Positions 1 through 64,000 of a stretch of 64,000 nucleotides of DNA are shown piece by piece. This DNA is from Pseudomonas akapageensis (GTDB lineage Bacteria > Pseudomonadota > Gammaproteobacteria > Pseudomonadales > Pseudomonadaceae), in NCBI RefSeq assembly GCF_011355085.1, contig NZ_VXCP01000002.1, positions 434,001 to 498,000 on the forward strand, written 5' to 3'. A program made the position numbers and the translations under genes. Within the stretch, counting starts at the first letter, position 1. Each line of letters starts with the position of its first letter. The notes beneath the pieces were generated by a model. The model was not told the DNA's origin. It ran no database searches and was given only the letters and a program-made list of their open reading frames with translations.

Positions 1-1
1 A

Positions 2-1696
2 TTGGTGGTTTACTGGAATACCAATCCTTCACGTACAGTGCCCCGTTCCATCATCTTCAACTATTGGTGGTTGAGTTTGATAATGCTGGGTGGGTTGCGG
101 TTGGCAATGCGTCAGTATTTTCTAGGTGACTGGTTTAGCGCTGCACAACATGTGCCTTTCGCAAGCAGGGAAGATGGACTGCCCAAGGTTGCCATTTATG
201 GTGCGGGGTCTGCAGGTAACCAGTTGCTGGTCGCCCTACGGATGGGGCGGTTGATGCGCCCGGTAGCGTTCATCGATGATGACAACAGTATTGCTGATCG
301 TGTGATATCCGGGTTACAGGTCTATAAGCCTGAACAAATTCAACGAATGATCAATGATACCGGCGCCGAGGAAATCCTTCTGGCAGTGCCTTCAGCGAGC
401 CGCGGGCGACGGCGAGAAATTCTAGGATTTCTCGAAGCCTTTCCGTTGCATGTGCGAAGCATACCGGGCTTTATGGACCTGGCCAGCGGTCGGGTCAAGG
501 TCGATGATATCCAGGAAGTGGATATTGCAGATCTTCTTGGGCGTGATGCTGTGCCTGCACAAGAGGACCTGTTTGAACGCTGTATTGCAGGGCAATCGGT
601 TTTGGTAACAGGCGCGGGCGGTTCCATTGGCTCGGAGTTGTGCCGACAGATAATTCAGGCCGGGCCGAAAACGCTGCTGTTGTTGGAGCATAGCGAGTAC
701 AACCTCTACAGCATCGTTTCGGAACTGGAGCAGCGAGTCACTCGGGAATCCCTTTCAGTCAAGGTGTTGCCGATCCTGGGTTCCGTGCGTAATCAGCATC
801 AATTGCTCGACGTGATGAAAACGTGGCGAGTCGATACTGTCTACCATGCTGCTGCCTACAAACACGTACCGATGGTCGAGCATAACATTGCCGAAGGTGT
901 ACTTAACAACGTCATTGGCACACTCAATACTGCCCAAGCTGCTCTGCAGGCAGGTGTTTCCAATTTCGTACTGATTTCGACCGACAAGGCTGTTCGCCCG
1001 ACCAACGTCATGGGAAGTACCAAACGTCTTGCCGAAATGACCTTGCAGGCCCTGAGTCGCGAACTGGCGCCGGTATTGTTCGGAGACTCGAGCAACATTT
1101 CCCGCGTCAACAAGACTCGATTCACCATGGTCCGTTTTGGCAATGTGCTTGGTTCCTCGGGGTCGGTGATACCGCTATTCCACAAACAGATCAAATCGGG
1201 CGGTCCACTGACAGTTACTCACCCGAAAATCACCCGATACTTCATGACTATCCCGGAAGCTGCTCAACTTGTGATTCAAGCAGGGTCGATGGGACAAGGT
1301 GGTGACGTGTTCGTGCTGGACATGGGTGAGCCCGTAAAAATTGTTGAACTGGCCGAGAAGATGATACATCTCTCAGGCTTGAGCATACGCTCGGACAAGA
1401 ACCCTCATGGTGACATCGCCATAGAATTCAGCGGCCTGCGGCCGGGTGAAAAGCTTTACGAAGAGTTGTTGATTGGCGATAACGTCGAGGCAACCCAGCA
1501 TCCAATGATCATGAGTGCGAACGAAGACTATTTGTCCTGGGATGTATTGAAGGTCAAGCTCACCGAGTTGCTGGCGGCAGTTGGCCAAGACGATTACTCG
1601 AAGGTACGGCAACTGTTGCGCGAAACCGTCAGCGGCTACGCGCCTGATGGCGATATAGTGGATTGGATATATCAGCAGCGAAGGCTTGAGCCTTGA
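2..1696 (+). CDS. wbpM: Nucleotide-sugar 4,6-dehydratase, WbpM/CapD type (5' end outside window)
   Basis: Membrane-anchored SDR-type enzyme that converts a UDP-sugar to its 4-keto-6-deoxy form for O-antigen or capsule synthesis. The visible part has 564 residues. WbpM relatives have about 665, so roughly 100 residues and the first membrane helices lie left of the window. A last transmembrane stretch is seen at about residues 17-36. Then comes a first Rossmann-like domain (IYGAGSAG near 65) and the catalytic Rossmann domain (VTGAGGSIGSEL near 201). The catalytic motif is the altered Ser-Met-Lys form of this subfamily: S326, M337 and K341 (MGSTK), with Met in place of the usual Tyr. A strong terminator follows at 1725-1761. 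Family and role are secure; the exact sugar substrate is not. Confidence 0.92.
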   Translation: MVVYWNTNPSRTVPRSIIFNYWWLSLIMLGGLRLAMRQYFLGDWFSAAQHVPFASREDGLPKVAIYGAGSAGNQLLVALRMGRLMRPVAFIDDDNSIADRVISGLQVYKPEQIQRMINDTGAEEILLAVPSASRGRRREILGFLEAFPLHVRSIPGFMDLASGRVKVDDIQEVDIADLLGRDAVPAQEDLFERCIAGQSVLVTGAGGSIGSELCRQIIQAGPKTLLLLEHSEYNLYSIVSELEQRVTRESLSVKVLPILGSVRNQHQLLDVMKTWRVDTVYHAAAYKHVPMVEHNIAEGVLNNVIGTLNTAQAALQAGVSNFVLISTDKAVRPTNVMGSTKRLAEMTLQALSRELAPVLFGDSSNISRVNKTRFTMVRFGNVLGSSGSVIPLFHKQIKSGGPLTVTHPKITRYFMTIPEAAQLVIQAGSMGQGGDVFVLDMGEPVKIVELAEKMIHLSGLSIRSDKNPHGDIAIEFSGLRPGEKLYEELLIGDNVEATQHPMIMSANEDYLSWDVLKVKLTELLAAVGQDDYSKVRQLLRETVSGYAPDGDIVDWIYQQRRLEP

Positions 1697-1724
1697 ATAT
1701 TCAAGCTAAGCTCTGAGGGAAGCA

Positions 1725-1761
1725 AAAAGCGCTTGCTGGTAGTGGGCGCTTTTGTTTTTTT
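1725..1761 (+). terminator. Rho-independent terminator after wbpM-like gene
   Basis: Eight-base stem AAAAGCGC (1725-1732) pairs with GCGCTTTT (1746-1753) and is followed by a T-rich run. It lies 28 bases after the stop codon and separates the dehydratase from the AT-rich gene downstream. Confidence 0.85.
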
Positions 1762-1788
1762 GTATTTATGAAAGGCTGAAGGTTAAAA

Positions 1789-3651
1789 GTGAGCAATCAG
1801 GGCGGTGATTTTGAAGCGGTAACTGTTTCGTCCAATTTGACGAGGTCATCAAGTTATATTGAGTCTTTTTTAATCGCGCTGCCTGTTGTTTCTGGTCTTG
1901 CCATTCTCGTTTGGTTGATGGCTTATAGTGGTTATGGCTTTGATTTTACAGATGAAAGTTTTCATCTGGTCTCGCTGTTAAATCCAGGGCTATATAGTTG
2001 GTCGCTTACGCAGTTCGGGTTTGTCTATCATCCGCTTTATTTGCTCTTGGGGGGGGATATTGCGCATCTAAGGCAGGCGAATATACTGGTGACTTTTGGC
2101 TTGTCTTGGGCGTTGGTTGATGTAGTTATTAAACAGTCTTTGTCTGTAAAGACGGATGATAGAGTCAAGCGGCTTGCGATCTCTTTCGGCTTTGCCAGCG
2201 GTAGTTTGATTTTTTTTAGCACCTGGCTGCTTTCGCCGAGCTATAACAGTTTGAATCTGCAAGCACTTTTAATTGTAGCGATTGGAATGTTTTCTGCGCG
2301 GTCAGAACTCAATCGAAATAGCCTGGTTGGCTGGTTGCTTATAGGGGTTGGAGGGTGGCTGGCGTTTATGGCCAAACCTAGCACAGCTGCCGCGCTTGGA
2401 TGCTGCGTTTTTTTCTATCTGCTACTTGCAGGGAAGACCAATATTCGATTTATGGTGTTCACCTTTGCATTATTGTTAAGTCTGTTGCTGGTCAGTGCAT
2501 TAGCTATTGATGGCTCAGTCGCTGGGTTTGTAGAGCGGATTAAGATTGCGGTGGCATTTGGTGAGTATTTGGCGGGTAGCAGTGTCATTGGCAATTCAAT
2601 ACGCTTCGACGACTTTGTGCTGACTCCGCAAGACGTTTTATTTTTTAGGGTTTTGTTGGCGGTTTCTTTTTTTTCTGCTTTTTCTTTGTGTTTGGGGAAC
2701 AGATATTTTAATTTGGTGGGGTGTCTTTGTTCGTGCCTGATTTCGTTTTTGATTTTTATGTTGGTGTCGGAAAATTTGTTTGTTGGTCTCAATTATAGTA
2801 ATTACCATGGTCTCTTGGTGTTTGCGGTGCCGGCCTCAATGGTGCTTTTGGGAGGGTGCGTTTATAGGCAGGCATTTTTTTCGAATTTGCCGATCTCTCG
2901 TTGTTTGGTTGCATTTGTGCTGGTGTTGTTTCCACATGTGTATGCTTTCGGTACCAACAACAATTATTGGCAGGCTGGTAGCTCAGCGGGTTTTTTCTGG
3001 TTCCTTGCAGGGCTGGTGCTCGTCGCTCCAATGATGCGTGACTCTAGAGGTTTTGCAACGCTCACTCCGTTTGTGTTGACGATTCAATTGATTGTCGCGG
3101 TATTGGTGCAGGCAGGAATGGAGTCCCCGTACAGGCAGATGCAGCCTTTGAGGTTGAACTCTACCGTTGTACAGATAGGGCCGAGTAAGGCGAATCTTGT
3201 GTTATCTGCGGAGTACAGCAATTACCTAACCGCGGCCATGACGGCAGCAGAACAGGCAGGGTTTGCACCTGGTACTCCGGTTATCGATCTGAGCGGACAG
3301 TCTCCCGGCATTCTTTATGCGATAGGTGCTACCAACATTGGGCAAGCATGGACTATTGGCGGCTATCCGGGCAGCTTCAAGCTGGCCAGTGAAGCATTGC
3401 AAAAAGTTTCTTGCAGTCAAATGGCCATTGCTTGGCTTTTACTCGAACCAACAGGCCCCCGAAGCATTTCCGATTCGCTGCTTTCTACCTTTGGCGCCAA
3501 CCTGGGCGAGCATTACCAAGAGGTAGGTTCCTGGAGTACCGCATCTGGAGCAGGCGGATACACCGAACTCCGAAGACAAAAATTGTTCAAGCCAGTCAGG
3601 GACGCAACTACTTCCAACAAAAGCTGTATCGAAGCGCGCAAGCAGATCTAA
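1789..3651 (+). CDS. Polytopic membrane protein, GT-C glycosyltransferase-like
   Basis: A protein of 620 residues with a short hydrophilic N terminus and about ten hydrophobic helices up to about residue 440. A soluble C-terminal domain of about 180 residues follows. The first large loop after helix 1 contains GFDFTDESFHL (about residues 50-60). An Asp-Glu pair in that loop is typical of polyprenyl-phosphate-sugar-dependent GT-C enzymes (ArnT/PMT-like). With wbpM next door, a role in transferring a sugar to surface polysaccharide is a reasonable inference, not proven. The start is GTG with AAGG about 7 bases upstream. The gene is visibly richer in A+T than its neighbours (many T-runs, e.g. 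2640-2700), which fits horizontal acquisition at the edge of an O-antigen locus. No named family was recognised from primary sequence. Confidence 0.7.
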   Translation: MSNQGGDFEAVTVSSNLTRSSSYIESFLIALPVVSGLAILVWLMAYSGYGFDFTDESFHLVSLLNPGLYSWSLTQFGFVYHPLYLLLGGDIAHLRQANILVTFGLSWALVDVVIKQSLSVKTDDRVKRLAISFGFASGSLIFFSTWLLSPSYNSLNLQALLIVAIGMFSARSELNRNSLVGWLLIGVGGWLAFMAKPSTAAALGCCVFFYLLLAGKTNIRFMVFTFALLLSLLLVSALAIDGSVAGFVERIKIAVAFGEYLAGSSVIGNSIRFDDFVLTPQDVLFFRVLLAVSFFSAFSLCLGNRYFNLVGCLCSCLISFLIFMLVSENLFVGLNYSNYHGLLVFAVPASMVLLGGCVYRQAFFSNLPISRCLVAFVLVLFPHVYAFGTNNNYWQAGSSAGFFWFLAGLVLVAPMMRDSRGFATLTPFVLTIQLIVAVLVQAGMESPYRQMQPLRLNSTVVQIGPSKANLVLSAEYSNYLTAAMTAAEQAGFAPGTPVIDLSGQSPGILYAIGATNIGQAWTIGGYPGSFKLASEALQKVSCSQMAIAWLLLEPTGPRSISDSLLSTFGANLGEHYQEVGSWSTASGAGGYTELRRQKLFKPVRDATTSNKSCIEARKQI

Positions 3652-3794
3652 TGCTTGCTGATCTGAAATATCCTTTTTCATGTTTATGCCATGAATCTGG
3701 TGGTTGATGTTTGACAGCGAGCCTGGAGTTACTAAAGTTCAATGGCAGCCAAGGAAATGCTGCCCTTGAATTTTATTGCAATGGAGTTCTCCCT

Positions 3795-4118
3795 ATGAAT
3801 AAAGCTTATTTTTCCTCCCTCCTGTTTGCATTGATAACCAGCCTGTCACTATCCGTCCATGCCGCGCCTCCTCCAGCTACATCAGTCGACAAGCCGATCG
3901 CCGCGCAAGTGGCAAACAGCGCAAAGCTCAACCTCAATACAGCGGATGCCCATACGCTACAGACGGAGCTTACTGGCATCGGTCGAGCCAAAGCGGAAGC
4001 CATCGTCGCCTATCGTGAGGCCAACGGCGCGTTTACGTCAGTCGACGAGTTGCTTGAGGTCAAAGGCATTGGCAAGACGCTGCTCGACAAGAATCGGGAT
4101 CTGATCAAGATCAATTAA
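3795..4118 (+). CDS. ComEA-like secreted helix-hairpin-helix DNA-binding protein
   Basis: A 107-residue protein with a clear signal peptide (MNKAYFSSLLFALITSLSLS, cleavage after VHA near residue 24). After a Pro/Ala-rich linker comes a double helix-hairpin-helix domain (LNLNTADAHTLQTELTGIG, then VDELLEVKGIGKTLLDKN). This is the ComEA type of periplasmic DNA-binding module, used in DNA uptake in competent bacteria; in Pseudomonas its role is mostly untested. The start at 3795 was chosen because the signal peptide begins there and GGAG lies 8 bases upstream. In P. aeruginosa a ComEA-like gene follows wbpM directly; here the GT-C-like gene sits between them. Confidence 0.88.
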   Translation: MNKAYFSSLLFALITSLSLSVHAAPPPATSVDKPIAAQVANSAKLNLNTADAHTLQTELTGIGRAKAEAIVAYREANGAFTSVDELLEVKGIGKTLLDKNRDLIKIN

Positions 4119-4135
4119 CCCGGTTTCAGCCAAGC

Positions 4136-4168
4136 AAAAGGCCGATCATTGATCGGCCTTTTGCTTTT
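4136..4168 (+). terminator. Rho-independent terminator after ComEA-like gene
   Basis: Perfect 12-base inverted repeat AAAAGGCCGATC / GATCGGCCTTTT with loop ATT, followed by GCTTTT, starting 17 bases after the stop codon. The flanking A and T runs allow it to work in both directions. Confidence 0.88.
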
Positions 4169-4180
4169 CTGCACCTGCAC

Positions 4181-4208
4181 TTGACGGATAAAATTATAGT
4201 TATAATAT
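4181..4208 (+). promoter_or_regulatory. Candidate sigma-70 promoter upstream of the FabF-like gene
   Basis: TTGACG (4181-4186), 16-base spacer, TAATAT (4203-4208), just after the preceding terminator. A transcript from here would have a leader of about 200 bases before the start at 4412. The region to 4411 is otherwise without a supported gene. Confidence 0.45.
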
Positions 4209-4411
4209 TGGCGACCTCCGATAACCCTTTCGCAATTTCCGTTGGAGGAGTAGTCATATCTGCAACGACCATTGCAGTGGCCGGCGTGTCATCCGGCAGA
4301 TGCGCAGACTACACTGAGCGTCTTGCCATGCTTCACGTCGACCAGTCATTTCAAATGCGGCAGTCACTCGCTACCGATTGCCGCTAAACCCATGATCGAG
4401 GTACGCACTGC

Positions 4412-5686
4412 ATGAGTGGACATAGAGTCGTAGTAACTGGCATGGGTCTGGTCTCGCCACTGGGATGTGGCTCAGAGAACGCCTGGGAACGACTCCTGAG
4501 CGGCCAATCCGGCCTCAAGCGGCTACCTGACGAGGTCGTCGATGATCTGCCGGCAAAGGTCGGCGGCCCCGTGCCGTCAATCGCGGACGACCCAGTGGCC
4601 GGCTTCGACCCCGACGCAGCCATCCCCCCCAAAGAACAAAAGAAAATGGACCGCTTCATCCAGTTCGCCCTGGCAGCTGCCAAAGAGGCACTGGCTCAGG
4701 CGAAATGGGCACCCGAGGATGAGCAAGGCCAGCTCCGCACCGCAACCATAATTGGCTCCGGCGTCGGTGGTTTCGGCGCGATCGCCGAGGCGGTCAGAAT
4801 CACCGATACCCGCGGACCGCGGCGTCTGTCGCCGTTCACCATCCCATCCTTCCTGGTCAACCTGGCCGCCGGGCATGTGTCCATCCAGTACGGCTTCAAG
4901 GGCCCGCTGGGTGCGCCGGTGACGGCGTGCGCGGCGGGTGTGCAGGCGATTGGCGATGCGGCGCGGCTGATTCGCAGCGGCGAGGCCGATATTGCGCTCT
5001 GCGGTGGCGCCGAGGCGTGCATCGACCGGGTCAGTCTGGCCGGTTTTGCCGCAGCACGGGCGTTGTCCAGTGGCTTCAATGAGACGCCGTCACGCGCCTC
5101 CCGACCCTTTGACAGCAGCCGTGATGGCTTTGTCATGGGGGAGGGCGCCGGTCTGTTGGTGATCGAATCGCTCGAGCATGCGCTTGCTCGTGGCGCCACG
5201 CCGATTGTCGAGTTGGTCGGCTATGGCACCACGGCCGATGCCTATCATCTGACTGCCGGGCCGGAAGATGGCAGTGGCGCCCGGCGTTCGATGGAGTTGG
5301 CCATCGCCCAGGCGGGTATTTCAGCCGGGCAGATCCAGCACCTCAATGCCCATGCCACCTCGACGCCAGTGGGTGACAAGGGCGAGTTGGCGGCGATCAA
5401 GGCGGTGTTCGGGGTCAATAATTCTGTTGCGGTTACCTCGACCAAGTCCGCCACGGGGCATCTGCTCGGTGCGGCGGGTGGTCTGGAGGCGATTTTCACG
5501 ATTCTGGCGATTCGCGATCAGATTGCGCCGGCAACGCTCAATCTTGAAGTGCCCGATGAGGATGCCGCGGGCGTGGATATCGTCAGCGGCAAGGCCCGGC
5601 CCATGGCCATCGAGTATGCCTTGAGCAATGGTTTCGGCTTTGGTGGGGTCAATGCCAGCGTGTTGTTCAAGCGCTGGCAGGCTTGA
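4412..5686 (+). CDS. fabF: Beta-ketoacyl-ACP synthase II (FabF-like, stand-alone)
   Basis: A condensing enzyme that extends acyl-ACP with malonyl-ACP. It has 424 residues, close to the usual 410-425. The catalytic triad is visible: Cys173 in VTACAAGVQAIGDA, His in NAHATSTPVGD, and His in KSATGHLLGAAG; the C terminus has the NGFGFGGVNAS signature. It is not in a fab operon (no acpP or fabG beside it), so it is probably a second FabF paralogue with a special role, like the stand-alone fabF2 of P. aeruginosa. It converges with a TetR regulator and the two coding regions overlap by 20 bases. Confidence 0.93.
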   Translation: MSGHRVVVTGMGLVSPLGCGSENAWERLLSGQSGLKRLPDEVVDDLPAKVGGPVPSIADDPVAGFDPDAAIPPKEQKKMDRFIQFALAAAKEALAQAKWAPEDEQGQLRTATIIGSGVGGFGAIAEAVRITDTRGPRRLSPFTIPSFLVNLAAGHVSIQYGFKGPLGAPVTACAAGVQAIGDAARLIRSGEADIALCGGAEACIDRVSLAGFAAARALSSGFNETPSRASRPFDSSRDGFVMGEGAGLLVIESLEHALARGATPIVELVGYGTTADAYHLTAGPEDGSGARRSMELAIAQAGISAGQIQHLNAHATSTPVGDKGELAAIKAVFGVNNSVAVTSTKSATGHLLGAAGGLEAIFTILAIRDQIAPATLNLEVPDEDAAGVDIVSGKARPMAIEYALSNGFGFGGVNASVLFKRWQA

Positions 5687-6239
5687 CCGTCTGTTGTTTC
5701 AGGTGCTCGCGTACGGTGTCCAGGATGTGATCGGAAAAGTCACTGTCCTGGACACTGCGTGACAACAGCAGTGCACCGACAAGTGTCGACAGCATGACGA
5801 TACTTTGTTCATCACCCTCTGTTTCACCCATGGCATTGCCGAGCATGGCCAGGCGCAGCCTGACGGTTTCGTCTGCAATCGGGCTGGCTTCGCCGCGTTG
5901 ACCCATTTCGGCTGCCATGGTGGGTAGCGGGCAGCCATGTTCCGGCGTTTGCCGGTGATTTTTGCTCAGGTAGCTGTCTATAAAAGCGGGCAGCGGATCT
6001 TCCTTGGCAAAGATTTTTTCACAGAATTCATTCAGTTCATCCGAAGCGTCGCGCAGTGCGGTTTCGACCAGATCGTCCTTGGACTTGAAGTGGGCATAAA
6101 AGCCGCCATGGGTCAGCCCCAGCGCTTTCATCAGGGGTTGCAGGCCGGTGGCACCGATGCCGTCGCGGCGGAAGCGGGCGGATGCTTCCTTGACGATACG
6201 CTGGTAGGTCTGGGCTTTGTGATCTTGCGAATAGCGCAT
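5667..6239 (-). CDS. TetR/AcrR family transcriptional repressor
   Basis: A 190-residue protein. The N-terminal 50 residues form a typical TetR helix-turn-helix (KEASARFRRDGIGATGLQPL, then GLTHGGFYAHFKSKDDLVETAL); the rest is a helical ligand-binding domain. Its stop lies inside the last codons of the convergent FabF-like gene. Upstream, a TATAAT on the minus strand (6280-6275) lies in an AT-rich stretch that could be promoter and operator. The target is unknown; self-regulation or control of a nearby detoxification gene would be typical. Confidence 0.9.
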   Translation of the reverse strand: MRYSQDHKAQTYQRIVKEASARFRRDGIGATGLQPLMKALGLTHGGFYAHFKSKDDLVETALRDASDELNEFCEKIFAKEDPLPAFIDSYLSKNHRQTPEHGCPLPTMAAEMGQRGEASPIADETVRLRLAMLGNAMGETEGDEQSIVMLSTLVGALLLSRSVQDSDFSDHILDTVREHLKQQTVKPASA

Positions 6240-6344
6240 GGCAGGGCCTCCATGTCGTTACAGATTGGATGTTGATTATAATTTTACACGAGTGCGGTTT
6301 TTTTGCCGCAGTAATGCGTGCAGGCCTTGTGCAGAGTAAAGGGA

Positions 6345-6369
6345 TCGCTCCCGCGGGGCACGGGAGCGA
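6345..6369 (-). terminator. Hairpin terminator-like element after the DUF2897 gene
   Basis: Nine-base stem TCGCTCCCG (6345-6353) / CGGGAGCGA (6361-6369), 8 bases past the stop of the minus-strand small gene. On the minus strand it is followed only by a short T-run, so termination strength is uncertain. Confidence 0.5.
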
Positions 6370-6376
6370 CCAGCAG

Positions 6377-6544
6377 TCAGCGGTCTTGCGCGTCCTTGGC
6401 ATCCATTTCGGCATTGCGTTCATGGATGCGTTTGAGCTGTTCTTCGGTCAAGGGCAGCTCTTTGGCAGTGTCGCGCAACAGCATCAGGCCGCCAACGATC
6501 GAGCCGATTGCAATCACTAGAATTAACCAGCCATACCAGGGCAT
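6377..6544 (-). CDS. DUF2897 family small membrane protein
   Basis: A 55-residue protein. It begins MPWYGWLILVIAIGSIVGGL, a single transmembrane helix, followed by a charged amphipathic tail (LPLTEEQLKRIHERNAEMDA). A near-perfect Shine-Dalgarno (AAGGAGGG) lies 6 bases before the ATG and fixes the start. Small proteins of this layout are widespread in Pseudomonas as DUF2897, of unknown function. It stands alone, divergent from pyrF. Confidence 0.8.
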   Translation of the reverse strand: MPWYGWLILVIAIGSIVGGLMLLRDTAKELPLTEEQLKRIHERNAEMDAKDAQDR

Positions 6545-6700
6545 GTTGACCCTCCTTGAAGGCAGGACCGCGACGAGGGGGTTCCCGTGCGAATCTGCAC
6601 TCATATCATTTTGAGCGATTATTGAGGATAGTGGTTCAATTATTGCGGGCGTGGTGTAGTTTTTGCCGATTACCGGGTCCCGGACAGCCGCTGCATCCGC

Positions 6701-6706
6701 TACAAT
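6701..6706 (+). promoter_or_regulatory. Candidate -10 box of pyrF
   Basis: TACAAT followed by the GC-rich GCGCGCCG, 37 bases before the pyrF ATG. The -35 region is not convincing. Confidence 0.4.
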
Positions 6707-6742
6707 GCGCGCCGATTTCGACCTTGCCCAGAGAGCCCATCC

Positions 6743-7441
6743 ATGTCCGTCTGCCAGACTCCTATCATCGTCGCCCTGGATTTCCCGACCCGTGACGCCG
6801 CATTGAAGCTGGCCGATCAGCTGGATCCCAAGCTGTGCCGCGTCAAGGTCGGCAAGGAACTCTTCACCAGCTGTGCCTCGGATATCGTCGAGACGCTGAA
6901 CGCCAAGGGTTTCGAAGTGTTCCTGGACCTCAAGTTCCACGACATTCCCAACACCACGGCCATGGCGGTCAAGGCGGCGGCGGAAATGGGCGTGTGGATG
7001 GTCAACGTGCATTGCTCCGGTGGCCTGCGCATGATGGCGGCCTGCCGTGACGTGCTCGATCAGCGCAGCGGTCCCAAGCCGTTGCTGATCGGCGTGACCG
7101 TGCTGACCAGTATGGAGCGTGAGGACCTGGCGGGCATTGGCCTGGATATCGAGCCGCAGGAGCAGGTGCTGCGCCTGGCCGCGTTGGCGGAAAAAGCTGG
7201 CATGGACGGTCTGGTGTGCTCGGCGCTGGAAGCCCAGGCGCTGAAGGCGGCGCATCCGTCGCTGCAGTTGGTGACGCCGGGGATTCGTCCGGCGGGCAGT
7301 GCCCAGGATGATCAGCGGCGAATTCTGACGCCGCGCCAGGCGCTGGATGCGGGTTCGGATTATCTGGTGATCGGGCGTCCGATCAGCCAGGCGGCGGATC
7401 CGGCGAAGGCGTTGGCGGCGGTGGTGGCTGAGCTCGCATAG
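6743..7441 (+). CDS. pyrF: Orotidine 5'-phosphate decarboxylase
   Basis: Last step of UMP synthesis: decarboxylates OMP. It has 232 residues, the normal bacterial length. The catalytic [10 protein letters not shown] motif is at residues 61-70 with the charged Asp-Lys-His-Asp network, and the phosphate-binding end is present (YLVIGRPIS). TIM-barrel enzyme, cytosolic. It is monocistronic; a REPIN follows at 7469. Confidence 0.96.
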
Positions 7442-7468
7442 TCATTTTTTGCGGCCGCGTTGCGGCCG

Positions 7469-7555
7469 ATCGCTGGCAAGTCGAATCGTCGCACCGCAGC
7501 TCCCACAGGGTATGTACACTGCCGAACCCTGTGGGAGCGGGCTTGCCCGCGATCG
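7469..7555. repeat. REPIN (family 1 REP pair), copy a, diverged
   Basis: A right arm with CTCCCACAGGG / CCCTGTGGGAG and the core GCGGGCTTGCCCGCGATCG is intact. The left arm (GATCGCTGGCAAG) is interrupted before CAGCTCCCACAG. It lies between pyrF and the convergent oxidoreductase gene. It is the most degraded full-length member of the family in this window. Confidence 0.85.
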
Positions 7556-7577
7556 AGTGCGGAGCACTCGTAAAAAA

Positions 7578-8582
7578 TTAAACTTTTAGCACCAACTTCC
7601 CAAAATTCTCCCCGCTGAACAATTTCAACAAGGTCTCGGGAAACGTTTCCAGACCTTCGACGATATCTTCCTTGCTCTTCAATTGCCCCTCGGCCAGCCA
7701 TCCGGCCATTTCCTGCCCGGCGGCAGCGAATTGCGCGGCATAGTCCATCACCACGAAACCTTCCATGCGTGCACGGTTGACCAGCAGCGCCAGATAGTTG
7801 GCCGGGCCCTTGACCGCTTCCTTGTTGTTGTACTGGCTGATGGCACCGCAGATCACCACGCGGGCCTTGAAAGCCAGGCGGCTGAGCACCGCGTCGAGGA
7901 TGTCGCCGCCGACGTTGTCGAAATACACGTCCACGCCTTTCGGGCATTCGCGTTTGAGCCCGGTGATGACGTCTTCGTTCTTGTAGTCGATAGCGCCATC
8001 GAAGCCCAGTTCATCGATCAGGAACTGGCATTTGTCCTTGCCGCCGGCGATGCCAACGACTCGGCAGCCCTTGAGCCTGGCAATCTGCCCGGCAATGCTG
8101 CCGACCGCGCCGGCGGCGCCCGAGATCACCACGGTTTCACCGGCCTTGGGAGCGCCAACGTCAAGCAGGGCGAAGTAGGCGGTCATGCCGGTCATGCCCA
8201 GCGCCGACAGGTAACGTGGCAGAGGGGCCAGTTTCGGGTCGACCTTGTAGAAACCGGTAGGCTCGCCGAGGAAATAATCCTGCACGCCGAGGGCGCCGTT
8301 GACGTAATCGCCGACGGCAAAGTTCGGGTGCTGCGATGCAACCACCTTACCCACACCCAGTGCCCGCATGACCTGTCCGATGGCGACCGGCGGAATATAG
8401 GATTTGCCTTCGTTCATCCAGCCGCGCATGGCCGGGTCCAGTGACAGGTATTCAACCTTCACCAGAATCTGGCCATCGGCAGGCGTACCCACAGGCTCGT
8501 CGCGGAAGGTGAAGTTGTCTCGGGTTACGGCTCCGACCGGGCGCTGGGCGAGGAGAAATTGACGGTTGGTTTGGGCAGTCAT
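7578..8582 (-). CDS. NADP-dependent MDR oxidoreductase (leukotriene B4 dehydrogenase / CurA type)
   Basis: A 334-residue zinc-free medium-chain reductase that reduces the double bond of alpha,beta-unsaturated ketones or aldehydes with NADPH. It has an N-terminal GroES-like part (residues 1-125). The cofactor domain contains VISGAAGAVGSIAGQIAR near 150 and the NADPH-phosphate region GIAGGKDKC. DVYFDNVGGDILDAVL is typical of the prostaglandin reductase/CurA branch. No zinc-ligand cysteine cluster is seen. It is divergent from the SDR gene at 8810, with a gap of 227 bases. The physiological substrate is not indicated. Confidence 0.9.
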   Translation of the reverse strand: MTAQTNRQFLLAQRPVGAVTRDNFTFRDEPVGTPADGQILVKVEYLSLDPAMRGWMNEGKSYIPPVAIGQVMRALGVGKVVASQHPNFAVGDYVNGALGVQDYFLGEPTGFYKVDPKLAPLPRYLSALGMTGMTAYFALLDVGAPKAGETVVISGAAGAVGSIAGQIARLKGCRVVGIAGGKDKCQFLIDELGFDGAIDYKNEDVITGLKRECPKGVDVYFDNVGGDILDAVLSRLAFKARVVICGAISQYNNKEAVKGPANYLALLVNRARMEGFVVMDYAAQFAAAGQEMAGWLAEGQLKSKEDIVEGLETFPETLLKLFSGENFGKLVLKV

Positions 8583-8809
8583 CTCAGGCTCTCAAGGGAG
8601 GAATCAAGCTGTGTTGATAGACCGTCGAGGCTTCGGGAGCAAGGTATTCAGATGTTGCGAATAGGTCTTGATCGATCCTGATGATGCACTATTTGGCTGT
8701 TATCACTGCAACTCATAAACCGCCAACCGGCCCTGTAATAGTGCTGCCAGGCCCGCTCACCGGCTCACTAGACTGCGAATCGATTACCCACACAGCAGAG
8801 GACCGATCT

Positions 8810-9571
8810 ATGAGCATGACTTTTTCCGGGCAAGTGGCAATGGTAACCGGCGCGGCCGCAGGCATCGGCCGCGCAACAGCGCTGGCATTTGCAGCCGAGG
8901 GTTTGAAGGTTGTAGTGGCGGATCTGGATACAGCTGGCGGTGAGGGCACGGTCGAGCTGATTCGTGCGGCAGGTGGCGATGCCGTTTTTGTGCCGTGCAA
9001 CGTTACCCGAGAAGCCGATGTTCAGCAGTTGATGGAGCAGACCATCAGCACCTACGGGCGCCTGGACTATGCGTTCAACAATGCTGGTATCGAGATCGAA
9101 AAGGGCAAGCTGGCCGAAGGCAGCGAGGCCGAGTTCGATGCAATCATGGGCGTTAACGTCAAGGGTGTCTGGTTGTGCATGAAACACCAGTTGCCGTTGA
9201 TGTTGGCCCAGGGCGGCGGCGCCATCGTCAATACGGCTTCGGTGGCCGGCCTGGGCGCTGCGCCGAAGATGAGCATCTACAGCGCTTCGAAGCATGCTGT
9301 GATCGGTTTGACCAAATCGGCGGCTGTCGAATACGCGAAGAAAAAAATCCGTGTCAATGCAGTCTGTCCGGCAGTGATCGACACCGACATGTTCCGCCGT
9401 GCTCATGAAGCAGACCCGCGCAAGGCCGATTTCGTCGCGACCATGCACCCGGTCGGGCGTATCGGCAAGGTCGAAGAGATCGCCAGTGCCGTGCTTTACC
9501 TGTGCTGTGACGGGGCGGCATTCACTACGGGTCATGCCCTGGCCGTGGACGGGGGCGCGACGGCTATTTGA
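8810..9571 (+). CDS. SDR family NAD(P)-dependent oxidoreductase
   Basis: A 253-residue classical short-chain dehydrogenase. The cofactor motif TGAAAGIGRA is near residue 13 and NNAG near 90. The catalytic Ser precedes YSASK (Tyr and Lys) near residue 158, and the C-terminal segment ends in TGHALAVDGGATAI. The start at 8810 is preceded by AGAGGA with good spacing; an in-frame extension upstream to 8681 has no such signal. FabG-like SDRs act on many hydroxy or keto substrates and this one cannot be narrowed down. It is divergent from the MDR reductase. Confidence 0.88.
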   Translation: MSMTFSGQVAMVTGAAAGIGRATALAFAAEGLKVVVADLDTAGGEGTVELIRAAGGDAVFVPCNVTREADVQQLMEQTISTYGRLDYAFNNAGIEIEKGKLAEGSEAEFDAIMGVNVKGVWLCMKHQLPLMLAQGGGAIVNTASVAGLGAAPKMSIYSASKHAVIGLTKSAAVEYAKKKIRVNAVCPAVIDTDMFRRAHEADPRKADFVATMHPVGRIGKVEEIASAVLYLCCDGAAFTTGHALAVDGGATAI

Positions 9572-9730
9572 TCGTCAGGCCGACCTCGACCGTCCTGAAT
9601 GCGACGCCGACGTAGCTTTTTGCCATTAATCCGGCGCCACAGGCTTGTGCAGTGACCGGCGCCATTGCCACTCTGCGCCGATCATCGGTGGGCTTGTCGC
9701 CATTGAGCATCGGATGGGGGAGTGCGTGCA

Positions 9731-11698
9731 ATGAATGGGGCCGTGAGTGGACGCTTTGCCAACCTGGGCATGGCAAAGAAAATGGGGGTGGGCTTTGCCC
9801 TGGTGTTGCTGCTGACTGCACTGGTCGCAGCGATCGGCATTATCTCGCTGCAGACCATCAGCCAGCGTTTCGATGGTCTCAAACAGATGTCGGCGCTCAA
9901 TCGCGGCTTGCTCAAGGTGCGCCTGCTGGAGCAGGAGTTCGCCTTGCATTCGGACGTCAAGGCAGTCGATGCCTTGCATGAAGGGGTCGAGGGTTTGCAG
10001 GCGCAAGCGGCGCAGCTCAAGACCTTGGCAGCGGCCAATGTGCCGGTGATGAATGGGGTCGAGCAGGCGCTCGTGGACTATCGCCAGGCCTTCGATCAGT
10101 TCGTGGAGTTGACCCAGTCGAAGGATCTGGCGCTGGACATGGCCAGTTGGTCGGTGTCGAGCGTTGCCAATAACCTCGATGTACTCCAGGCCGGTCTTGC
10201 CGACGATGGCAGCTATACCCTGAAGGATTCCCAGGGGCAGAAAGGGGCTGAATTCATCGAGCAGGCCAATCAGGTCAGTCAGGTTGCCCGCCTGATGCTG
10301 CAGGCGATGGATGAGGCGCGTGTACGCCTGGATCAAAGCCGCAAGGGCACCGACGACAGCGCAACCCAAGGCAAGATCGCACAGGCCGACCAGGCCTTGG
10401 CGCTGGCGGGTGAACTCAAGAACAAAGTGCAGGACGCCGGCTATCAGACAGTGCTGGGTGAAGTCATCACCCATATCACCAGCTTCAGCGAGAAACTGTC
10501 CGAATACACCGATCTGCTGGCAAAGGAAAAGCAGGTCAACCTGCATCTGCATGAGCGCGCCGACCAGGTGGTGACGCTGGTCGACCAGGCCTATGTCGCC
10601 CAGGACGACGCGATGCAGGTGGAGTTGAAGAACAATGCGATGCTGATTATTGCCTCATCGGTGCTTGCCCTGCTGGTCGGGGTGCTGGCGGCCTGGATCA
10701 TCACGCGTCTGATCGTCGGTCCCTTGCGCAGTGTCATTGGCCGCGCCCAGCAGATTGCCGCAGGTGATTTGAGCGGTACGATCGAAGTCAACCGACGCGA
10801 TGAAATCGGCCAGTTGATGCAGGCCATGCAGCAGATGGGCACTGGCTTGAGCGGCATCGTCAGCGGCTTGCAGGCCGGGATCGAGCAGTTGGCCAGTTCC
10901 GCCCAATCGCTGTCGGCCGTGACCGAGCAGACCAATCTGGAAGTCAGCAGCCAGAAGGAGGAAACAGAGCAGGTCGCCACTGCCATGAACCAGATGACGG
11001 CCACGGTGCACGATGTGGCGCGCAATGCCGAAGAGGCGGCCCAGGCAGCCCAGACGGCCGATGACAAGGTGGATAGCGGCCAGCAAGTGGTGCGTCAGAG
11101 CTTGCAGCGGATCGAACAATTGGCCAGCTCCGCGACATCCGCCAGCCAGAGCATCGAGAGCCTGAGTGCCGAAATTCAGAACATCGGCACGGTGCTCGAA
11201 GTCATCAAGAGTGTCGCCGAACAGACCAACCTGCTGGCGCTCAACGCGGCGATCGAGGCGGCCAGGGCCGGTGAGCAGGGGCGCGGTTTTGCCGTGGTGG
11301 CCGATGAGGTGCGGGCGCTTGCCCGGCGCACGCAACAGTCCACCGAGGAAATCGAGCGGCTGGTCAGTGCCTTGCGCAGCGGGGCGCAATCGTCTGTCGC
11401 GCAGATCCAGAGCAGCGGCGAGCTGGTGAAACTGGCGGTGAGCGACGCGCTGCAGACTGAAAGTGCACTGGGCAGCATTGCGGCGGCGGTGTCATTGATT
11501 CAGCAGATGAACCAGCAAATAGCCGCGGCTGCCGAGGAGCAAAGTTCGGTGGCTGAAGAGATCAACCGCAGCGTTACCAGTATCCGCAGCAGCGCCGATC
11601 AGTCGGCGCTGGCGATGCAGGGCAATGCGGCGTCCAGTATCGAGCTGGCGCAGTTGGGGCGTGAGTTGAAGGGGATGGTGGGGCATTTCCGGCTTTAG
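9731..11698 (+). CDS. Methyl-accepting chemotaxis protein with HBM-type sensor domain
   Basis: A 655-residue chemoreceptor. The first membrane helix is at about residues 15-37. A periplasmic helical domain of about 260 residues resembles the double four-helix HBM module of P. putida McpS and McpQ. The second helix is at about 302-328, followed by HAMP and the signalling hairpin with the conserved tip [23 protein letters not shown] receptors characterised so far bind TCA-cycle acids or citrate; the ligand here is inferred only by family. The ATG at 9731 is preferred over the GTG at 9722 because GGGGGAG is correctly spaced from the ATG. The gene is isolated and is followed by a REPIN. Confidence 0.92.
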
Positions 11699-11730
11699 GC
11701 TGTCACATACTTTGTTGCCTGTCAGGGCCC

Positions 11731-11802
11731 CATCGCTGGCAAGCCAGCTCCCACAGAGACAGGCATCCTAAGTCCTCTGTGGGAGCTGGCTTGCCAGCGA
11801 TG
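11731..11802. repeat. REPIN (family 1), copy b
   Basis: Two inverted REP units, CATCGCTGGCAAGCCAGCTC and its reverse complement near the right end, enclose CCCACAGAG / CTCTGTGGG. It lies between the chemoreceptor and the convergent benE gene. Confidence 0.92.
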
Positions 11803-11808
11803 AAGGCC

Positions 11809-12999
11809 TCAGTCATTACGCCAATTCAAAATCAGCAACGTCACCACCCCCGCCACAATCCCCCAGAACGCCGAACCGATCGAAAACAACGTCAACCCCG
11901 AGGCGGTGACCATAAAGGTAATCAGCGCCGCCTCGCGCTCCCTGGCTTCGTTCATGGCAATGGTCAGGCCGTTGATGATCGAGCCGAACAAGGCCAAGGC
12001 GGCTATCGACAGCACCAGTTCCTTGGGTAGGGCGGCGAACAGCGCCGCGAGGGTTGCGCCGAAGGTCCCGGCGATGCCGTAGAAAATCCCGCACCAGACC
12101 GCCGCCGTATAGCGCTTGTTACGGTCTTCATGGGCATGCGGACCCGTGCAGATCGCCGCACTGATGGCTGCCAGGTTGATGCCGTGGGAGCCAAAGGGGG
12201 CCAGCAGCAAAGAGGCGAAACCAGTCACCGAGATCAGCGGTGAAGCCGGGACGTTGTAGCCATCGGCGCGCAGGACCGCGATGCCGGGCATGTTCTGCGA
12301 CGTCATGGCGACCACGAACAACGGGATGCCGATGCTGATGGTGGCGGCGAGTGAGAACGACGGTGTGGTCCACACTGGGGTCGCCACCTCCAGGCTGAAA
12401 CCGCTGAAATCCAGTAGCCCCATGAAGCCGGACAGGGCCGTGCCGATCAGCAGGGCCGCGAGTACCGCGTAGCGCGGTGACAACCGTTTCATCAGCAGGT
12501 AGGTGAAGAACATGCCCAGCACCAGACCGGTGCGGTGTTGCGCGGCGACGAAAATCTCACTGCCGATCTTGAACAGAATGCCGGCCAGCAGTGCCGCCGC
12601 CAGGGAGGAGGGCAGGCGCTTGACCAGGCGTTCGAAGCTGCCGGTCAGGCCGCAGATCAGGACCAGCACGGCGCAGGTGATGTATGCACCGATGGCCTCA
12701 CCGTAACTCACCCCCGACAGACTGGTAATCAACAGGGCCGCGCCCGGTGTCGACCAGGCCACGGTGATCGGCGTGCGATAACGCAATGACAGGCCAATGC
12801 TGCATGCCGCCATGCCGATCGACAGGGCCCAGATCCACGAGGATATCTGCCCGCTGCTCAGCCCGGCGGCCTGGCCGGCCTGGAACATCAGCACCAGCGA
12901 ACTGGTGTAGCCGGTCATCATTGCAATGAAACCGGCGACGACGGCAGACGGGGATGAGTCGGCCAGCGGGCGCAATTGTGCAGGCGTGGCGTCGGACAT
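11809..12999 (-). CDS. BenE-family benzoate/proton symporter-like transporter
   Basis: A 396-residue inner-membrane protein with about 11-12 hydrophobic helices and the BenE-type start (AVVAGFIAMMTGYTSSLVLMF). Conserved helices are visible (TPGAALLITS, GSHGINLAAISAAICTGPHA). BenE proteins take up benzoate with protons. No ben or cat catabolic genes are nearby, so the substrate may be different. It is divergent from the LprI-like gene at 13157 and preceded by the 157-base shared promoter region. Confidence 0.87.
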   Translation of the reverse strand: MSDATPAQLRPLADSSPSAVVAGFIAMMTGYTSSLVLMFQAGQAAGLSSGQISSWIWALSIGMAACSIGLSLRYRTPITVAWSTPGAALLITSLSGVSYGEAIGAYITCAVLVLICGLTGSFERLVKRLPSSLAAALLAGILFKIGSEIFVAAQHRTGLVLGMFFTYLLMKRLSPRYAVLAALLIGTALSGFMGLLDFSGFSLEVATPVWTTPSFSLAATISIGIPLFVVAMTSQNMPGIAVLRADGYNVPASPLISVTGFASLLLAPFGSHGINLAAISAAICTGPHAHEDRNKRYTAAVWCGIFYGIAGTFGATLAALFAALPKELVLSIAALALFGSIINGLTIAMNEAREREAALITFMVTASGLTLFSIGSAFWGIVAGVVTLLILNWRND

Positions 13000-13156
13000 G
13001 GGAGCAATCCTTTAGCAGGTGTAGGCAGTTTTTTCAGACTACCGCGCAGCCCGGGGAGTGTTGCGATACAGCGAGAGTCGCAATTAGCCATACAGTCATG
13101 GGCGCATTGGTAGGCCTGCATCCATTAGACTCTGGATGACAATCAATGGAGTGCCT

Positions 13157-13543
13157 ATGCGATACCTCTTCTCGAGCCTTGTGCTGGTGGCAGCAATACT
13201 TCCTTTCACTGCCCACGCCGCAGAAGATTGCGACGCCAATCAGCAGGCCATGAACCAATGCGCCAATAGCGAACTCGCCAAGGCCGATGCCGACCTCAAT
13301 CGCTATTACAAGGAGCAGCTGGCGTACTTGCAGAATGCGAAACAGCAGCAGGCATTCAAGGACGCCCAGCGCAAATGGATCGCCTTTCGCGATGCCGATT
13401 GCCTGTATCAGGTGGGGAAGGCCGAGGACTCGGGTTCGATCTGGCCGCTGCTTCAGGCCAAATGCCTGGCCGAGCATACGCGGCTGCGGGCGCAGCAGTT
13501 GAAGGCATTTACACAGTGCCGCAGCGAGGATTGCCCTCGCTGA
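13157..13543 (+). CDS. Secreted LprI-like (DUF1311) protein
   Basis: A 128-residue protein with a signal peptide (MRYLFSSLVLVAAILPFTAH, then AA). The mature domain is rich in Gln/Lys helices and cysteines (EDCDAN, CANSEL, DADCLYQVG, QAKCLAEHTRLRAQQL), the pattern of the LprI/DUF1311 family. Some members inhibit lysozyme, but for most the function is unknown. It is a periplasmic product. TAGACT about 25 bases upstream could be its -10 box. A family 2 REP pair follows. Confidence 0.82.
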   Translation: MRYLFSSLVLVAAILPFTAHAAEDCDANQQAMNQCANSELAKADADLNRYYKEQLAYLQNAKQQQAFKDAQRKWIAFRDADCLYQVGKAEDSGSIWPLLQAKCLAEHTRLRAQQLKAFTQCRSEDCPR

Positions 13544-13560
13544 CGACGCGGTTGCCGCGT

Positions 13561-13669
13561 TGTAGCCGCTGCCGCAGGCTGCGCTCGCGCGCGATAGCGG
13601 GCGTAAGATTTCAAGACCGCATTGGAGGTCCTGTCGGACCTCAGCGCAGCCTGGCGGCAGCGGCTACAG
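13561..13669. repeat. Family 2 REP pair, copy i
   Basis: TGTAGCCGCTGCCGCAGGCT at the left and its imperfect reverse complement GCCTGGCGGCAGCGGCTACA at the right, about 60 bases apart. An inner hairpin GAGGTCC / GGACCTC lies between. The same arms recur at 23771-23840 and 55323-55424. Confidence 0.85.
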
Positions 13670-13670
13670 G

Positions 13671-14042
13671 TTATGCGGCGGCGAAGCGCTTGTTCAGGTA
13701 ATCGATGATCACCTTGGATTCATACATCCAGGTGGTCTTGCCGTTCTCTTCGATGCGCAGGCACGGCACCTTGATCTTGCCGCCTTCGTTGAGCAGTGTC
13801 TGGCGATCCTGCTCGTTTTTCCTGGCGTCACGCAGGGCAACCGGCACATTCAGGCGGTGCAGGGTACGGCGCGTCTTCACGCAGAATGGGCAGGCGTGGA
13901 ATTGATACAGGGTCAGCCCCTTGGCGGCCTGTTCGACCTGTTTCTGGGCCGCAGCGCTGCGTTTCTGCTTGCGTGGGCGAGTAATGAAGTCGAGGAAAAC
14001 GATAAGCTGGCCCAGGCCAACCCGCAGTGCTTTGACAATCAT
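13671..14042 (-). CDS. Glutaredoxin/GST N-domain protein with membrane-proximal leader
   Basis: A 123-residue protein. The first ~20 residues are hydrophobic (IVKALRVGLGQLIVFLDFI), then basic (RPRKQKR), then a thioredoxin-fold domain. That domain begins LTLYQFHACPFCVKTRR with the redox pair Cys-Pro-Phe-Cys and the conserved KVPCLRI cis-proline region. It probably reduces disulfides or glutathione mixed disulfides, and the leader may tether it to the inner membrane. It starts 22 bases beyond the folE terminator. Confidence 0.85.
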   Translation of the reverse strand: MIVKALRVGLGQLIVFLDFITRPRKQKRSAAAQKQVEQAAKGLTLYQFHACPFCVKTRRTLHRLNVPVALRDARKNEQDRQTLLNEGGKIKVPCLRIEENGKTTWMYESKVIIDYLNKRFAAA

Positions 14043-14063
14043 GGATTGAACGCTCCGAACAAT

Positions 14064-14096
14064 AAAAAAAACCGACCTGAACAGGCCGGTTTTTTG
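14064..14096 (-). terminator. Rho-independent terminator of folE
   Basis: On the minus strand, AACCGGCCTG / CAGGTCGGTT form a hairpin with loop TT and a long T-run after it. It lies just past the folE stop at 14106 and ahead of the glutaredoxin-like gene. Confidence 0.82.
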
Positions 14097-14105
14097 AGTA
14101 GCCGA

Positions 14106-14651
14106 TTACTTGATCAGGCTAAGAAACTCGCTGCGAGTCGCCGCGTTTTCGCGGAAATCACCGAGCATTACCGAAGTAATCATCTCCGAGTTCTGTTTTT
14201 CCACACCGCGCATCATCATGCACATGTGCTTGGCTTCGATCACTACCGCGACACCCAGGGCACCGGTCACTTGCTGGACCGCCTCGGCGATCTGGCGGCT
14301 GAGGTTTTCCTGGATTTGCAGGCGGCGGGCATACATATCCACAATCCGCGCGACTTTCGACAGGCCCAGCACTTTGCCATTGGGGATATAGGCGACATGC
14401 GCCTTGCCGATGAAAGGCAGCAGATGGTGTTCGCACAGCGAGTACAACTCGATGTCCCTGACCAGGACCATTTCGCTGTTATCGGAGCTGAACAAGGCAC
14501 CATTGGTGACTTCTTCCAGGGTTTGTTCATAACCGCGGCAAAGGTACTGCATGGCTTTGGCAGCACGCTTTGGCGTGTCGCGCAGGCCTTCACGGAATGG
14601 ATCCTCGCCGATCTGGCCGAGAATCGCGGTGTAGTTCTGTTCCAGGGACAT
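14106..14651 (-). CDS. folE: GTP cyclohydrolase I
   Basis: Converts GTP to 7,8-dihydroneopterin triphosphate, the first step to folate and pterins. It has 181 residues, matching the shorter FolE paralogue of Pseudomonas. Zinc ligands are in [20 protein letters not shown] and in the C-terminal [10 protein letters not shown]. The start at 14651 ([10 protein letters not shown]) follows GGTAGGA; a longer in-frame version would run into the smr gene and has no signal. It lies about 70 bases behind the co-directional Smr gene. Confidence 0.95.
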
Positions 14652-14721
14652 GGTCCTACCTGTAGGATTTTTATCGCAAACGCGAAGGGTACGGCGGCTG
14701 TGACGGCGCTGCAAGTACAAG

Positions 14722-15279
14722 CTATTCGTCACGACCCTCGAGCATGGTTCGCTTGAGCATCACATAGACCGCGCCGGCGCCGCCATGACGGGGTTGGCAT
14801 GAAGTGAAGCCCAGCACCTGAGGGTGTTGACGCAGCCACGTGTTGACGTGACTTTTTATCATAGGACGTTTGCCGTCCAGACGCACGGCCTTGCCATGGG
14901 TGACGCGTACGCAGCGGACCTCGAAACGGGTAGCCTCGGCGAGAAAGGCCCACAGGGTTTCCCGGGCTTTCTCGACACTCATGCCGTGCAGGTCCAGGCT
15001 GCCTTCGAAGCCGATCTGGCCGAGCTTCAACTTGCGCATCTGGCCTTCCTGAACGCCGTCGCGCGACCAGTGCAGTTCGTCTTCCGGGCCGACATCGATC
15101 ACAAACTGATCGGACAAGCCATCAACCGTGGTGTCGTTGCTGCGAATGGTTGCTGCCTGGCGCAGGGTGTCCAGATGTTTGCGATCAGCCTTGGGTTTGC
15201 CAGTGTCGGCCCGATCATGCTTGATCGGCTTGACGCCGTGCATCTGGCTTTTGAACAGGGAAAAATCGTCGTCTTGCAT
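14722..15279 (-). CDS. Smr-domain (MutS2 C-terminal type) protein
   Basis: A 185-residue protein with an N-terminal basic linker and a C-terminal Smr domain (residues ~95-180). That domain holds [15 protein letters not shown] and [18 protein letters not shown]. The standard Smr loop is HGKG; here the last Gly is Ala. Smr proteins are nicking nucleases or RNA-binding factors; the E. coli homologues SmrA/SmrB are the closest model, and SmrB cleaves mRNA at collided ribosomes. Assignment to SmrA or SmrB is not certain. Confidence 0.86.
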
Positions 15280-15334
15280 GTAAGCCTCCGCTAGGAGGTC
15301 CAGTTTACGCGACTCGCCCTGCAGAGGGTTCTGC

Positions 15335-15655
15335 TCAGTCGTGTTTTTTCATCAGGTGCGGTGCCAGGTTCAGTTCCTGGCCACGGCGCATGCGGCGCCG
15401 GCAGGCGCGCCACAAGCGGACGCCGAGATACAGCAGCAACACGCCGGCCGCAATGACCAGGGCAGCACCCAGCGGGCTCGCATTGAGTTCGCCCAGGGCC
15501 GGTGGGTGCCCAAGCAGGCTGGCGGCACCGGCCATGGCCAGGAGCACGCCCAGGGTTGCCAGCAATGCGGAAAATGCCGCGCCCAGTCGCATGCGCCAAT
15601 TGCGCGGTTCGCGTTGGCGCAGTCGTCGGGCGTCGAAACCATCGGATAACTTCAT
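15335..15655 (-). CDS. Small two-helix membrane protein, unknown function
   Basis: A 106-residue protein: basic N terminus (residues 1-25), two hydrophobic helices (about 27-48 and 62-80) joined by a short loop, then a very basic tail (RLWRACRRRMRRGQ). The ATG at 15655 has GAGGAAATCGGA upstream. An in-frame extension to 15724 has no ribosome site. It lies between smr and the isochorismatase-like gene on the same strand. I do not recognise the family. Confidence 0.65.
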   Translation of the reverse strand: MKLSDGFDARRLRQREPRNWRMRLGAAFSALLATLGVLLAMAGAASLLGHPPALGELNASPLGAALVIAAGVLLLYLGVRLWRACRRRMRRGQELNLAPHLMKKHD

Positions 15656-15786
15656 TCCGATTTCCTCTATGGATATCGGGCCTTGGACCGAAACGGTGCA
15701 AGGTGGTTCCGGCGTTCTGGTCATTTACCACAGTTGCCGGGTCTAATCGGATGGACGGCCATCGGGCCATCGCTCCGGAGCGCACA

Positions 15787-16383
15787 TCAAATCAAATCTT
15801 TGGTCAGTGCCACACTGGCGAAGTTGTCCGCCATGATTGCCATTTCGGTCTGTTGAACATGCAGAGCGCTGAGCACGCCGTCCTTGAAGGGCAGGTCGCG
15901 GGTGGCGCAGGCATCTTCAGCCAGGGTGCAACGGTAACCATAGTCCTTGGCCGCACGTACGGTGGTGCTGACGCTGGAATGGCTCATGAATCCGCAGACG
16001 ATCAGGTCCAGGTGGCCGAGTTTTTCCAGCAGGGTCTGCAGGTTGGTGCCGTGGAATGCGTTGGGCAGGCGTTTTTCCACGATGGCTTCGTCGCCCTGGG
16101 GTGCAAGCTCCGGAATGAAGGCGCCGCGCTCGCCCTGTGGGTCGAACAGGCCACCCACCGTACCCAGGTGGCGAACGTGCACCACGGGACGACCGGCCTT
16201 GCGCGCGGCAGCCAGCAATTGCGCGATGTTGGCAACCGCCTCATCCATGCCCGACAGTGCCAGGGGACCGCTGAGGTATTCCCGTTGCGCGTCGATAATC
16301 ACCAGGCTGGCATGGTGGGTCTTCAGAGTGGCCGGCGGATAGCCTTTGCCACTGAGTTGGAACATCGTCTTTGGAACGGGCAT
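15787..16383 (-). CDS. Isochorismatase-fold cysteine hydrolase-like protein, catalytic Cys replaced by Ser
   Basis: A 198-residue protein with the alpha/beta fold of the isochorismatase/nicotinamidase family. Asp31 (VIIDAQREYLS) and Lys104 (VEKRLPNAF) of the usual Asp-Lys-Cys triad are present. In the third motif (VCGFMSHSSVSTTVRAAKDY) the position normally held by Cys is Ser137. True isochorismatases such as EntB also lack this Cys, so it could hydrolyse a vinyl ether; it could also be a weak or non-amidase enzyme. The start at 16383 is set by AAGGAG 7 bases upstream. It is divergent from prmB. Confidence 0.85.
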   Translation of the reverse strand: MPVPKTMFQLSGKGYPPATLKTHHASLVIIDAQREYLSGPLALSGMDEAVANIAQLLAAARKAGRPVVHVRHLGTVGGLFDPQGERGAFIPELAPQGDEAIVEKRLPNAFHGTNLQTLLEKLGHLDLIVCGFMSHSSVSTTVRAAKDYGYRCTLAEDACATRDLPFKDGVLSALHVQQTEMAIMADNFASVALTKDLI

Positions 16384-16571
16384 CGAGGGCTCCTTTGAGT
16401 AGGGCTTTTGCGACATTGTCCCCTGCTGGAGCACTTATGTGAATCGCTTCGCTTGCAGGCAGCGTGGTTACTGGCGTGTAGCCACTTGCCAGAACACCGA
16501 AACAACGCTTCAGGGAATCAAAACCTGCGTTTGGCTGTTAGAATCGCAGGTCGTATTTCAAGGAGTTTACC

Positions 16572-17480
16572 GTGATCACTTCCCGCCTGCGCACCCTGCG
16601 CGACCACATCCGTTGGGCTGTCAGCCGTTTCCATCAGGAAGAGCTGTTTTTCGGTCATGGCACCGACAACGCCTGGGACGAGGCGCGGCTATTGGTGCTG
16701 GGTGCCGTCCATCTGCCATGGGAAATCGCCGACAGCTATCTGGACTGCCGCCTGGAAGACGATGAGCTGGTTCACGTGCAGCAACTGATCAAGCGTCGTA
16801 TCGAAGAGCGCGTGCCCACGGCCTACCTGTTGGGCGAGGCCTGGTTCTGCGGCATGTCCTTCATTGTCGATGAGCGTGTGCTGATTCCGCGCTCACCGAT
16901 TGGCGAGCTGATCGAAAAGCGCTTCGAGCCCTGGCTGCACGCCGAGCCTGCGCGCATTCTCGACCTGTGCACCGGTTCGGGCTGCATCGGCATTGCTTGC
17001 GCCGATGTTTTTCCCCATGCCGAGGTGGTGCTGGCCGACTTGTCATTCGAAGCCCTGGAAGTGGCCAACCAGAACATCGAACGACATGGTCTGGAGGAGC
17101 GGGTCTACGGCGTACAGGGGGATGGCTTCAGTGGTCTGCCGGGACAGCGTTTCGACTTGATCGTATCCAACCCGCCCTATGTCGATGCCGAAGACTTCGC
17201 CGACATGCCCGAGGAGTATCACCACGAGCCGGAGCTGGGGCTGGCCTGCGGCGACGACGGCCTGGACCTGGTGCGGCGGATGCTGGCCGAGGCGGCGGAC
17301 CATCTCAATGAAAAGGGCTTGCTGATCGTGGAGGTCGGCAACAGTCAGGTGCATGTCCAGGATCTTTACCCGGAAGTGGACTTCGCCTGGCTGGAGTTCG
17401 CTCGCGGTGGGCATGGGGTGTTCATGTTGACGGCCGAGCAGTGCCGGCAGCATCAGGGGTTGTTTGCTTCCAGAGTTTGA
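16572..17480 (+). CDS. prmB: Ribosomal protein L3 N5-glutamine methyltransferase
   Basis: A 302-residue SAM-dependent enzyme that methylates a glutamine of 50S protein L3. The SAM-binding motif [16 protein letters not shown] is near residue 134 and the glutamine-binding signature NPPY near 200. The N-terminal helical domain is longer than in PrmC and fits PrmB. It starts with GTG preceded by AGGAG. A possible -10 box TAGAAT is at 16539-16544. It is followed by a REPIN and a convergent gene. Confidence 0.93.
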
Positions 17481-17490
17481 TTGGTCTTGA

Positions 17491-17574
17491 GGGCCTCATC
17501 GCTGGCAAGCCAGCTCCCACAGGGTTCGGCAGTACACATACCCTGTGGGAGCTGGCTTGCCAGCGATGAGGCCC
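17491..17574. repeat. REPIN (family 1), copy c
   Basis: Near-perfect inverted pair, GGGCCTCATCGCTGGCAAGC to GCTTGCCAGCGATGAGGCCC, with inner arms CCCACAGGG / CCCTGTGGG. It lies between convergent prmB and the next gene. Confidence 0.93.
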
Positions 17575-17591
17575 GCACGGACACACCCGAT

Positions 17592-18389
17592 TCAACGATG
17601 CGTAGCAATCCAGATCAACAACCCCGCCTGGAACACCGCAAAGGCCACCAGGCAGGTGATGGTAAAGCGCAAGCCGATATCTTCGCGCTTGTACTGGCTG
17701 ACCCGCTCTTCCTTTTCACGCAGTTTGACGTCCAGCTCCTGCAGGTTCTGCTCGGCCTGTTGCAGCATGCTCGCGGCGTCGAGGATTTCCACGACCTGCA
17801 CTTTCTCCTTGTTCCAGGTCCCGGTCAGTTCACCCACCTGAACCTCCGCGAAGCGCGCCTTCAGGTGCTGTGCATCCGCGTATTCAACGATCAGGCCATG
17901 GCTGCGCAAGACATGATCGCGGCGCAGGCGGGTATCCTCGTTCAGGCCATCCTTGCTCGGCAGAGCCATGCCTTCGACGCGATAGTGCGACCATCTTTTT
18001 TGCGCCCAGAGAATGCCTTGGGCGATCAGAAAGCGTCCCAGGCCCCGGTTGAGCGGCTCCATTTGCAGGCCGCCGGTCGGCTCGATCTGTACGTGGTGCG
18101 TCTGATGGTCGACCCAGACGTCCAGGTGATTCTGTTCCTTGCGTACTCGCTGCCCTGGTAGTTGCACGGCCAGTCGCAGCAGGCTGAGATCCTTGCTGTG
18201 ACGTTCGGCGCGGCCATATTGGACAAAGCGCAACGGACGCCCGCCGGTGCTGCGGTCGGTCGGCAGCGGGGCCAGGCGCAGCATATGGAACTGCTCGGGC
18301 ACAACGTCCGCCCACGGTTTGGCCACTTCTTCCACAGCAGGCTGCTCGGCAGCGACTTCGGGAGAGTCCTGGGTTTGGGCATCAGTCAT
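17592..18389 (-). CDS. Conserved hypothetical protein with coiled coil and C-terminal membrane anchor
   Basis: A 265-residue protein. Residues 1-30 are acidic and low in complexity, followed by a soluble domain of about 150 residues (LRLAPLPTDRSTGGRPLRFV, VDHQTHHVQIEPTGGLQMEP). A coiled coil spans about 195-235 (MLQQAEQNLQELDVKLREKE). One membrane helix near the C terminus (FTITCLVAFAVFQAGLLIWI) makes it a tail-anchored inner-membrane protein. The ATG at 18389 is used; a TTG just before is less likely. I recall a counterpart in the same place beside prmB in P. aeruginosa, also without known function. Confidence 0.75.
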   Translation of the reverse strand: MTDAQTQDSPEVAAEQPAVEEVAKPWADVVPEQFHMLRLAPLPTDRSTGGRPLRFVQYGRAERHSKDLSLLRLAVQLPGQRVRKEQNHLDVWVDHQTHHVQIEPTGGLQMEPLNRGLGRFLIAQGILWAQKRWSHYRVEGMALPSKDGLNEDTRLRRDHVLRSHGLIVEYADAQHLKARFAEVQVGELTGTWNKEKVQVVEILDAASMLQQAEQNLQELDVKLREKEERVSQYKREDIGLRFTITCLVAFAVFQAGLLIWIATHR

Positions 18390-18496
18390 CAAGGCGATCC
18401 TCTTTCGCGCAGCAAAACCGGCAACGAACTGACTGCCAGCATTGGCTTATCGGCCAATTTCTCCAGGACTGGAGGGTGCCTTGCGTGCAAATTCGC

Positions 18497-19459
18497 TCAA
18501 CTTGCCGGTAACGCCTGAATGAAGCCGATGACTCGACGACCCATTTGCGCAGCCAGCGGCAGGCTTGGGTCGTCGTAAGAGTCCAGTTGCTGTTTCAGGT
18601 CCTGGGGAACAATGCGCAGCACATGATTCATGCCATCGATCAGGGCGAGGTCGGCATCGGGTTTGGCCGTCTTGAGCAGCTCGGCGTCCTTGACGTCGAC
18701 CTGCATGTCATTTCGCCCCTGGACGATCAAGGCCGGCATTTTCAGCTGGGCGAAGGCGGCTGCCGGGTCCTGGCGAAACAACGAAATCAGGTAGGGTTGG
18801 ACGCTGGGACGAAAGATCACCTGCAGTTGCGGGGGCACGTTGGCGTCGGTCTGGCCGGCCTTGAGGTGGTCGATCAACTCCAGGGCGCGAGGCAACAAAG
18901 GGCGGGGCAGGCGTGCCTGCAATTGTTCGCGCAGCACTTGATCGATGGGGCGCGCACTGCCGGCCAGAGAAATCACAGCCTGGGCATCGACCTGCCCGGC
19001 AGCGAGGCTGGCGATCAGCGCGCCTTCACTGTGGCCCAGCAAAATCAGCGGGCCCAGCCGCGGGTCGCGCTTGAGCTTCTGGCTCCAGGCCACGGCATCA
19101 GCGACGTAGGCGTCCACGCTGAGTTTGCGTTCATCGGGCTGGGCGGCAAAACTCTCGGCCACCCCGCGCTTGTCATAGCGCACGCTGGCAATGCCATTTT
19201 TGGCCAGGAGCAGGGCCAGGCGCTTGAGGCTGTCGTTACGCCCACCGGCGGGGTTGTTGCCGTCGCGGTCGGTGGGACCGGAGCCGGCAATGATCAACAC
19301 CACCGGTACCGGGACGTCCGAGCGTGGCAGCAGCAAGCTGCCCTTGAGGATGCCGCTGCCGGTGTCGAGGCTGATCGGCCGCTGCAATACGCCAGGGCTG
19401 GCTGCCTGGGCCAGGCCGCAGCACAGCAATAGGGCCAGCATCAAAATCCGCAACATCAT
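18497..19459 (-). CDS. Secreted alpha/beta hydrolase
   Basis: A 320-residue protein with a signal peptide (MMLRILMLALLLCCGLAQAA) and an alpha/beta-hydrolase domain. The oxyanion region is VVLIIAGSGPTDRDGNNP, the nucleophile Ser sits in GHSEGALIASL, and a late His is in GMNHVLRIVP. It is probably a periplasmic esterase or peptidase-like hydrolase; the substrate is unknown. The start at 19459 places the signal peptide at the N terminus. It is divergent from aroC. Confidence 0.85.
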   Translation of the reverse strand: MMLRILMLALLLCCGLAQAASPGVLQRPISLDTGSGILKGSLLLPRSDVPVPVVLIIAGSGPTDRDGNNPAGGRNDSLKRLALLLAKNGIASVRYDKRGVAESFAAQPDERKLSVDAYVADAVAWSQKLKRDPRLGPLILLGHSEGALIASLAAGQVDAQAVISLAGSARPIDQVLREQLQARLPRPLLPRALELIDHLKAGQTDANVPPQLQVIFRPSVQPYLISLFRQDPAAAFAQLKMPALIVQGRNDMQVDVKDAELLKTAKPDADLALIDGMNHVLRIVPQDLKQQLDSYDDPSLPLAAQMGRRVIGFIQALPAS

Positions 19460-19547
19460 CAAGCCATCATCTTCAGGGTGACCATAGGACTCGACAATTG
19501 ATCGAAGGTTCGCAGGCATGAGGGATGAACTGACCGGTTAGCCTGCG

Positions 19548-19553
19548 TATACT
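19548..19553 (+). promoter_or_regulatory. Candidate -10 box for the aroC-MFS-mtnBDC unit
   Basis: TATACT followed by a GC-rich discriminator, 42 bases before the aroC start. The -35 element is weak. Confidence 0.45.
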
Positions 19554-19595
19554 GGCGCCCTGGTTTAATTAGGCTGATTTCGCGGAGCGTCCTGC

Positions 19596-20687
19596 ATGTC
19601 CGGCAATACCTATGGCAAGCTGTTCACTGTCACCACCGCTGGCGAAAGCCATGGACCGGCGTTGGTCGCCATTGTCGACGGCTGCCCGCCGGGGCTCGAA
19701 TTGTCGCTGCAGGACTTGCAGCATGACCTGGACCGGCGCAAGCCCGGCACCAGTCGCCATACTACCCAGCGTCAGGAAGCCGACGAGGTGGAAATCCTTT
19801 CCGGGGTTTTCGAAGGGCGCACCACGGGGTGCTCCATCGGCCTGTTGATCCGCAACACCGACCAGAAGTCCAAGGACTACTCGGCGATCAAGGACCTGTT
19901 TCGCCCGGCCCACGCCGACTACACCTACCACCACAAATACGGTGAGCGCGACTACCGTGGCGGTGGCCGCAGCTCGGCACGCGAAACCGCGATGCGCGTG
20001 GCTGCCGGTGCCATTGCCAAGAAGTACCTGGCCACCCAGGGTATCCGCATCCGTGGCTACATGAGCCAACTGGGCCCGATCGAGATTCCGTTCAAGACCT
20101 GGGAGTCGGTGGAGCAGAATGCCTTCTTCAGCCCCGACCCGGACAAGGTCCCGGAGCTGGAGGCCTACATGGACCAACTGCGCCGTGACCAGGATTCGGT
20201 CGGGGCGAAGATCACCGTGGTCGCCGAAGGCGTGATGCCGGGTCTGGGTGAGCCGATCTTCGACCGTCTGGATGCGGAACTGGCCCATGCATTGATGAGC
20301 ATCAACGCGGTCAAGGGCGTGGAAATCGGCGCCGGCTTCGCCAGTGTCGCCCAGCGTGGCACCGAACATCGCGACGAGATGACGCCTGAAGGTTTCCTCA
20401 GCAACAACGCCGGCGGCATCCTGGGCGGGATTTCGTCCGGCCAGCCGATCGTTGCCCACCTGGCGCTCAAGCCCACTTCGAGCATCACCACCCCCGGGCG
20501 CTCGATCGATGTGGATGGCAACCCGGTCGAAGTCATCACCAAGGGCCGTCACGACCCATGCGTCGGTATCCGTGCCACCCCGATCGCCGAGGCGATGATG
20601 GCGATCGTGCTGATGGATCACCTGCTGCGTCACCGTGGCCAGAACGCCGATGTACGCGTGAAGACACCGGTCCTGGGTCAACTTTGA
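19596..20687 (+). CDS. aroC: Chorismate synthase
   Basis: Makes chorismate from EPSP with reduced FMN, the last step of the shikimate pathway. It has 363 residues, the standard length. Signatures visible: the N-terminal [20 protein letters not shown], the middle [20 protein letters not shown], and the C-terminal conserved stretch LRHRGQN. It heads a run of five co-directional genes (MFS, mtnB, mtnD, mtnC) with gaps of 31 bases or less and one overlap. Confidence 0.97.
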
Positions 20688-20718
20688 TGGGCTACGGCGG
20701 CAACCCAGCTGCGGCGGT

Positions 20719-21876
20719 ATGACCGCCGTGGCGCCGATCCCATACTGGCGCCTGTCCAGTTTCTACTTGTTCTATTTTGCCCTGCTCGGTTCGACCGCGC
20801 CGTTTCTGGCGCTGTATTTCGACCACCTGGGCTTTTCCAGCGCGCGTATCGGCGAACTGGTCGCCATTCCCATGCTGATGCGTTGCGTGGCGCCGAACCT
20901 GTGGGGCTGGCTGGGCGATTACACCGGGCGGCGCCTGGCTATCGTTCGCTTCGGCGCAGCTTGCACGCTGTTGACCTTCTCGCTGATCTTCATCAGCAAG
21001 AGCTACGCCTGGCTCGCCATGGTCATGGCCCTGCATGCGTTCTTCTGGCATGCAGTGCTGCCGCAGTTCGAGGTCATTACCCTGGCGCATCTGCAGGGGC
21101 AAACCGCACGTTACAGCCAGATTCGCCTGTGGGGCTCGATCGGCTTCATCCTCACGGTGGTCGGCCTGGGCCGGCTGTTCGAGTGGTTGAGCCTGGACAT
21201 CTATCCGGTGGCCCTGGTGATCATCATGGGCGGTATCGTGTTCAGCAGCCTGTGGGTGCCCAATGCCCAGCCACCGGCCACGGACAATCGCGCGGCTGGC
21301 GAAGGCTTTCTCAAGCAACTGGCCGGCCCTGGTGTGCTGGCCTTCTACGGCTGCGTGGCACTGATGCAGTTGAGTCACGGGCCGTATTACACCTTTCTGA
21401 CCCTGCACCTGGAGCATCTGGGTTACAGCCGAGGCGTGATCGGAATGCTCTGGGCCCTGGGCGTGGTTGCCGAGGTGCTGATGTTCCTGGCCATGAGCCG
21501 GATCCTGGCGCGGGTCTCGGTACGTCGGGTATTGCTGGCGAGTTTCCTGCTGGCAGCGCTGCGCTGGTTGTTGCTCGGTACACTGGCCGAACACCTGTGG
21601 GTATTGTTGCTGGCGCAGGTGCTGCACGCGGCCACGTTCGGCAGCTTTCATGCCGCGGCCATCCATTTCGTGCAACGTAGTTTCGGCGCTCGCCAGCAGG
21701 GCCAGGGCCAGGCGCTCTACGCAGCGCTGGCCGGTACCGGCGGCGCTCTGGGGGCCTTGTATTCCGGCTATAGCTGGAATCTGCTGGGCCCGGCCACCAC
21801 CTTTAGTATTGCCAGCGTCGCAGCCCTGGCTGCAGCCGTTATGATTGCCACAAGAATGAAAGAGGACAGGGCATGA
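20719..21876 (+). CDS. MFS transporter, HcaT-like, in the methionine-salvage run
   Basis: A 385-residue permease with 12 hydrophobic helices and the layout of the 3-phenylpropionate/nucleoside-proton symporter branch of the major facilitator family (YWRLSSFYLFYFALLGSTAP start, GDYTGRRLAIVRFG loop). Its last four bases overlap the mtnB start (ATGA), so the two are translationally coupled. By position it could carry a substrate or overflow product of methylthioadenosine recycling; this is inference only. The same gene sits between aroC and mtnB in P. aeruginosa as I remember it. Confidence 0.88.
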   Translation: MTAVAPIPYWRLSSFYLFYFALLGSTAPFLALYFDHLGFSSARIGELVAIPMLMRCVAPNLWGWLGDYTGRRLAIVRFGAACTLLTFSLIFISKSYAWLAMVMALHAFFWHAVLPQFEVITLAHLQGQTARYSQIRLWGSIGFILTVVGLGRLFEWLSLDIYPVALVIIMGGIVFSSLWVPNAQPPATDNRAAGEGFLKQLAGPGVLAFYGCVALMQLSHGPYYTFLTLHLEHLGYSRGVIGMLWALGVVAEVLMFLAMSRILARVSVRRVLLASFLLAALRWLLLGTLAEHLWVLLLAQVLHAATFGSFHAAAIHFVQRSFGARQQGQGQALYAALAGTGGALGALYSGYSWNLLGPATTFSIASVAALAAAVMIATRMKEDRA

Positions 21877-22493
21877 GCCTTACCCGTGAACAACTGGCCC
21901 AGGAAATTATCGACGCCGGGCGCTTTCTCTACGGTCGTGGCTGGTCGCCGGCGACCAGCAGCAACTATTCGAGCCGCCTCTCGGCCAGCGAAGCCTTGTT
22001 GACCGTCTCCGGTAAACATAAGGGCCAGTTGGGCCTGGATGATGTGTTGGCCACCGATCTGGACGGCAATAGCCTGGAAGCCGGCAAGAAACCTTCGGCA
22101 GAAACCCTCTTGCATACTCAGCTGTACCGCTGGAGCCCGCAGATCGGTGCTGTGTTGCATACCCATTCGGTCAATGCCACGGTGCTTTCGCGCCTGACCG
22201 CCGACGATCATCTGTGGTTCGAGGATTACGAACTGCAGAAGGCGTTCAGCGGGGTGACCACCCATGAATCCCGGGTGTGTGTGCCGATCTTCGATAACGA
22301 CCAGGACATTGCCCGCCTGGCCAGCAAGGTCCAGCCGTGGCTCGAGGCGCACCCCGATTGCGTCGGCTATCTGATCCGTGGCCATGGTTTGTACACCTGG
22401 GGGGCACGCATGTGCGATGTCCTGCGCCAGGTCGAGGCCTTCGAGTTCCTGTTCGAATGTGAATTGAAAGTGCGATCGGTCACCGGTCGCTAG
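21873..22493 (+). CDS. mtnB: Methylthioribulose-1-phosphate dehydratase
   Basis: A 206-residue class II aldolase-fold zinc enzyme of the methionine salvage pathway. It dehydrates methylthioribulose-1-P. Metal ligands are in LHTHSVNATV (His96, His98) and in the C-terminal RGHGLYTWG. The start ATG overlaps the stop of the MFS gene. mtnD follows after 16 bases. Confidence 0.94.
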   Translation: MSLTREQLAQEIIDAGRFLYGRGWSPATSSNYSSRLSASEALLTVSGKHKGQLGLDDVLATDLDGNSLEAGKKPSAETLLHTQLYRWSPQIGAVLHTHSVNATVLSRLTADDHLWFEDYELQKAFSGVTTHESRVCVPIFDNDQDIARLASKVQPWLEAHPDCVGYLIRGHGLYTWGARMCDVLRQVEAFEFLFECELKVRSVTGR

Positions 22494-22509
22494 AAAAAGG
22501 AGTTGCCTG

Positions 22510-23055
22510 ATGAGCAGCCTGAGCGTCTACCACGAATCTTCCCCGGACATCCCGAACAAGGTCCTGACCCACCTTGAAGATATTGCTTCGACCCTGGCCG
22601 AGCGTGGCGTGCGCTTCGAGCGTTGGGAAGCTGCCGCACCGATCCAGCCCGGGGCGACCCAGGAGCAGGTGATCGCGGCCTACCAGACCCAGATCGACAA
22701 GTTGATGACCGAGTGCGGTTACATCACCGTCGATGTGATCAGCCTGAACAGCGATCACCCGCAGAAGGCCGAGTTGCGGGCAAAATTCCTCGACGAGCAC
22801 CGTCATGGCGAAGACGAAGTGCGTTTTTTTGTCGCTGGGCGTGGCCTGTTTACCCTGCACATTGATGACTATGTCTATGCGGTGCTGTGTGAAAAGGGTG
22901 ACCTGATCTCGGTGCCGGCCGGCACCCCGCACTGGTTCGACATGGGCGAGCATCCGCATTTCGTGGCCATCCGCCTGTTCAACAACCCCGAAGGCTGGGT
23001 TGCCAACTTCACCGGCCAAGACATCGCCAGCCGCTTCCCGCGGCTCGAAGACTGA
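22510..23055 (+). CDS. mtnD: Acireductone dioxygenase
   Basis: A 181-residue cupin that oxidises acireductone to the methionine precursor 4-methylthio-2-oxobutanoate (iron form) or to an off-pathway product (nickel form). The metal set His97, His99, Glu103 and His141 is present (EHRHGEDE and GTPHWFD). AAAAAGGAGTT precedes the ATG. It is third in the order MFS, mtnB, mtnD, mtnC. Confidence 0.95.
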   Translation: MSSLSVYHESSPDIPNKVLTHLEDIASTLAERGVRFERWEAAAPIQPGATQEQVIAAYQTQIDKLMTECGYITVDVISLNSDHPQKAELRAKFLDEHRHGEDEVRFFVAGRGLFTLHIDDYVYAVLCEKGDLISVPAGTPHWFDMGEHPHFVAIRLFNNPEGWVANFTGQDIASRFPRLED

Positions 23056-23067
23056 TCTGGAGCATTC

Positions 23068-23751
23068 ATGACGATCAAAGCCATCCTCACCGATATCGAA
23101 GGGACGACCAGCGCGGTGAGCTTCGTGTTCGACGTGCTGTTTCCCTTTGCCGCCAGGCACTTGCCCGATTTCGTTCGGGAACACGCCGGTGAAGCGGACG
23201 TGGCCGGGCAACTCGATGCCGTGCGCCGCGATAGTGGCGAGTCGGGCGCCGATGTGGAAAGGGTCATCGAGATTCTGCTTGGCTGGATCGCCGAAGATCG
23301 CAAGGCCACGCCACTCAAGGCCCTGCAGGGCATGGTCTGGGCCCAGGGCTACCAGGCCGGGCAGCTCAAGGGGCACGTCTACCCGGATGCCGTCGAAGCA
23401 CTCAAGCGCTGGCATGCGGAAGGCTATCGGTTGTACGTGTATTCGTCGGGGTCGATCCAGGCACAGAAGCTGATTTTCGGCTGCTCGGAAGCGGGCGACC
23501 TGACACCACTGTTCACCGATTACTTCGATACCACGTCTGGCGGCAAGCGCGAGGCGCAGTCGTATCGCAACATCGCCGCTGCGATCGGTTTACCGGCGGA
23601 GGAGATTCTGTTCCTGTCGGACATCGTCGAAGAGCTGGATGCCGCGCAGCAGGCGGGGATGGCCACCTGCGGGCTGGTGCGTAATGGCGGAGAACTGGCT
23701 GGGCATGCGAATGTGGCGAGTTTCGCGGTGATCGACGTGGCGGCGAGCTGA
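23068..23751 (+). CDS. mtnC: Enolase-phosphatase E1
   Basis: A 227-residue HAD-superfamily enzyme that enolises and then dephosphorylates diketomethylthiopentane phosphate, giving acireductone. The start motif LTDIEGTTS has the nucleophile Asp9 and the E1-specific Glu11; the conserved [12 protein letters not shown] is near residue 190. It is last of the aroC run. No rho-independent terminator follows, but a family 2 REP pair does. The other salvage genes (mtnA, an MTA phosphorylase or nucleosidase) are not in the window. Confidence 0.95.
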
Positions 23752-23770
23752 CGTTCTTGCGACCCCTGCG

Positions 23771-23840
23771 GGCTCGAGCGCAGCCTGGCGGCAGCGGCTA
23801 CGGAGATCGCCTGTAGCCGCTGCCGTCAGGCTGCGCTCGG
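23771..23840. repeat. Family 2 REP pair, copy ii (opposite arrangement)
   Basis: Same arms as copies i and iii but in reverse order: CGAGCGCAGCCTGGCGGCAG first, then GTAGCCGCTGCCGTCAGGCT, with a spacer of only about 12 bases. It lies between mtnC and a convergent DUF3509 gene. Confidence 0.85.
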
Positions 23841-23862
23841 GCCCGAAGGGGCCGCAAATTCC

Positions 23863-24141
23863 CTAGGCCGAATGATAAGTCGGCAGCGCAAAGCGGTGCT
23901 GGCTCTGCAACTGGGAGATGGCCGGTAGATCACTGGCGTCTTGCGCCAGGTCCCGACGAATCGCGCTGATCACCCAGGTCAACTGCTCCGAGGCGTGTAA
24001 TTGCGCGTAGGAAATATTCCGCTTGATCGTTTTACCGTCCGCACTGCGCAAGGTCAGCAATACGGCCCCATCCGGGCGCGGTTGAGTGGTGACTTCGTAC
24101 GCAGAGAACACGGAAGCGAATTTTTGCTGGATGAGGTCCAT
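23863..24141 (-). CDS. DUF3509-like small cytosolic protein
   Basis: A 92-residue protein (MDLIQQKFASVFSAYEV start). It has a central beta-rich stretch (AVLLTLRSADGKTIKRNIS) and a helical C-terminal part (LTWVISAIRRDLAQDA). The composition and pattern match DUF3509 proteins, which are common in Pseudomonas and have no known role. The ATG at 24141 is preceded by AAGGAG; an in-frame extension upstream lacks such a site. Confidence 0.7.
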   Translation of the reverse strand: MDLIQQKFASVFSAYEVTTQPRPDGAVLLTLRSADGKTIKRNISYAQLHASEQLTWVISAIRRDLAQDASDLPAISQLQSQHRFALPTYHSA

Positions 24142-24455
24142 ATCAACTCCTTGGCTTCTGGTGGGCAAGCTGGAGTGATAGGTGCAGTGATTATGCCAGC
24201 ATTCGTTGTTTATAAATTCATTCAAAATCAATAGCTTAAAAAGTGACGTGAAATCTGCGCTCGTGCAATTTGCATGATCGGTTCGGTTCTGCAATGCAAT
24301 ATGCAGGCTGTCGCCGTTTGCCGGTTTGTGGTCCCCTTACTGTGTAAGACCCCGTGGTTCCAATAAATTCCCTTGCAGTTGCCCATAGCCTGTCACTGTT
24401 GACCGCAAGTCCTGTGCTCGTGACACTGAATGCTTCCGCCAGCCAGGAGGTATTT
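24142..24455. other. Intergenic region between DUF3509 and ankyrin genes
   Basis: About 314 bases shared by two divergent genes. It is AT-rich at the left. I find the candidate promoter at 24399-24427 and nothing else that can be supported. Confidence 0.6.
24399..24427 (+). promoter_or_regulatory. Candidate sigma-70 promoter of the ankyrin gene
   Basis: TTGACC (24399-24404), 17-base spacer, GACACT (24422-24427). Transcription would start about 20 bases before the start codon, just ahead of the AGGAGG ribosome site. Confidence 0.45.
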
Positions 24456-24980
24456 ATGTCAGATGAGCGCAATCCACAGCCAATGACCGAGGACGAAACC
24501 GCGGAATTTGCCGAACAGGTTTTCGATGTCGCGAGAAAGGGCGATGCCGAAATGCTTGGCCGTCTGTTGGAAAAAGGCCTGTCGGTAAACTTGCGCAATC
24601 ACAAGGGCGACACATTGCTGATGTTGGCCAGCTATCACGGCCACCTGGAAGCGGTACGCACGCTCCTTGCACACGGCGCCGATCCGGAAATTCGAAATGA
24701 CAACGGGCAAAGCCCTATTGCCGGCGCAGCCTTCAAGGGAGACTTGCCGGTTGTCGAACTGCTGGTGGAGCAGGGCGCCGACATTGAAGGGGCGGGGGCT
24801 GATGGGCGCACCGCCTTGATGATGGCGGCGATGTTCAATCGCATGGCGATGGTCGATTACCTGCTACGCAAAGGTGCCGATCCCAAGCGTGGGGATGCCA
24901 AGGGCATCACTGCACTCGGCGCTGCCCAGGCCATGGGCGCGACAGAGACCGCAGCTCGATTGCAGGCGTTGATCGGCTAA
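24456..24980 (+). CDS. Ankyrin-repeat protein
   Basis: A 174-residue protein. After an acidic N-terminal segment come about four ankyrin repeats: GDAEMLGRLLEKGLSVNLRN, KGDTLLMLASYHGHLEAVRT, NGQSPIAGAAFKGDLPVVEL, DGRTALMMAAMFNRMAMVDY, and a C-terminal cap. No signal peptide, so cytosolic. It is probably a protein-protein interaction module. In other pseudomonads AnkB-type proteins sit beside catalase genes; no catalase is present here. Perfect AGGAGG at 24445-24450 sets the start. Confidence 0.88.
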   Translation: MSDERNPQPMTEDETAEFAEQVFDVARKGDAEMLGRLLEKGLSVNLRNHKGDTLLMLASYHGHLEAVRTLLAHGADPEIRNDNGQSPIAGAAFKGDLPVVELLVEQGADIEGAGADGRTALMMAAMFNRMAMVDYLLRKGADPKRGDAKGITALGAAQAMGATETAARLQALIG

Positions 24981-25041
24981 CCCTGATGCCGGTTTTGCGG
25001 CTATCCTTTGCGCCCTTTTTGTTTTGTTGCAGGCTACTCGC

Positions 25042-25572
25042 ATGAAAGACCAGCTCGTCGAACTCATTGGAAAAATCAGCTCGGGTTGCCTGCCGGAAAC
25101 TGAAATCGAGCGTATTGCCGACGAAGCCGCCCAGGCCTATGCCGACCCGCAGGCCTTCCTGGTGGCCAATCCGGACATCAATTACGACGATAGCTTCCCG
25201 ATTCCGCTGGGTGAGTGGGTGGTGGTCGGCAGCCTGCCGGACACCGTCCTGTTCCAGGCTGACAGCTATCAGGACCTGTTCGCGCAGATCGTTGCCTCGT
25301 TCGGCCCGGACGTGGCGTTCAATATCAAGCCCAAGCAACTGGCAAAGGTCGAAGCCCTGACGGCACTCAATCGTATCCAGGTGCAGATGGGCAGCATGAA
25401 CAAGGAAGCGGGTGGCTATGTGCTGATGAACTTCAGCCAGTTGCTCGACGATGAGCTGCAAATGGTGTTGGTCTACGGCAATGACGTGGAGCGGGTACTG
25501 GAGCTCTGTGCTCAAGTGGGCATCGCTGCCGCGCCTGCATTGGAAGCATTGCGAGTAGCCCTGCACGTTTGA
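25042..25572 (+). CDS. Hypothetical cytosolic protein, 176 residues
   Basis: Starts MKDQLVELIGKISSGCLPET and is acidic and soluble. It has helices at the N and C termini and a central beta part (PIPLGEWVVVGSLPDTVLFQ, AFNIKPKQLAKVEALTALNR). No known motif was recognised. It is co-directional with the PLDc_N-like gene and speE. The ATG at 25042 lacks a strong ribosome site, so the start could be a few codons off. Confidence 0.65.
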   Translation: MKDQLVELIGKISSGCLPETEIERIADEAAQAYADPQAFLVANPDINYDDSFPIPLGEWVVVGSLPDTVLFQADSYQDLFAQIVASFGPDVAFNIKPKQLAKVEALTALNRIQVQMGSMNKEAGGYVLMNFSQLLDDELQMVLVYGNDVERVLELCAQVGIAAAPALEALRVALHV

Positions 25573-25650
25573 CGTCGCCGCAGAAAAACACGGAGCCTTT
25601 GTCACGCCGGTCTATCCTGTGTCTTGCATGCCATCACAAGGGAGCGTCAC

Positions 25651-25842
25651 ATGGGTTCCACATTCAATAGCCTGGTTGGCCTGATCATCCTGGCACTGGA
25701 TATCTGGGCGATCATCAATGTCTTGAAAAGCGGTGCCAGCACCGGACTTAAAATCGTCTGGGTGCTGCTGATCCTGCTGTTGCCAGTGCTGGGCCTGATC
25801 ATCTGGGCAATCGCCGGCCCGCGAGGCGATGTCAGGCTCTAG
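25651..25842 (+). CDS. Small PLDc_N-like membrane protein
   Basis: A 63-residue protein with two hydrophobic helices separated by VLKSGASTGLKIVWVLLILL and ending IWAIAGPRGDVRL. This is the pattern of the N-terminal membrane module of cardiolipin synthases (PLDc_N), here as a free protein. AAGGGAGCG precedes the ATG. Its role is unknown, perhaps membrane association. It lies ahead of speE, but speE has its own promoter. Confidence 0.78.
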   Translation: MGSTFNSLVGLIILALDIWAIINVLKSGASTGLKIVWVLLILLLPVLGLIIWAIAGPRGDVRL

Positions 25843-25901
25843 CGCTGTGGATAAAACCCGCTCTGTGGATAAATAAAGATACCTGTGCGTCGCGCAAGTG
25901 T

Positions 25902-25930
25902 TCGACCTGTCATGCCTGGCGACGTAAAAT
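25902..25930 (+). promoter_or_regulatory. Candidate sigma-70 promoter of speE
   Basis: TCGACC (25902-25907), 17-base spacer, TAAAAT (25925-25930), then a GC-rich discriminator, 60 bases before the start codon. Confidence 0.5.
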
Positions 25931-25990
25931 GCGCGCCTTTCTTCATGGACGGGCGACCGTCCGTTGCCAGCATTCATCAGGGACCTGCCC

Positions 25991-26851
25991 ATGAGCGACT
26001 ATCAAGAAACACTGTACGAAGGCTACGGCCAGCGCTTTCGCATGGATAAACTTCTGCACGAAGTGCGCACCGAGCACCAGCATCTGGTGATCTTCGAAAA
26101 CCCGCGCATGGGCCGGGTCATGGCCCTCGATGGCGTTATCCAGACCACCGAAGCCGACGAATTCATCTACCACGAAATGCTCACCCATGTGCCGATCCTG
26201 GCCCATGGCACCGCCAAGCGCGTACTGATCATCGGTGGCGGCGACGGCGGTATGCTGCGTGAAGTGGCCAAGCACCGCAGTATCGAACACATCACCATGG
26301 TCGAGATCGACGGCACTGTGGTCGACATGTGCAAAGAGTATTTGCCCAACCATTCCAAGGGCGCCTTCGATGACCCGCGCTTGAACCTGGTGATCGATGA
26401 CGGCATGCGTTTCGTCGCGACCACCCAGGAGAAGTTCGACGTCATCATTTCCGACTCCACCGACCCGATCGGCCCGGGCGAAGTGCTGTTTTCCGAAAAC
26501 TTCTACCAGGCCTGCCATCGCTGCCTGAACGAAGGCGGCATCCTGGTGACCCAGAACGGCACCCCGTTCATGCAGCTCAGCGAAGTGCAAACCACCGCGG
26601 GTCGCATGCGCAGCCTGTTCCCGGACTGGCACTTCTACCAGGCGGCGGTTCCGACCTATATCGGCGGCGCCATGACCTTTGCCTGGGGCGCGACCAACAC
26701 CGCCTATCGCAAATTGCCGCTGGAAACCCTGCGCCAGCGCTTTGCCGGCAGCGGAATCGTTACGCGCTACTACAACCCCGAGATCCATATCGGTGCGTTC
26801 GCCTTGCCGCAATATGTGTTGCAAGCGGTGAACAAGCCCAGCAACGACTGA
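25991..26851 (+). CDS. speE: Polyamine aminopropyltransferase (spermidine synthase)
   Basis: Transfers an aminopropyl group from decarboxylated SAM to putrescine. It has 286 residues. Signatures: the dcSAM loop [18 protein letters not shown] and the active-site [18 protein letters not shown]. The ATG at 25991 ([13 protein letters not shown]) follows AGGGAC; a start 9 codons upstream is possible but less likely. No speD lies nearby. A REPIN follows. Confidence 0.94.
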
Positions 26852-27180
26852 TAGGTTCAGGGTTAGTCTGTGGGAGAATTGGATGTTGCCTGTCCGGGCC
26901 TCATCGCTGGCAAGCCAGCTCCCACAGCTGATCATTGAGCCACTGCTTACTCTGTGGGAGCTGGCTTGCCAGCGAAGGGGCCCGGGTAAACAACACTGGA
27001 ACCTCTGTTTTGTGTTTCTAAACATTCTCCAAACGAAATTTTCACTACGCGTCGCAGAAAATCCGCGCGCGTATTTCTGCTCGATGAATGGCTGTGCATC
27101 GTCACGGCGATGGTGCAACATTGGCCGCTTCGCAAAGTCGATTCGAACTTCAACCCGATTCCAATGGATCCTCAATCCCC
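26852..27180. other. Intergenic region between speE and the LTA-synthase-like gene
   Basis: About 329 bases. The left half is the REPIN at 26896-26985. The right half (27000-27180) has no supported gene; the reading frame of the next gene stays open through part of it, so that gene's start is uncertain. Confidence 0.55.
26896..26985. repeat. REPIN (family 1), copy d
   Basis: GGGCCTCATCGCTGGCAAGC and the matching right arm GCTTGCCAGCGAAGGGGCCC, with inner arms CCCACAG / CTGTGGG. The inner loop is longer than in the other copies. Confidence 0.9.
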
Positions 27181-29268
27181 ATGGCTAACACGGACGCCTT
27201 GAATCAGCAGCGGGCCTCGTCGCGCTTGCTGCAACCGACTGTAAAATCCCATCTGGCCTACACGCTGCTCTGCGCACTGGTCATGATGGTGATGCTCAGC
27301 CTGCTGCGCCTCGCGCTGCTGGTCTACAACCGCGAGATGATCGGCCAGACGCCGGCCTCGACCTTCTTTGAAGCTTTCACCAACGGTCTGCGTTTCGACC
27401 TGCGTCTGGTGGTCTATTTCATCATTCCTTTGATCCTGGCGCTGTTCAGTGCCCGGGCCATGGCCGCTCGTGGGTTTTTCCGTTTCTGGCTGACCATCGC
27501 TTCCAGCCTGGCGCTGTTCCTCGGGCTCATGGAGATGGACTTCTACCGCGAGTTCCACCAGCGCCTCAACGGCCTGGTCTTCCAGTATGTGAAGGAAGAC
27601 CCCAAGACCGTCATGAGCATGCTCTGGTACGGCTTCCCGGTCGCGCGTTATCTGTTGGCATGGGCCGTGGGGACCTGGTTGTTGAGCCTGGCGTTCAAGG
27701 GCATCGACCGCCTGACCCGACCTAATGGCAATTACGCTTCGGCGGTTGCCGGTTCACGTGTTGTCGCGCCCTGGTATGCCCGCATCGTGATACTTGTGGT
27801 CTGCCTGCTGATTGCCGTGGTCGCCGCACGCGGCACCTTGCGTCAGGGCCCGCCGCTGCGTTGGGGTGATGCCTATACCACCGAATCGAACTTCGCCAAC
27901 CAGTTGGGCCTCAACGGTACCCTCAGCCTGGCCACTGCGGCCCGCAATCGCATGTCCGAACAGCGCGATAACATCTGGAAGGCCACACTGCCGCCAGCTG
28001 AAGCGCAGCAGACGGTTCGTGACATGTTGTTGACCCCGAACGACAAACTGGTCGACAGCGATGAGGCCGCCATACGCCGTGACTACCTGCCACCGGCCCA
28101 GAACACCCTGCCGATTAAAAATGTGGTGGTGATCCTGATTGAAAGCTTCGCCGGCCACTCGGTGGGCGCCCTGGGCAGCGATGCGAACATCACGCCTTAT
28201 TTCGACAAACTGGCCAAAGAAGGTCTGCTGTTCGACAAATTCTTCTCCAACGGCACCCATACCCACCAGGGCATGTTCGCCACCATGGCCTGCTTCCCCA
28301 ACCTGCCAGGTTTCGAATACCTGATGCAGACGCCGGAAGGCAGCCACAAGCTGTCCGGCCTGCCTGCGTTGCTCAGCCCTCGCGGCTACGATGATGTGTA
28401 TGTCTACAACGGCGATTTTGCCTGGGACAACCAGTCAGGTTTCTTCAGCAACCAGGGTATGACCAACTTCATTGGTCGCAATGACTATGTCAACCCGGTG
28501 TTCTCCGATCCGACCTGGGGCGTTTCCGACCAGGACATGTTCGACCGTGGCGCCGAGGAACTGGCCAAGCGCCAGGGTGACAAGCCGTTCTATGCGTTGC
28601 TGCAAACCCTGTCCAACCACACGCCGTATGCACTGCCCAAGGACTTGCCGGTGGAGCGCGTGACCGGTCACGGTACCCTTGATGAACACCTGACGGCCAT
28701 GCGTTACACGGACTGGGCCCTGGGTCAGTTCTTTGAGAAGGCGCGCAAGCAGCCTTACTTCAAGGACACCCTGTTCGTAGTTCTGGGCGACCACGGTTTC
28801 GGCAACAACAAGCAGATCACTGAAATGGACCTGGGGCGCTTCAACGTGCCGTTGCTGCTGATCGGTCCTGGCATCCAGGAGAAATTTGGTGCACGCAATC
28901 ACACCGTCGGTACCCAGATCGACGTAGTGCCGACCATCATGGGCCGCCTGGGCGGTGAAGTTCGCCACCAGTGCTGGGGACGTGACTTGCTGAACCTGCC
29001 TGCAGATGACAAGGGCTTCGGCATGATCAAACCATCGGGTACCGAGCAGACTGTTGCACTGATCACCGGTGATCGGATGTATGTTGAACCCAAGGATATG
29101 GCGCCAAGGGTTTACCGCTACGAGTTGGGTGCAAACCCTAAAGCCGAGCTGATCCAGGACCAGCCAGACGAGGCCGAGCTCAAGCGTAAGCTGGATTCCT
29201 TCATCCAGACCGCAACCAAGAGCCTGCTCGACAACACCGCCGGCGTTGTCAACGGCATGCCTGAATGA
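27181..29268 (+). CDS. LTA synthase-like membrane sulfatase/phosphoglycerol transferase
   Basis: A 695-residue protein. The N-terminal ~230 residues carry about five membrane helices, followed by a periplasmic alkaline-phosphatase-superfamily domain. That domain begins KNVVVILIESFAGHSVGALG (metal-binding Glu-Ser-Phe) and holds the nucleophile region NGTHTHQGMFATMACFPN and the late metal site VVLGDHGFGN. In Firmicutes this fold makes lipoteichoic acid. In Gram-negatives relatives modify periplasmic glucans or lipids with phosphoglycerol; the substrate here is unknown. The ATG at 27181 has no strong ribosome site; a start up to 31 codons earlier is possible. A strong terminator follows. Confidence 0.88.
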   Translation: MANTDALNQQRASSRLLQPTVKSHLAYTLLCALVMMVMLSLLRLALLVYNREMIGQTPASTFFEAFTNGLRFDLRLVVYFIIPLILALFSARAMAARGFFRFWLTIASSLALFLGLMEMDFYREFHQRLNGLVFQYVKEDPKTVMSMLWYGFPVARYLLAWAVGTWLLSLAFKGIDRLTRPNGNYASAVAGSRVVAPWYARIVILVVCLLIAVVAARGTLRQGPPLRWGDAYTTESNFANQLGLNGTLSLATAARNRMSEQRDNIWKATLPPAEAQQTVRDMLLTPNDKLVDSDEAAIRRDYLPPAQNTLPIKNVVVILIESFAGHSVGALGSDANITPYFDKLAKEGLLFDKFFSNGTHTHQGMFATMACFPNLPGFEYLMQTPEGSHKLSGLPALLSPRGYDDVYVYNGDFAWDNQSGFFSNQGMTNFIGRNDYVNPVFSDPTWGVSDQDMFDRGAEELAKRQGDKPFYALLQTLSNHTPYALPKDLPVERVTGHGTLDEHLTAMRYTDWALGQFFEKARKQPYFKDTLFVVLGDHGFGNNKQITEMDLGRFNVPLLLIGPGIQEKFGARNHTVGTQIDVVPTIMGRLGGEVRHQCWGRDLLNLPADDKGFGMIKPSGTEQTVALITGDRMYVEPKDMAPRVYRYELGANPKAELIQDQPDEAELKRKLDSFIQTATKSLLDNTAGVVNGMPE

Positions 29269-29287
29269 TCGCAGTGCGTTGAACAGG

Positions 29288-29316
29288 AAGAGGCCCCTCA
29301 GGGGCCTCTTTTTTTT
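29288..29316 (+). terminator. Rho-independent terminator after the LTA-synthase-like gene
   Basis: Ten-base stem AAGAGGCCCC / GGGGCCTCTT with loop TCA and a following T-run, 19 bases after the stop. Confidence 0.9.
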
Positions 29317-29416
29317 GCCTTGTGTCCGGCGGGGCGGCAGGGGGGGAACGAACGGCCGGTCGGCGGGGTCAAGAAGGAGTAAGCCCGCTTCTTGTCACTT
29401 TGCCGAGGAGATACCA

Positions 29417-29653
29417 ATGAAACTATGGGAAATCACCTACACAGATAAAAGCGGTGCACCTGCCAGCCTGCAAACCAGCGCGTATCAACAGCCTTCCCAC
29501 GAAGAGGCTGCCCGCCTGATTCGCTCGCACCTGTTCCCGGTCATCGACGAGGTTGACCTGAATGACTATCAGGGCAAAACCGCTGCGCCGACCGAGACGT
29601 GGCTGGACGAGAACAGTGGAGTGAAAATTCTTTCCATCGTTGAAGTGCCTTGA
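29417..29653 (+). CDS. Hypothetical small protein, 78 residues
   Basis: Starts MKLWEITYTDKSGAPASLQT; soluble, acidic, beta-alpha-beta-like pattern, no signal peptide. GAGGAG 8 bases before the ATG gives a convincing start. It has no recognisable domain and stands alone between the terminator at 29288 and rraB. Confidence 0.7.
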   Translation: MKLWEITYTDKSGAPASLQTSAYQQPSHEEAARLIRSHLFPVIDEVDLNDYQGKTAAPTETWLDENSGVKILSIVEVP

Positions 29654-29856
29654 AACTTTAGTCTGTGCCGGGCCCCTTGGCACCGGCGTCAGCTTCGCGC
29701 TACTCTGCAATTGAGATCAGCGAATCACTCGCTACGATCCGATCTTGTCTTGTCAGCTCCATGCTTGTTCCAGGTCACTCAAACCCACCTGCCTTGCTTC
29801 AAGGCGGGCCCTGGAAGTACTGAAAGTCTATCCATCGGTATTGAGGAGGACGATTC

Positions 29857-30198
29857 ATGAGCACAGCCTATCAAGAAGACATCAGCAGCAGTGTGCTGCG
29901 CCGCATGAAAGAGGGCGGTTTCGATTTTGCCCGTATTCACCCTATCGAGTTCTATGCCGTGTTCCCTGACGAGGAGCGCGCGCGCAGGGCTGCGGGCAAA
30001 TTCCGTGGAGAGTCATTGAGTGCGCAAGTCAGTGAACGGGATGACGGCGGTTGGAATCTTGAGCTCAGCAAGGTGATGTATGCCACCTATGGCGGCATTG
30101 GTGAGTTCGAGCAGGACTTCGAGGCCAAGATTGCTCCCTTTGGCGGGGAGATCGAAGGTTGGGGTGTCAAGCAGGAGGTCAGGCGCCCCCTGGCATGA
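29857..30198 (+). CDS. rraB: Regulator of RNase E activity B (RraB-like)
   Basis: A 113-residue acidic protein of the RraB/DUF1260 family, which in E. coli binds the C-terminal scaffold of RNase E and slows RNA decay. Family features: MKEGGFDFARIHPIEFYAVF at the front, the mixed beta part ending ELSKVMYATYGGIGEFEQDF, and the C-terminal FGGEIEGWGVKQ. GAGGAGGA precedes the ATG. A small hairpin (CCTGCCTTG / CAAGGCGGG near 29788-29808) lies in the region before it. Confidence 0.85.
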   Translation: MSTAYQEDISSSVLRRMKEGGFDFARIHPIEFYAVFPDEERARRAAGKFRGESLSAQVSERDDGGWNLELSKVMYATYGGIGEFEQDFEAKIAPFGGEIEGWGVKQEVRRPLA

Positions 30199-30220
30199 CA
30201 TGAATAGATTCACCGGCTTG

Positions 30221-30247
30221 CATCGGCTGACCTCGGGTCGGCCGATG
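30221..30247 (+). terminator. Hairpin after rraB
   Basis: Twelve-base stem CATCGGCTGACC / GGTCGGCCGATG with loop TCG, 22 bases after the rraB stop. Only a short T-run follows, so it may slow rather than fully stop transcription. Confidence 0.6.
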
Positions 30248-30261
30248 TCGTTTTGGGGCCA

Positions 30262-30287
30262 TAAAAAAGGCCACCGAAGCGGTGGCC
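30262..30287 (-). terminator. Minus-strand rho-independent terminator with no annotated upstream gene
   Basis: Stem GGCCACCG / CGGTGGCC with a three-base loop. Six A bases at 30263-30268 give a T-run on the minus strand only. No minus-strand protein gene lies upstream, so it points to an unannotated transcript. Confidence 0.65.
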
Positions 30288-30385
30288 GAAAGGGAAGAGC
30301 GCAGAATGTGTTTGCCGTAGGAGCTTGATCCTTGGCGTGCATGAATTATCGGCAATTTCCCACGTGCAGAGAAATCAACTCTGAC

Positions 30386-30391
30386 TATGCT
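30386..30391 (+). promoter_or_regulatory. Candidate -10 box of the small RNA (sigma-S-like)
   Basis: TATGCT in the context CTGACTATGCTGG, close to the CTATACT pattern of sigma-S promoters, with no good -35 box. A start point about 30398 is expected. Confidence 0.4.
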
Positions 30392-30397
30392 GGTGAT

Positions 30398-30488
30398 AGC
30401 AAGAACCTGTGTCCAGACGCTTCGCAATGGAGCGTTGCCCTTGGCAGTTGGCTCAATCACCGCACAGCAATGGTGCGGCGTTTTTTTT
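30398..30488 (+). ncRNA. Candidate small regulatory RNA, about 90 nt
   Basis: A stretch without coding potential that folds into three successive hairpins: ACGCT/AGCGT (30417-30435), TGCC/GGCA (30436-30446), and a terminator CCGCAC/GTGCGG (30460-30478) followed by eight T. A sigma-S-like -10 box lies just upstream. The 5' boundary is inferred. It might be a known Pseudomonas small RNA such as RgsA, but I cannot confirm a match from memory. Confidence 0.55.
30459..30488 (+). terminator. Rho-independent terminator, also an imperfect NtrC-type dyad
   Basis: Stem CCGCAC (30460-30465) / GTGCGG (30473-30478), loop AGCAATG, then T8. The 17 bases 30461-30477 also resemble the NtrC site TGCACCA-N3-TGGTGCA: one half is a perfect TGGTGC and the other is GCACAG. 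Confidence 0.75.
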
Positions 30489-30497
30489 GATATCCGG

Positions 30498-30508
30498 TCA
30501 ACTAATTG
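30498..30508 (+). promoter_or_regulatory. IHF-like core site
   Basis: TCAA-N4-TTG matches the core of the IHF consensus in an AT-rich stretch, placed between the upstream dyad and the sigma-54 promoter, as in many enhancer-dependent promoters. Two outer consensus positions do not match. Confidence 0.35.
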
Positions 30509-30529
30509 AATTTAAAGCGTTTATGCCGA

Positions 30530-30544
30530 TGGCACGGGCCTTGC
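30530..30544 (+). promoter_or_regulatory. Sigma-54 (RpoN) promoter of the ATP-grasp operon
   Basis: TGGCACGGGCCTTGC: the -24 GG and -12 GC are exactly 10 bases apart, and TGGCACG-N4-TTGC matches the consensus completely. Transcription would start near 30556. The ribosome site AAGGAG and the ATG at 30580 follow at once. Confidence 0.75.
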
Positions 30545-30579
30545 GAAGGCCTTGATGTCCAGGTGACAAGGAGTACGGC

Positions 30580-31989
30580 ATGATCCGCACCTTTTTTGAT
30601 GAAATGTACGCTGCAGACGGCCAGGTCCGTCCGCATTATCGAGAGTTCGCCCGTTGGTTGGCCGAGACGCCAGAGGAGTTGCTGGCACAACGGCGACGTG
30701 AGGCCGACCTGTTGTTTCATCGCGCCGGGATAACTTTCACGCTCTATGGTGACGAGCAGGGCACTGAACGGCTGATTCCTTTCGATACGATTCCACGCAG
30801 TATTCCGGCCAGTGAATGGCGGGTGGTCGAGCGCGGGTGTATCCAGAGGGTCAAGGCCTTGAACCTGTTTCTGACTGATCTTTACCATGATCAGCGGATC
30901 ATCAAGGCCGGGATCATCCCGGCCGAGCAGGTTCTGGCCAATGAGCAGTACCAGTTGGCAATGCAGGGCTTGAACCTGCATCGCGACATCTATTCACACA
31001 TCTCCGGTGTCGATCTGGTGCGCGACGGCGATGGCACCTATTACGTGCTTGAAGACAACTTGCGCACACCCAGCGGTGTCAGCTACATGCTCGAAGACCG
31101 CAAGATGATGATGCGCCTGTTTCCCGAGTTGTTTGCTGCCCAGCGTATCGCGCCGATCGACCACTACCCGAACCTGTTGCTCGACACCCTGAAAAGCTCG
31201 AGCCCGCTGGATAACCCCAGTGTCGTCGTCCTGACACCGGGGCGGTTCAACAGTGCTTTTTTCGAACATGCATTCCTGGCGCGGGAAATGGGTGTCGAAC
31301 TGGTGGAAGGCGCCGACCTGTTCGTGCGCGACGATCACGTGTTCATGCGCACCACGGACGGGCCCAAGCCGGTGGATGTGATTTACCGGCGCCTGGACGA
31401 TGCCTTCCTCGACCCGCTGGCATTCAATCCGCAATCGATGCTCGGCGTACCCGGGCTGCTGTCGGCCTATCGCTGCGGCAATGTGGTGCTGGCCAACGCC
31501 ATCGGCACCGGAGTGGCCGATGACAAGTCGGTCTATCCCTATGTCACCGACATGATCCGCTTCTACCTGGACGAAGAACCCATTCTCAAGAACGTGCCGA
31601 CCTGGCAATGCCGCAAGCCCGAGGAACTGTCCCATGTGCTGGCAAACCTGCCGGAGCTGGTAGTCAAGGAAACCCAGGGGTCGGGCGGCTACGGGATGCT
31701 GGTCGGGCCGGCTGCCACTCGCGCCGAGATCGAGGCATTCGCCGCTCGGATCAAGGCCAGGCCCAACGCCTACATTGCCCAACCGACCCTGTCGCTGTCG
31801 ACCTGTCCGACCTTTGTCGAAAACGGTATCGCACCACGCCATATCGATCTGCGCCCCTTTGTCCTGACGGGTCGCGAAACCCGTGTGGTGCCCGGCGGCC
31901 TGACCCGCGTCGCGCTGCGGGAGGGGTCCCTGGTGGTCAACTCCTCCCAGGGGGGCGGAACCAAGGACACCTGGGTGGTCGAGGATTAA
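30580..31989 (+). CDS. Circularly permuted ATP-grasp protein (type 2; DUF404/DUF407)
   Basis: A 469-residue enzyme of the circularly permuted ATP-grasp type 2 family, expected to form an amide or peptide bond with ATP. Conserved blocks are present: YYVLEDNLRTPSGVSYMLED near 155, VDVIYRRLDD near 270, ELVVKETQGSGGYGMLVGPA near 365 (nucleotide-binding) and RHIDLRPFVLTG near 425. It is first of a three-gene operon with an alpha-E protein (13 bases on) and a transglutaminase-like protein. Genome studies predict peptide or amino-acid ligation by this set, but no substrate is established. It is driven by the sigma-54 promoter. Confidence 0.92.
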   Translation: MIRTFFDEMYAADGQVRPHYREFARWLAETPEELLAQRRREADLLFHRAGITFTLYGDEQGTERLIPFDTIPRSIPASEWRVVERGCIQRVKALNLFLTDLYHDQRIIKAGIIPAEQVLANEQYQLAMQGLNLHRDIYSHISGVDLVRDGDGTYYVLEDNLRTPSGVSYMLEDRKMMMRLFPELFAAQRIAPIDHYPNLLLDTLKSSSPLDNPSVVVLTPGRFNSAFFEHAFLAREMGVELVEGADLFVRDDHVFMRTTDGPKPVDVIYRRLDDAFLDPLAFNPQSMLGVPGLLSAYRCGNVVLANAIGTGVADDKSVYPYVTDMIRFYLDEEPILKNVPTWQCRKPEELSHVLANLPELVVKETQGSGGYGMLVGPAATRAEIEAFAARIKARPNAYIAQPTLSLSTCPTFVENGIAPRHIDLRPFVLTGRETRVVPGGLTRVALREGSLVVNSSQGGGTKDTWVVED

Positions 31990-32001
31990 GGAAGCCTGCC
32001 A

Positions 32002-32952
32002 ATGTTAAGTAGAACTGCCTCGGATCTGTATTGGATGTCGCGTTATCTGGAGCGAGCGGAAAACCTCGCGCGGATGCTCGACGTCAGTTATTCGCTGTCT
32101 TTGATGCCCCAGGACGGTCGTGGCGCTGGCCTCGATGAAATGGCCATGCCGCTGTTGATCACCGGCACCCTGGATGATTACCTGGAGCGCCACGGTCAAC
32201 TGCATGCCGAACGCCTGCTGCACTTCTTTGCCCTGGATGGGGAAAACCCGGCAAGTATCTACAGCTGCCTGGGCTCGGCACGTGCCAGTGCCCATGCCGT
32301 ACGTGGGCGAATTACCGCCGACATGTGGGAAAACATCAACGCCACCTGGCTGGAGATACACGGCATAGCCGAACAGGGGCTGAGCCGTTATGGCATGAGC
32401 CGTTTCTGCGAGTGGATCAAGGAGCGTTCGCACCTGTTCCGTGGAGCCACCCACGGCACCATCATGCGTAACGATGCCTTTCGTTTCATTCGCCTGGGGA
32501 CTTTCATCGAGCGGGCTGACAACACCCTGCGCCTGCTCGACGCCCGCTACGAGATGCTCGGCGACGAGGCCGAAGCGGTCAGTGACAGTTCTGCACGAGG
32601 TTATTACCAATGGAGTGCACTGTTGCGCGCGTTGTCCTCGTTCGAGGCCTATACCGAGATCTACCGGGACGCGCCCGGGGCACGGCATGTCGCCGAACTG
32701 TTGCTGTTGCGCGCCGATGTGCCACGTTCGCTGCGTGCCTGCACTGAAGAAATCGATCAGATCCTGGCGAGCCTGCCGGGTGTCAATGGCCGTCCGGCGC
32801 AGCGCCTGGCGGCAGAGGTTGATGCCCGCCTGCGTTATACCGCCATCGATGAAATCCTCGACGAAGGCTTGCACGCCTGGCTGACCGAGTACATCCCGCT
32901 GGTTCGCCAGCTGGGCAATGCCATTCACAGCGCTTACCTGGAGGCAGCATGA
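32002..32952 (+). CDS. Alpha-E domain protein (DUF403)
   Basis: A 316-residue all-alpha protein that starts MLSRTASDLYWMSRYLERAE, the family signature, and has the repeated conserved acidic helix pattern (FRFIRLGTFIERADNTLRLL, LRALSSFEAYTEIYRD). Alpha-E proteins occur almost always with a circularly permuted ATP-grasp and a transglutaminase-like partner. They may be a scaffold or a ligase subunit; no activity has been shown. Its stop overlaps the start of the next gene by four bases (ATGA). Confidence 0.92.
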   Translation: MLSRTASDLYWMSRYLERAENLARMLDVSYSLSLMPQDGRGAGLDEMAMPLLITGTLDDYLERHGQLHAERLLHFFALDGENPASIYSCLGSARASAHAVRGRITADMWENINATWLEIHGIAEQGLSRYGMSRFCEWIKERSHLFRGATHGTIMRNDAFRFIRLGTFIERADNTLRLLDARYEMLGDEAEAVSDSSARGYYQWSALLRALSSFEAYTEIYRDAPGARHVAELLLLRADVPRSLRACTEEIDQILASLPGVNGRPAQRLAAEVDARLRYTAIDEILDEGLHAWLTEYIPLVRQLGNAIHSAYLEAA

Positions 32953-33743
32953 GACTGACCATTCGCCACGAAACTGCCTACCACTATGAAGATCAGGTAC
33001 GCGCGAGCATCCAGTACCTGCGCCTCACGCCCCACGACAGCGAGCGTCAGCAAGTGTTGAGCTGGCAGCTTGACCTGCCGCGCCCCGTGCGGGCCCAGCT
33101 GGATCCGTTCGGCAACATCCTGCATGTGTTGACGCTGGATGAGCCGCACGCTGCAATCGTCATCGCCGCCCGCGGCCAGGTCGATATCGACGAGACACGC
33201 GAAGCCGAACATGAAAGCCAGTCGGCCTTGCCGTTCCTGCGTTTTACCCGACTGACCGAGGCCGACGAGGCGCTGCGCAGCTTTGCCGCCAGGGAATGCC
33301 GCAAGCGCAAGAGTCGCACGGCGCTGATCGACTTGATGCAGGCACTCAACCAGCACATGGCTTACAAGCCGGGCAGCACGGAAGTGGACACCTGCGCCGC
33401 CGAGGCCTTTGCCGCGCGTGCCGGCGTGTGTCAGGACCATACGCACGCATTCCTGGCTTGCGCTCGCAGTCAGGGGATTCCGGCGCGCTATGTGTCGGGG
33501 TACTTGTTCAGTGCCGAGAGCGAGCATATGGCCAGCCATGCCTGGGCCGAGGCGTGGTTCGATGGTGCCTGGTACAGTTTCGATGTCACCAACCAGCTGG
33601 CCCGTGCGGCGCGACACCTGAAGCTGGCCGTGGGGCTGGATTATCTGGATGCCTGTCCGGTGCGCGGGATGCGCCGTGGCGGGGGCGAGCAGATGCATGC
33701 GAAGGTGTTGGTTACGCCGACGATTTCGGTTCAACAGCAGTAA
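32949..33743 (+). CDS. Transglutaminase-like cysteine protease-fold protein
   Basis: A 264-residue protein. It has an N-terminal beta domain (MRLTIRHETAYHYEDQVRAS), then a transglutaminase core with Cys161 (ARAGVCQDHTHAFLACAR), His197 (ASHAWAEAW) and Asp212 (FDVTNQ), so the catalytic triad is intact. Such proteins act as peptidases or amidases; with the ATP-grasp partner it may cleave or transfer the same peptide bond. It is translationally coupled to the alpha-E gene and has no signal peptide. Confidence 0.92.
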   Translation: MRLTIRHETAYHYEDQVRASIQYLRLTPHDSERQQVLSWQLDLPRPVRAQLDPFGNILHVLTLDEPHAAIVIAARGQVDIDETREAEHESQSALPFLRFTRLTEADEALRSFAARECRKRKSRTALIDLMQALNQHMAYKPGSTEVDTCAAEAFAARAGVCQDHTHAFLACARSQGIPARYVSGYLFSAESEHMASHAWAEAWFDGAWYSFDVTNQLARAARHLKLAVGLDYLDACPVRGMRRGGGEQMHAKVLVTPTISVQQQ

Positions 33744-33767
33744 TTAAAGCAGTGGCGGCTGGCGCCG

Positions 33768-33789
33768 CATCGCTGGCTTGCCAGCGATG
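33768..33789. repeat. Minimal REP hairpin (collapsed family 1 unit)
   Basis: A perfect 22-base palindrome, CATCGCTGGC followed directly by TTGCCAGCGATG: the outer halves of a REPIN joined with the inner CTCCCACAG part lost. It lies between the convergent transglutaminase and cytochrome genes. Confidence 0.8.
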
Positions 33790-33792
33790 GGG

Positions 33793-34593
33793 TCACTGCT
33801 TTCTGCCTGCCATGTGCTGTAGATAACCTATCAGCTTGTCCAACTCCGCATCTGGCAACACAACCTGATCAAACCCCGGCATCTTCGCCTGCGGCCATTG
33901 CCGCAGGCTCTGCGGATCACGGATGTAACGCCGCAGAAACTCCCCGCCGAAGTACTCGGTCGGGTTGTACGGAATATTCAAGTCAGGCCCCATCTGCGCA
34001 TCACCGGCACCATTGAGTCGGTGGCACGCCATGCAATTTTTCTGGAACAGCGCAAAGCCCAGGTTCACCGGATCGTCGGCCGCCAGTTGCGAGTCGGGAC
34101 GCATGGCCGGGAAGCGCTCTGCAACCGGGGCCAGGCGGCGGATGCTGGCGACATTGTAGGGCCATTGTTCGGGACTGATGTGCCCGGCCTGCGGGTTGGT
34201 CCAGACCAGGTAGAAGGGGCCGGCACTGGCTTTGCCTTTGCCCAGTGCGGGCCACGGATGCGCAGGGTCTTCGACCGCCAGCCAGGCACGGGCCGGGCCG
34301 TTGCTCAACAGAGGGGCGGCAGGCATTTCAGCTGCGAACCCGTCGGTCGCCACCGCTTGCAGGTGATCCTGCGCACTCACGCCCTCAAGCAGCGCGCTGA
34401 CAGGTACAGCGCGGTAATGCATGAGTTTTTTGTAGGAAACATCGCTTTCGATCGTGATCGTCTGCGTCTGGGGATGCTTGAGCAGCGCTTCGGTCTGCCA
34501 GGTCTTGTGGGTCGAACCCAGATCAATCGTCAGCTGTGCCGCGAGTAGTGGGGCGCTCAGCAGCGTGGGTAACAGGGCAATCCAATAGCGCAT
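33793..34593 (-). CDS. Periplasmic c-type cytochrome with extra N-terminal domain
   Basis: A 266-residue protein with a signal peptide (MRYWIALLPTLLSAPLLAAQ). Residues 20-170 form a beta-rich domain (LLKHPQTQTITIESDVSYKK, then VPVSALLEGV) reminiscent of molybdopterin sulfite-oxidase-like domains. A single cytochrome c domain follows with heme site Cys187-Met-Ala-Cys190-His191 and a likely Met ligand in AKMPGF. It probably passes electrons in the periplasm; the partner is not in the window. The start at 34593 begins the signal peptide. Confidence 0.85.
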   Translation of the reverse strand: MRYWIALLPTLLSAPLLAAQLTIDLGSTHKTWQTEALLKHPQTQTITIESDVSYKKLMHYRAVPVSALLEGVSAQDHLQAVATDGFAAEMPAAPLLSNGPARAWLAVEDPAHPWPALGKGKASAGPFYLVWTNPQAGHISPEQWPYNVASIRRLAPVAERFPAMRPDSQLAADDPVNLGFALFQKNCMACHRLNGAGDAQMGPDLNIPYNPTEYFGGEFLRRYIRDPQSLRQWPQAKMPGFDQVVLPDAELDKLIGYLQHMAGRKQ

Positions 34594-34692
34594 GGGCCAA
34601 TCTCCTTCAGTCAGGCAGGAAGATTGGCACACCTGCGCCGGCCTCGGAAGCTACCGAGGCTGGCGTATCAAGGATATGGGGCAAAGTGCCGC

Positions 34693-34788
34693 TCACCCGA
34701 ACAGACGGGACAGGTTCGGAAGAATCAGCAGCAGTGTAGTGGCAAAGACAATGAGACTGGCCTGACGTACCTTGGTTTGCTTGAACAT
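34693..34788 (-). CDS. 31-residue single-helix membrane peptide
   Basis: Reads MFKQTKVRQASLIVFATTLL, then LLILPNLSRLFG and stop. It has a basic N terminus, one hydrophobic helix and a basic end, the form of a bona fide small membrane protein. AGGCGG lies 6-11 bases before the ATG. It is on the same strand as the cytochrome gene and ends 99 bases before that gene's start. No family is known to me. Coding status rests on the helix, the start signal and the clean frame. Confidence 0.5.
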   Translation of the reverse strand: MFKQTKVRQASLIVFATTLLLILPNLSRLFG

Positions 34789-35186
34789 GGCTGACCGCCT
34801 TTTTTGTTGTTATTCCTGAGCGCCGCCTTGAGCTGGCCTGGCGTAAAGCATTTGAAATCGTATCCATGCCCGGCAAAACCCGGCCGCAATGGTTACATGT
34901 CTAACATTAGGGCCCACGTCACCTGTTGCTTAGAACGCTTTGGTATGGTTGCCTGCTTTAATTTGTATTTTTGGGTATGAATCGTTTTGCCATCATTGAG
35001 GCATGCCCTTTGCTAGACACTTGCGTATTCATACGACTGAATCCATTAGCGCGCTACCGTTCGTCCGAGCGTAGAAACATCGCCGGGTAGCTCGTCAAAG
35101 TCATGTAGCGGACTTGCCTTGATGCCAGTATTCAAGGCAGGCTTAGACACAATTATTTAATGCCCTTGTCGTGTCAGGTACTTCTT
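34789..35186. other. Intergenic region before the GATase gene
   Basis: About 398 bases, AT-rich in the middle (34940-35050). No supported gene. One clear inverted repeat, TGCCTTGA / TCAAGGCA (35115-35122 and 35132-35139), lies about 50 bases before the next start codon and may be regulatory. Promoters for both flanking genes must lie here, but no box pair is convincing. Confidence 0.55.
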
Positions 35187-35918
35187 ATGTCGTTACGCAT
35201 CTGCATCCTCGAAACCGATGTCCTGCGACCTGAGCTGGTCGGCCAGTATCAGGGCTACGGAAAGATGTTCGAGCAACTGTTTGCCCGCCAGCCGATCGCC
35301 GCCGAGTTCAGCGTGTACAACGTGATGAACGGTGACTACCCGGCCGATGACATGCAATTCGACGCTTATCTGGTCACTGGCAGCAAGGCCGATTCATTCG
35401 GTACCGATCCCTGGATCGAAACGCTCAAGACTTACCTGCTGCAACGCTATGAGCGTGGCGACAAGCTGTTGGGTGTGTGCTTCGGTCATCAGTTGCTGGC
35501 GTTGCTGCTGGGCGGCAAGAGCGAGCGGTCGACCCAGGGCTGGGGCGTCGGTGCTCATCGTTACACCCTGGAGCACCAGGCGCCGTGGATGTGCCCGGCG
35601 GTCGAAGAGCTGACGCTGCTGATCAGTCACCAGGACCAGGTAACCCGGCTCCCGGAGAACGCCACCGTGGTGGCCTCCAGTGAGTTCTGCCCGATTGCGG
35701 CCTTTCACATCAATGATCAGGTGTTGTGCTTCCAGGGGCACCCTGAATTCGTTCACGACTATTCCCGGGCGCTGCTCGATGCACGCCAGGACCGACTGGG
35801 CGAGCAGGTTTATCAGTCGGGTATTGCCAGCCTGGCAGAAGAGCACCACGGCGCGACCGTGGCTGAGTGGATGATGCGGTTTGTGGCGCATAAGCCTGAG
35901 GCTGATCGGGCTTCCTGA
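35187..35918 (+). CDS. Class I glutamine amidotransferase-like protein
   Basis: A 243-residue stand-alone GATase1 domain. The nucleophile is Cys98 (LLGVCFGHQLLALLLGGK), with His185 and Glu187 (CFQGHPEF), so the triad is intact. Relatives include GMP-synthase-like amidotransferases and gamma-glutamyl hydrolases of polyamine degradation (PuuD-like); no synthetase partner is adjacent. The start at 35187 (MSLRICILETD) is preferred over one 9 codons upstream. A REPIN follows. Confidence 0.88.
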   Translation: MSLRICILETDVLRPELVGQYQGYGKMFEQLFARQPIAAEFSVYNVMNGDYPADDMQFDAYLVTGSKADSFGTDPWIETLKTYLLQRYERGDKLLGVCFGHQLLALLLGGKSERSTQGWGVGAHRYTLEHQAPWMCPAVEELTLLISHQDQVTRLPENATVVASSEFCPIAAFHINDQVLCFQGHPEFVHDYSRALLDARQDRLGEQVYQSGIASLAEEHHGATVAEWMMRFVAHKPEADRAS

Positions 35919-35941
35919 TTTCAGGTAGACCGCGTCGCTTC

Positions 35942-36012
35942 CATCGCTGGCAAGCCAGCTCCCACAGGGTTAGGCACCCTGCATTCCCTGTGGGAGCGGG
36001 CTTGCCAGCGAT
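35942..36012. repeat. REPIN (family 1), copy e
   Basis: CATCGCTGGCAAGCCAGCTC and the right arm GAGCGGGCTTGCCAGCGATG, with inner arms CCCACAGGG / CCCTGTGGG, between the GATase gene and convergent corA. Confidence 0.92.
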
Positions 36013-36040
36013 GAGGCCCTGCCAGGCAACACAAAATCTC

Positions 36041-37012
36041 CTACAACCACCCCGACCGCTTGAAGCTCGCATACAACGCCGTGCAGCCCAACGAAATCAC
36101 CCCAAGCACGATAAAGTATCCGTACTGCCAGCTCAGCTCCGGCATATTCTGGAAATTCATCCCGTAAATCCCCGCAATCGCCGTCGGAAAGGCCAGGATA
36201 GCTGCCCAGGCCGCGAATTTGCGTTGGGTGATGCTTTGTCGCGACGACTCCAGCAGCATGCCGATTTCGATCGTCTGGCTGGCGATGTCGCGGATGCCCA
36301 TCAGATCTTCCATCTGCCGGGTGACATGGATCTGCACGTCGCGAAAATACGGGCGCATGTTCTTGTGGATGAAGGGGAAGTCCAGGCGCTGCAATTCTTC
36401 GCTGACCTCGACCATCGGCGCTACATAACGACGCAGACGCAGAATGTCACGGCGCAGACTATGGAGCAGGCGGATATCTTCTTCCCTGAGCGAACCGCTG
36501 AGTACGCTGCGCTCGAGCTCCTCGATCTCGTCATGGATCGCTTCGCTGACCGGCTGGTAATTCTCGGTAACGAAGTCGAGGAGGGCGTACAGCACGAAGT
36601 CTTCGCCATGGTCGAGCAGAAGCGGGCGCGCTTCGCAGCGTGAGCGTACCAGCCCGTAGGATGCCGAACTGCCATTGCGGGCAGTAATGACGTAGCCGGT
36701 ACCGGCAAAGATATGCGTTTCGATGAATTGCAACTGCCCTTCGTGGCGGATCGGTGAGTACGTCACGATAAACAGTGCATCGCCGAAGGTTTCCAGCTTT
36801 GGCCGGCTGTGTGCCTCCAGGGCGTCTTCGATGGCAAGTTCATGCAGGTTGAACTGCCGTTGCAGGATGGCCAGTTGCTCGGCACTGGGCTGCTCCAGGC
36901 CGATCCAGACAAAATGACCGGGCTTGCTCGCCCATTGGCTGCCTTCTTCGAGGCTGATATCGGCAACTCTTTTACCGGCGCTATACACCGCGGCAGCAAC
37001 GACTCGACCCAT
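36041..37012 (-). CDS. corA: CorA-family magnesium/divalent cation channel
   Basis: A 323-residue protein. The cytoplasmic alpha/beta N-terminal domain and long helices take up about residues 1-260. Two C-terminal membrane helices follow, the first ending in the signature Gly-Met-Asn (AIAGIYGMNFQNMPEL). This is the hallmark of CorA channels, which take up Mg2+ (also Co2+ or Ni2+). Related ZntB exporters also carry GxN, so the direction is not certain, but GMN favours CorA. Confidence 0.9.
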   Translation of the reverse strand: MGRVVAAAVYSAGKRVADISLEEGSQWASKPGHFVWIGLEQPSAEQLAILQRQFNLHELAIEDALEAHSRPKLETFGDALFIVTYSPIRHEGQLQFIETHIFAGTGYVITARNGSSASYGLVRSRCEARPLLLDHGEDFVLYALLDFVTENYQPVSEAIHDEIEELERSVLSGSLREEDIRLLHSLRRDILRLRRYVAPMVEVSEELQRLDFPFIHKNMRPYFRDVQIHVTRQMEDLMGIRDIASQTIEIGMLLESSRQSITQRKFAAWAAILAFPTAIAGIYGMNFQNMPELSWQYGYFIVLGVISLGCTALYASFKRSGWL

Positions 37013-37105
37013 GGTTGTTCGCTTCTAATTCAAATGGCAGTGAGAAGCAGCATACCGCCTAGCTTGGTCTGTGAGTCGAAAGTCGGCAAGTACCCACTCA
37101 AATTA

Positions 37106-37840
37106 TCAGGCGTGTTGCAGTTCACGCTCCATGTTCTGGATGCACAGCTGCATTTGCTCGCGGCACTGCTCGATCAAGCCGGGCATGTCCTGCTGGCCGA
37201 GGTTGGCCGTGGGAATCGGCGCCAGCGAGCGGATGATGATGCGGCCACTGGTCCAGCGGTTGAGGCGCATGCGCCTCGCATAACGACTGACGCAGACCGG
37301 AACGATGGGCACACCGGCTTCGATCGCCATCTGGAAGGCGCCCTTCTTGAACGGCAAGAGTGCGGCGTCGGCATTGCGCGTGCCTTCCGGGAACACCCAG
37401 ATCGAGGTGTCTTCCTTTTGCAGCGTGCGCGTTGTGGTGAGCATGGCCTTGCGTGCCTGGTAGGCATTGCCGCGCTCGATCAGGACGTTGCCGCCCAGCC
37501 AGAACAGTTGGCCGAACAGAGGCACCCATTTCAGGCTCTTCTTGCCGATGCAGACCGTGCGCCGCGGCACCACTGGGCCGAGCACGAACAGGTCGAAGTT
37601 GGATTGATGGTTGGCGATGATGACGCAGCCCGGTGGTTGATCGAACAACGGGCCGACTTCGGCCTGGATATCCAGGCGCAATATCCATCTAGTCGCCCAG
37701 CCATACAGGCGGGCAAACAGGCGGCTGTTGTCCGGGTTGAACGGACGGCACAGACCGATCAGCACACCCAGAACGCCGACCAATAAAAAGTGCAGACTCA
37801 ACAACAACATGCGGACAAGGAAAAGCATTGCGCAACTCAT
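37106..37840 (-). CDS. 1-acyl-sn-glycerol-3-phosphate acyltransferase (PlsC family)
   Basis: A 244-residue membrane-bound enzyme that acylates lysophosphatidic acid to phosphatidic acid. Motif I is NHQSNFDLFV (His-X4-Asp) near residue 77 and motif III FPEGTR near 148, with VPIVPV following. The N-terminal helix MSCAMLFLVRMLLLSLHFLL anchors it. Pseudomonads carry several PlsC paralogues, so it need not be the main one. Confidence 0.88.
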   Translation of the reverse strand: MSCAMLFLVRMLLLSLHFLLVGVLGVLIGLCRPFNPDNSRLFARLYGWATRWILRLDIQAEVGPLFDQPPGCVIIANHQSNFDLFVLGPVVPRRTVCIGKKSLKWVPLFGQLFWLGGNVLIERGNAYQARKAMLTTTRTLQKEDTSIWVFPEGTRNADAALLPFKKGAFQMAIEAGVPIVPVCVSRYARRMRLNRWTSGRIIIRSLAPIPTANLGQQDMPGLIEQCREQMQLCIQNMERELQHA

Positions 37841-37956
37841 CGGGACAAAAGCGGCGCAGTGTACGGATGTGCTCTACCTTCGGCAAATGCGCAATCAATA
37901 CGTGCCCTGAACAGGCCGGCGCGGGGCCGGACCTGTTGCAAAGCAGCCGGTGAGGC

Positions 37957-38646
37957 TCAGATCGGGTGTTCCTGGTCGCGGATGATGGCGTCGTCCAGAG
38001 TCTCCAGCAGCGCCTTGCGCACTTTCAACTTGGTATTTTTGTGCGCCGTCATATTGATCTTCTTCAATTGCCGGGCAGCGACGAGGGCCGCTTCCTGCAG
38101 CTCTTCGGGCTTGACCACCTTGTCGAGGAAGCCGGCATCCACTGCGCTGGTCGGGTCGAACATTTCACCATTGATGACCGAACGGTGAAACGCCGAGCGA
38201 CGCAGGCGGTCACGCGCAAGTTCGATGCCGACATGGTGCATGGTCATGCCGATCTGCACTTCATTAAGACCAATGCTGAAAGGGCCTTCGACACCGATCC
38301 GGTAGTCGACCGACAGCAGGATAAAGGCACCTTTGGCGACCGCATGGCCAGGGCAGGCGACGATGATCGGGAAGGGGTGCGCGAGCAGGCGACGGGTCAG
38401 GGTAGAACCGGCCGCTACCAGGCTGATGGCGGCCTGTGGCCCGGAGGTCATCACCTTGAGGTCGTAACCGCCGGAGAGAATTCCCGGCTGACCGGTAATG
38501 ATCACCACGGCGCGATCTTTCTCGGCCTGGTCCAGCGCGGCATTGAAGGCGACAATCACGTCAGGGGAAATGGCGTTGACCTTGCCGTTGTTCAGCGTCA
38601 GGGTCGCGATGCCGTCATCGAGTTGGTAGGAAATCAGCTCACTCAT
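37957..38646 (-). CDS. Crotonase-fold protein, one catalytic Glu missing
   Basis: A 229-residue enoyl-CoA hydratase/isomerase-family protein (MSELISYQLDDGIATLTLNN start). Compared with enoyl-CoA hydratase, the first catalytic Glu is replaced by Phe (HAVAKGAFILLSVDYRIGVE). The second Glu is kept (SIGLNEVQIGM). The oxyanion-hole region GGYDLKVM is present. It may be an isomerase, a thioesterase-like member or a hydratase with altered chemistry; the substrate is unknown. Confidence 0.86.
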   Translation of the reverse strand: MSELISYQLDDGIATLTLNNGKVNAISPDVIVAFNAALDQAEKDRAVVIITGQPGILSGGYDLKVMTSGPQAAISLVAAGSTLTRRLLAHPFPIIVACPGHAVAKGAFILLSVDYRIGVEGPFSIGLNEVQIGMTMHHVGIELARDRLRRSAFHRSVINGEMFDPTSAVDAGFLDKVVKPEELQEAALVAARQLKKINMTAHKNTKLKVRKALLETLDDAIIRDQEHPI

Positions 38647-38893
38647 GACAGGGTTCCTTGTAGAGAAGTGGGGAAGACGTTACCCAGCGCTCGGACCAAG
38701 GTAAAGCGCCGTGACTGACTGGTGAGTCAGCCCGGTTGGCGCATAGCCGCGCAATGTCGGGCGTAGGAGTGAGATCTTCAGAATGAGGGTGTCAAACAGC
38801 CCCGGAGATTGGCCGCTTTGCCATCGCCGGGTGCCGCGGCTGGGCTTTTTTCTGGATAAGTGCTTAAGCACATGAAAATTCTGAAAAAAACCT
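38647..38893. other. Intergenic region upstream of tRNA-Ser
   Basis: About 250 bases with no supported gene. It holds a 12-base perfect palindrome GTGCTTAAGCAC (38860-38871) just ahead of the tRNA promoter. Confidence 0.5.
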
Positions 38894-38922
38894 TTGCCAT
38901 CACCGGAGCTTTCGACTACATT
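38894..38922 (+). promoter_or_regulatory. Sigma-70 promoter of tRNA-Ser
   Basis: TTGCCA (38894-38899), 17-base spacer, TACATT (38917-38922), followed by the GC-rich discriminator AGCGCGCC typical of stringently controlled stable-RNA genes. The mature tRNA starts at 38960. Confidence 0.65.
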
Positions 38923-38959
38923 AGCGCGCCTCGACAGACTGAAAGGTTTGAAGAGAAAC

Positions 38960-39049
38960 GGTGAAGTGTCCGAGTGGCTGAAGGAGCACGCCTGGAAAGT
39001 GTGTATACAGGAAACTGTATCAAGGGTTCGAATCCCTTCTTCACCGCCA
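38960..39049 (+). tRNA. tRNA-Ser (anticodon GGA)
   Basis: A 90-base tRNA with a long variable arm. Acceptor stem GGTGAAG (38960-38966) pairs with CTTCACC (39039-39045), then discriminator G and encoded CCA (39047-39049). The anticodon stem CACGC/GTGTG encloses the loop CTGGAAA with anticodon GGA at 38994-38996. The T loop GGTTCGAATCC is intact. It reads UCC and UCU codons. Confidence 0.96.
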
Positions 39050-39060
39050 TATTCCATACA

Positions 39061-39098
39061 AGACCCCTGGTTTCCTCGCGAAGTCAGGGGTTTTGTGT
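39061..39098 (+). terminator. Terminator after tRNA-Ser
   Basis: ACCCCTG (39063-39069) / CAGGGGT (39085-39091) stem followed by TTTGTGTTT, 12 bases past the CCA end. It overlaps the last codons of the convergent minus-strand gene. Confidence 0.75.
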
Positions 39099-39464
39099 TT
39101 CTGGGGTCCGTTTGTGCCAGGTCCTGGTCATTTTCGAGTAGGTCTTGACGTCGGTAATCGCCATCAGCTTACGACCATCCTTCAAGGTGGCCACGAAGGT
39201 GACTTCCTCTTCCTTGCCACCGAGCCACAGGCCGGCGATCAGTCCGATGGGGCCAGCCACCAGTGCGCCCGCCATGCCCCAGCCGATGGCACTGCTCAGG
39301 CTCTTGCTGCTTTCCTGATTGGCAACAGACATTTCCTTGATGCGACTGAGGGCGATTTTCTCTCCGGGAGAAGGGCTTATGGCCGTCTTGAGAGTGAGCG
39401 ATCCATTGCTGTACTCGCCTTCACCCTGCAAGAAGTCGCCCGCTTGAACGGTGAGTCTTGTCAT
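39084..39464 (-). CDS. Hypothetical protein with Gly-rich (glycine-zipper-like) segment
   Basis: A 126-residue protein ([20 protein letters not shown] start). It has an N-terminal beta domain, a hydrophobic glycine-rich stretch ([20 protein letters not shown], about residues 60-82), then a beta strand pair ([20 protein letters not shown]) and a basic tail. The glycine stretch may pack against or enter a membrane. It has no signal peptide. The family is not recognised. GGTATTTCCC precedes the ATG without a strong ribosome site. Confidence 0.68.
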
Positions 39465-39501
39465 GGGAAATACCCTTTTAAAAGAAGAGCATAAAAAACT
39501 T

Positions 39502-39535
39502 ACTCAGCGCCTTCGGCGGGCGCTGAGTCAATGTT
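39502..39535. terminator. Bidirectional terminator
   Basis: Ten-base stem ACTCAGCGCC / GGCGCTGAGT with loop TTCGGCG; a T-run lies on both sides (CAATGTTTTT on plus, AAGTTTTTT on minus). It separates the SDR gene from the gene at 39464. Confidence 0.75.
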
Positions 39536-39579
39536 TTTGCGACGAAGTGCAGTGTAGGACGAAGCCAGAATCATGCAGA

Positions 39580-39608
39580 GAAAATTGCCCTGTATTTTGT
39601 ACAGGGCA
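39580..39608 (-). terminator. Terminator of the SDR gene
   Basis: Perfect nine-base inverted repeat TGCCCTGTA / TACAGGGCA (loop TTTTG), followed on the minus strand by AATTTTC, 15 bases past the SDR stop. Confidence 0.65.
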
Positions 39609-39622
39609 GGTTTGGCGTGGGT

Positions 39623-40372
39623 TCAGGCTGAAAAGCCGCCGTCAATGGTCAGGCTGGCACCGGTGATGTATCCGGCTTCAGGGCCGGCCAGGTAGCTGAC
39701 AAAGCTGGCGATCTCATTGGCCTTGCCATAACGACCGACCGCCATGAAACCGATCAGTGTCTCGGCAAACTCGCCGTCGGCCGGGTTCATGTCGGTGTCG
39801 ACCGGTCCTGGTTGAACGGTGTTGATGGTTATGCCACGCGGGCCGAGGTCACGTGCCAGGCCTTTGGTCAGGCCCACCAGTGCCGACTTGCTCATGGCAT
39901 AGGGACCGCCGCCTGCGAACGGCATGCGCTCGGCATTGGTGCTGCCGATGTTGATGATCCGGCCACCCTCGGTCATGTGCCGCGCGGCTTCCTGGGTCGC
40001 GATGAATACACTGCGTATATTGATGTTGAGGGTGCGGTCGAAGTCTTCCAGGCTGAAGCTCTCCAGCGGGCCGATCGCCAGGACACCGGCGTTGTTGACC
40101 AGGATATCGAGCCGACCAAAGGCTTTTACCGTAGCACCGACGGCCTCGCGAATGGCGGCCTCGCTGGCGCTGTCGGCAAGAATTGCCAGGGCCTTGCCGC
40201 CCGCTGCCGTGATGCTGTCTTGCAGGTCCTTGGCCTTGGCCGCCGAGCTGACATAGGTGAAGGCTACGGCAGCGCCTTGCTCGGCCAGGCGTTTGACGAT
40301 AGCGGCACCGATGCCGCGCGAGCCGCCCTGGACGAGGGCCACTTTTCCGTTGAGGTTTGCTTGAGTCGACAT
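39623..40372 (-). CDS. SDR family oxidoreductase divergent from a LysR gene
   Basis: A 249-residue classical SDR. The cofactor motif GGSRGIGAAI is near residue 16, NNAG near 92, and the catalytic Tyr-Lys in YAMSKSALVGLTKGLARDLG. The C terminus ends GYITGASLTIDGGFSA. The family covers 3-oxoacyl-ACP reductase-like and xenobiotic ketone reductases. The divergent LysR gene with a shared operator-like repeat suggests that regulator controls it, as with inducible detoxification reductases. Confidence 0.9.
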   Translation of the reverse strand: MSTQANLNGKVALVQGGSRGIGAAIVKRLAEQGAAVAFTYVSSAAKAKDLQDSITAAGGKALAILADSASEAAIREAVGATVKAFGRLDILVNNAGVLAIGPLESFSLEDFDRTLNINIRSVFIATQEAARHMTEGGRIINIGSTNAERMPFAGGGPYAMSKSALVGLTKGLARDLGPRGITINTVQPGPVDTDMNPADGEFAETLIGFMAVGRYGKANEIASFVSYLAGPEAGYITGASLTIDGGFSA

Positions 40373-40434
40373 TTCGTAATGCTCCAGGAATTCAAGGCGG
40401 TATGCCTTGTTGATGGGTGGAGTATCGACGGCTG

Positions 40435-40458
40435 ATTACCCTCTGTGTAGATGGTAAT
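40435..40458. promoter_or_regulatory. Operator-like inverted repeat in the SDR/LysR divergent region
   Basis: ATTACC (40435-40440), 12-base spacer, GGTAAT (40453-40458), a LysR-type dyad. A TATAGT (40462-40467) right behind it is the likely -10 box of the LysR gene. Confidence 0.55.
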
Positions 40459-40497
40459 TGCTATAGTCAGAGTGAACTAAATGTATCGAGTGAGCCT

Positions 40498-41421
40498 GTG
40501 GAAAGTTTCAGCAGCATCGAGTGTTTTGTCCGTAGCGCCGAGGCCGGCAGCTTCGCCGAAGCAGCCCGACGTCTGAGCCTGACCCCGGCCGCGGTGGGCA
40601 AGAATGTCGCCCGACTCGAGGCGCGGATGGGCGTGCGGCTGTTTCAGCGTAGTACTCGCAGCCTGATGCTGACAGAAGCCGGTCAGCGATTTTTGAACGA
40701 AGTCGGCAGCAGTTTTCAGATCATCCAGAATGCCGTCGCCAATCTCGCCGGCGCCGAAGGACAGCCCGCCGGGACCTTGAAGGTGAGTATGGGGACCGTT
40801 TTCGGCAGGTTGTATGTCGTGCCGTTGCTGGGTGAATTCCTGCGACGCTATCCGGCAATCACGCCGGACTGGCATTTCGATAATCGCCAGGTCGACCTGA
40901 TCGGTCAGGGGTTCGATGCCGCCATCGGTGGTGGTTTCGAGCTGCCGCAAGGGGTGGTGGCACGCAAGCTCGCGCCGGCCCATCGGGTCCTGGTGGCCTC
41001 GGCCGGCTATCTGGGTGGGTGCGCGCCGATCCGGCATCCCGAAGACTTGCTTGGGGCCGATGGCATCCTGATCCGTTCACCCCAGACGGGGCGCGTGCGC
41101 TCCTGGCCATTGAGCAATCGTGCCCAGGAGCACAGCCCGTTGAGCCTGAAAGCGCGCATGACCATGAGCGATTCGGAAGCGGCCTGCGCAGCGGCCGAGC
41201 AGGGCCTGGGCGTTGCCCTGGTCAGCATGCCGTTTGCCGTGCCGTACCTGCACAGTGGTGCCTTGCATCGGGTCTTGCCGGGCTGGTATGTGGACGACGG
41301 CAATATCTCGCTGTACTACGCCGAGCACAAGCTGCTGCCGGGCAAGACCAGGGCCTTCATCGATTTTGTCATCGAGCAGTTTGCCGAGCAGAAGCTGGCC
41401 GAGCGTTTCAGTGCGATTTGA
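40498..41421 (+). CDS. LysR-family regulator (next to SDR)
   Basis: A 307-residue protein: winged helix-turn-helix at the N terminus (SSIECFVRSAEAGSFAEAAR, then LTPAAVGKNVARLEARMGVR), then a periplasmic-binding-like effector domain. It is of the CrgA/AaeR-like short-linker type. The start is GTG at 40498; earlier in-frame starts lie in the operator region and are unlikely. It is divergent from the SDR gene. Its stop is one base away from the stop of the convergent Gre-family gene. Confidence 0.9.
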   Translation: MESFSSIECFVRSAEAGSFAEAARRLSLTPAAVGKNVARLEARMGVRLFQRSTRSLMLTEAGQRFLNEVGSSFQIIQNAVANLAGAEGQPAGTLKVSMGTVFGRLYVVPLLGEFLRRYPAITPDWHFDNRQVDLIGQGFDAAIGGGFELPQGVVARKLAPAHRVLVASAGYLGGCAPIRHPEDLLGADGILIRSPQTGRVRSWPLSNRAQEHSPLSLKARMTMSDSEAACAAAEQGLGVALVSMPFAVPYLHSGALHRVLPGWYVDDGNISLYYAEHKLLPGKTRAFIDFVIEQFAEQKLAERFSAI

Positions 41422-41422
41422 T

Positions 41423-41905
41423 TTACAGGACTTCCAGCACTTCGTAGCGCTGACTGACGCCGTCGACCTTGATCTGCACCTCATCTCCCTCGTGCTTGCC
41501 CAGCAGGCTCTGGCCCAGCGGCGAGCGAGGAGTGATGACGGTGACCTGGCGACCGTGGCAGGCGATTTTCAGACCTGCCGCTTCCGGCCCCAGGAACAGG
41601 TACTGCTGGCTGCCGTTCTCGGCCTCGAGGGTGACCAGCATGCTGACCTGAATGCCGGACTGCTCATCGTAGGTTCGCAGGGTCAGGTTTCGATAGAGCG
41701 CGAGCGCCTGGCGAATTTCCTCCATGCGCCGCGCCTGGCCCGTGGCGAGGTAGGAAGCTTCCAGACCCAGGGTGTCGTACTTGTTTTCTGCGACATTTTC
41801 TTCGTGGGTCGCCGTTTCGTAGGCGGTTTGTGCCGCGCGCTGTGCGACGTCCAGGTCGACGGTCAGTTTGTCGGTGATCAAACCCAGCAAGACGTGTCTA
41901 TTCAT
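41423..41905 (-). CDS. GreA/GreB-family transcript cleavage-type factor
   Basis: A 160-residue protein. The C-terminal FKBP-like domain (ITPRSPLGQSLLGKHEGDEV) is the clear Gre signature. The N-terminal half is a helical coiled coil with an acidic tip (YETATHEENVAENKYDT). Canonical GreA/GreB rescue backtracked RNA polymerase through acidic residues at the coiled-coil tip; this member is divergent and could instead be a Gre-like inhibitor or secondary-channel factor. Its ATG lies two bases after the stop of the upstream gene, so they form one unit. Confidence 0.83.
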   Translation of the reverse strand: MNRHVLLGLITDKLTVDLDVAQRAAQTAYETATHEENVAENKYDTLGLEASYLATGQARRMEEIRQALALYRNLTLRTYDEQSGIQVSMLVTLEAENGSQQYLFLGPEAAGLKIACHGRQVTVITPRSPLGQSLLGKHEGDEVQIKVDGVSQRYEVLEVL

Positions 41906-41906
41906 A

Positions 41907-42296
41907 TCAATCGCAGAACTTGAGGACATTGGCCCGGCTCTTGTCACTGGGGGCGGTCTGGTTTTGTTGCAGCCAGAATTGGCATTTGGGTTTGGACTGA
42001 TTGCGTTCGTTGTTGCGCGCCTGATTCTCGGCCTGCTGCAACTCCTGCTTGTACAGGTTCTCTTTGTATTGCTCGAACATCGGGCTTTCCGGCGCCGGTT
42101 GGGCGACGGCCGGAGGCTCTGGCGATTCGGCGGTGCTGCTCAAAGGCAGCGGGGAATTGAACACGACCTTGTAGGCCAACCAGCAGGTCAGCGCGATGGC
42201 AACGAATCCCAGCCACATGCCCAGGGCAATGCAGCCGGTCAGGTGCAGCGGGCTGAGGGTAACAGACAGCTCGCGACGACGTGGACGGTAGGGCAT
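41907..42296 (-). CDS. Hypothetical single-pass membrane protein, upstream of the Gre-like gene
   Basis: A 129-residue protein with a basic N terminus (MPYRPRRRELSVTLSPLHLT), one membrane helix (GCIALGMWLGFVAIALTCWL), a Pro/Ser/Ala-rich linker, and a helical Gln/Asn/Lys-rich tail with two late Cys (CQFWLQQ, LKFCD). Probably inner membrane with the tail in the periplasm. AGGAGG precedes the ATG. Not recognised as a named family. It is co-transcribed with the Gre-like gene and divergent from earP. Confidence 0.7.
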   Translation of the reverse strand: MPYRPRRRELSVTLSPLHLTGCIALGMWLGFVAIALTCWLAYKVVFNSPLPLSSTAESPEPPAVAQPAPESPMFEQYKENLYKQELQQAENQARNNERNQSKPKCQFWLQQNQTAPSDKSRANVLKFCD

Positions 42297-42436
42297 GGCA
42301 GCCTCCTGGCTCGATTGGGATATTGGCGATTGTCGCACGTCGCCGCCGGCTTTTAATCGGCGAGAGGCCTTTTGTCTGCGATCATTTATGCGGACAATCG
42401 GCGGTTTTTCACAACCTGAGGCAAGGGGTGCCTGAT

Positions 42437-43570
42437 ATGAAAGCCTCCTGGGATATTTTCTGCAGTGTCGTCGATAACTACGGTGATATTGGCGTGACCT
42501 GGCGGCTGGCTCGGCAACTGGTCGCCGAACATGGGCTGGCAGTGCGTTTGTGGGTGGATGACCTGCGCGCGTTCGTGCGGCTTTGCCCCGAAGCCGATGG
42601 CCAGGCTTTACAGCAGGAGCGCCAGGGTGTGCGGGTCTGCCAATGGTCGGCAGACTGGCAGCCAACGCCTGTGGCGGATGTCGTGATCGGCGCCTTTGCC
42701 TGTCAGTTGCCTCGGGACTATGTGACGGCGATGGTCGAGCGCGAGAAGGCCCCGCTGTGGTTGAACCTGGACTACCTCAGTGCTGAAGATTGGGTAGAGG
42801 GCTGCCATGGCTTGCCATCACCGCAACCAAACGGCTTGCGCAAGTTTTTCTTCTTTCCCGGCTTCCAGGCCAAAACCGGTGGCCTGCTGCGCGAAGCGGG
42901 ATTGCTTGCAGCGCGACAGACTTTCCAGCAAGACCCGGCCGTACGGCAAGCATTCTTGCAGGCCATGGGTATTGCGCCCGCGGCCAATGCCCGCTTGATT
43001 TCATTGTTTGCCTACGAAAATGCCGGCCTGGCTGGATGGCTGGATGTCATGGCGACCGACTCCCGGCCCAACCATGTGCTGGTCCCGGAAGGGCGGATCC
43101 TGGGGGATTTGCAGGCATGGCTGGGCGTTGGTGAACTGGCCGTGGGGGCGATCGAGGTCCGTGGCGCCTTGACGGTGCAGGTGCTGCCATTCGTCAGCCA
43201 GGATCAATACGACCGCCTGCTCTGGTGCTGCGATTTCAATGCCGTACGCGGGGAAGACTCGTTCGTCCGGGCCCAGTGGGCCGGTCGACCGTTGCTATGG
43301 CATATCTATGTACAGGAAGAATACGCGCACTGGGAAAAACTCGAAGCGTTCCTGGCGCTCTATACCAAGGGATTGAGCGTCGCAGCCAGCCTGGCGCTGA
43401 TCAATTTGTGGCGCGCCTGGAACATGGATCGGGACATGGGCGAATGCTGGCTGCAGGTGCTGCAGCATGAGCAGGAGCTGACCGAACATGCCGGGCACTG
43501 GTGCCGGCAACAAGCCGCTCAGCCTGATCTTGCCACGACGCTGGTACAGTTTTACCTAAATTGGATATGA
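42437..43570 (+). CDS. earP: EF-P arginine rhamnosyltransferase
   Basis: A 377-residue GT-B enzyme that attaches rhamnose from dTDP-rhamnose to Arg32 of elongation factor P. The N-terminal motif is VVDNYGDIGVTWRLARQLV with the catalytic pair Asp13 and Asp17. The C-terminal nucleotide-sugar site covers CDFNAVRGEDSFVRAQWAGR. The start at 42437 (MKASWDIFCS) gives exactly this numbering. Its target efp starts 48 bases downstream. Confidence 0.96.
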   Translation: MKASWDIFCSVVDNYGDIGVTWRLARQLVAEHGLAVRLWVDDLRAFVRLCPEADGQALQQERQGVRVCQWSADWQPTPVADVVIGAFACQLPRDYVTAMVEREKAPLWLNLDYLSAEDWVEGCHGLPSPQPNGLRKFFFFPGFQAKTGGLLREAGLLAARQTFQQDPAVRQAFLQAMGIAPAANARLISLFAYENAGLAGWLDVMATDSRPNHVLVPEGRILGDLQAWLGVGELAVGAIEVRGALTVQVLPFVSQDQYDRLLWCCDFNAVRGEDSFVRAQWAGRPLLWHIYVQEEYAHWEKLEAFLALYTKGLSVAASLALINLWRAWNMDRDMGECWLQVLQHEQELTEHAGHWCRQQAAQPDLATTLVQFYLNWI

Positions 43571-43618
43571 TACGCGGCCTAGATTTTGTATATCACCATC
43601 CAAATTCGGATATTCGTA

Positions 43619-44188
43619 ATGAAAACTGGTAAAGAACTGAAACCCGGCACCGTCATCCGTATCGACAACGATCCTTGGTTGGTGCAGAAAGCCGAATTCA
43701 CCAAGTCTGGTCGTAACAGCGCGATCATGAAGACCAAGCTGAAGAACCTGCTGACCGGTTACAAGACTGAAACCGTGTACAGTGCAGACGACAAGCTGGA
43801 CGACGTGATCCTGGACCGCAAGGAAGCGACCCTGTCCTTCATCAGCGGCGACACCTACACGTTCATGGACACCACCGACTACACCATGTACGAACTGAAC
43901 GCCGAAGACATCGAAAGCGTTCTGCCGTTCGTTGAAGAAGGCATGACCGACGTCTGCGAAGCCGTATTCTTCGAAGGCCGTCTGGTTTCCGTAGAGCTGC
44001 CGACCACCATCGTGCGTCAGGTCGACTACACCGAAGGTTCCGCTCGCGGTGACACTTCGGGCAAGGTGATGAAACCTGCCAAGCTGAAAAATGGTACCGA
44101 GCTGAGCGTTGCCGACTTCATCGAAATCGGCGACATGATCGAGATCGATACCCGCGAAGGTGGTTCCTACAAGGGCCGCGCCAAGTAA
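43619..44188 (+). CDS. efp: Elongation factor P
   Basis: A 189-residue translation factor that relieves ribosome stalling at polyproline. Domain I loop [10 protein letters not shown] carries Arg32, the rhamnosylation site of the EarP-dependent class (other bacteria have Lys here). Start at 43619. A TATGAT inside the end of earP (43566-43571) may give it a promoter of its own. A strong terminator follows. Confidence 0.97.
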
Positions 44189-44210
44189 TATCGGCGTTTC
44201 GCGAAGTACA

Positions 44211-44242
44211 AAAAAACCCGACCAGTGTGTCGGGTTTTTTTG
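44211..44242. terminator. Bidirectional terminator between efp and ohr
   Basis: Stem AAAACCCGAC / GTCGGGTTTT with loop CAGTGT and T- or A-runs on both sides. It serves efp on the plus strand and ohr on the minus strand. Confidence 0.88.
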
Positions 44243-44273
44243 TGGGCGCGATTTATACCAATCGCCTCAGGTG

Positions 44274-44693
44274 TCAGACGCTGACATGCAGGCGCACATC
44301 GACGTTGCCACGGGTGGCGTTGGAGTAAGGGCAGACCTTGTGTGCTGCATCGACCAGTGCCTGGGCGTCGGCTTGTTCCAGGCCGGGCAGGTTGATGCGC
44401 AAGTCGATATCCAGACCAAAACCACCCGGGATCTGGCCGATGCCGACTTCAGCGGTGACTTTGGTGTCGGCTGGCAGTTGGCGCTTGCTTTGCCCGGCAA
44501 CGAATTTCATGGCACCAATAAAGCAGGCGGAGTAGCCGGCGCCGAACAGTTGCTCAGGGTTGGTGGCTGCCCCGCCGGCGCCGCCGAGTTCTTTGGGGGT
44601 GGCCAGTTTCACATCGAGAATGTTGTCGCTGGAAACAGCGCGGCCATCGCGGCCACCGGTGGCGGTTACGGTTGCAGTGTAGAGAGTTTCCAT
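44274..44693 (-). CDS. ohr: Organic hydroperoxide resistance protein
   Basis: A 139-residue OsmC/Ohr-fold peroxidase that reduces organic hydroperoxides using lipoylated proteins as electron source. Both active cysteines are present: Cys57 (GYSACFIGAM) and Cys121 (HKVCPYSNATRGN). It is expressed from the promoter at 44763-44791, which overlaps GC-box repeats. ohrR lies just behind in the same direction. Confidence 0.96.
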   Translation of the reverse strand: METLYTATVTATGGRDGRAVSSDNILDVKLATPKELGGAGGAATNPEQLFGAGYSACFIGAMKFVAGQSKRQLPADTKVTAEVGIGQIPGGFGLDIDLRINLPGLEQADAQALVDAAHKVCPYSNATRGNVDVRLHVSV

Positions 44694-44739
44694 GATGAGC
44701 CTCCTGGGTTCGAGTGGTATCTGCTGCGCAAGAAGTTTG

Positions 44740-44789
44740 CGCGCTAACTAAGTGCGAGAAAAATGTAGCGCGCATTTAATTTGCGCGCA
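44740..44789 (-). promoter_or_regulatory. ohr promoter with three GCGCGC operator-like boxes
   Basis: On the minus strand, -35 TTGCGC (44791-44786), 17-base spacer, -10 TACATT (44768-44763). GCGCGC occurs at 44740-44745, 44769-44774 and 44784-44789, the last inside the palindrome TTGCGCGCAA. The boxes flank and cover the promoter, as expected for OhrR repression. Confidence 0.6.
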
Positions 44790-44891
44790 ATACAATTTTT
44801 AAGAAACTTGAAAGCCTGCGACCAGCGGTCGGCAATTCATTCTAGGACATGGGGGGGAAGGCTGCGCTCAGGTGTGCCGCAGCCGGGTCGA

Positions 44892-45365
44892 TCAGAGGTT
44901 TTCTTGCAGGTTGCTGCGCAAATCCACGAGCTCGGCTTGCAAGCGCTGTAGCCGTTCCAGCGATTGGCCGCTGGCTTTGAGAATGCAACTGGGAATGTCC
45001 TTGGCGCGTTCGCGCAAGGCTCGGCCTTGTTCGGTCAGTTCGACAATGACCACGCGCTCATCCTCGCGGCTGCGGGTGCGGCTCAGCAAACCTTCGGCCT
45101 CGAGCCGCTTGAGCAAGGGCGTCAGGGAGCCCGGATCGGTGAGCAAGCGCGTGCTGATTTCGCCCACGGTCAGGCCATCCTGTTCCCATAGCACAATCAT
45201 GGCCAGATACTGCGGATAGGTCAGCCCCAGGGTCTGGAGCAGCGACTTGTAGACCTTGGTCATCAATAGCGAAGTGGAGTACAGCGCGAAGCACACTTGG
45301 CTATCGAGCAGCAGATCGTCGCATGGCTCCGAAGTTGGTCTGGGGGTTTCGCGGTCGGCGTTCAT
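44892..45365 (-). CDS. ohrR: MarR-family organic peroxide sensor
   Basis: A 157-residue winged-helix repressor of ohr. The reactive Cys25 in DSQVCFALYS is the peroxide-sensing residue of OhrR proteins. The recognition helix region is LTVGEISTRLLTDPGSLTPL and the wing SRTRSREDERVVIVEL. The start at 45365 follows AAGGA; an extension 10 codons upstream is less likely. A 198-base gap separates it from ohr and holds the operator boxes. Confidence 0.93.
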   Translation of the reverse strand: MNADRETPRPTSEPCDDLLLDSQVCFALYSTSLLMTKVYKSLLQTLGLTYPQYLAMIVLWEQDGLTVGEISTRLLTDPGSLTPLLKRLEAEGLLSRTRSREDERVVIVELTEQGRALRERAKDIPSCILKASGQSLERLQRLQAELVDLRSNLQENL

Positions 45366-45414
45366 GGGGGAGATCCTTTGAATCAATTCGTCCATTAATT
45401 TAGCGCTCTGATCT

Positions 45415-46383
45415 TTAATGTGCCAGCGAATGCCAGTTCAGGTCGCTCCGCAGTGCAAGGTCCCAAGGCGGGACAGGGCTGAAGCGGCTCTTGAGAAATT
45501 CGAGGAGCAAGCGGCTTCGCGAGCTCGTTTCATGTTCCAGGCGCAGGGCATAGATGCCACTGGATTCGGCAGCCGGCAGGCCATTTTCACAAAACAGCGG
45601 CATCAACTCACCCCGCAGCAGGTACTCGCTGATCAACCAGGTCGGCAAGTGCGCAATGCCGAGCCCGGCCAGGGCACCGAACAGCAATGTTTCAGCATTG
45701 TTGGCGCTCATGCGCATGCGCTTCGGGCGCTGTAGGCGCAACTGGCCCTCTTGTTCGAAGCGCCAGGCGAAGGGCGGCGCCAGGCCATCCCAATCCAGGC
45801 CGTCGTGCTCGACCAGTTCGCTTGGGTTGGCGGGGATCCCGCGCTTTTTCAGATAGTCAGGGCTGGCGCAGGCGATTCGCACCATGTAAGCCAAGGGCGT
45901 GGCGACCAGGCGCGTATCGGCCAGGGGACCGGCACGCAGCACCAGGTCGACTTCACCCAGGTGCGAACCCTGAAGATCGACGAAGCTGTCGATCAGACGC
46001 AATTGCACATCCAGGCCGGGGTAGGCGACCAGGAAGTCGGCGATGGCCGGCGCCAGGTGTCGGCGGCCGAAGGCGGCGGGTGCGTCAATGCGGATCAAGC
46101 CTTCGGGGGCACTGCTCAGGGAAACGGCTTCGGCACGGGCCAGGCGCAATTCCTCGACTATTCTGCGGGCGCGCTCGGCAAAGGCGATGCCGGCAGGCGT
46201 CGGTCGCACAGCGTGGGTACTGCGCACGAACAGGCGGCTGCCCACGGCGGATTCCAGGTTGTCGATACGCCGGGCCACGGCCGAAGGGGTCAGCGGATGG
46301 CGTCGGGCAGCGGCGGAAAAACTGCCGCTTTCCAGAACATCGAGAAAGAGACCGAGTTGTTCGGTGAGGGTGTCGGGATTCAT
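45415..46383 (-). CDS. LysR-family regulator (next to TauE-like exporter)
   Basis: A 322-residue protein with an N-terminal helix-turn-helix (FLDVLESGSFSAAARRHPLT, PSAVARRIDNLESAVGSRLF) and an effector-binding domain. It is divergent from the TauE/SafE gene. In the 107-base gap an imperfect dyad ATTCGC-TTAT-GCGTAAT (46389-46405) could be its site, which suggests it controls that exporter. The effector is unknown. Confidence 0.9.
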   Translation of the reverse strand: MNPDTLTEQLGLFLDVLESGSFSAAARRHPLTPSAVARRIDNLESAVGSRLFVRSTHAVRPTPAGIAFAERARRIVEELRLARAEAVSLSSAPEGLIRIDAPAAFGRRHLAPAIADFLVAYPGLDVQLRLIDSFVDLQGSHLGEVDLVLRAGPLADTRLVATPLAYMVRIACASPDYLKKRGIPANPSELVEHDGLDWDGLAPPFAWRFEQEGQLRLQRPKRMRMSANNAETLLFGALAGLGIAHLPTWLISEYLLRGELMPLFCENGLPAAESSGIYALRLEHETSSRSRLLLEFLKSRFSPVPPWDLALRSDLNWHSLAH

Positions 46384-46490
46384 TCTTCATTCGCTTATGC
46401 GTAATCGGCAAAGCCATTGTGCGTTGCTGTGCGTTTCCGTGCCAGTCCCGGGTCGTTAGCATGGCGACAAGTGCACTCGAGGGGACGGTA

Positions 46491-47240
46491 ATGATTGACG
46501 TGGTGATGTATGTAGTCCTGGGGGCCGCGCTCGGTACTGTGGGTGGTCTGTTCGGCATCGGTGGCGGCTTGATTGCGATCCCGGTACTGGGTGTCCTGTT
46601 TGGCCTGGATCAACAACTGGCCCAGGGGACGGCACTGGTCATGGTCGTGCCCAACGTGTTGTTGGCCCTCTGGCGCTACCACCAACGCAACCACATCGAA
46701 ATGCGTCATGCCGTGCCGCTGGCGCTGGCAGGTTTCGTCTTTGCCTGGTGGGGCTCGCTCTGGGCAGTGGGCCTGGATGCGCAAGCGATGCGCCTGGGCT
46801 TTGTCGTGTTTCTGGTCGCGCTGGCGGCCTATAACCTGGCGCGGATGTTCATGCGCAAGGCCGAGCCTTCCACCGAGTTGCGTCAGCCGTGGCCCTGGCT
46901 GGGCGTGTTGGGTGCGGGCTCGGGAGCGCTGGGCGGTGTGTTTGGCGTCGGTGGTGCCGTGGTCGCGACGCCGGTGCTGACCAGTGTGTTCGGCACCACG
47001 CAAGTGGTCGCCCAAGGGCTCTCATTGGCGCTCGCTGCACCCAGTACAGCCGTGACCCTGGCGACCTATGCCCTGCATCACCATGTGTATTGGGCCATGG
47101 GCATTCCTTTGGCAATCGGAGGGCTGCTGAGTATCAGTTGGGGCGTGAAACTGGCCCATGCGACGCCGGAAAAAGTCCTGCGTTCGCTGTTCTGCGGCTA
47201 TCTGGTGCTCTGTGCGGTAGTGCTCGCCTTTAAAGTTTGA
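46491..47240 (+). CDS. TauE/SafE-family membrane exporter
   Basis: A 249-residue protein with about eight hydrophobic helices. The two inverted halves each carry the family motif: GTVGGLFGIGGGLIAIPVLG near the N terminus and GALGGVFGVGGAVVATPVLT in the middle. TauE/SafE proteins move sulfite, sulfonates or organic acids; the substrate here is unknown. GAGGGGAC precedes the ATG at 46491. Its end overlaps the convergent LysR gene by 11 bases. Confidence 0.88.
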   Translation: MIDVVMYVVLGAALGTVGGLFGIGGGLIAIPVLGVLFGLDQQLAQGTALVMVVPNVLLALWRYHQRNHIEMRHAVPLALAGFVFAWWGSLWAVGLDAQAMRLGFVVFLVALAAYNLARMFMRKAEPSTELRQPWPWLGVLGAGSGALGGVFGVGGAVVATPVLTSVFGTTQVVAQGLSLALAAPSTAVTLATYALHHHVYWAMGIPLAIGGLLSISWGVKLAHATPEKVLRSLFCGYLVLCAVVLAFKV

Positions 47241-48084
47241 AGCCTTCTGCGATGTGTTCGGCCAGGCATTCGGTCATTTCATTCTGGGTGCTGCTGTTGC
47301 GCAGCAGCATCACACTGGCCATCGGCAGCTGCGGCATACCCTCGGCTTCACCGAGAATGCGCATGTCCGGGGTAATCAGACTCTGCAATTGCGCAGTGAC
47401 CGCCAGGCCCGCACTGACCACCGCCAGGATCGCCGCCAGGCTGGGACTGGTGTAAGCCACCCGATAGGCCTTCTGCACGGCATCGAGGGCGTGGCAGGCC
47501 CATATCCGACAGAAACAATCGCTGTTGAACATCGCCAGTGGAATGGGCGTTTGCTCGTGCGGGCAATGGCCCACGGCCTGGGCCCAGACGAAGCGCTCAT
47601 GGCGCAGCATCTGGCCGATTTCACTGCCCGGCTCGCGGGTGACGATGGTCAGGTCCAGATCGTTGCGCTGCAGCAGCTGTTTCGTGCTTTCACAGTGCAC
47701 TTCGACTTGCACCAGCGGATAAGCCTGGGCGAAGCGCGAAAGAATCCCGGGCAAGAAGCGCATGGCGTAATCGTCCGGCGTACCGATGCGCACCACCCCG
47801 ACCATGTGCGGCTCGCGCAGGGTGTTGAACACTTCACTGTGCAACTTGAGGATGCGCCGGGCATAGCCGAGCAACACCTGGCCCTCTGCTGTCAGCCGGA
47901 CCTGGCGACCATCACGCTCGAAGAGTCGACGTTGCAGAATGTCCTCTTCAAGGCGCTTCATCTGCATGCTCACCGCTGATTGGGTGCGGTTGACGATTTC
48001 GCCGGCGCGGGTGAAGCCACCTTCATCGGCAATCGCAACGAAGGTGCGCAGCACTTCGGAGTCAATGCTCTGATACTGGGACAT
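47230..48084 (-). CDS. LysR-family regulator (next to DUF1127 genes)
   Basis: A 284-residue protein with the N-terminal winged helix (VLRTFVAIADEGGFTRAGEI, TQSAVSMQMKRLEEDILQRR) and a periplasmic-binding-like domain. It is divergent from two DUF1127 genes. A perfect dyad at 48083-48105 covers its own start codon, so self-repression and control of the DUF1127 gene are likely. Confidence 0.9.
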   Translation of the reverse strand: MSQYQSIDSEVLRTFVAIADEGGFTRAGEIVNRTQSAVSMQMKRLEEDILQRRLFERDGRQVRLTAEGQVLLGYARRILKLHSEVFNTLREPHMVGVVRIGTPDDYAMRFLPGILSRFAQAYPLVQVEVHCESTKQLLQRNDLDLTIVTREPGSEIGQMLRHERFVWAQAVGHCPHEQTPIPLAMFNSDCFCRIWACHALDAVQKAYRVAYTSPSLAAILAVVSAGLAVTAQLQSLITPDMRILGEAEGMPQLPMASVMLLRNSSTQNEMTECLAEHIAEGFKL

Positions 48085-48105
48085 ACATCAATCTCCAAGA
48101 TGTAT
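48083..48105. promoter_or_regulatory. Operator-like dyad over the LysR start codon
   Basis: ATACATC (48083-48089), nine-base spacer, GATGTAT (48099-48105): perfect seven-base arms, LysR-type layout, overlapping the start of the minus-strand regulator and 74 bases before the DUF1127 start. Confidence 0.6.
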
Positions 48106-48178
48106 AGCATAAGAAACATTCGTTGGATTGATCATACTGCTTACGCGAGACTTCAGTCATCCCCACTTGGAGGGCGAG

Positions 48179-48415
48179 ATGATGAAAGGTCAAAAAGGTT
48201 TTCTGCTGGTTGCCAAACTGCCGTCCCATGGTTTTTCGCTAAAGGCGTCCTTTGCTTCCATCCTGAAACAAATTTTGCGTTGGCATGATCTGCACCGTGA
48301 ACGAGCCCAACTGATGCAGCTCAGCGATGCCGCCCTGAAGGACATGGGTCTTAGTCGCGCCGATATTTTCGAGGAAAGTGAGCGCCCGTTCTGGGACGAC
48401 CCGCTGAAAAGATGA
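48179..48415 (+). CDS. DUF1127 protein, first copy
   Basis: A 78-residue protein. The variable N-terminal half is followed by the conserved C-terminal block ILRWHDLHRERAQLMQLSDA, LKDMGLSRADI, and the tail FWDDPLKR. DUF1127 proteins are small, basic and Arg-rich; some bind RNA or affect phosphate, oxidative stress or C1 metabolism regulation in alpha- and gamma-proteobacteria. TTGGAGGGCGAG precedes two adjacent ATGs (48179 and 48182). Confidence 0.85.
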   Translation: MMKGQKGFLLVAKLPSHGFSLKASFASILKQILRWHDLHRERAQLMQLSDAALKDMGLSRADIFEESERPFWDDPLKR

Positions 48416-48520
48416 GTACACGGGGCCCTTCGGCGGGTGAAACATCAAGCCAAGGTATCAGGCTGGATCGATCGCGTGCCTGGGCCCAGACTTTTTCCTC
48501 CACCAAAGGAGCACAAAGTC

Positions 48521-48745
48521 ATGAAGGATCATGCAAGCTTTGAGGTTCATGCCCCAGCCACATGGGTTTTCCGGGGTTTGTTGGGTAGAGGGTTGGCTCA
48601 GGTCAGGCGTTGGCGGCAATTGCACTGCGACCGTGCCGAACTGATGCGCTTGAGCGATGCTCAGTTGCGGGACGTCGGCCTGAGTCGTCTCGATGTACTG
48701 CGCGAGTACCGCCGGCCATTCTGGGACGACCCAATCAAGAAATGA
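48521..48745 (+). CDS. DUF1127 protein, second copy
   Basis: A 74-residue paralogue of the preceding gene. The same C-terminal block is kept (VRRWRQLHCDRAELMRLSDA, LRDVGLSRLDVLREYRRPFW, ending DDPIKK) while the N-terminal halves differ. AAAGGAG precedes the ATG. The 105-base gap holds its own leader. The pair looks like a tandem duplication. Confidence 0.85.
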   Translation: MKDHASFEVHAPATWVFRGLLGRGLAQVRRWRQLHCDRAELMRLSDAQLRDVGLSRLDVLREYRRPFWDDPIKK

Positions 48746-48811
48746 GTCAGGAGGCTATAGCGGCGGCGTGGGCTCGCGTCTAGTGTAGGCGCAAGCCTTG
48801 AGGAGAAGTGC

Positions 48812-50050
48812 ATGCCCAGCCCCTTGTCTCTCTCTATAGCGCAGGCGCGTCGGTTGAGTCTTGCCGCACAAGGCTTCGCCGGCCGTCAGCGTGCAACTGC
48901 AGTCACTGCGCGACTGCTTGGGCAGCTCATCGAGCGCCTGGGTGCGGTGCAGATCGATTCGGTCAATGCCTTGGTGCGGTCGCACTATCTGCCACTTTTC
49001 TCCCGTCTGGGAAGTTATCCACACGCGCTGCTCGATCAACTCGCCTGGGGCAGCGGGCGACAGCGCAAGTTGTTCGAGTATTGGGGGCACGAAGCCTCGT
49101 TGCTGCCGCTTGTGTTATATCCGGCGATGAATTGGCGGATGCAGCAGGCGGCAAGAGGGGAGGGCATTTATCAACAGCTGGCGCGTTTCGGTCGGGAGCA
49201 GCAGTCAACCATCCGCCGTGTACTTGCGGCGGTTGCCGAACAAGGCGCCCTGGGTGCAGGCAGCCTGTCGACCCGCCAGCAGCCGGCCGGGCAGTGGTGG
49301 GACTGGAGCGCCGAAAAACATGCATTGGAATGGTTGTTCGCAGCCGGTCAGGTCTCGGTGGCCGGGCGCCGGGGGTTTGAGCGTCTCTACGATTTGACTG
49401 AGCGGGTTATTCCTGCCCACGTCCGCTCTCAGCCAGTGCCCGACCAGGCACAGGCGCAGCGGCAACTGTTGTTGCATGCGGCCGGGGCGTTGGGCGTGGC
49501 GACAGAAAAAGACCTGCGCGACTATTTTCGGTTGGCGCCGGCCGACAGCCAGGCGCGCCTGAGTGAACTGCTGGAGGACCGGACATTGCAGAGCTGTCAG
49601 GTGCAAGGCTGGCGCCAGCCAGCGTATTGCCTGGCTCAGGCGCGAGTGCCTCGCAAGGTATCGGCCAGCGCCCTGCTTTCACCCTTCGACTCGCTGATCT
49701 GGGAGCGCGGCCGTACCGAGCGGTTGTTTGACTTCCGCTATCGGCTGGAAATCTACACTCCCGCGCACAAGCGCGTTTACGGGTATTACGTGTTGCCATT
49801 TCTCCATGACGAACGGATTGCCGCCCGGGTCGACCTGCGCGCCGAGCGCGCTCAGGGGCGATTGGCAGTGCATGCGGTACATGAAGAGGTGGCGGGGCTG
49901 GATGAGGCGGGGATGAAGGCCCTGGCCGGCAATCTGCAGGAACTGGCCAACTGGTTGGGGCTGGAGCGAATTCAGCTCAATTGTCCAAGGGCCAGCGCCG
50001 ATCGATTGCGAACGGCGCTGGCAGCCAGCGTCAGCGGCGAACCTGTTTGA
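48812..50050 (+). CDS. YcaQ/AlkZ-like DNA glycosylase (winged-helix, HTH_42)
   Basis: A 412-residue protein of the YcaQ/AlkZ family, which removes bulky or crosslinked bases. The catalytic Gln-Ile-Asp is at residues 47-49 ([20 protein letters not shown]). The family helix-wing parts are [20 protein letters not shown] and [21 protein letters not shown]. coli YcaQ (AlkX) unhooks interstrand crosslinks. Its last 20 bases overlap the convergent DAHP synthase gene. Confidence 0.88.
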
Positions 50051-51377
50051 GGGTTTCGGCAATCAGGAAGGCCAGCTCAAGCGACTGATCGGCATTCATG
50101 CGCGGGTCGCAATGGGTGTGATAACGGTCTGACAGGCTATCCTCGGTGATCGGTCGGGCGCCGCCGATGCATTCGGTGACATTTTGCCCGGTCATTTCGA
50201 TGTGGATGCCGCCGGCATAACTGCCTTCGGCCTGGTGCACCTGGAAGAACTGCTTGACCTCGCTGAGAATCTGCGCGAAATCGCGAGTCTTGTAGCCGCT
50301 GCTGGCCTTGATGGTATTGCCGTGCATCGGGTCGGAGCTCCAGAGCACCTTGCGGCCTTCGTTTTCCACGGCGCGAATCAGTGCCGGCAGATGGTCGCCG
50401 ACCTTGTCTGCGCCCATGCGCACGATCAGGTTGAGGCGGCCGGGATCGTTGTCCGGATTGAGGATGTCGATCAGGCGGATCAATTCCTCGGTGTTCATGC
50501 TCGGTCCGACCTTGACCCCGATCGGATTGTTGACCCCGCGCAGGAATTCCACGTGGGCACCGTCGAGTTGACGGGTGCGGTCGCCGATCCAGAGCATGTG
50601 CGCCGAGCAGTCGTAGTAATCGTTGGTCAGGCTGTCGCGCCGAACGAAGGCTTCCTCATAATTGAGCAGCAGCGCTTCGTGGGCAGTGAAGAAGCTGGTT
50701 TCGCGCAGTTGCGGCGAACTGTCCATGCCGCAGGCCCGCATGAAAGCCAGGGTTTCATCGATGCGGTCGGCCAACAGGCTGTATTTTTCCGCCAGCGCCG
50801 AGTTGGCGATGAAGTCCAGGTTCCATTTGTGCACTTGGTGCAGGTCGGCGAAACCACCCTGGGCAAAGGCGCGCAGCAGGTTCAAGGTGGCGGTCGCCTG
50901 GTGATAGGCCTGGAGCAGGCGCTCGGGGTCCGGCACGCGGCTCTTTTCATCGAATCCGATGCCGTTGACGATGTCGCCACGGTAAGCCGGCAGGGTAACG
51001 CCTGCGATGGTTTCGTCATTGGCCGAACGCGGCTTGGCGAATTGACCGGCCATGCGCCCGACCTTGACCACCGGGCAACCCGCGGCGAAGGTCATGACGA
51101 TGGCCATTTGCAGCAGTACCTTGAAGGTGTCGCGAATTTTCGCGGCCGAGAACTCGGCGAAGCTCTCTGCGCAATCGCCGCCTTGCAACAGGAAGGCACG
51201 GCCCTGGGTCACTTCGGAAAACTGTCGGCGCAATTCGCGTGCTTCACCGGCGAACACCAGCGGTGGATAACTGGCCAGGCTCTGCTCGACCTGCAGCAGG
51301 CGATCGGCATCGGGGTAGACGGGTTGCTGCTGGATTGGCAGGGCGCGCCAGCTGTCGGGGCTCCAGGGTTGGCTCAT
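50031..51377 (-). CDS. Class II 3-deoxy-7-phosphoheptulonate (DAHP) synthase
   Basis: A 448-residue enzyme that condenses PEP and erythrose-4-phosphate, the first shikimate step. Class II (plant-type) features: [20 protein letters not shown] at the start, [49 protein letters not shown] and DPMHGNT. The length matches the class II alpha enzyme of P. aeruginosa. The ATG at 51377 is directly preceded by an in-frame GTG, which could be the real start. Confidence 0.95.
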
Positions 51378-51450
51378 CACGGGCTCGGTATTCTTGGGGG
51401 AGATAGGTTCATGTTATCAGGTCGGGTTTTTGTGTGGCCTTTAGATTGTA

Positions 51451-51517
51451 ATCGCGGGCAAGCCCGCTCCCACAGGGATCTCCACAGTACCTGTGGGAGC
51501 TGGCTTGCCAGCGATGA
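51451..51517. repeat. REPIN (family 1), copy f
   Basis: Left unit ATCGCGGGCAAGCCCGCTCC and right unit GAGCTGGCTTGCCAGCGAT differ in their stems (GCGGGC versus GCTGGC), with inner arms CCCACAGG / CCTGTGGG. It lies between two divergent genes. Confidence 0.9.
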
Positions 51518-51606
51518 GGCCCTGACAGTCAATATAAAACGTGACCTGATGTGACCAGTCGCCGACAATCCCCTCCCTTTGACGCCCCCTAGTGACGAAC
51601 GGTGTG

Positions 51607-52383
51607 ATGGAAAAGCAAGAAGATGAAATCCCGAGAGAGCGCGTAGAGGTTCTGCTCGCCGAGGTCCACGATCAGTACGGCATGATCCGGGTGCTCGAGG
51701 TCGAGGACTATCGCTTTCTCGAATTCGGCGATGCCATCGAGCAAAGCTGCGTGTTCACCGCCGATCCCAGTTGGCTGGAATACGACTACACCCGCGCCAT
51801 GCTGATCGGTGCGTTGTGCCATCAGGCGCCGGAAAGCGCATTGTTCCTGGGCCTGGGTGCGGGAACCCTGACCCAGGCGTGCCTCAAGTTCCTGCCGCTG
51901 GAGGATGTCGAGGCCATCGAGCTGCGCCCGGACGTGCCACGCCTGGCAATCGAGTACATGGGCCTGGATGATGACCCGCGCCTGTATATCCGCGTTGGCG
52001 ATGCGATCGAGTTGCTTGGCACTGCCGAGCCTGCCGACCTGATCTTCGTCGACCTTTATACCGATCACGGTCCTGGCGTCGGACATCTGGCCTGGCGTTT
52101 CCTTGAGGATTGCCAGAAGCGCCTGAATCCTGGCGGCTGGCTGATCATCAACCAGTGGGCCGGAGATGATGGCAAGCCGTTGGGGGCGGCCCTGTTGCGT
52201 GGCCTTTATCACCGGCACTACTGGGAACTTCCGGTCAAGGAGGGCAACGTCATCCTGATGGTGCCCGCCGATCTTGAACAGGGCCTGGACATGCCGGCCT
52301 TGATTGCACGGGCCGAAGCCCTGGCACCGCGCCTGGGCTATTCCTTGCAATCGCTGATCGGACAGATCCGGCCGGCGACCTGA
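51607..52383 (+). CDS. Spermidine synthase-like protein without the dcSAM signature
   Basis: A 258-residue Rossmann-fold protein related to SpeE. The loop that is GGGDGG in SpeE reads LFLGLGAGTLTQAC here, so the Asp of the nucleotide loop is lost. The later acidic motif survives in modified form (LIFVDLYTDHGPGVGHLAWR versus DSTDPIGPG). It may be a SAM-dependent methyltransferase or a different aminopropyltransferase. Start codons GTG 51592 and ATG 51607 both lack strong ribosome sites; the ATG is used. Confidence 0.8.
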   Translation: MEKQEDEIPRERVEVLLAEVHDQYGMIRVLEVEDYRFLEFGDAIEQSCVFTADPSWLEYDYTRAMLIGALCHQAPESALFLGLGAGTLTQACLKFLPLEDVEAIELRPDVPRLAIEYMGLDDDPRLYIRVGDAIELLGTAEPADLIFVDLYTDHGPGVGHLAWRFLEDCQKRLNPGGWLIINQWAGDDGKPLGAALLRGLYHRHYWELPVKEGNVILMVPADLEQGLDMPALIARAEALAPRLGYSLQSLIGQIRPAT

Positions 52384-53175
52384 TCACTGCCCCTTGAAGT
52401 CGCCCAGGCGGCGCTCCAGCATGGCCGCCATGCCTTCGCGGGCATCTTCACTGTCGAGCAGTTTGGTAGTCATGGCTTGCAGGTCGCTGATCGCCTGGGT
52501 TTCGCCTTTGAGCAAGGCCTGGCGTGCGGAGGCCAGGATGGCTTGTACGCCCAAGGGGGCCTGCCGGGCGATTCGTGTTGCCAACTCCAGGGCGCGGGGC
52601 ATAAGGTCTTCGGTAGCCATGACTTCCTGCACAAGGCCCAGATGCAGCGCTTCATGGGAGTCGAACTCGTCCCCGGTGAGCAACCAGCGCATGGCATTGC
52701 CCCAGCCCGCGATCTGCTGCAGACGCACCGTGGCGCCACCGAAGGGAAAAATGCCGCGCTGCACTTCCAGTTGGGCGAAGCGGGTGTTGCTCGCGCACAG
52801 GTTGATGTCGGCAGCCAGCATCAATTCAATGCCGATCGTCAGGCAATAGCCCTTGACGGCCACTATCACCGGTTTGCTGACTCGTGCTGCGCCGAATACG
52901 CCCCAAGGGTCGCAACCGCCTTGGGGTATTTCCCATCCCTTGCTGAGTGTGGCTGCAACGTTGACCAGGTCGAGCCCGGCGGTGAAGTGCTCGCCGTGGG
53001 CATGCACCACTGCCACGCGGGCCTGTTGATTGCGTTCGAATTCGCCGTAGGCCAGGCTCAATTGATTGAGCATGTCCAGGTCGAAGGCATTGCACTTGGC
53101 CGGTCGGTCGAGTCCGATCAGCATGACTTGGCCACGCAGTTCACGCGTGACGTGGCCGGGGCAGGGGGTGGTCAT
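52384..53175 (-). CDS. Enoyl-CoA hydratase/isomerase (crotonase)
   Basis: A 263-residue crotonase. Both catalytic glutamates are in place: the first in LTIGIELMLAADINLCASNT and the second in TRFAQLEVQRGIFPFGGATV. The oxyanion hole is in AHGEHFTAGLDLVNV. It is a probable hydratase for short or medium acyl-CoA; the pathway is not shown by context. Its stop abuts the stop of the convergent SpeE-like gene with no gap. Confidence 0.9.
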   Translation of the reverse strand: MTTPCPGHVTRELRGQVMLIGLDRPAKCNAFDLDMLNQLSLAYGEFERNQQARVAVVHAHGEHFTAGLDLVNVAATLSKGWEIPQGGCDPWGVFGAARVSKPVIVAVKGYCLTIGIELMLAADINLCASNTRFAQLEVQRGIFPFGGATVRLQQIAGWGNAMRWLLTGDEFDSHEALHLGLVQEVMATEDLMPRALELATRIARQAPLGVQAILASARQALLKGETQAISDLQAMTTKLLDSEDAREGMAAMLERRLGDFKGQ

Positions 53176-53574
53176 GATGAAAATTCCTCGAGCGGGAAGG
53201 AGGGTTCAGGATGAACCGTTTTAGCAACGCAGTCAGCACAGCCGGCCTTTTGCAAAATAGTCCCTGCGGCAATTATCCGCAAAGCCTGTGACACAGAGGT
53301 GTACGGCTGCAGGTTTCTGATAAAAAACTCTCACGTGGGGAGCGAATTCAGGTATAGTGCGCGCCGGTCTTTGATCAGACCACGTTTAGGTAGTGCAATC
53401 CCCCGAAGACAGCTTCGGCTGCGCGTTCGCCCTGCGGACTCTCCTTGACGTTCCTTTCATTCAATCGTTTTCGCAAATCCCCGCCGACAAAGCTGCCAGG
53501 GTGACTTTCGAGTCTTACAAGGCATGCGCAGCTTTGGAGCATGGGTCTTTGCGGATGCACTTAGAGGCAGACCC
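53176..53574. other. Long leader and promoter region of deaD
   Basis: About 399 bases. A TATAGT at 53353-53358 predicts a transcript start near 53366 and a leader of about 210 bases. In it, GGTCT-N6-AGACC (53366-53381) and CCGAAG-ACAG-CTTCGG form small hairpins. No other gene is supported. Confidence 0.6.
53353..53358 (+). promoter_or_regulatory. Candidate -10 box of deaD
   Basis: TATAGT followed by the discriminator GCGCGCC. The -35 region (near TCACGT) is weak. Confidence 0.5.
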
Positions 53575-55245
53575 ATGACCCAGGAACTCGGCGGCTTCGC
53601 CGCTCTCGAACTTCATCCAAGTATTGTTGCTGCAGTAGTAGCTACAGGCTACGAAGAGCCTTCGGCCATTCAGCAGCAATCGATCCCGATTATCCTCGCC
53701 GGTCACGACATGATTGGTCAGGCGCAGACCGGTACCGGTAAAACCGCTGCCTTCGCCCTGCCGATCCTGCATCGTATCGACCCGAGCAAACGCGAGCCGC
53801 AAGCCCTGATCCTTGCGCCAACCCGTGAGTTGGCGCTGCAAGTAGCCACCGCTTTCGAAACCTACGCCAAGCAGATGCCGGGCGTAACCGTGGTGGCTGT
53901 ATACGGTGGTGCCCCGATGGGCCCACAACTGAAAGCTATCCGTAACGGCGCTCAGATCGTCGTCGCTACCCCGGGCCGTCTGTGCGACCACCTGCGTCGT
54001 GACGAGAAAGTCCTGGCGACCGTGAACCACCTGGTTCTCGACGAAGCCGACGAAATGCTCAAGCTGGGCTTCATGGATGACCTGGAAGTCATCTTCAAGG
54101 CCATGCCTGAAACCCGTCAGACCGTGCTGTTCTCGGCCACGTTGCCGCAGTCGATCCGTGCGATCGCCGAGCGTCACCTGCGTGACCCGAAACACGTCAA
54201 GATCCAGAGCAAGACCCAGACCGTTACTGCGATCGAGCAGGCTCACCTGCTGGTTCATGCTGACCAGAAGACCTCCGCTGTCCTGCGTCTGCTGGAAGTC
54301 GAGGAATTCGACGCCCTGATCGCTTTCGTGCGTACCAAGCAAGCGACCCTTGACCTGGCAAGCGCCCTGGAAGCCAAAGGCTACAAGGCTGCCGCCCTGA
54401 ACGGCGACATCGCCCAGAATCAGCGTGAGCGCGTCATCGACTCGCTCAAGGATGGCCGTCTGGACATCGTCGTCGCCACCGACGTTGCTGCCCGTGGTCT
54501 GGACGTTCCGCGTATCACCCACGTATTCAACGTGGACATGCCGTACGATCCAGAGTCCTACGTTCACCGTATCGGCCGTACCGGCCGTGCCGGCCGTGAA
54601 GGTCGTGCGCTGCTGCTGGTCACTCCGCGTGAGCGCCGCATGCTGCAAGTGATCGAGCGTGTCACCGGGCAGAAGGTTGCCGAAGTTCGCCTGCCGAACG
54701 CCCAGGCCGTTCTCGATGCGCGCATCAAGAAGTTGACCAACAGCCTGTCGCCGCTGGTTGGCGATGCCGAATCGACCCACGGTGATCTGCTCGATCGCCT
54801 GACCGCCGACATCGGTTGCAGCCCGCGTGCCCTGGCCGCAGCCCTGCTGCGCAAGGCCACCAACGCCCAGGCCCTGACCCTGGAAGCCGTAGAGCGCGAG
54901 CAGCCACTGGTTCCGACCAGCGCACCGCGTGAGCGTACCGAGCGCAGTGGTGACCGTCCTGATCGTGGCGACCGCGAGCGTCGCGCGCCGATGCCGCTGG
55001 CTGAAGGTCGTGCGCGTTGCCGCACTGCCCTGGGTGCTCGTGACGGTATCGCCGCGAAGAACCTGCTGGGTGCCATCCTCAACGAAGGCGGCCTGGCCCG
55101 CGAAGCCATCGGTCGCATCCAGGTGCGTGACAGCTTCAGCCTGGTCGAGCTGCCGGAAGATGGCCTCGAGCGTCTGCTGACCAAGCTCAAGGACACTCGT
55201 GTCGCTGGCAAGCAGCTGAAGCTGCGTCGCTATCGCGAAGATTGA
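53575..55245 (+). CDS. deaD: DEAD-box RNA helicase (CsdA/DeaD type)
   Basis: A 556-residue ATP-dependent RNA helicase for ribosome assembly and RNA decay in the cold. Motifs: AQTGTGKTAAFALP (I), PTRELALQ (Ia), VLDEADEML (II), FSAT (III), VATDVAARGLDVPRITHV (V) and HRIGRTGRAG (VI). The basic linker at about 455-500 (REHAP-type Arg/Asp-rich stretch) leads to a DbpA/CsdA-like RNA-binding C-terminal domain. The ATG at 53575 follows AGAGG; a start 17 codons earlier is possible. A long structured leader and strong terminator frame it. Confidence 0.94.
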   Translation: MTQELGGFAALELHPSIVAAVVATGYEEPSAIQQQSIPIILAGHDMIGQAQTGTGKTAAFALPILHRIDPSKREPQALILAPTRELALQVATAFETYAKQMPGVTVVAVYGGAPMGPQLKAIRNGAQIVVATPGRLCDHLRRDEKVLATVNHLVLDEADEMLKLGFMDDLEVIFKAMPETRQTVLFSATLPQSIRAIAERHLRDPKHVKIQSKTQTVTAIEQAHLLVHADQKTSAVLRLLEVEEFDALIAFVRTKQATLDLASALEAKGYKAAALNGDIAQNQRERVIDSLKDGRLDIVVATDVAARGLDVPRITHVFNVDMPYDPESYVHRIGRTGRAGREGRALLLVTPRERRMLQVIERVTGQKVAEVRLPNAQAVLDARIKKLTNSLSPLVGDAESTHGDLLDRLTADIGCSPRALAAALLRKATNAQALTLEAVEREQPLVPTSAPRERTERSGDRPDRGDRERRAPMPLAEGRARCRTALGARDGIAAKNLLGAILNEGGLAREAIGRIQVRDSFSLVELPEDGLERLLTKLKDTRVAGKQLKLRRYRED

Positions 55246-55260
55246 TCCGCGCTGAATGAA

Positions 55261-55292
55261 AAAATCCCCGACTGGTTCGGGGATTTTTTTTG
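55261..55292 (+). terminator. Rho-independent terminator of deaD
   Basis: Stem AATCCCCGA / TCGGGGATT with loop ACTGGT region and a following run of T, starting 16 bases after the stop. Confidence 0.88.
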
Positions 55293-55322
55293 TCTGGCAA
55301 TATGATGGCCTTGCGCGGGCCC

Positions 55323-55424
55323 TGTAGCCGCTGCCGCAGGCTGCGCTGAGGGCCGAAGGACCTCCTTGCGATTTGAAATCTTGCGCCCGCGTTGCGGTCG
55401 AGCGCAGCCTTCGGCAGCGGCTAC
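55323..55424. repeat. Family 2 REP pair, copy iii
   Basis: GTAGCCGCTGCCGCAGGCTG at the left and AGCCTTCGGCAGCGGCTAC at the right, about 60 bases apart, same order as copy i, between deaD and the convergent ygiD-like gene. Confidence 0.82.
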
Positions 55425-55440
55425 GCCGACCGAGTCGCTC

Positions 55441-56208
55441 TCAATCAAACCGGTAGATATCCATCCCCAGCGCGCCCAGAGTGAAGCCCTGATGGACGAT
55501 GCTGAACTCATCACCGGCACCCCTGGCGAAATACAGCGGTAACAGGTGCTCATCGCTGGGATGGTTGCGCACCGCAAACGGCGCTTGCCGGCGATAATCG
55601 AACAATGCGGCTTCGTCGTTGCTGGCGAGCTTCTCAACCACCCAGTCACGAAATGCCAATGCCCACGGCTCGACGCTCTCGGGGCCGGCGTGCCAGTCCA
55701 GTTCGCGCAGGTTATGGGTGATGCTGCCGGAGCCGATCAGCAGGATGCCTTGTTCTCGCAGTTGTGCGAGGGCCTTGCCGACCTGGTTTTGCAGTTCGGG
55801 GCCCAGGCGGCTGGGCAGGGATACTTGCACCACGGGAATGTCTGCCTGCGGATACATCAGCGATAGCGGTACCCAGACACCATGATCGAACGGACGTTGC
55901 GGGTCCAGGCGGGCCGGGAGTCCGGCCTGGTTCAACAGCCCAGCCACCTGGGCAGCCAGCTGCGGCTCGCCAGGCGCGGGGTATTGCACCGCGAACAGTT
56001 CTGCTGGAAAACCACCGAAGTCATGCCAGGTTTCCGGGGAAGGGCTGCTGGCTACCAGTAGCTCATGGCTTTCCCAGTGGGCGGAGACAATAACGATCGC
56101 TTTGGGTCGGGGCAGCTCGGCGGCCAGCTTGAGCAAGGCCGGCCCGCTGGCCCCCGGTTGCAGGGCAAGCATGGGTGAACCATGTGATATGAAGAGGCTG
56201 GGGAGCAT
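55441..56208 (-). CDS. ygiD: Class III extradiol dioxygenase, YgiD/4,5-DOPA dioxygenase type
   Basis: A 255-residue LigB-fold protein. Metal-binding histidines lie in LFISHGSPMLA, VSAHWESHE and RPFDHGVWVPL, with a late conserved SGSITHNLREL. The E. coli homologue cleaves DOPA to a betalamic-type product in vitro; the natural substrate is unknown. It is divergent from tpm. Confidence 0.9.
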   Translation of the reverse strand: MLPSLFISHGSPMLALQPGASGPALLKLAAELPRPKAIVIVSAHWESHELLVASSPSPETWHDFGGFPAELFAVQYPAPGEPQLAAQVAGLLNQAGLPARLDPQRPFDHGVWVPLSLMYPQADIPVVQVSLPSRLGPELQNQVGKALAQLREQGILLIGSGSITHNLRELDWHAGPESVEPWALAFRDWVVEKLASNDEAALFDYRRQAPFAVRNHPSDEHLLPLYFARGAGDEFSIVHQGFTLGALGMDIYRFD

Positions 56209-56311
56209 GGAACAGGTCCTGAGCGTTAAGATGTGATCATCTTCAATCAGATCAATGATCTAATTCCAATATAAGTTTTAGTGTCTTTCAATCGAATTTC
56301 TTGAGGTGATC

Positions 56312-56968
56312 ATGGAACCGGAGTTTTGGCACAAGCGTTGGGAGCAAAACCAGATCGGTTTCCACCAGGAGGACGTCAACCCTTGCCTGCAGCGATACTG
56401 GCCAGGCCTGGGGCTTGCTTCCGGGGCGCGAGTGCTGGTGCCGCTGTGCGGCAAGAGCCTGGATATGGTGTGGCTGGCGGGGCAGGGCTTGCGCGTGCTG
56501 GGGGTCGAGTTGTCGTCCAGGGCCGTGGAAGATTTTTGCCGGGAGCAGCAATTGCAGCCGCAAATTAACCGCCGGGGCGCCTTCACGGTTTACCAGTGCG
56601 ACGGAATCGAACTGTGGTGTGGCGACATCTTTGCCTTGAGCGCGGCCGATGTGGCCGATTGCGTCGGCCTGTATGACAGGGCGGCGCTGATTGCCCTGCC
56701 AGCGGAAATGCGCGAGCGCTACTGCGCCCATCTCGACGGCATCCTGCCGCGTGAGTGCAGGGGCTTGCTGGTTACCCTGGAATACGATCAAGCCGCCATG
56801 GCCGGGCCGCCTTTCTCGGTGACCGATGACGAAGTGCAGGCTCGTCTGGCTGCGCATTGGCAGCTGCAGACCCTCGAGTCACTGGATGTTCTCGCCCAGA
56901 GCCCGAAATTCCTGCAGGCCGGTGTAAGTCGTTTGCAAGAGCGTGTCTATCGACTGCAGCGAGATTGA
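56312..56968 (+). CDS. tpm: Thiopurine S-methyltransferase
   Basis: A 218-residue SAM-dependent methyltransferase that in pseudomonads methylates thiopurines and selenium or tellurium compounds. Signature [20 protein letters not shown] at the start and [20 protein letters not shown] (SAM loop). The length is exactly that of the P. syringae enzyme. The ATG at 56312 is preceded by GAGG; a GTG two codons earlier overlaps the ribosome site. A terminator shared with htpX follows. Confidence 0.94.
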
Positions 56969-56977
56969 CAAGGCAAC

Positions 56978-57007
56978 AAAAAGGGCGACCGAAGTCGCCC
57001 TTTTTTT
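56978..57007. terminator. Bidirectional terminator between tpm and htpX
   Basis: Stem GGGCGAC (56983-56989) / GTCGCCC (56994-57000), loop CGAA, flanked by AAAAA and TTTTTTT, so it works for both convergent genes. Confidence 0.88.
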
Positions 57008-57014
57008 CGCTGGA

Positions 57015-57902
57015 TCAACCGCGACGGCGCAGGGCCTCGATCCGGTCTTCCAGAGGTGGGTGACTCATGAACAGGCCCGCCAGGCCGTGCTTCAGGCCGC
57101 CATTGATGCCGAAGGCGGTCAGTGTGTCGGGCATGTGCACCGGTACGCCCTGTTCGGAACGCAGGCGTTGCAGGGCGCCGATCATGGCGTTGGTTCCAGC
57201 CAGCTGGGCGCCGGCTTCGTCTGCGCGGAATTCGCGTTTGCGCGAGAACCACATCACGATGACGCTGGCCAGGACACCCAGGACCAGTTCGGCGAAGATG
57301 GTCGCGATGTAGTAGGCCATGCCCTGGCCTTCCTCGTTCTTGAAGATGACCTTGTCGACGAAGTTGCCGATGATTCGCGCAAAAAACATCACGAAGGTGT
57401 TCACCACGCCCTGCACCAGTGCCAGGGTCACCATGTCGCCGTTGGCGACGTGGCCGATCTCGTGGGCCAGCACGGCTTTCACTTCATCGGGCGAGAAGCG
57501 CTCGAGCAAGCCCTGACTGACTGCAACCAGGGCGTCGTTCTTGTTCCAGCCCGTGGCGAAGGCGTTGGCCTCGTAGGCGGGGAAAATCCCCACTTCAGGC
57601 ATTTTGATACCGGCTTCGCGAGACAGTTGTTCTACGGTCTGCAGCAGCCATTGTTCATGGCGAGTGCGCGGCTGCGTGATGATCTGGGTGCTGGTGCTCA
57701 TCTTCGCCATCCACTTGGAGATGAACAGCGAAAACAGGGAACCGGCAAAACCAAATACCGCACAGAAGATCAGCAGCTGATTGAGGTTGAGATCAACCCC
57801 ATTGGCCGCCATGAACCCATTGAAGCCAAACAGGCTCAAGGTAATGCTGGCAATCAGCACGACCGCAAGGTTGGTGGCCAAAAACAGCAAGATGCGCATC
57901 AT
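57015..57902 (-). CDS. htpX: Membrane zinc metalloprotease HtpX
   Basis: A 295-residue stress protease of the inner membrane that cleaves misfolded membrane proteins with FtsH. Two N-terminal helices (residues ~3-25 and 42-62), zinc site His147-Glu-Ile-Gly-His151 ([14 protein letters not shown]), two later helices, and the third ligand in EFRADEAGA. It is preceded by the promoter at 57947-57975. Confidence 0.95.
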
Positions 57903-57946
57903 GGTTGTAACGTTCTCCTGACGTATAAATATGTAGCGTATGCGGG

Positions 57947-57975
57947 TATATAAGGTGCGGACACCGGTGATTCAA
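57947..57975 (-). promoter_or_regulatory. Candidate promoter of htpX
   Basis: Minus strand TTGAAT (57975-57970), 17-base spacer, TATATA (57952-57947). The -35 part GGTTGAAT and CCTTATAT also loosely resemble a heat-shock sigma-32 promoter, fitting htpX biology. Confidence 0.5.
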
Positions 57976-58132
57976 CCGGGGGACTATTTCAAACTGTGTC
58001 CTTGCTTGGATTCTAGACGCAGTCAGGCCGCCGGTATGCATGAAAATGCCAGGCTGTTGGCGGGCTGGAGTCGCTGGGGCGGGCCTGGGCGCACCGTATA
58101 CGGGCACGCCCAGGGGGGGGCGCGTTTTTCGC

Positions 58133-59344
58133 TTATTGGCGATACGACTTGAGGAAATTTCCGATGCGGCCGATGGCCTGATCCAGGTCGTCTACCCGTG
58201 GCAGGGTCACGACGCGGAAGTGATCCGGCCATGGCCAGTTGAACGCGGTGCCTTGCACGACCAGCAGCTTTTCCGACAGCAGCAGGTCAAGGACGAATTT
58301 CTCGTCGTTGTGGATCGGGCAGATTTTCGGATCGATCCGTGGAAAGGCGTAGAGCGCACCCATCGGTTTCACGCAGCTGACGCCGGGAATGTCGTTGAGC
58401 AGTTCCCAGGTACGGTTGCGTTGCTCGAGTAGACGACCGGCCGGCAGGACCAGGTCGTTGATGCTCTGGTAGCCGCCCAGCGCGGTCTGGATTGCGTGCT
58501 GGCTGGGCACGTTGGCGCACAGGCGCATGTTGGCCAGCATGTCGATGCCCTCGATATAGCTCTGGGCATTGTGCTTGGGTCCGGAAATCGCCACCCAACC
58601 GGAGCGGAAACCCGCCACGCGATAGGATTTGGACAGGCCGTTGAAGGTCAGGCACAACAGGTCCGGTGCCAGCGAAGCGGTGCAGATGTGGACCGCGTCG
58701 TCGTAGAGGATCTTGTCGTAGATCTCATCGGAGAACACCACCAGATTGTGCTGGCGGGCCAGTTCGAGCATGCCCAGCAACACTTCCTTGGAATACACCG
58801 CACCCGTGGGGTTGTTCGGGTTGATGATGACCATGGCCTTGGTGTTCGGGGTGATCCTGGACTTGATGTCGTCAAGGTCCGGCCACCAGTTGGCCTGCTC
58901 GTCGCAAAGGTAGTGCACCGGGTTGCCGCCAGCGAGGGTGACGGCGGCGGTCCACAGCGGGTAATCGGGCGCCGGGATCAGGACTTCGTCGCCGTTGTTG
59001 AGCAGGGCCTGCATCGACATCACGATCAGCTCGGAGACGCCGTTGCCCAGGTAGATGTCTTCGATGCCGACACCTTCGACCTGCTTCTGCTGGTAGTACT
59101 GCATGACCGCCTTGCGAGCGCTGAACAGGCCTTTGGAGTCGCTGTAGCCCTGTGCGGTCGGCAGGTTGCGGATCACGTCCTGAAGGATTTCGTCCGGCGC
59201 TTCGAAACCAAATGGCGCAGGGTTGCCGATGTTCAGCTTGAGGATGCGATGGCCTTCCTCTTCCAGGCGTTTGGCGTGCTTGAGCACCGGGCCGCGAATG
59301 TCATAGCAGACATTGGCGAGCTTGTTCGATTTGCTGAACTGCAT
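58133..59344 (-). CDS. alaA: PLP-dependent aminotransferase, AlaA type
   Basis: A 403-residue class I aminotransferase close to E. coli AlaA (glutamate-pyruvate transaminase). It opens MQFSKSNKLANVCYDIRGPV, with the substrate region LNIGNPAPFGF near 38. The PLP lysine sits in LCLTFNGLSKSYRVAGFRSG near 240, and the C-terminal Arg lies in WPDHFRVVTLP. The start at 59344 matches the family start. It is divergent from msrB. Confidence 0.9.
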   Translation of the reverse strand: MQFSKSNKLANVCYDIRGPVLKHAKRLEEEGHRILKLNIGNPAPFGFEAPDEILQDVIRNLPTAQGYSDSKGLFSARKAVMQYYQQKQVEGVGIEDIYLGNGVSELIVMSMQALLNNGDEVLIPAPDYPLWTAAVTLAGGNPVHYLCDEQANWWPDLDDIKSRITPNTKAMVIINPNNPTGAVYSKEVLLGMLELARQHNLVVFSDEIYDKILYDDAVHICTASLAPDLLCLTFNGLSKSYRVAGFRSGWVAISGPKHNAQSYIEGIDMLANMRLCANVPSQHAIQTALGGYQSINDLVLPAGRLLEQRNRTWELLNDIPGVSCVKPMGALYAFPRIDPKICPIHNDEKFVLDLLLSEKLLVVQGTAFNWPWPDHFRVVTLPRVDDLDQAIGRIGNFLKSYRQ

Positions 59345-59511
59345 GATGTGATCCCGATTAGAAAAGATCGCCGCGCTGTGCGCTGTGAAAATCAGTTTGT
59401 AAAGCGTGTAACGCGGGTGCCAGACTGACGTCTGTTGAGGCGCAATCATACGTGCCGCTCGATCTGCGGAAAAGATACAGATCGGGCTTTTTCAGTTGCC
59501 GAGGTCTACCC

Positions 59512-59907
59512 ATGGAAAAGCTTGAAAAGACGCTTGAAGAGTGGAAAGCAATGCTCGATCCAGAGCAGTACAACGTCTGCCGCCTGAAGGCCACCGAACG
59601 GCCGCACACCGGCAAGTACAACCGCCACACGGATGATGGGGTGTATCACTGCATTTGTTGTGGCGAGGCGCTGTTCGACTCGAAAGCCAAATTCGATTCC
59701 GGTTGCGGCTGGCCAAGCTTCTACCAGCCGATCGCCGAGCGTGCGATGGTCGAAATCAGGGACACCAGCCACGGCATGATCCGCACGGAAGTGACCTGCG
59801 CCAGGTGTGATGCACACCTGGGCCACGTTTTCCCCGACGGTCCGCCACCGACCGGCTTGCGCTACTGCATCAACTCGGTGTGCCTGGACTTCAAGCCGCG
59901 CGCCTGA
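59512..59907 (+). CDS. msrB: Peptide methionine-R-sulfoxide reductase
   Basis: A 131-residue enzyme that repairs the R form of methionine sulfoxide in proteins. Zinc ligands are Cys47, Cys50, Cys96 and Cys99; catalytic Cys119 is in [11 protein letters not shown]. The GWPSFYQP signature is present. GAGG lies 9 bases before the ATG. It is followed 86 bases later by a glutathione peroxidase gene. Confidence 0.96.
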
Positions 59908-59993
59908 TTGCACGGTATTCGGGCAATGGATAGGGATTGCATTCCATTGCCCGAGGTTTTCCCCTGTGTCCTGACTTTCATGGAGGTTGCGTC

Positions 59994-60479
59994 ATGAGTG
60001 ACAAGCTATTGAGCATTCCCTGCACCACCATTACCGGTGAGCAGAAAACCCTGGGTGACTTCGCCGGCAAGGCGCTGTTGGTGGTCAATACCGCCAGCCA
60101 GTGTGGTTTCACGCCGCAATACAAGGGCCTGGAGAAGCTCTGGCAGAGCTACAAGGATCGCGGACTGGTGGTGTTGGGGTTCCCGTGCAACCAGTTCGGC
60201 AAGCAGGAACCGGGCGATGAGCGTGACATTTCGCAGTTCTGCGAGTTGAATTTCGGCGTGAGTTTTCCGTTGTTCCGCAAGATCGAGGTGAACGGTGGTG
60301 GTGCCCATCCATTGTTCGTTCAACTGAAGAAGCGTGCGCCAGGCGTTCTGGGGAGCGAGCGGATCAAATGGAACTTCACCAAGTTCCTGATCGGGCGTGA
60401 CGGCCAGACCATCAAGCGCTTCGCGCCCCTGACCAAACCCGAAGACTTGACTGCCGAGATCGAAGCGCTGCTCAAGTGA
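59994..60479 (+). CDS. Glutathione/thioredoxin peroxidase (BtuE-like)
   Basis: A 161-residue thiol peroxidase. The peroxidatic Cys37 is in VVNTASQCGFTPQYKGLEKL (Thr in place of the usual Val), with Gln in GFPCNQFGKQEPG and the conserved WNFTKFLI. Most bacterial Cys-type members use thioredoxin. GGAGG precedes the ATG. In P. aeruginosa the MarR gene ospR lies after it; here sagS follows at once in the opposite direction, 25 bases away. Confidence 0.93.
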   Translation: MSDKLLSIPCTTITGEQKTLGDFAGKALLVVNTASQCGFTPQYKGLEKLWQSYKDRGLVVLGFPCNQFGKQEPGDERDISQFCELNFGVSFPLFRKIEVNGGGAHPLFVQLKKRAPGVLGSERIKWNFTKFLIGRDGQTIKRFAPLTKPEDLTAEIEALLK

Positions 60480-60504
60480 GCGGGCAGGATTCCAGGGCAT
60501 CCGG

Positions 60505-62826
60505 TCATTGGGCAGGCGTCGCCGCCACCCAGTGATCGATCAGCATGATCAATTCTTCCCGGCGAAACGGCTTGGCCAGATAGTCGCTCATGCCGGCCGC
60601 ACGACAGCGTTCGCGTTCTTCGGGCATGGCGTTGGCGGTCAGGGCGACGATTGGCAGCTGCGGCCAGCGTCCGCTTTGGCGGATACGTCGACTGGCTTCG
60701 TAGCCGTCCATCACGGGCATGTTGCAGTCCATCAGCACCAGATCGAAGGTGTTGTCTTCCAGTAGCAGCATGGCTTCGCCGCCGTGGCCGGCCACGGCCA
60801 CGTCACATCCCAGCTTGCTCAACATGCCTTTGGCGACCAACTGATTGACCGGGTTGTCTTCGACCAACAGGATGCGTGCCCGTCGCTCGGTAGATGCCTC
60901 GCCGGGGTTTGCACCCGGGTTCGGGCTGTCCGCTGTATGCAGGATGCGTCGCAAGGTCTGATACAGCGCATTGCGCGCCAATGGCCGTGCCTGTTGTTGC
61001 AAGGGGGCCAGGGCCGCTGCCTGCTCGCTGGGCAGGAAGTTGCCGTAGGCGGTCACCAGCAAAATGGGGGCAGTGATGCCCGGGCGCAGGCCAAACAGGC
61101 ATTCGGGGCAATCGGTGATCAACAGGTCGGGGCTGCAGCCAGCCAGGCTTTCATCGATGCTGTAGCGGCGGTAGTCCAGGCCCATGGCGGGCAGCAAACT
61201 GTCGAGAAGTTCGGCAAGGCCGCTCCCGGCCGCGCTGATTGAGATGACCTGACCTTTGAGTGGTGCGGGTGGGATCGCCGGCGTATGGGTGAGCAGAGGC
61301 AGCACTGCACTGAACTGACTGCCAAAACCGGCCTCGGAGCTGATGCTCAGGCGCCCTTGCATGGCTTCGCACAGGTTGTTGGTCAATGCCAGGCCCAGGC
61401 CGGTGCCACCAAACTGGCGGGTGATGCCGGCGCCCGCCTGGGTGAATGGCTGGAAGATCTTGACTTGCGCATCGCGGGGGATGCCGATGCCGGTGTCGCA
61501 GACCTCGATCCGAACACCGCCCGGGTAGCTGCTCAGGCGTACATCGACGCGGCCGAAACGGGTGAATTTGAGCGCGTTGGACAGCAGGTTGCTGACGATC
61601 TGGCGTACCCGGGTCGGGTCGCCGAGCACCATGGAGGGAAATTGCGGGTCGATCAGGCAGGTCAGTTCGACGTTGGGGGCGGCATTCTGCGAAAGCAGGT
61701 TGGCAGTGTCCTCGACCAGGGCGCCCAGATCGAAGGGGATACGCTCGAGCTCCAGTTGCCCGGCATCGAATTTGGACAAATCGAGAATGTCGTTGAGCAG
61801 CTCGACCAGAACTTTGCCCGAGTCATGGGCGATTGACAGTTGCTGGCGTTGTTCGGCAGAGAGCGGGCTGTCCAGCGACAGGGCGATCATCCCCAGCAAA
61901 CCGTTCAGCGGGGTGCGGATTTCATGGCTCATGTTGGCCAGGAATGCCGCGCGCGCATGGGCCATGTCCAGGGCAGTGCGACGGGCTTTTTCAAGTTCTT
62001 CGTTGGACAGGCTCAGGCGGGTGTTGCTGGCCTTGAGTTCAGTGGTCCGGGCGGAAACGATGTTTTCCAGCTCGTTGAGATAATCGGTCAGGCGGTTTTC
62101 GGCGTTGCGCCGTTGCTGGATCTCGGTGGCCATGCTGATGAATTGCTGGTTGGCGACTTTGACCAGCACACCGATTTCATCGCGTTCATGACCGGGCGGG
62201 CAACGCAGCTTGTGCTGGTTCGCGCTGCCGGGATCGCGTTTGCTGAGTGCGCCGATGACCCGTACCAGCGGTTTGGTCAGCATGAAGTAGAACAGCGTGA
62301 GCAGGATCCCGGTGAGGATCAGGCTGCGGATGCAGCCATTGAGCAGGGTGATCTCGGCACGGCGCAGAAAGCGCTCGCCATAGGCATAGGTATCGGCGCT
62401 CAGTTGCAGGGTGCCCAAGGGCTCATCGGGCAGGTGGCTGAGAAACAGGACGTCTTCGAACTGGCGACTCTCGCCGAACAGAAAGTCGCTGAGCAGGCGA
62501 TAGCGACTTTCCAGGCGCGGCCGTTCGACATTGGCAAGCACGGTGCCGTTGTTGTCGGTCAGTTTTGCCGCATTGATGGCGGGCGAGCGCAACAAGCCCA
62601 GGGTCAGCTCTTTGGCCAGCTCCGGGTCGATGTTGTAGGCGATCCGCGAGGCCGGGTTATGACTGATTTCCATCTGGGACAACATCTCGCGGTTGATGGA
62701 GGCGTCTTCGCTGGCATAATCGATGCTGATCTGGATGAGGCTGAGCAAGGTTCCAAGAATGAAGCCGACCAGTACCGTCAGTCGGGCTTGCTTGAACGAC
62801 AGGCGCTGGGTGAACTTTATATCCAT
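60505..62826 (-). CDS. sagS: Hybrid sensor kinase SagS
   Basis: A 773-residue inner-membrane hybrid kinase. Two membrane helices (about 15-35 and 165-190) enclose a periplasmic sensor domain of the HmsP-like type. A HAMP-like linker and coiled coil follow, then histidine-kinase (FLANMSHEIRTPLNGLLGMI, His301) and ATPase domains, and a C-terminal receiver with phospho-acceptor Asp700 (LVLMDCNMPVMDGYEASRR). No HPt domain is present, so it needs a partner; in P. aeruginosa SagS works with HptB and with BfiSR in the switch from motile to biofilm cells. Identification rests on architecture and neighbours. Confidence 0.88.
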   Translation of the reverse strand: MDIKFTQRLSFKQARLTVLVGFILGTLLSLIQISIDYASEDASINREMLSQMEISHNPASRIAYNIDPELAKELTLGLLRSPAINAAKLTDNNGTVLANVERPRLESRYRLLSDFLFGESRQFEDVLFLSHLPDEPLGTLQLSADTYAYGERFLRRAEITLLNGCIRSLILTGILLTLFYFMLTKPLVRVIGALSKRDPGSANQHKLRCPPGHERDEIGVLVKVANQQFISMATEIQQRRNAENRLTDYLNELENIVSARTTELKASNTRLSLSNEELEKARRTALDMAHARAAFLANMSHEIRTPLNGLLGMIALSLDSPLSAEQRQQLSIAHDSGKVLVELLNDILDLSKFDAGQLELERIPFDLGALVEDTANLLSQNAAPNVELTCLIDPQFPSMVLGDPTRVRQIVSNLLSNALKFTRFGRVDVRLSSYPGGVRIEVCDTGIGIPRDAQVKIFQPFTQAGAGITRQFGGTGLGLALTNNLCEAMQGRLSISSEAGFGSQFSAVLPLLTHTPAIPPAPLKGQVISISAAGSGLAELLDSLLPAMGLDYRRYSIDESLAGCSPDLLITDCPECLFGLRPGITAPILLVTAYGNFLPSEQAAALAPLQQQARPLARNALYQTLRRILHTADSPNPGANPGEASTERRARILLVEDNPVNQLVAKGMLSKLGCDVAVAGHGGEAMLLLEDNTFDLVLMDCNMPVMDGYEASRRIRQSGRWPQLPIVALTANAMPEERERCRAAGMSDYLAKPFRREELIMLIDHWVAATPAQ

Positions 62827-62941
62827 GGGGTCATGAGCCGGTTTCTCGTTTCAAACGCGCCCAAGCATAGCCGAAGAAGTCTAGCCTGCGGCATGTCACT
62901 TTTTTGCGTCGTTGATCCCGTATCTGTCTTGAGGAGAAGTC

Positions 62942-63832
62942 GTGGACTCTCGTTTGAATGCCTTTCTGGAGCGTGCCGATGCCGTCCTGGCGCGCCTGGA
63001 GCCTTTGTTGCCGGCACCTCGCCCGGCCATCGACTGGGAGAAATGCCTGGCCGCGCGTTGGCACCGCGACAGCCGCGGCGGTTTTCTGTTGCCGCTGGAC
63101 GTCAGCCTGGACATGCGCCTGTCGGACTTGATCGGCGTCGATCAACAGCGTGATCAACTGGCCCGCAATACCCGGCAGTTCCTCGATGGCATGCCGGCCA
63201 ACCATGCCTTGCTCTGGGGGTCGCGTGGTACCGGCAAGTCTTCGCTGATCCGCGCTTTGCTGGCCGAGCACGCCGAGGCTGGACTGCGGCTGATCGAAAT
63301 CGAGCGCGACCACCTGTCGGATCTGCCGCGGGTCGTGGAGCAACTGCACAAACTGCCCCAGCGCTTCGTACTGTTCTGCGACGACCTCTCGTTCGAGGCC
63401 GGAGAGAGCGACTACCGCGTGCTCAAGAGTGTACTCGACGGTTCGTTGGAACGGGCACCGGACAACGTGCTGTTGTATGCCACATCCAACCGCCGCCATC
63501 TGGTACCAGAGAAGCAGAGCGACAACGAACACTGGCAATTGGTCGATGGTGAAGTGCATCCCAACGAAGCAGTGGAAGACAAGATCGCCTTGTCCGACCG
63601 TTTTGGCTTGTGGCTTTCGTTCTATCCCTTTACCCAGGACCACTTTCTCAGTGTGGTCGAACACTGGATCGGCGAGCTGGCTCAGAAGGCTGGCCTGGTC
63701 TGGGAGCGCAGCGAGGAGCTCGACAAGCTGGCAATCCGTTGGGCGACCGGGCGCGGCAATCGCAATGGCCGCTGCGCCTATCAATTCGCCCGTTATTGGG
63801 TTGGGCTCAAACTGTTGGAGCAAAAGGCATGA
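62942..63832 (+). CDS. DUF815 P-loop ATPase
   Basis: A 296-residue AAA-like protein. Walker A LLWGSRGTGKSSLIRALLAE is near residue 90, Walker B-like VLFCDDLSFEAG near 140, and the sensor region LLYATSNRRHLVP near 178. It is the usual next-door gene to sagS in pseudomonads; function unknown. It starts with GTG at 62942 after GAGGAGAAG. Its stop overlaps the next start by four bases (ATGA). Confidence 0.9.
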   Translation: MDSRLNAFLERADAVLARLEPLLPAPRPAIDWEKCLAARWHRDSRGGFLLPLDVSLDMRLSDLIGVDQQRDQLARNTRQFLDGMPANHALLWGSRGTGKSSLIRALLAEHAEAGLRLIEIERDHLSDLPRVVEQLHKLPQRFVLFCDDLSFEAGESDYRVLKSVLDGSLERAPDNVLLYATSNRRHLVPEKQSDNEHWQLVDGEVHPNEAVEDKIALSDRFGLWLSFYPFTQDHFLSVVEHWIGELAQKAGLVWERSEELDKLAIRWATGRGNRNGRCAYQFARYWVGLKLLEQKA

Positions 63833-64000
63833 TCGATCTACAAAAAGCCGGTGCGGGTCTTGGCGGCTACGCGCTGCTGGCGGCGCAGCTGGAGTCCTTG
63901 TTGGCCGATGAACGCGACTTCATCGCCAATGCCGCGCAGTTTTCCGCCTTCCTCTACAGCCAGGTCGAGGACCTGAACTGGGCGGGCTTCTACCTCAATC
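63829..64000 (+). CDS. msrC: GAF-domain free methionine-(R)-sulfoxide reductase (3' end outside window)
   Basis: Only the first 57 codons are in the window (MIDLQKAGAGLGGYALLAAQ). The stretch FIANAAQFSAFLYSQVEDLN, then WAGFYL, is the conserved opening of fRMsr enzymes, which reduce free methionine-R-sulfoxide. It is translationally coupled to the DUF815 gene. The catalytic cysteines lie beyond the edge, so the call rests on the N-terminal signature. Confidence 0.8.
   Translation, partial: MIDLQKAGAGLGGYALLAAQLESLLADERDFIANAAQFSAFLYSQVEDLNWAGFYLN

Follow-up and report, generated by a model that had tools for sequence, protein, structure and literature searches.

The genes considered here have been described as part of the Anbu operon, in which genes for an ATP-grasp protein, an alpha-E protein and a transglutaminase are followed by anbu as the fourth gene (PMC6376114, PMC5666114). 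The literature on this gene set, as represented in the reports cited here, centres on Anbu, a putative ancestor of the proteasome. A published member is that of P. putida, where nitrogen limitation raised the expression of PP_2688, PP_2687 and PP_2686 in the wild type by 14.66-, 11.04- and 12.61-fold, respectively, an induction that the authors assigned to NtrB/NtrC, with a value of 1.12-fold for the Anbu gene, PP_2685 (PMC7801951). In other data, PP_2685 does rise, with a log2 value of 4.44 for nitrate versus ammonium (PMC8050072), and the first of two columns in PMC3325844 gives 11.1 for PP2685, 6.6 for PP2686 and 7.1 for PP2687. A fragment of about 200-300 bp from upstream of PP_2688 conferred a 3.7-fold reporter induction on nitrogen depletion, and the PP_2685 and glnK fragments behaved as nitrogen-agnostic in the same reporter (PMC8050072). 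The induction of Anbu is credited to Hervas et al. 2008 by both PMC6376114 and PMC5666114, and the latter describes the expression of the operon as unchanged under various other conditions.

The window analysed here is a stretch of 64,000 nt from Pseudomonas akapageensis (GCF_011355085.1, NZ_VXCP01000002.1, positions 434,001 to 498,000 of the forward strand). An earlier note on this DNA had described an ATP-grasp/alpha-E/transglutaminase operon behind a sigma-54 promoter and had called it an enzyme set of unknown purpose. Pfam matches bear out the three genes, which stand in that order (Table 1), and the description can now be sharpened, as the set corresponds to an Anbu operon lacking anbu. 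The best PDB match of the ATP-grasp protein is 3n6x, a putative glutathionylspermidine synthase (E 3.1e-209). No solved-structure relative of the alpha-E protein was found at E 0.1, and NCBIfam offers a name for neither of these two proteins. The upstream neighbour of the operon is rraB. Our literature searches returned no experimental study of the window operon. Elsewhere in the window, a tRNA gene at 38960-39046 is the sole Rfam match above the gathering score.

Table 1. Features of the promoter region and of the operon in the window; counts over 81 regions refer to the window plus the best 80 of at least 587 relatives.
Feature	Position	Strand	Basis or remark
Conserved upstream block GAAATCAACTCTGACTATGCTGGTGATAG	30370..30400		identity 0.88 versus 0.61 for 30300-30369
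Second, weaker NtrC-like dyad, GC-N11-GC	30419..30433		43 bp upstream of the main core, about four helical turns
Predicted NtrC enhancer core GCACAGCAATGGTGC, GCAC-N6-GGTGC	30462..30476		arms invariant in 81/81
T8 tract after the dyad, terminator-like in appearance	30481..30488	+	not conserved
Predicted IHF site ATTCAATTAGTTG	30499..30511	-	12/13 to the consensus WATCAANNNNTTR
Sigma-54 -24/-12 element TGGCACGGGCCTTGC	30530..30544	+	exact TGGCAC-N5-TTGC, GG-N10-GC spacing; mean column identity 0.99
Predicted transcription start	30556	+	from the position of the element, about 12 bp past the -12 GC
Shine-Dalgarno-like AAGGAG ahead of the first gene	30568..30573	+	sequence; columns conserved in the alignment
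Circularly permuted ATP-grasp protein, 469 aa	30580..31989	+	Pfam PF14403 and PF04174
Alpha-E protein, 316 aa	32002..32952	+	Pfam PF04168, E 1.2e-94
Transglutaminase-like protein, 264 aa	32949..33743	+	Pfam PF08379 and PF01841
49-bp gap, transglutaminase gene to convergent cytochrome c gene	33744..33792		place occupied by anbu in L204, L205, L226 (same genus) and L254, L255, L256 (same family, other genus)

Positions 30419-30544 very probably form a nitrogen-responsive promoter of the sigma-54/NtrC type, predicted from the sequence to switch on the three-gene operon when nitrogen is scarce. The parts follow each other in the usual order for such a promoter, NtrC core, IHF-type site and -24/-12 element, just as the earlier note had proposed. 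The -24/-12 element sits on the plus strand with the exact GG-N10-GC spacing claimed for it, and the imperfect NtrC-type dyad placed at 30461-30477 is equally real, its core now being located one position further in at either end. The IHF-like core put at 30498-30508 is genuine and conserved too, and needs refinement as to strand, since the minus strand scores at least as well. NtrC recognises a GCAC-N6-GGTGC core, and its sites are often paired on one face of the helix; the core found here has this form.

Single matches of this kind are unremarkable by chance. The exact TGGCAC-N5-TTGC pattern occurs once in the 64-kb window versus 0.36 expected, and 31 of 100 shuffles contain it at least once; GCAC-N6-GGTGC gives four matches at three places versus 1.49 expected, with four or more in 8 of 100 shuffles. 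The question put was therefore the joint conservation of the sites. Across the whole genome, the NtrC pattern is found 133 times versus 45 for the reversed pattern, and a composite search for GCAC-N6-GGTGC followed at 20-80 bp by GG-N8-TTGC retrieved nine matches versus one for a reversed control pattern. One of the eight other composite matches, L118, shows no evident nitrogen gene among its genes. Both regulators are encoded in the genome, with one match to the ntrC model over its curated cut-off and one Sigma54_DBD match. As an internal control, the region upstream of the genome's own glnK, a well-known NtrC target, was found to carry an NtrC-type dyad together with a GG-N10-GC element.

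The main evidence comes from an alignment of the window with 80 Pseudomonas orthologues from named organisms, the best 80 of at least 587 relatives, in which no two of the 81 upstream regions are identical. The check that had been suggested for the promoter, namely whether orthologues conserve the -24/-12 element, is passed throughout this set: TGGC[A/G]C-N5-TTGC is kept in 81/81 regions, its start lying between -49 and -52 relative to the ATG. Among 3754 control 400-bp stretches of the same loci, 11 contained the strict pattern, 271 the looser TGG-N8-TTGC and 21 the NtrC core. The distance between the NtrC core and the sigma-54 element, start to start, is 67 bp in 80 of the 81 regions and 68 in the window. 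In addition, a second dyad, defined as GC-N11-GC with at least 4/5 arm letters complementary, accompanies the core in 61/81 (42 bp upstream in 57, 43 in 4) and is absent in the other 20 of these upstream regions. As for the IHF-type site, the minus-strand match reaches 13/13 in 46 and 12/13 in 35 of these best-scoring regions, always starting 31 bp before the TGG (81/81). Within the 60 bp concerned it beats every plus-strand match in 63 regions and ties in 18; when those 60 bp were shuffled, a score of 12 on either strand was reached in 75 of 1620 cases.

Mean column identity over the same set (the window and the best 80 of at least 587 relatives) is 1.00 for the NtrC arms, versus 0.63 for the sequence separating the NtrC and IHF sites and 0.87 for third codon positions at the start of the first gene. 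Parts outside the recognised sites are well conserved too, with 0.92 for 30513-30529 and 0.89 for the leader (30545-30579). At 30537-30551, the -12 element is overlapped by a perfect inverted repeat, GGCCTT/AAGGCC, which is partly retained, by eye, in many relatives and might form a hairpin or serve as a repressor site.

On this prediction, the RNA polymerase carrying sigma-54 would wait in closed form at the -24/-12 element. Phosphorylated NtrC would bind the core and probably also the weaker dyad upstream of it, IHF would bend the DNA at its site, and the ATPase of NtrC would then open the promoter, so that transcription would start near 30556. NtrC binding, activation and the nitrogen signal at the window promoter are what we infer from comparing sequences. 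The enhancer-dependent, probably nitrogen-responsive control put forward in the earlier note gains support from the conservation of the sites and from the induction by nitrogen limitation reported for the Anbu-containing operon of P. putida, a candidate orthologue.

The sites were also followed beyond the alignment. The ATP-grasp protein was matched in 64 of 69 sampled Pseudomonas genomes. The listing of this genus sample holds 75 close copies (at least 84% identity), all 75 of which were examined; L237 and L239 were dropped before the counts, as they represent the same places as L196 and L202, and the gene of L252, one of the rraB-linked copies, is split into two matches, so its position ruler is off. 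Among the rraB-linked copies, which share this setting with the window, the exact sigma-54 element is present in 45/45 and the exact NtrC core in 44/45, the remaining one (L235) having a single mismatch. Copies without rraB (over 65% identity) and without anbu show the sigma-54 element between -45 and -62 in 8/13 and an NtrC core with up to one mismatch in 7/13. For the anbu-bearing copies, and again allowing one mismatch, the figures are 8/8 for the sigma-54 element (3 of them at -45 to -62) and 4/8 for the NtrC core; in a shuffled control, an NtrC core with up to one mismatch appeared in 29 of 1440. Nine genomes harbour an extra copy consisting of the ATP-grasp and alpha-E genes (L212-L214, L216, L217, L219, L220, L222, L224), with no transglutaminase in the fetched stretch. 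All nine of these two-gene copies have a CGGCAC- or TGGCAC-N5-TTGC element 190-208 bp upstream, and no NtrC core with up to one mismatch was found in the stretch searched; as the search ended 300 bp upstream and the sigma-54 element lies at -190 to -208, their NtrC cores could have been missed.

At the level of the order, a match was obtained in 101 of 194 genomes, the best-scoring loci being fetched and L139 (only 56 bp upstream) and L120 (the same place as L171) left out of the count. In this set, which reaches other genera and families, TGGYNY-N5-TTGC lies within 250 bp in 21/27 upstream regions versus 3/580 control stretches. In four of the six regions without the element (L142, L143, L144 and L148, counted as misses), the 400 bp upstream contain an open frame longer than 100 codons, so the promoter may lie further up. 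An NtrC-like core accompanies the sigma-54 element in 9 of the 21 loci that have one. The 67-bp distance recurs in L121, from the same genus, and in three loci from a different genus of the family, L122, L123 and L124, of which L123 has a single mismatch in its core.

Among the alternatives, the one that survives best, though we hold it to be unlikely, is that the main expression comes from another promoter (e.g., of the sigma-70 type) at 30370-30400, the sigma-54 parts being additive. The block at these positions is conserved and includes TATGCT, and in P. putida the operon was still induced in an rpoN mutant: PP_2688 rose 19.61-fold, and PP_2686, PP_2687 and urtA-D were likewise induced (PMC7801951). 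Taken as it stands, this result contradicts sigma-54 dependence. In the same report, however, the transcriptomes of the wild type and the rpoN mutant cluster together, so the result may point to a problem with the mutant; it may reflect either that or another route of induction. Against a promoter in the block, a consensus scan gave no sigma-70-like match at 30370-30400, and conservation of the block falls short of that of the sigma-54 and NtrC parts. The block also contains CTATGCTG, and a similar GGCTATGCTG is found upstream of the NtrC core of the genome's own glnK (L253).

A real sigma-54 promoter driven by one or more enhancer-binding proteins other than NtrC appears improbable. Room for such an activator is left by the 107 matches to the ntrC model in this genome, many of them to the receiver domain alone, of which a single one exceeds the cut-off, and by the 21 order-level loci with a sigma-54 element, 12 of which miss an NtrC-like core with the patterns used. 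However, the core kept in all 81 regions (the window and the best 80 of at least 587) fits the NtrC consensus. Moreover, the putative NtrC sites of P. stutzeri are given as GC and GC separated by 11 nt (PMC8443478), and the P. putida genes induced by nitrogen limitation were attributed by their authors to NtrB/NtrC, as noted above.

Instead of an enhancer, the dyad might be an intrinsic terminator that stops readthrough from upstream; this possibility, which had led the earlier note to rate NtrC as the weakest part of its reading, is very unlikely. The window does have a stem, of 6 pairs, followed by the T8 tract, and terminator-like sites number 5 in the scan versus 4.8 in shuffles. However, at least five T within 15 bp after the core are found in only 2/81 regions (the window and L038, among the window and best 80 of at least 587), while the dyad arms are invariant, so the supposedly weakest part is among the best conserved. 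The fixed distance to the sigma-54 element also speaks against a terminator, and rraB has its own inverted repeat (12 nt, 92% complementary, 30221-30247), more than 200 bp upstream of the dyad. The invariant arms, the 67-bp distance and the second dyad support the NtrC reading. The T8 tract had also prompted us to consider a small RNA ending at the dyad, which was rejected, there being no Rfam match above the gathering score at this place and the T-tract not being conserved; on the minus strand of 30150-30650, isrD (E 0.0035) and suhB (E 0.68) matched with scores below gathering. Finally, a functionless chance match, which the frequency of the exact sigma-54 pattern in window shuffles might suggest, is practically negligible and in our view already refuted by the alignment, with the sites kept at fixed spacing in 81/81 (best 80 of at least 587) while the sequence between the NtrC and IHF sites has diverged.

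The anbu gene itself is missing from the operon. Downstream of the transglutaminase gene, the place of anbu is taken by the 49-bp gap before the convergent cytochrome c gene. A search with the Anbu protein gave no match in this genome at E 0.001, and the single PF00227 match, on another contig, is taken to be HslV. Likewise, no anbu remnant was detected at E 0.01 in the window or in L001-L080 (best 80 of at least 587). Of the 69 sampled Pseudomonas genomes, 8 have an anbu match, in each case adjoining the transglutaminase gene, and 56 of the 64 genomes with the ATP-grasp gene gave none. One of those eight matches (L218, genome G249) has an in-frame TGA, so this gene may be decaying. Of 12 further loci, chosen from the order-level list, 11 have anbu directly behind the transglutaminase gene; the chosen loci from outside the genus all have it (11/11), the exception, L262, belonging to the same genus. 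The gene tree is poorly supported (28 of 75 inner branches below 80, with the bootstrap not settled), and the case for loss of anbu therefore rests on shared gene order and outgroup loci rather than on the tree. The simplest and most likely history would be that anbu was lost in place and the promoter stayed.

The genome of P. akapageensis contains a second version of the set (L172, on contig C1, about 46-58 kb), in which a fused ATP-grasp/alpha-E gene lies between two transglutaminase genes, and TGGCACAAGTCTTGC lies about 50 bp upstream of where its first gene probably starts. For comparison, stretches from 20 genomes of the genus sample and from its own genome were used (21 in all); the first gene was found in 18 of them, and L268, L279 and L283, without a match, were dropped before counting. 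A sigma-54 element with up to one mismatch occurs at -49 to -51, by the ruler of the script, in 17/18 loci, and an NtrC-like core with up to one mismatch in 13/18, the core of the own locus having two mismatches. In B. cenocepacia, a cluster with transglutaminase domains, I35_5080-83, has been reported as a joint target of NtrC and sigma-54 under nitrogen limitation; it includes a large transglutaminase gene, as does the second, fused cluster here, and judging by its description it is probably related to this cluster rather than to the window operon (PMC5491218).

If anbu was lost in place and the promoter kept, the task performed under nitrogen starvation is probably that of the ATP-grasp, alpha-E and transglutaminase proteins themselves, and it is likely that the three products work without the Anbu proteasome. 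As a matter of speculation, enzymes of ligase and transglutaminase type induced by nitrogen starvation could make or recycle an amide-linked nitrogen compound, or modify proteins. More tentatively still, and with slightly more doubt than belief, it could be proposed that in most pseudomonads NtrC and sigma-54 drive a self-sufficient ATP-grasp/alpha-E/transglutaminase pathway for an amide-linked nitrogen compound, in which Anbu is dispensable, and that the same control covers the second cluster. If this were true, the whole protein set, second cluster included, would be a nitrogen-starvation module. The promoter type itself is already published for P. putida; what is new is the strength of its conservation, the Anbu-less operon in most of the sampled Pseudomonas and the element of the second cluster. 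Operons that have no anbu still carry a nitrogen-type promoter of fixed geometry, and a conserved sigma-54-type element precedes the second version of the set as well. This offers a testable condition (nitrogen starvation), a usable promoter and a naturally Anbu-free background for tracing the product.

Set against the known systems, the window operon has the gene order of the Anbu operon up to the transglutaminase gene and the same cytochrome c flank as six anbu-bearing loci, but it is devoid of the fourth gene, which was not found elsewhere in this genome either. The P. putida operon PP_2688-PP_2685 (ATP-grasp, alpha-E, transglutaminase, Anbu), compared here by its published description, likewise begins with a circularly permuted ATP-grasp gene, continues with a transglutaminase gene and ends in a proteasome-like gene; PP_2688-2686 are induced by nitrogen limitation and the promoter fragment responds to nitrogen depletion. 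Unlike that operon, which contains Anbu, the one in the window does without anbu and adjoins rraB. With NtrC-activated sigma-54 promoters such as that of glnK, the window promoter shares the dyad upstream of a -24/-12 element, whereas the spacing differs, the arrangement in the window being one strong core with a weaker dyad about four turns upstream.
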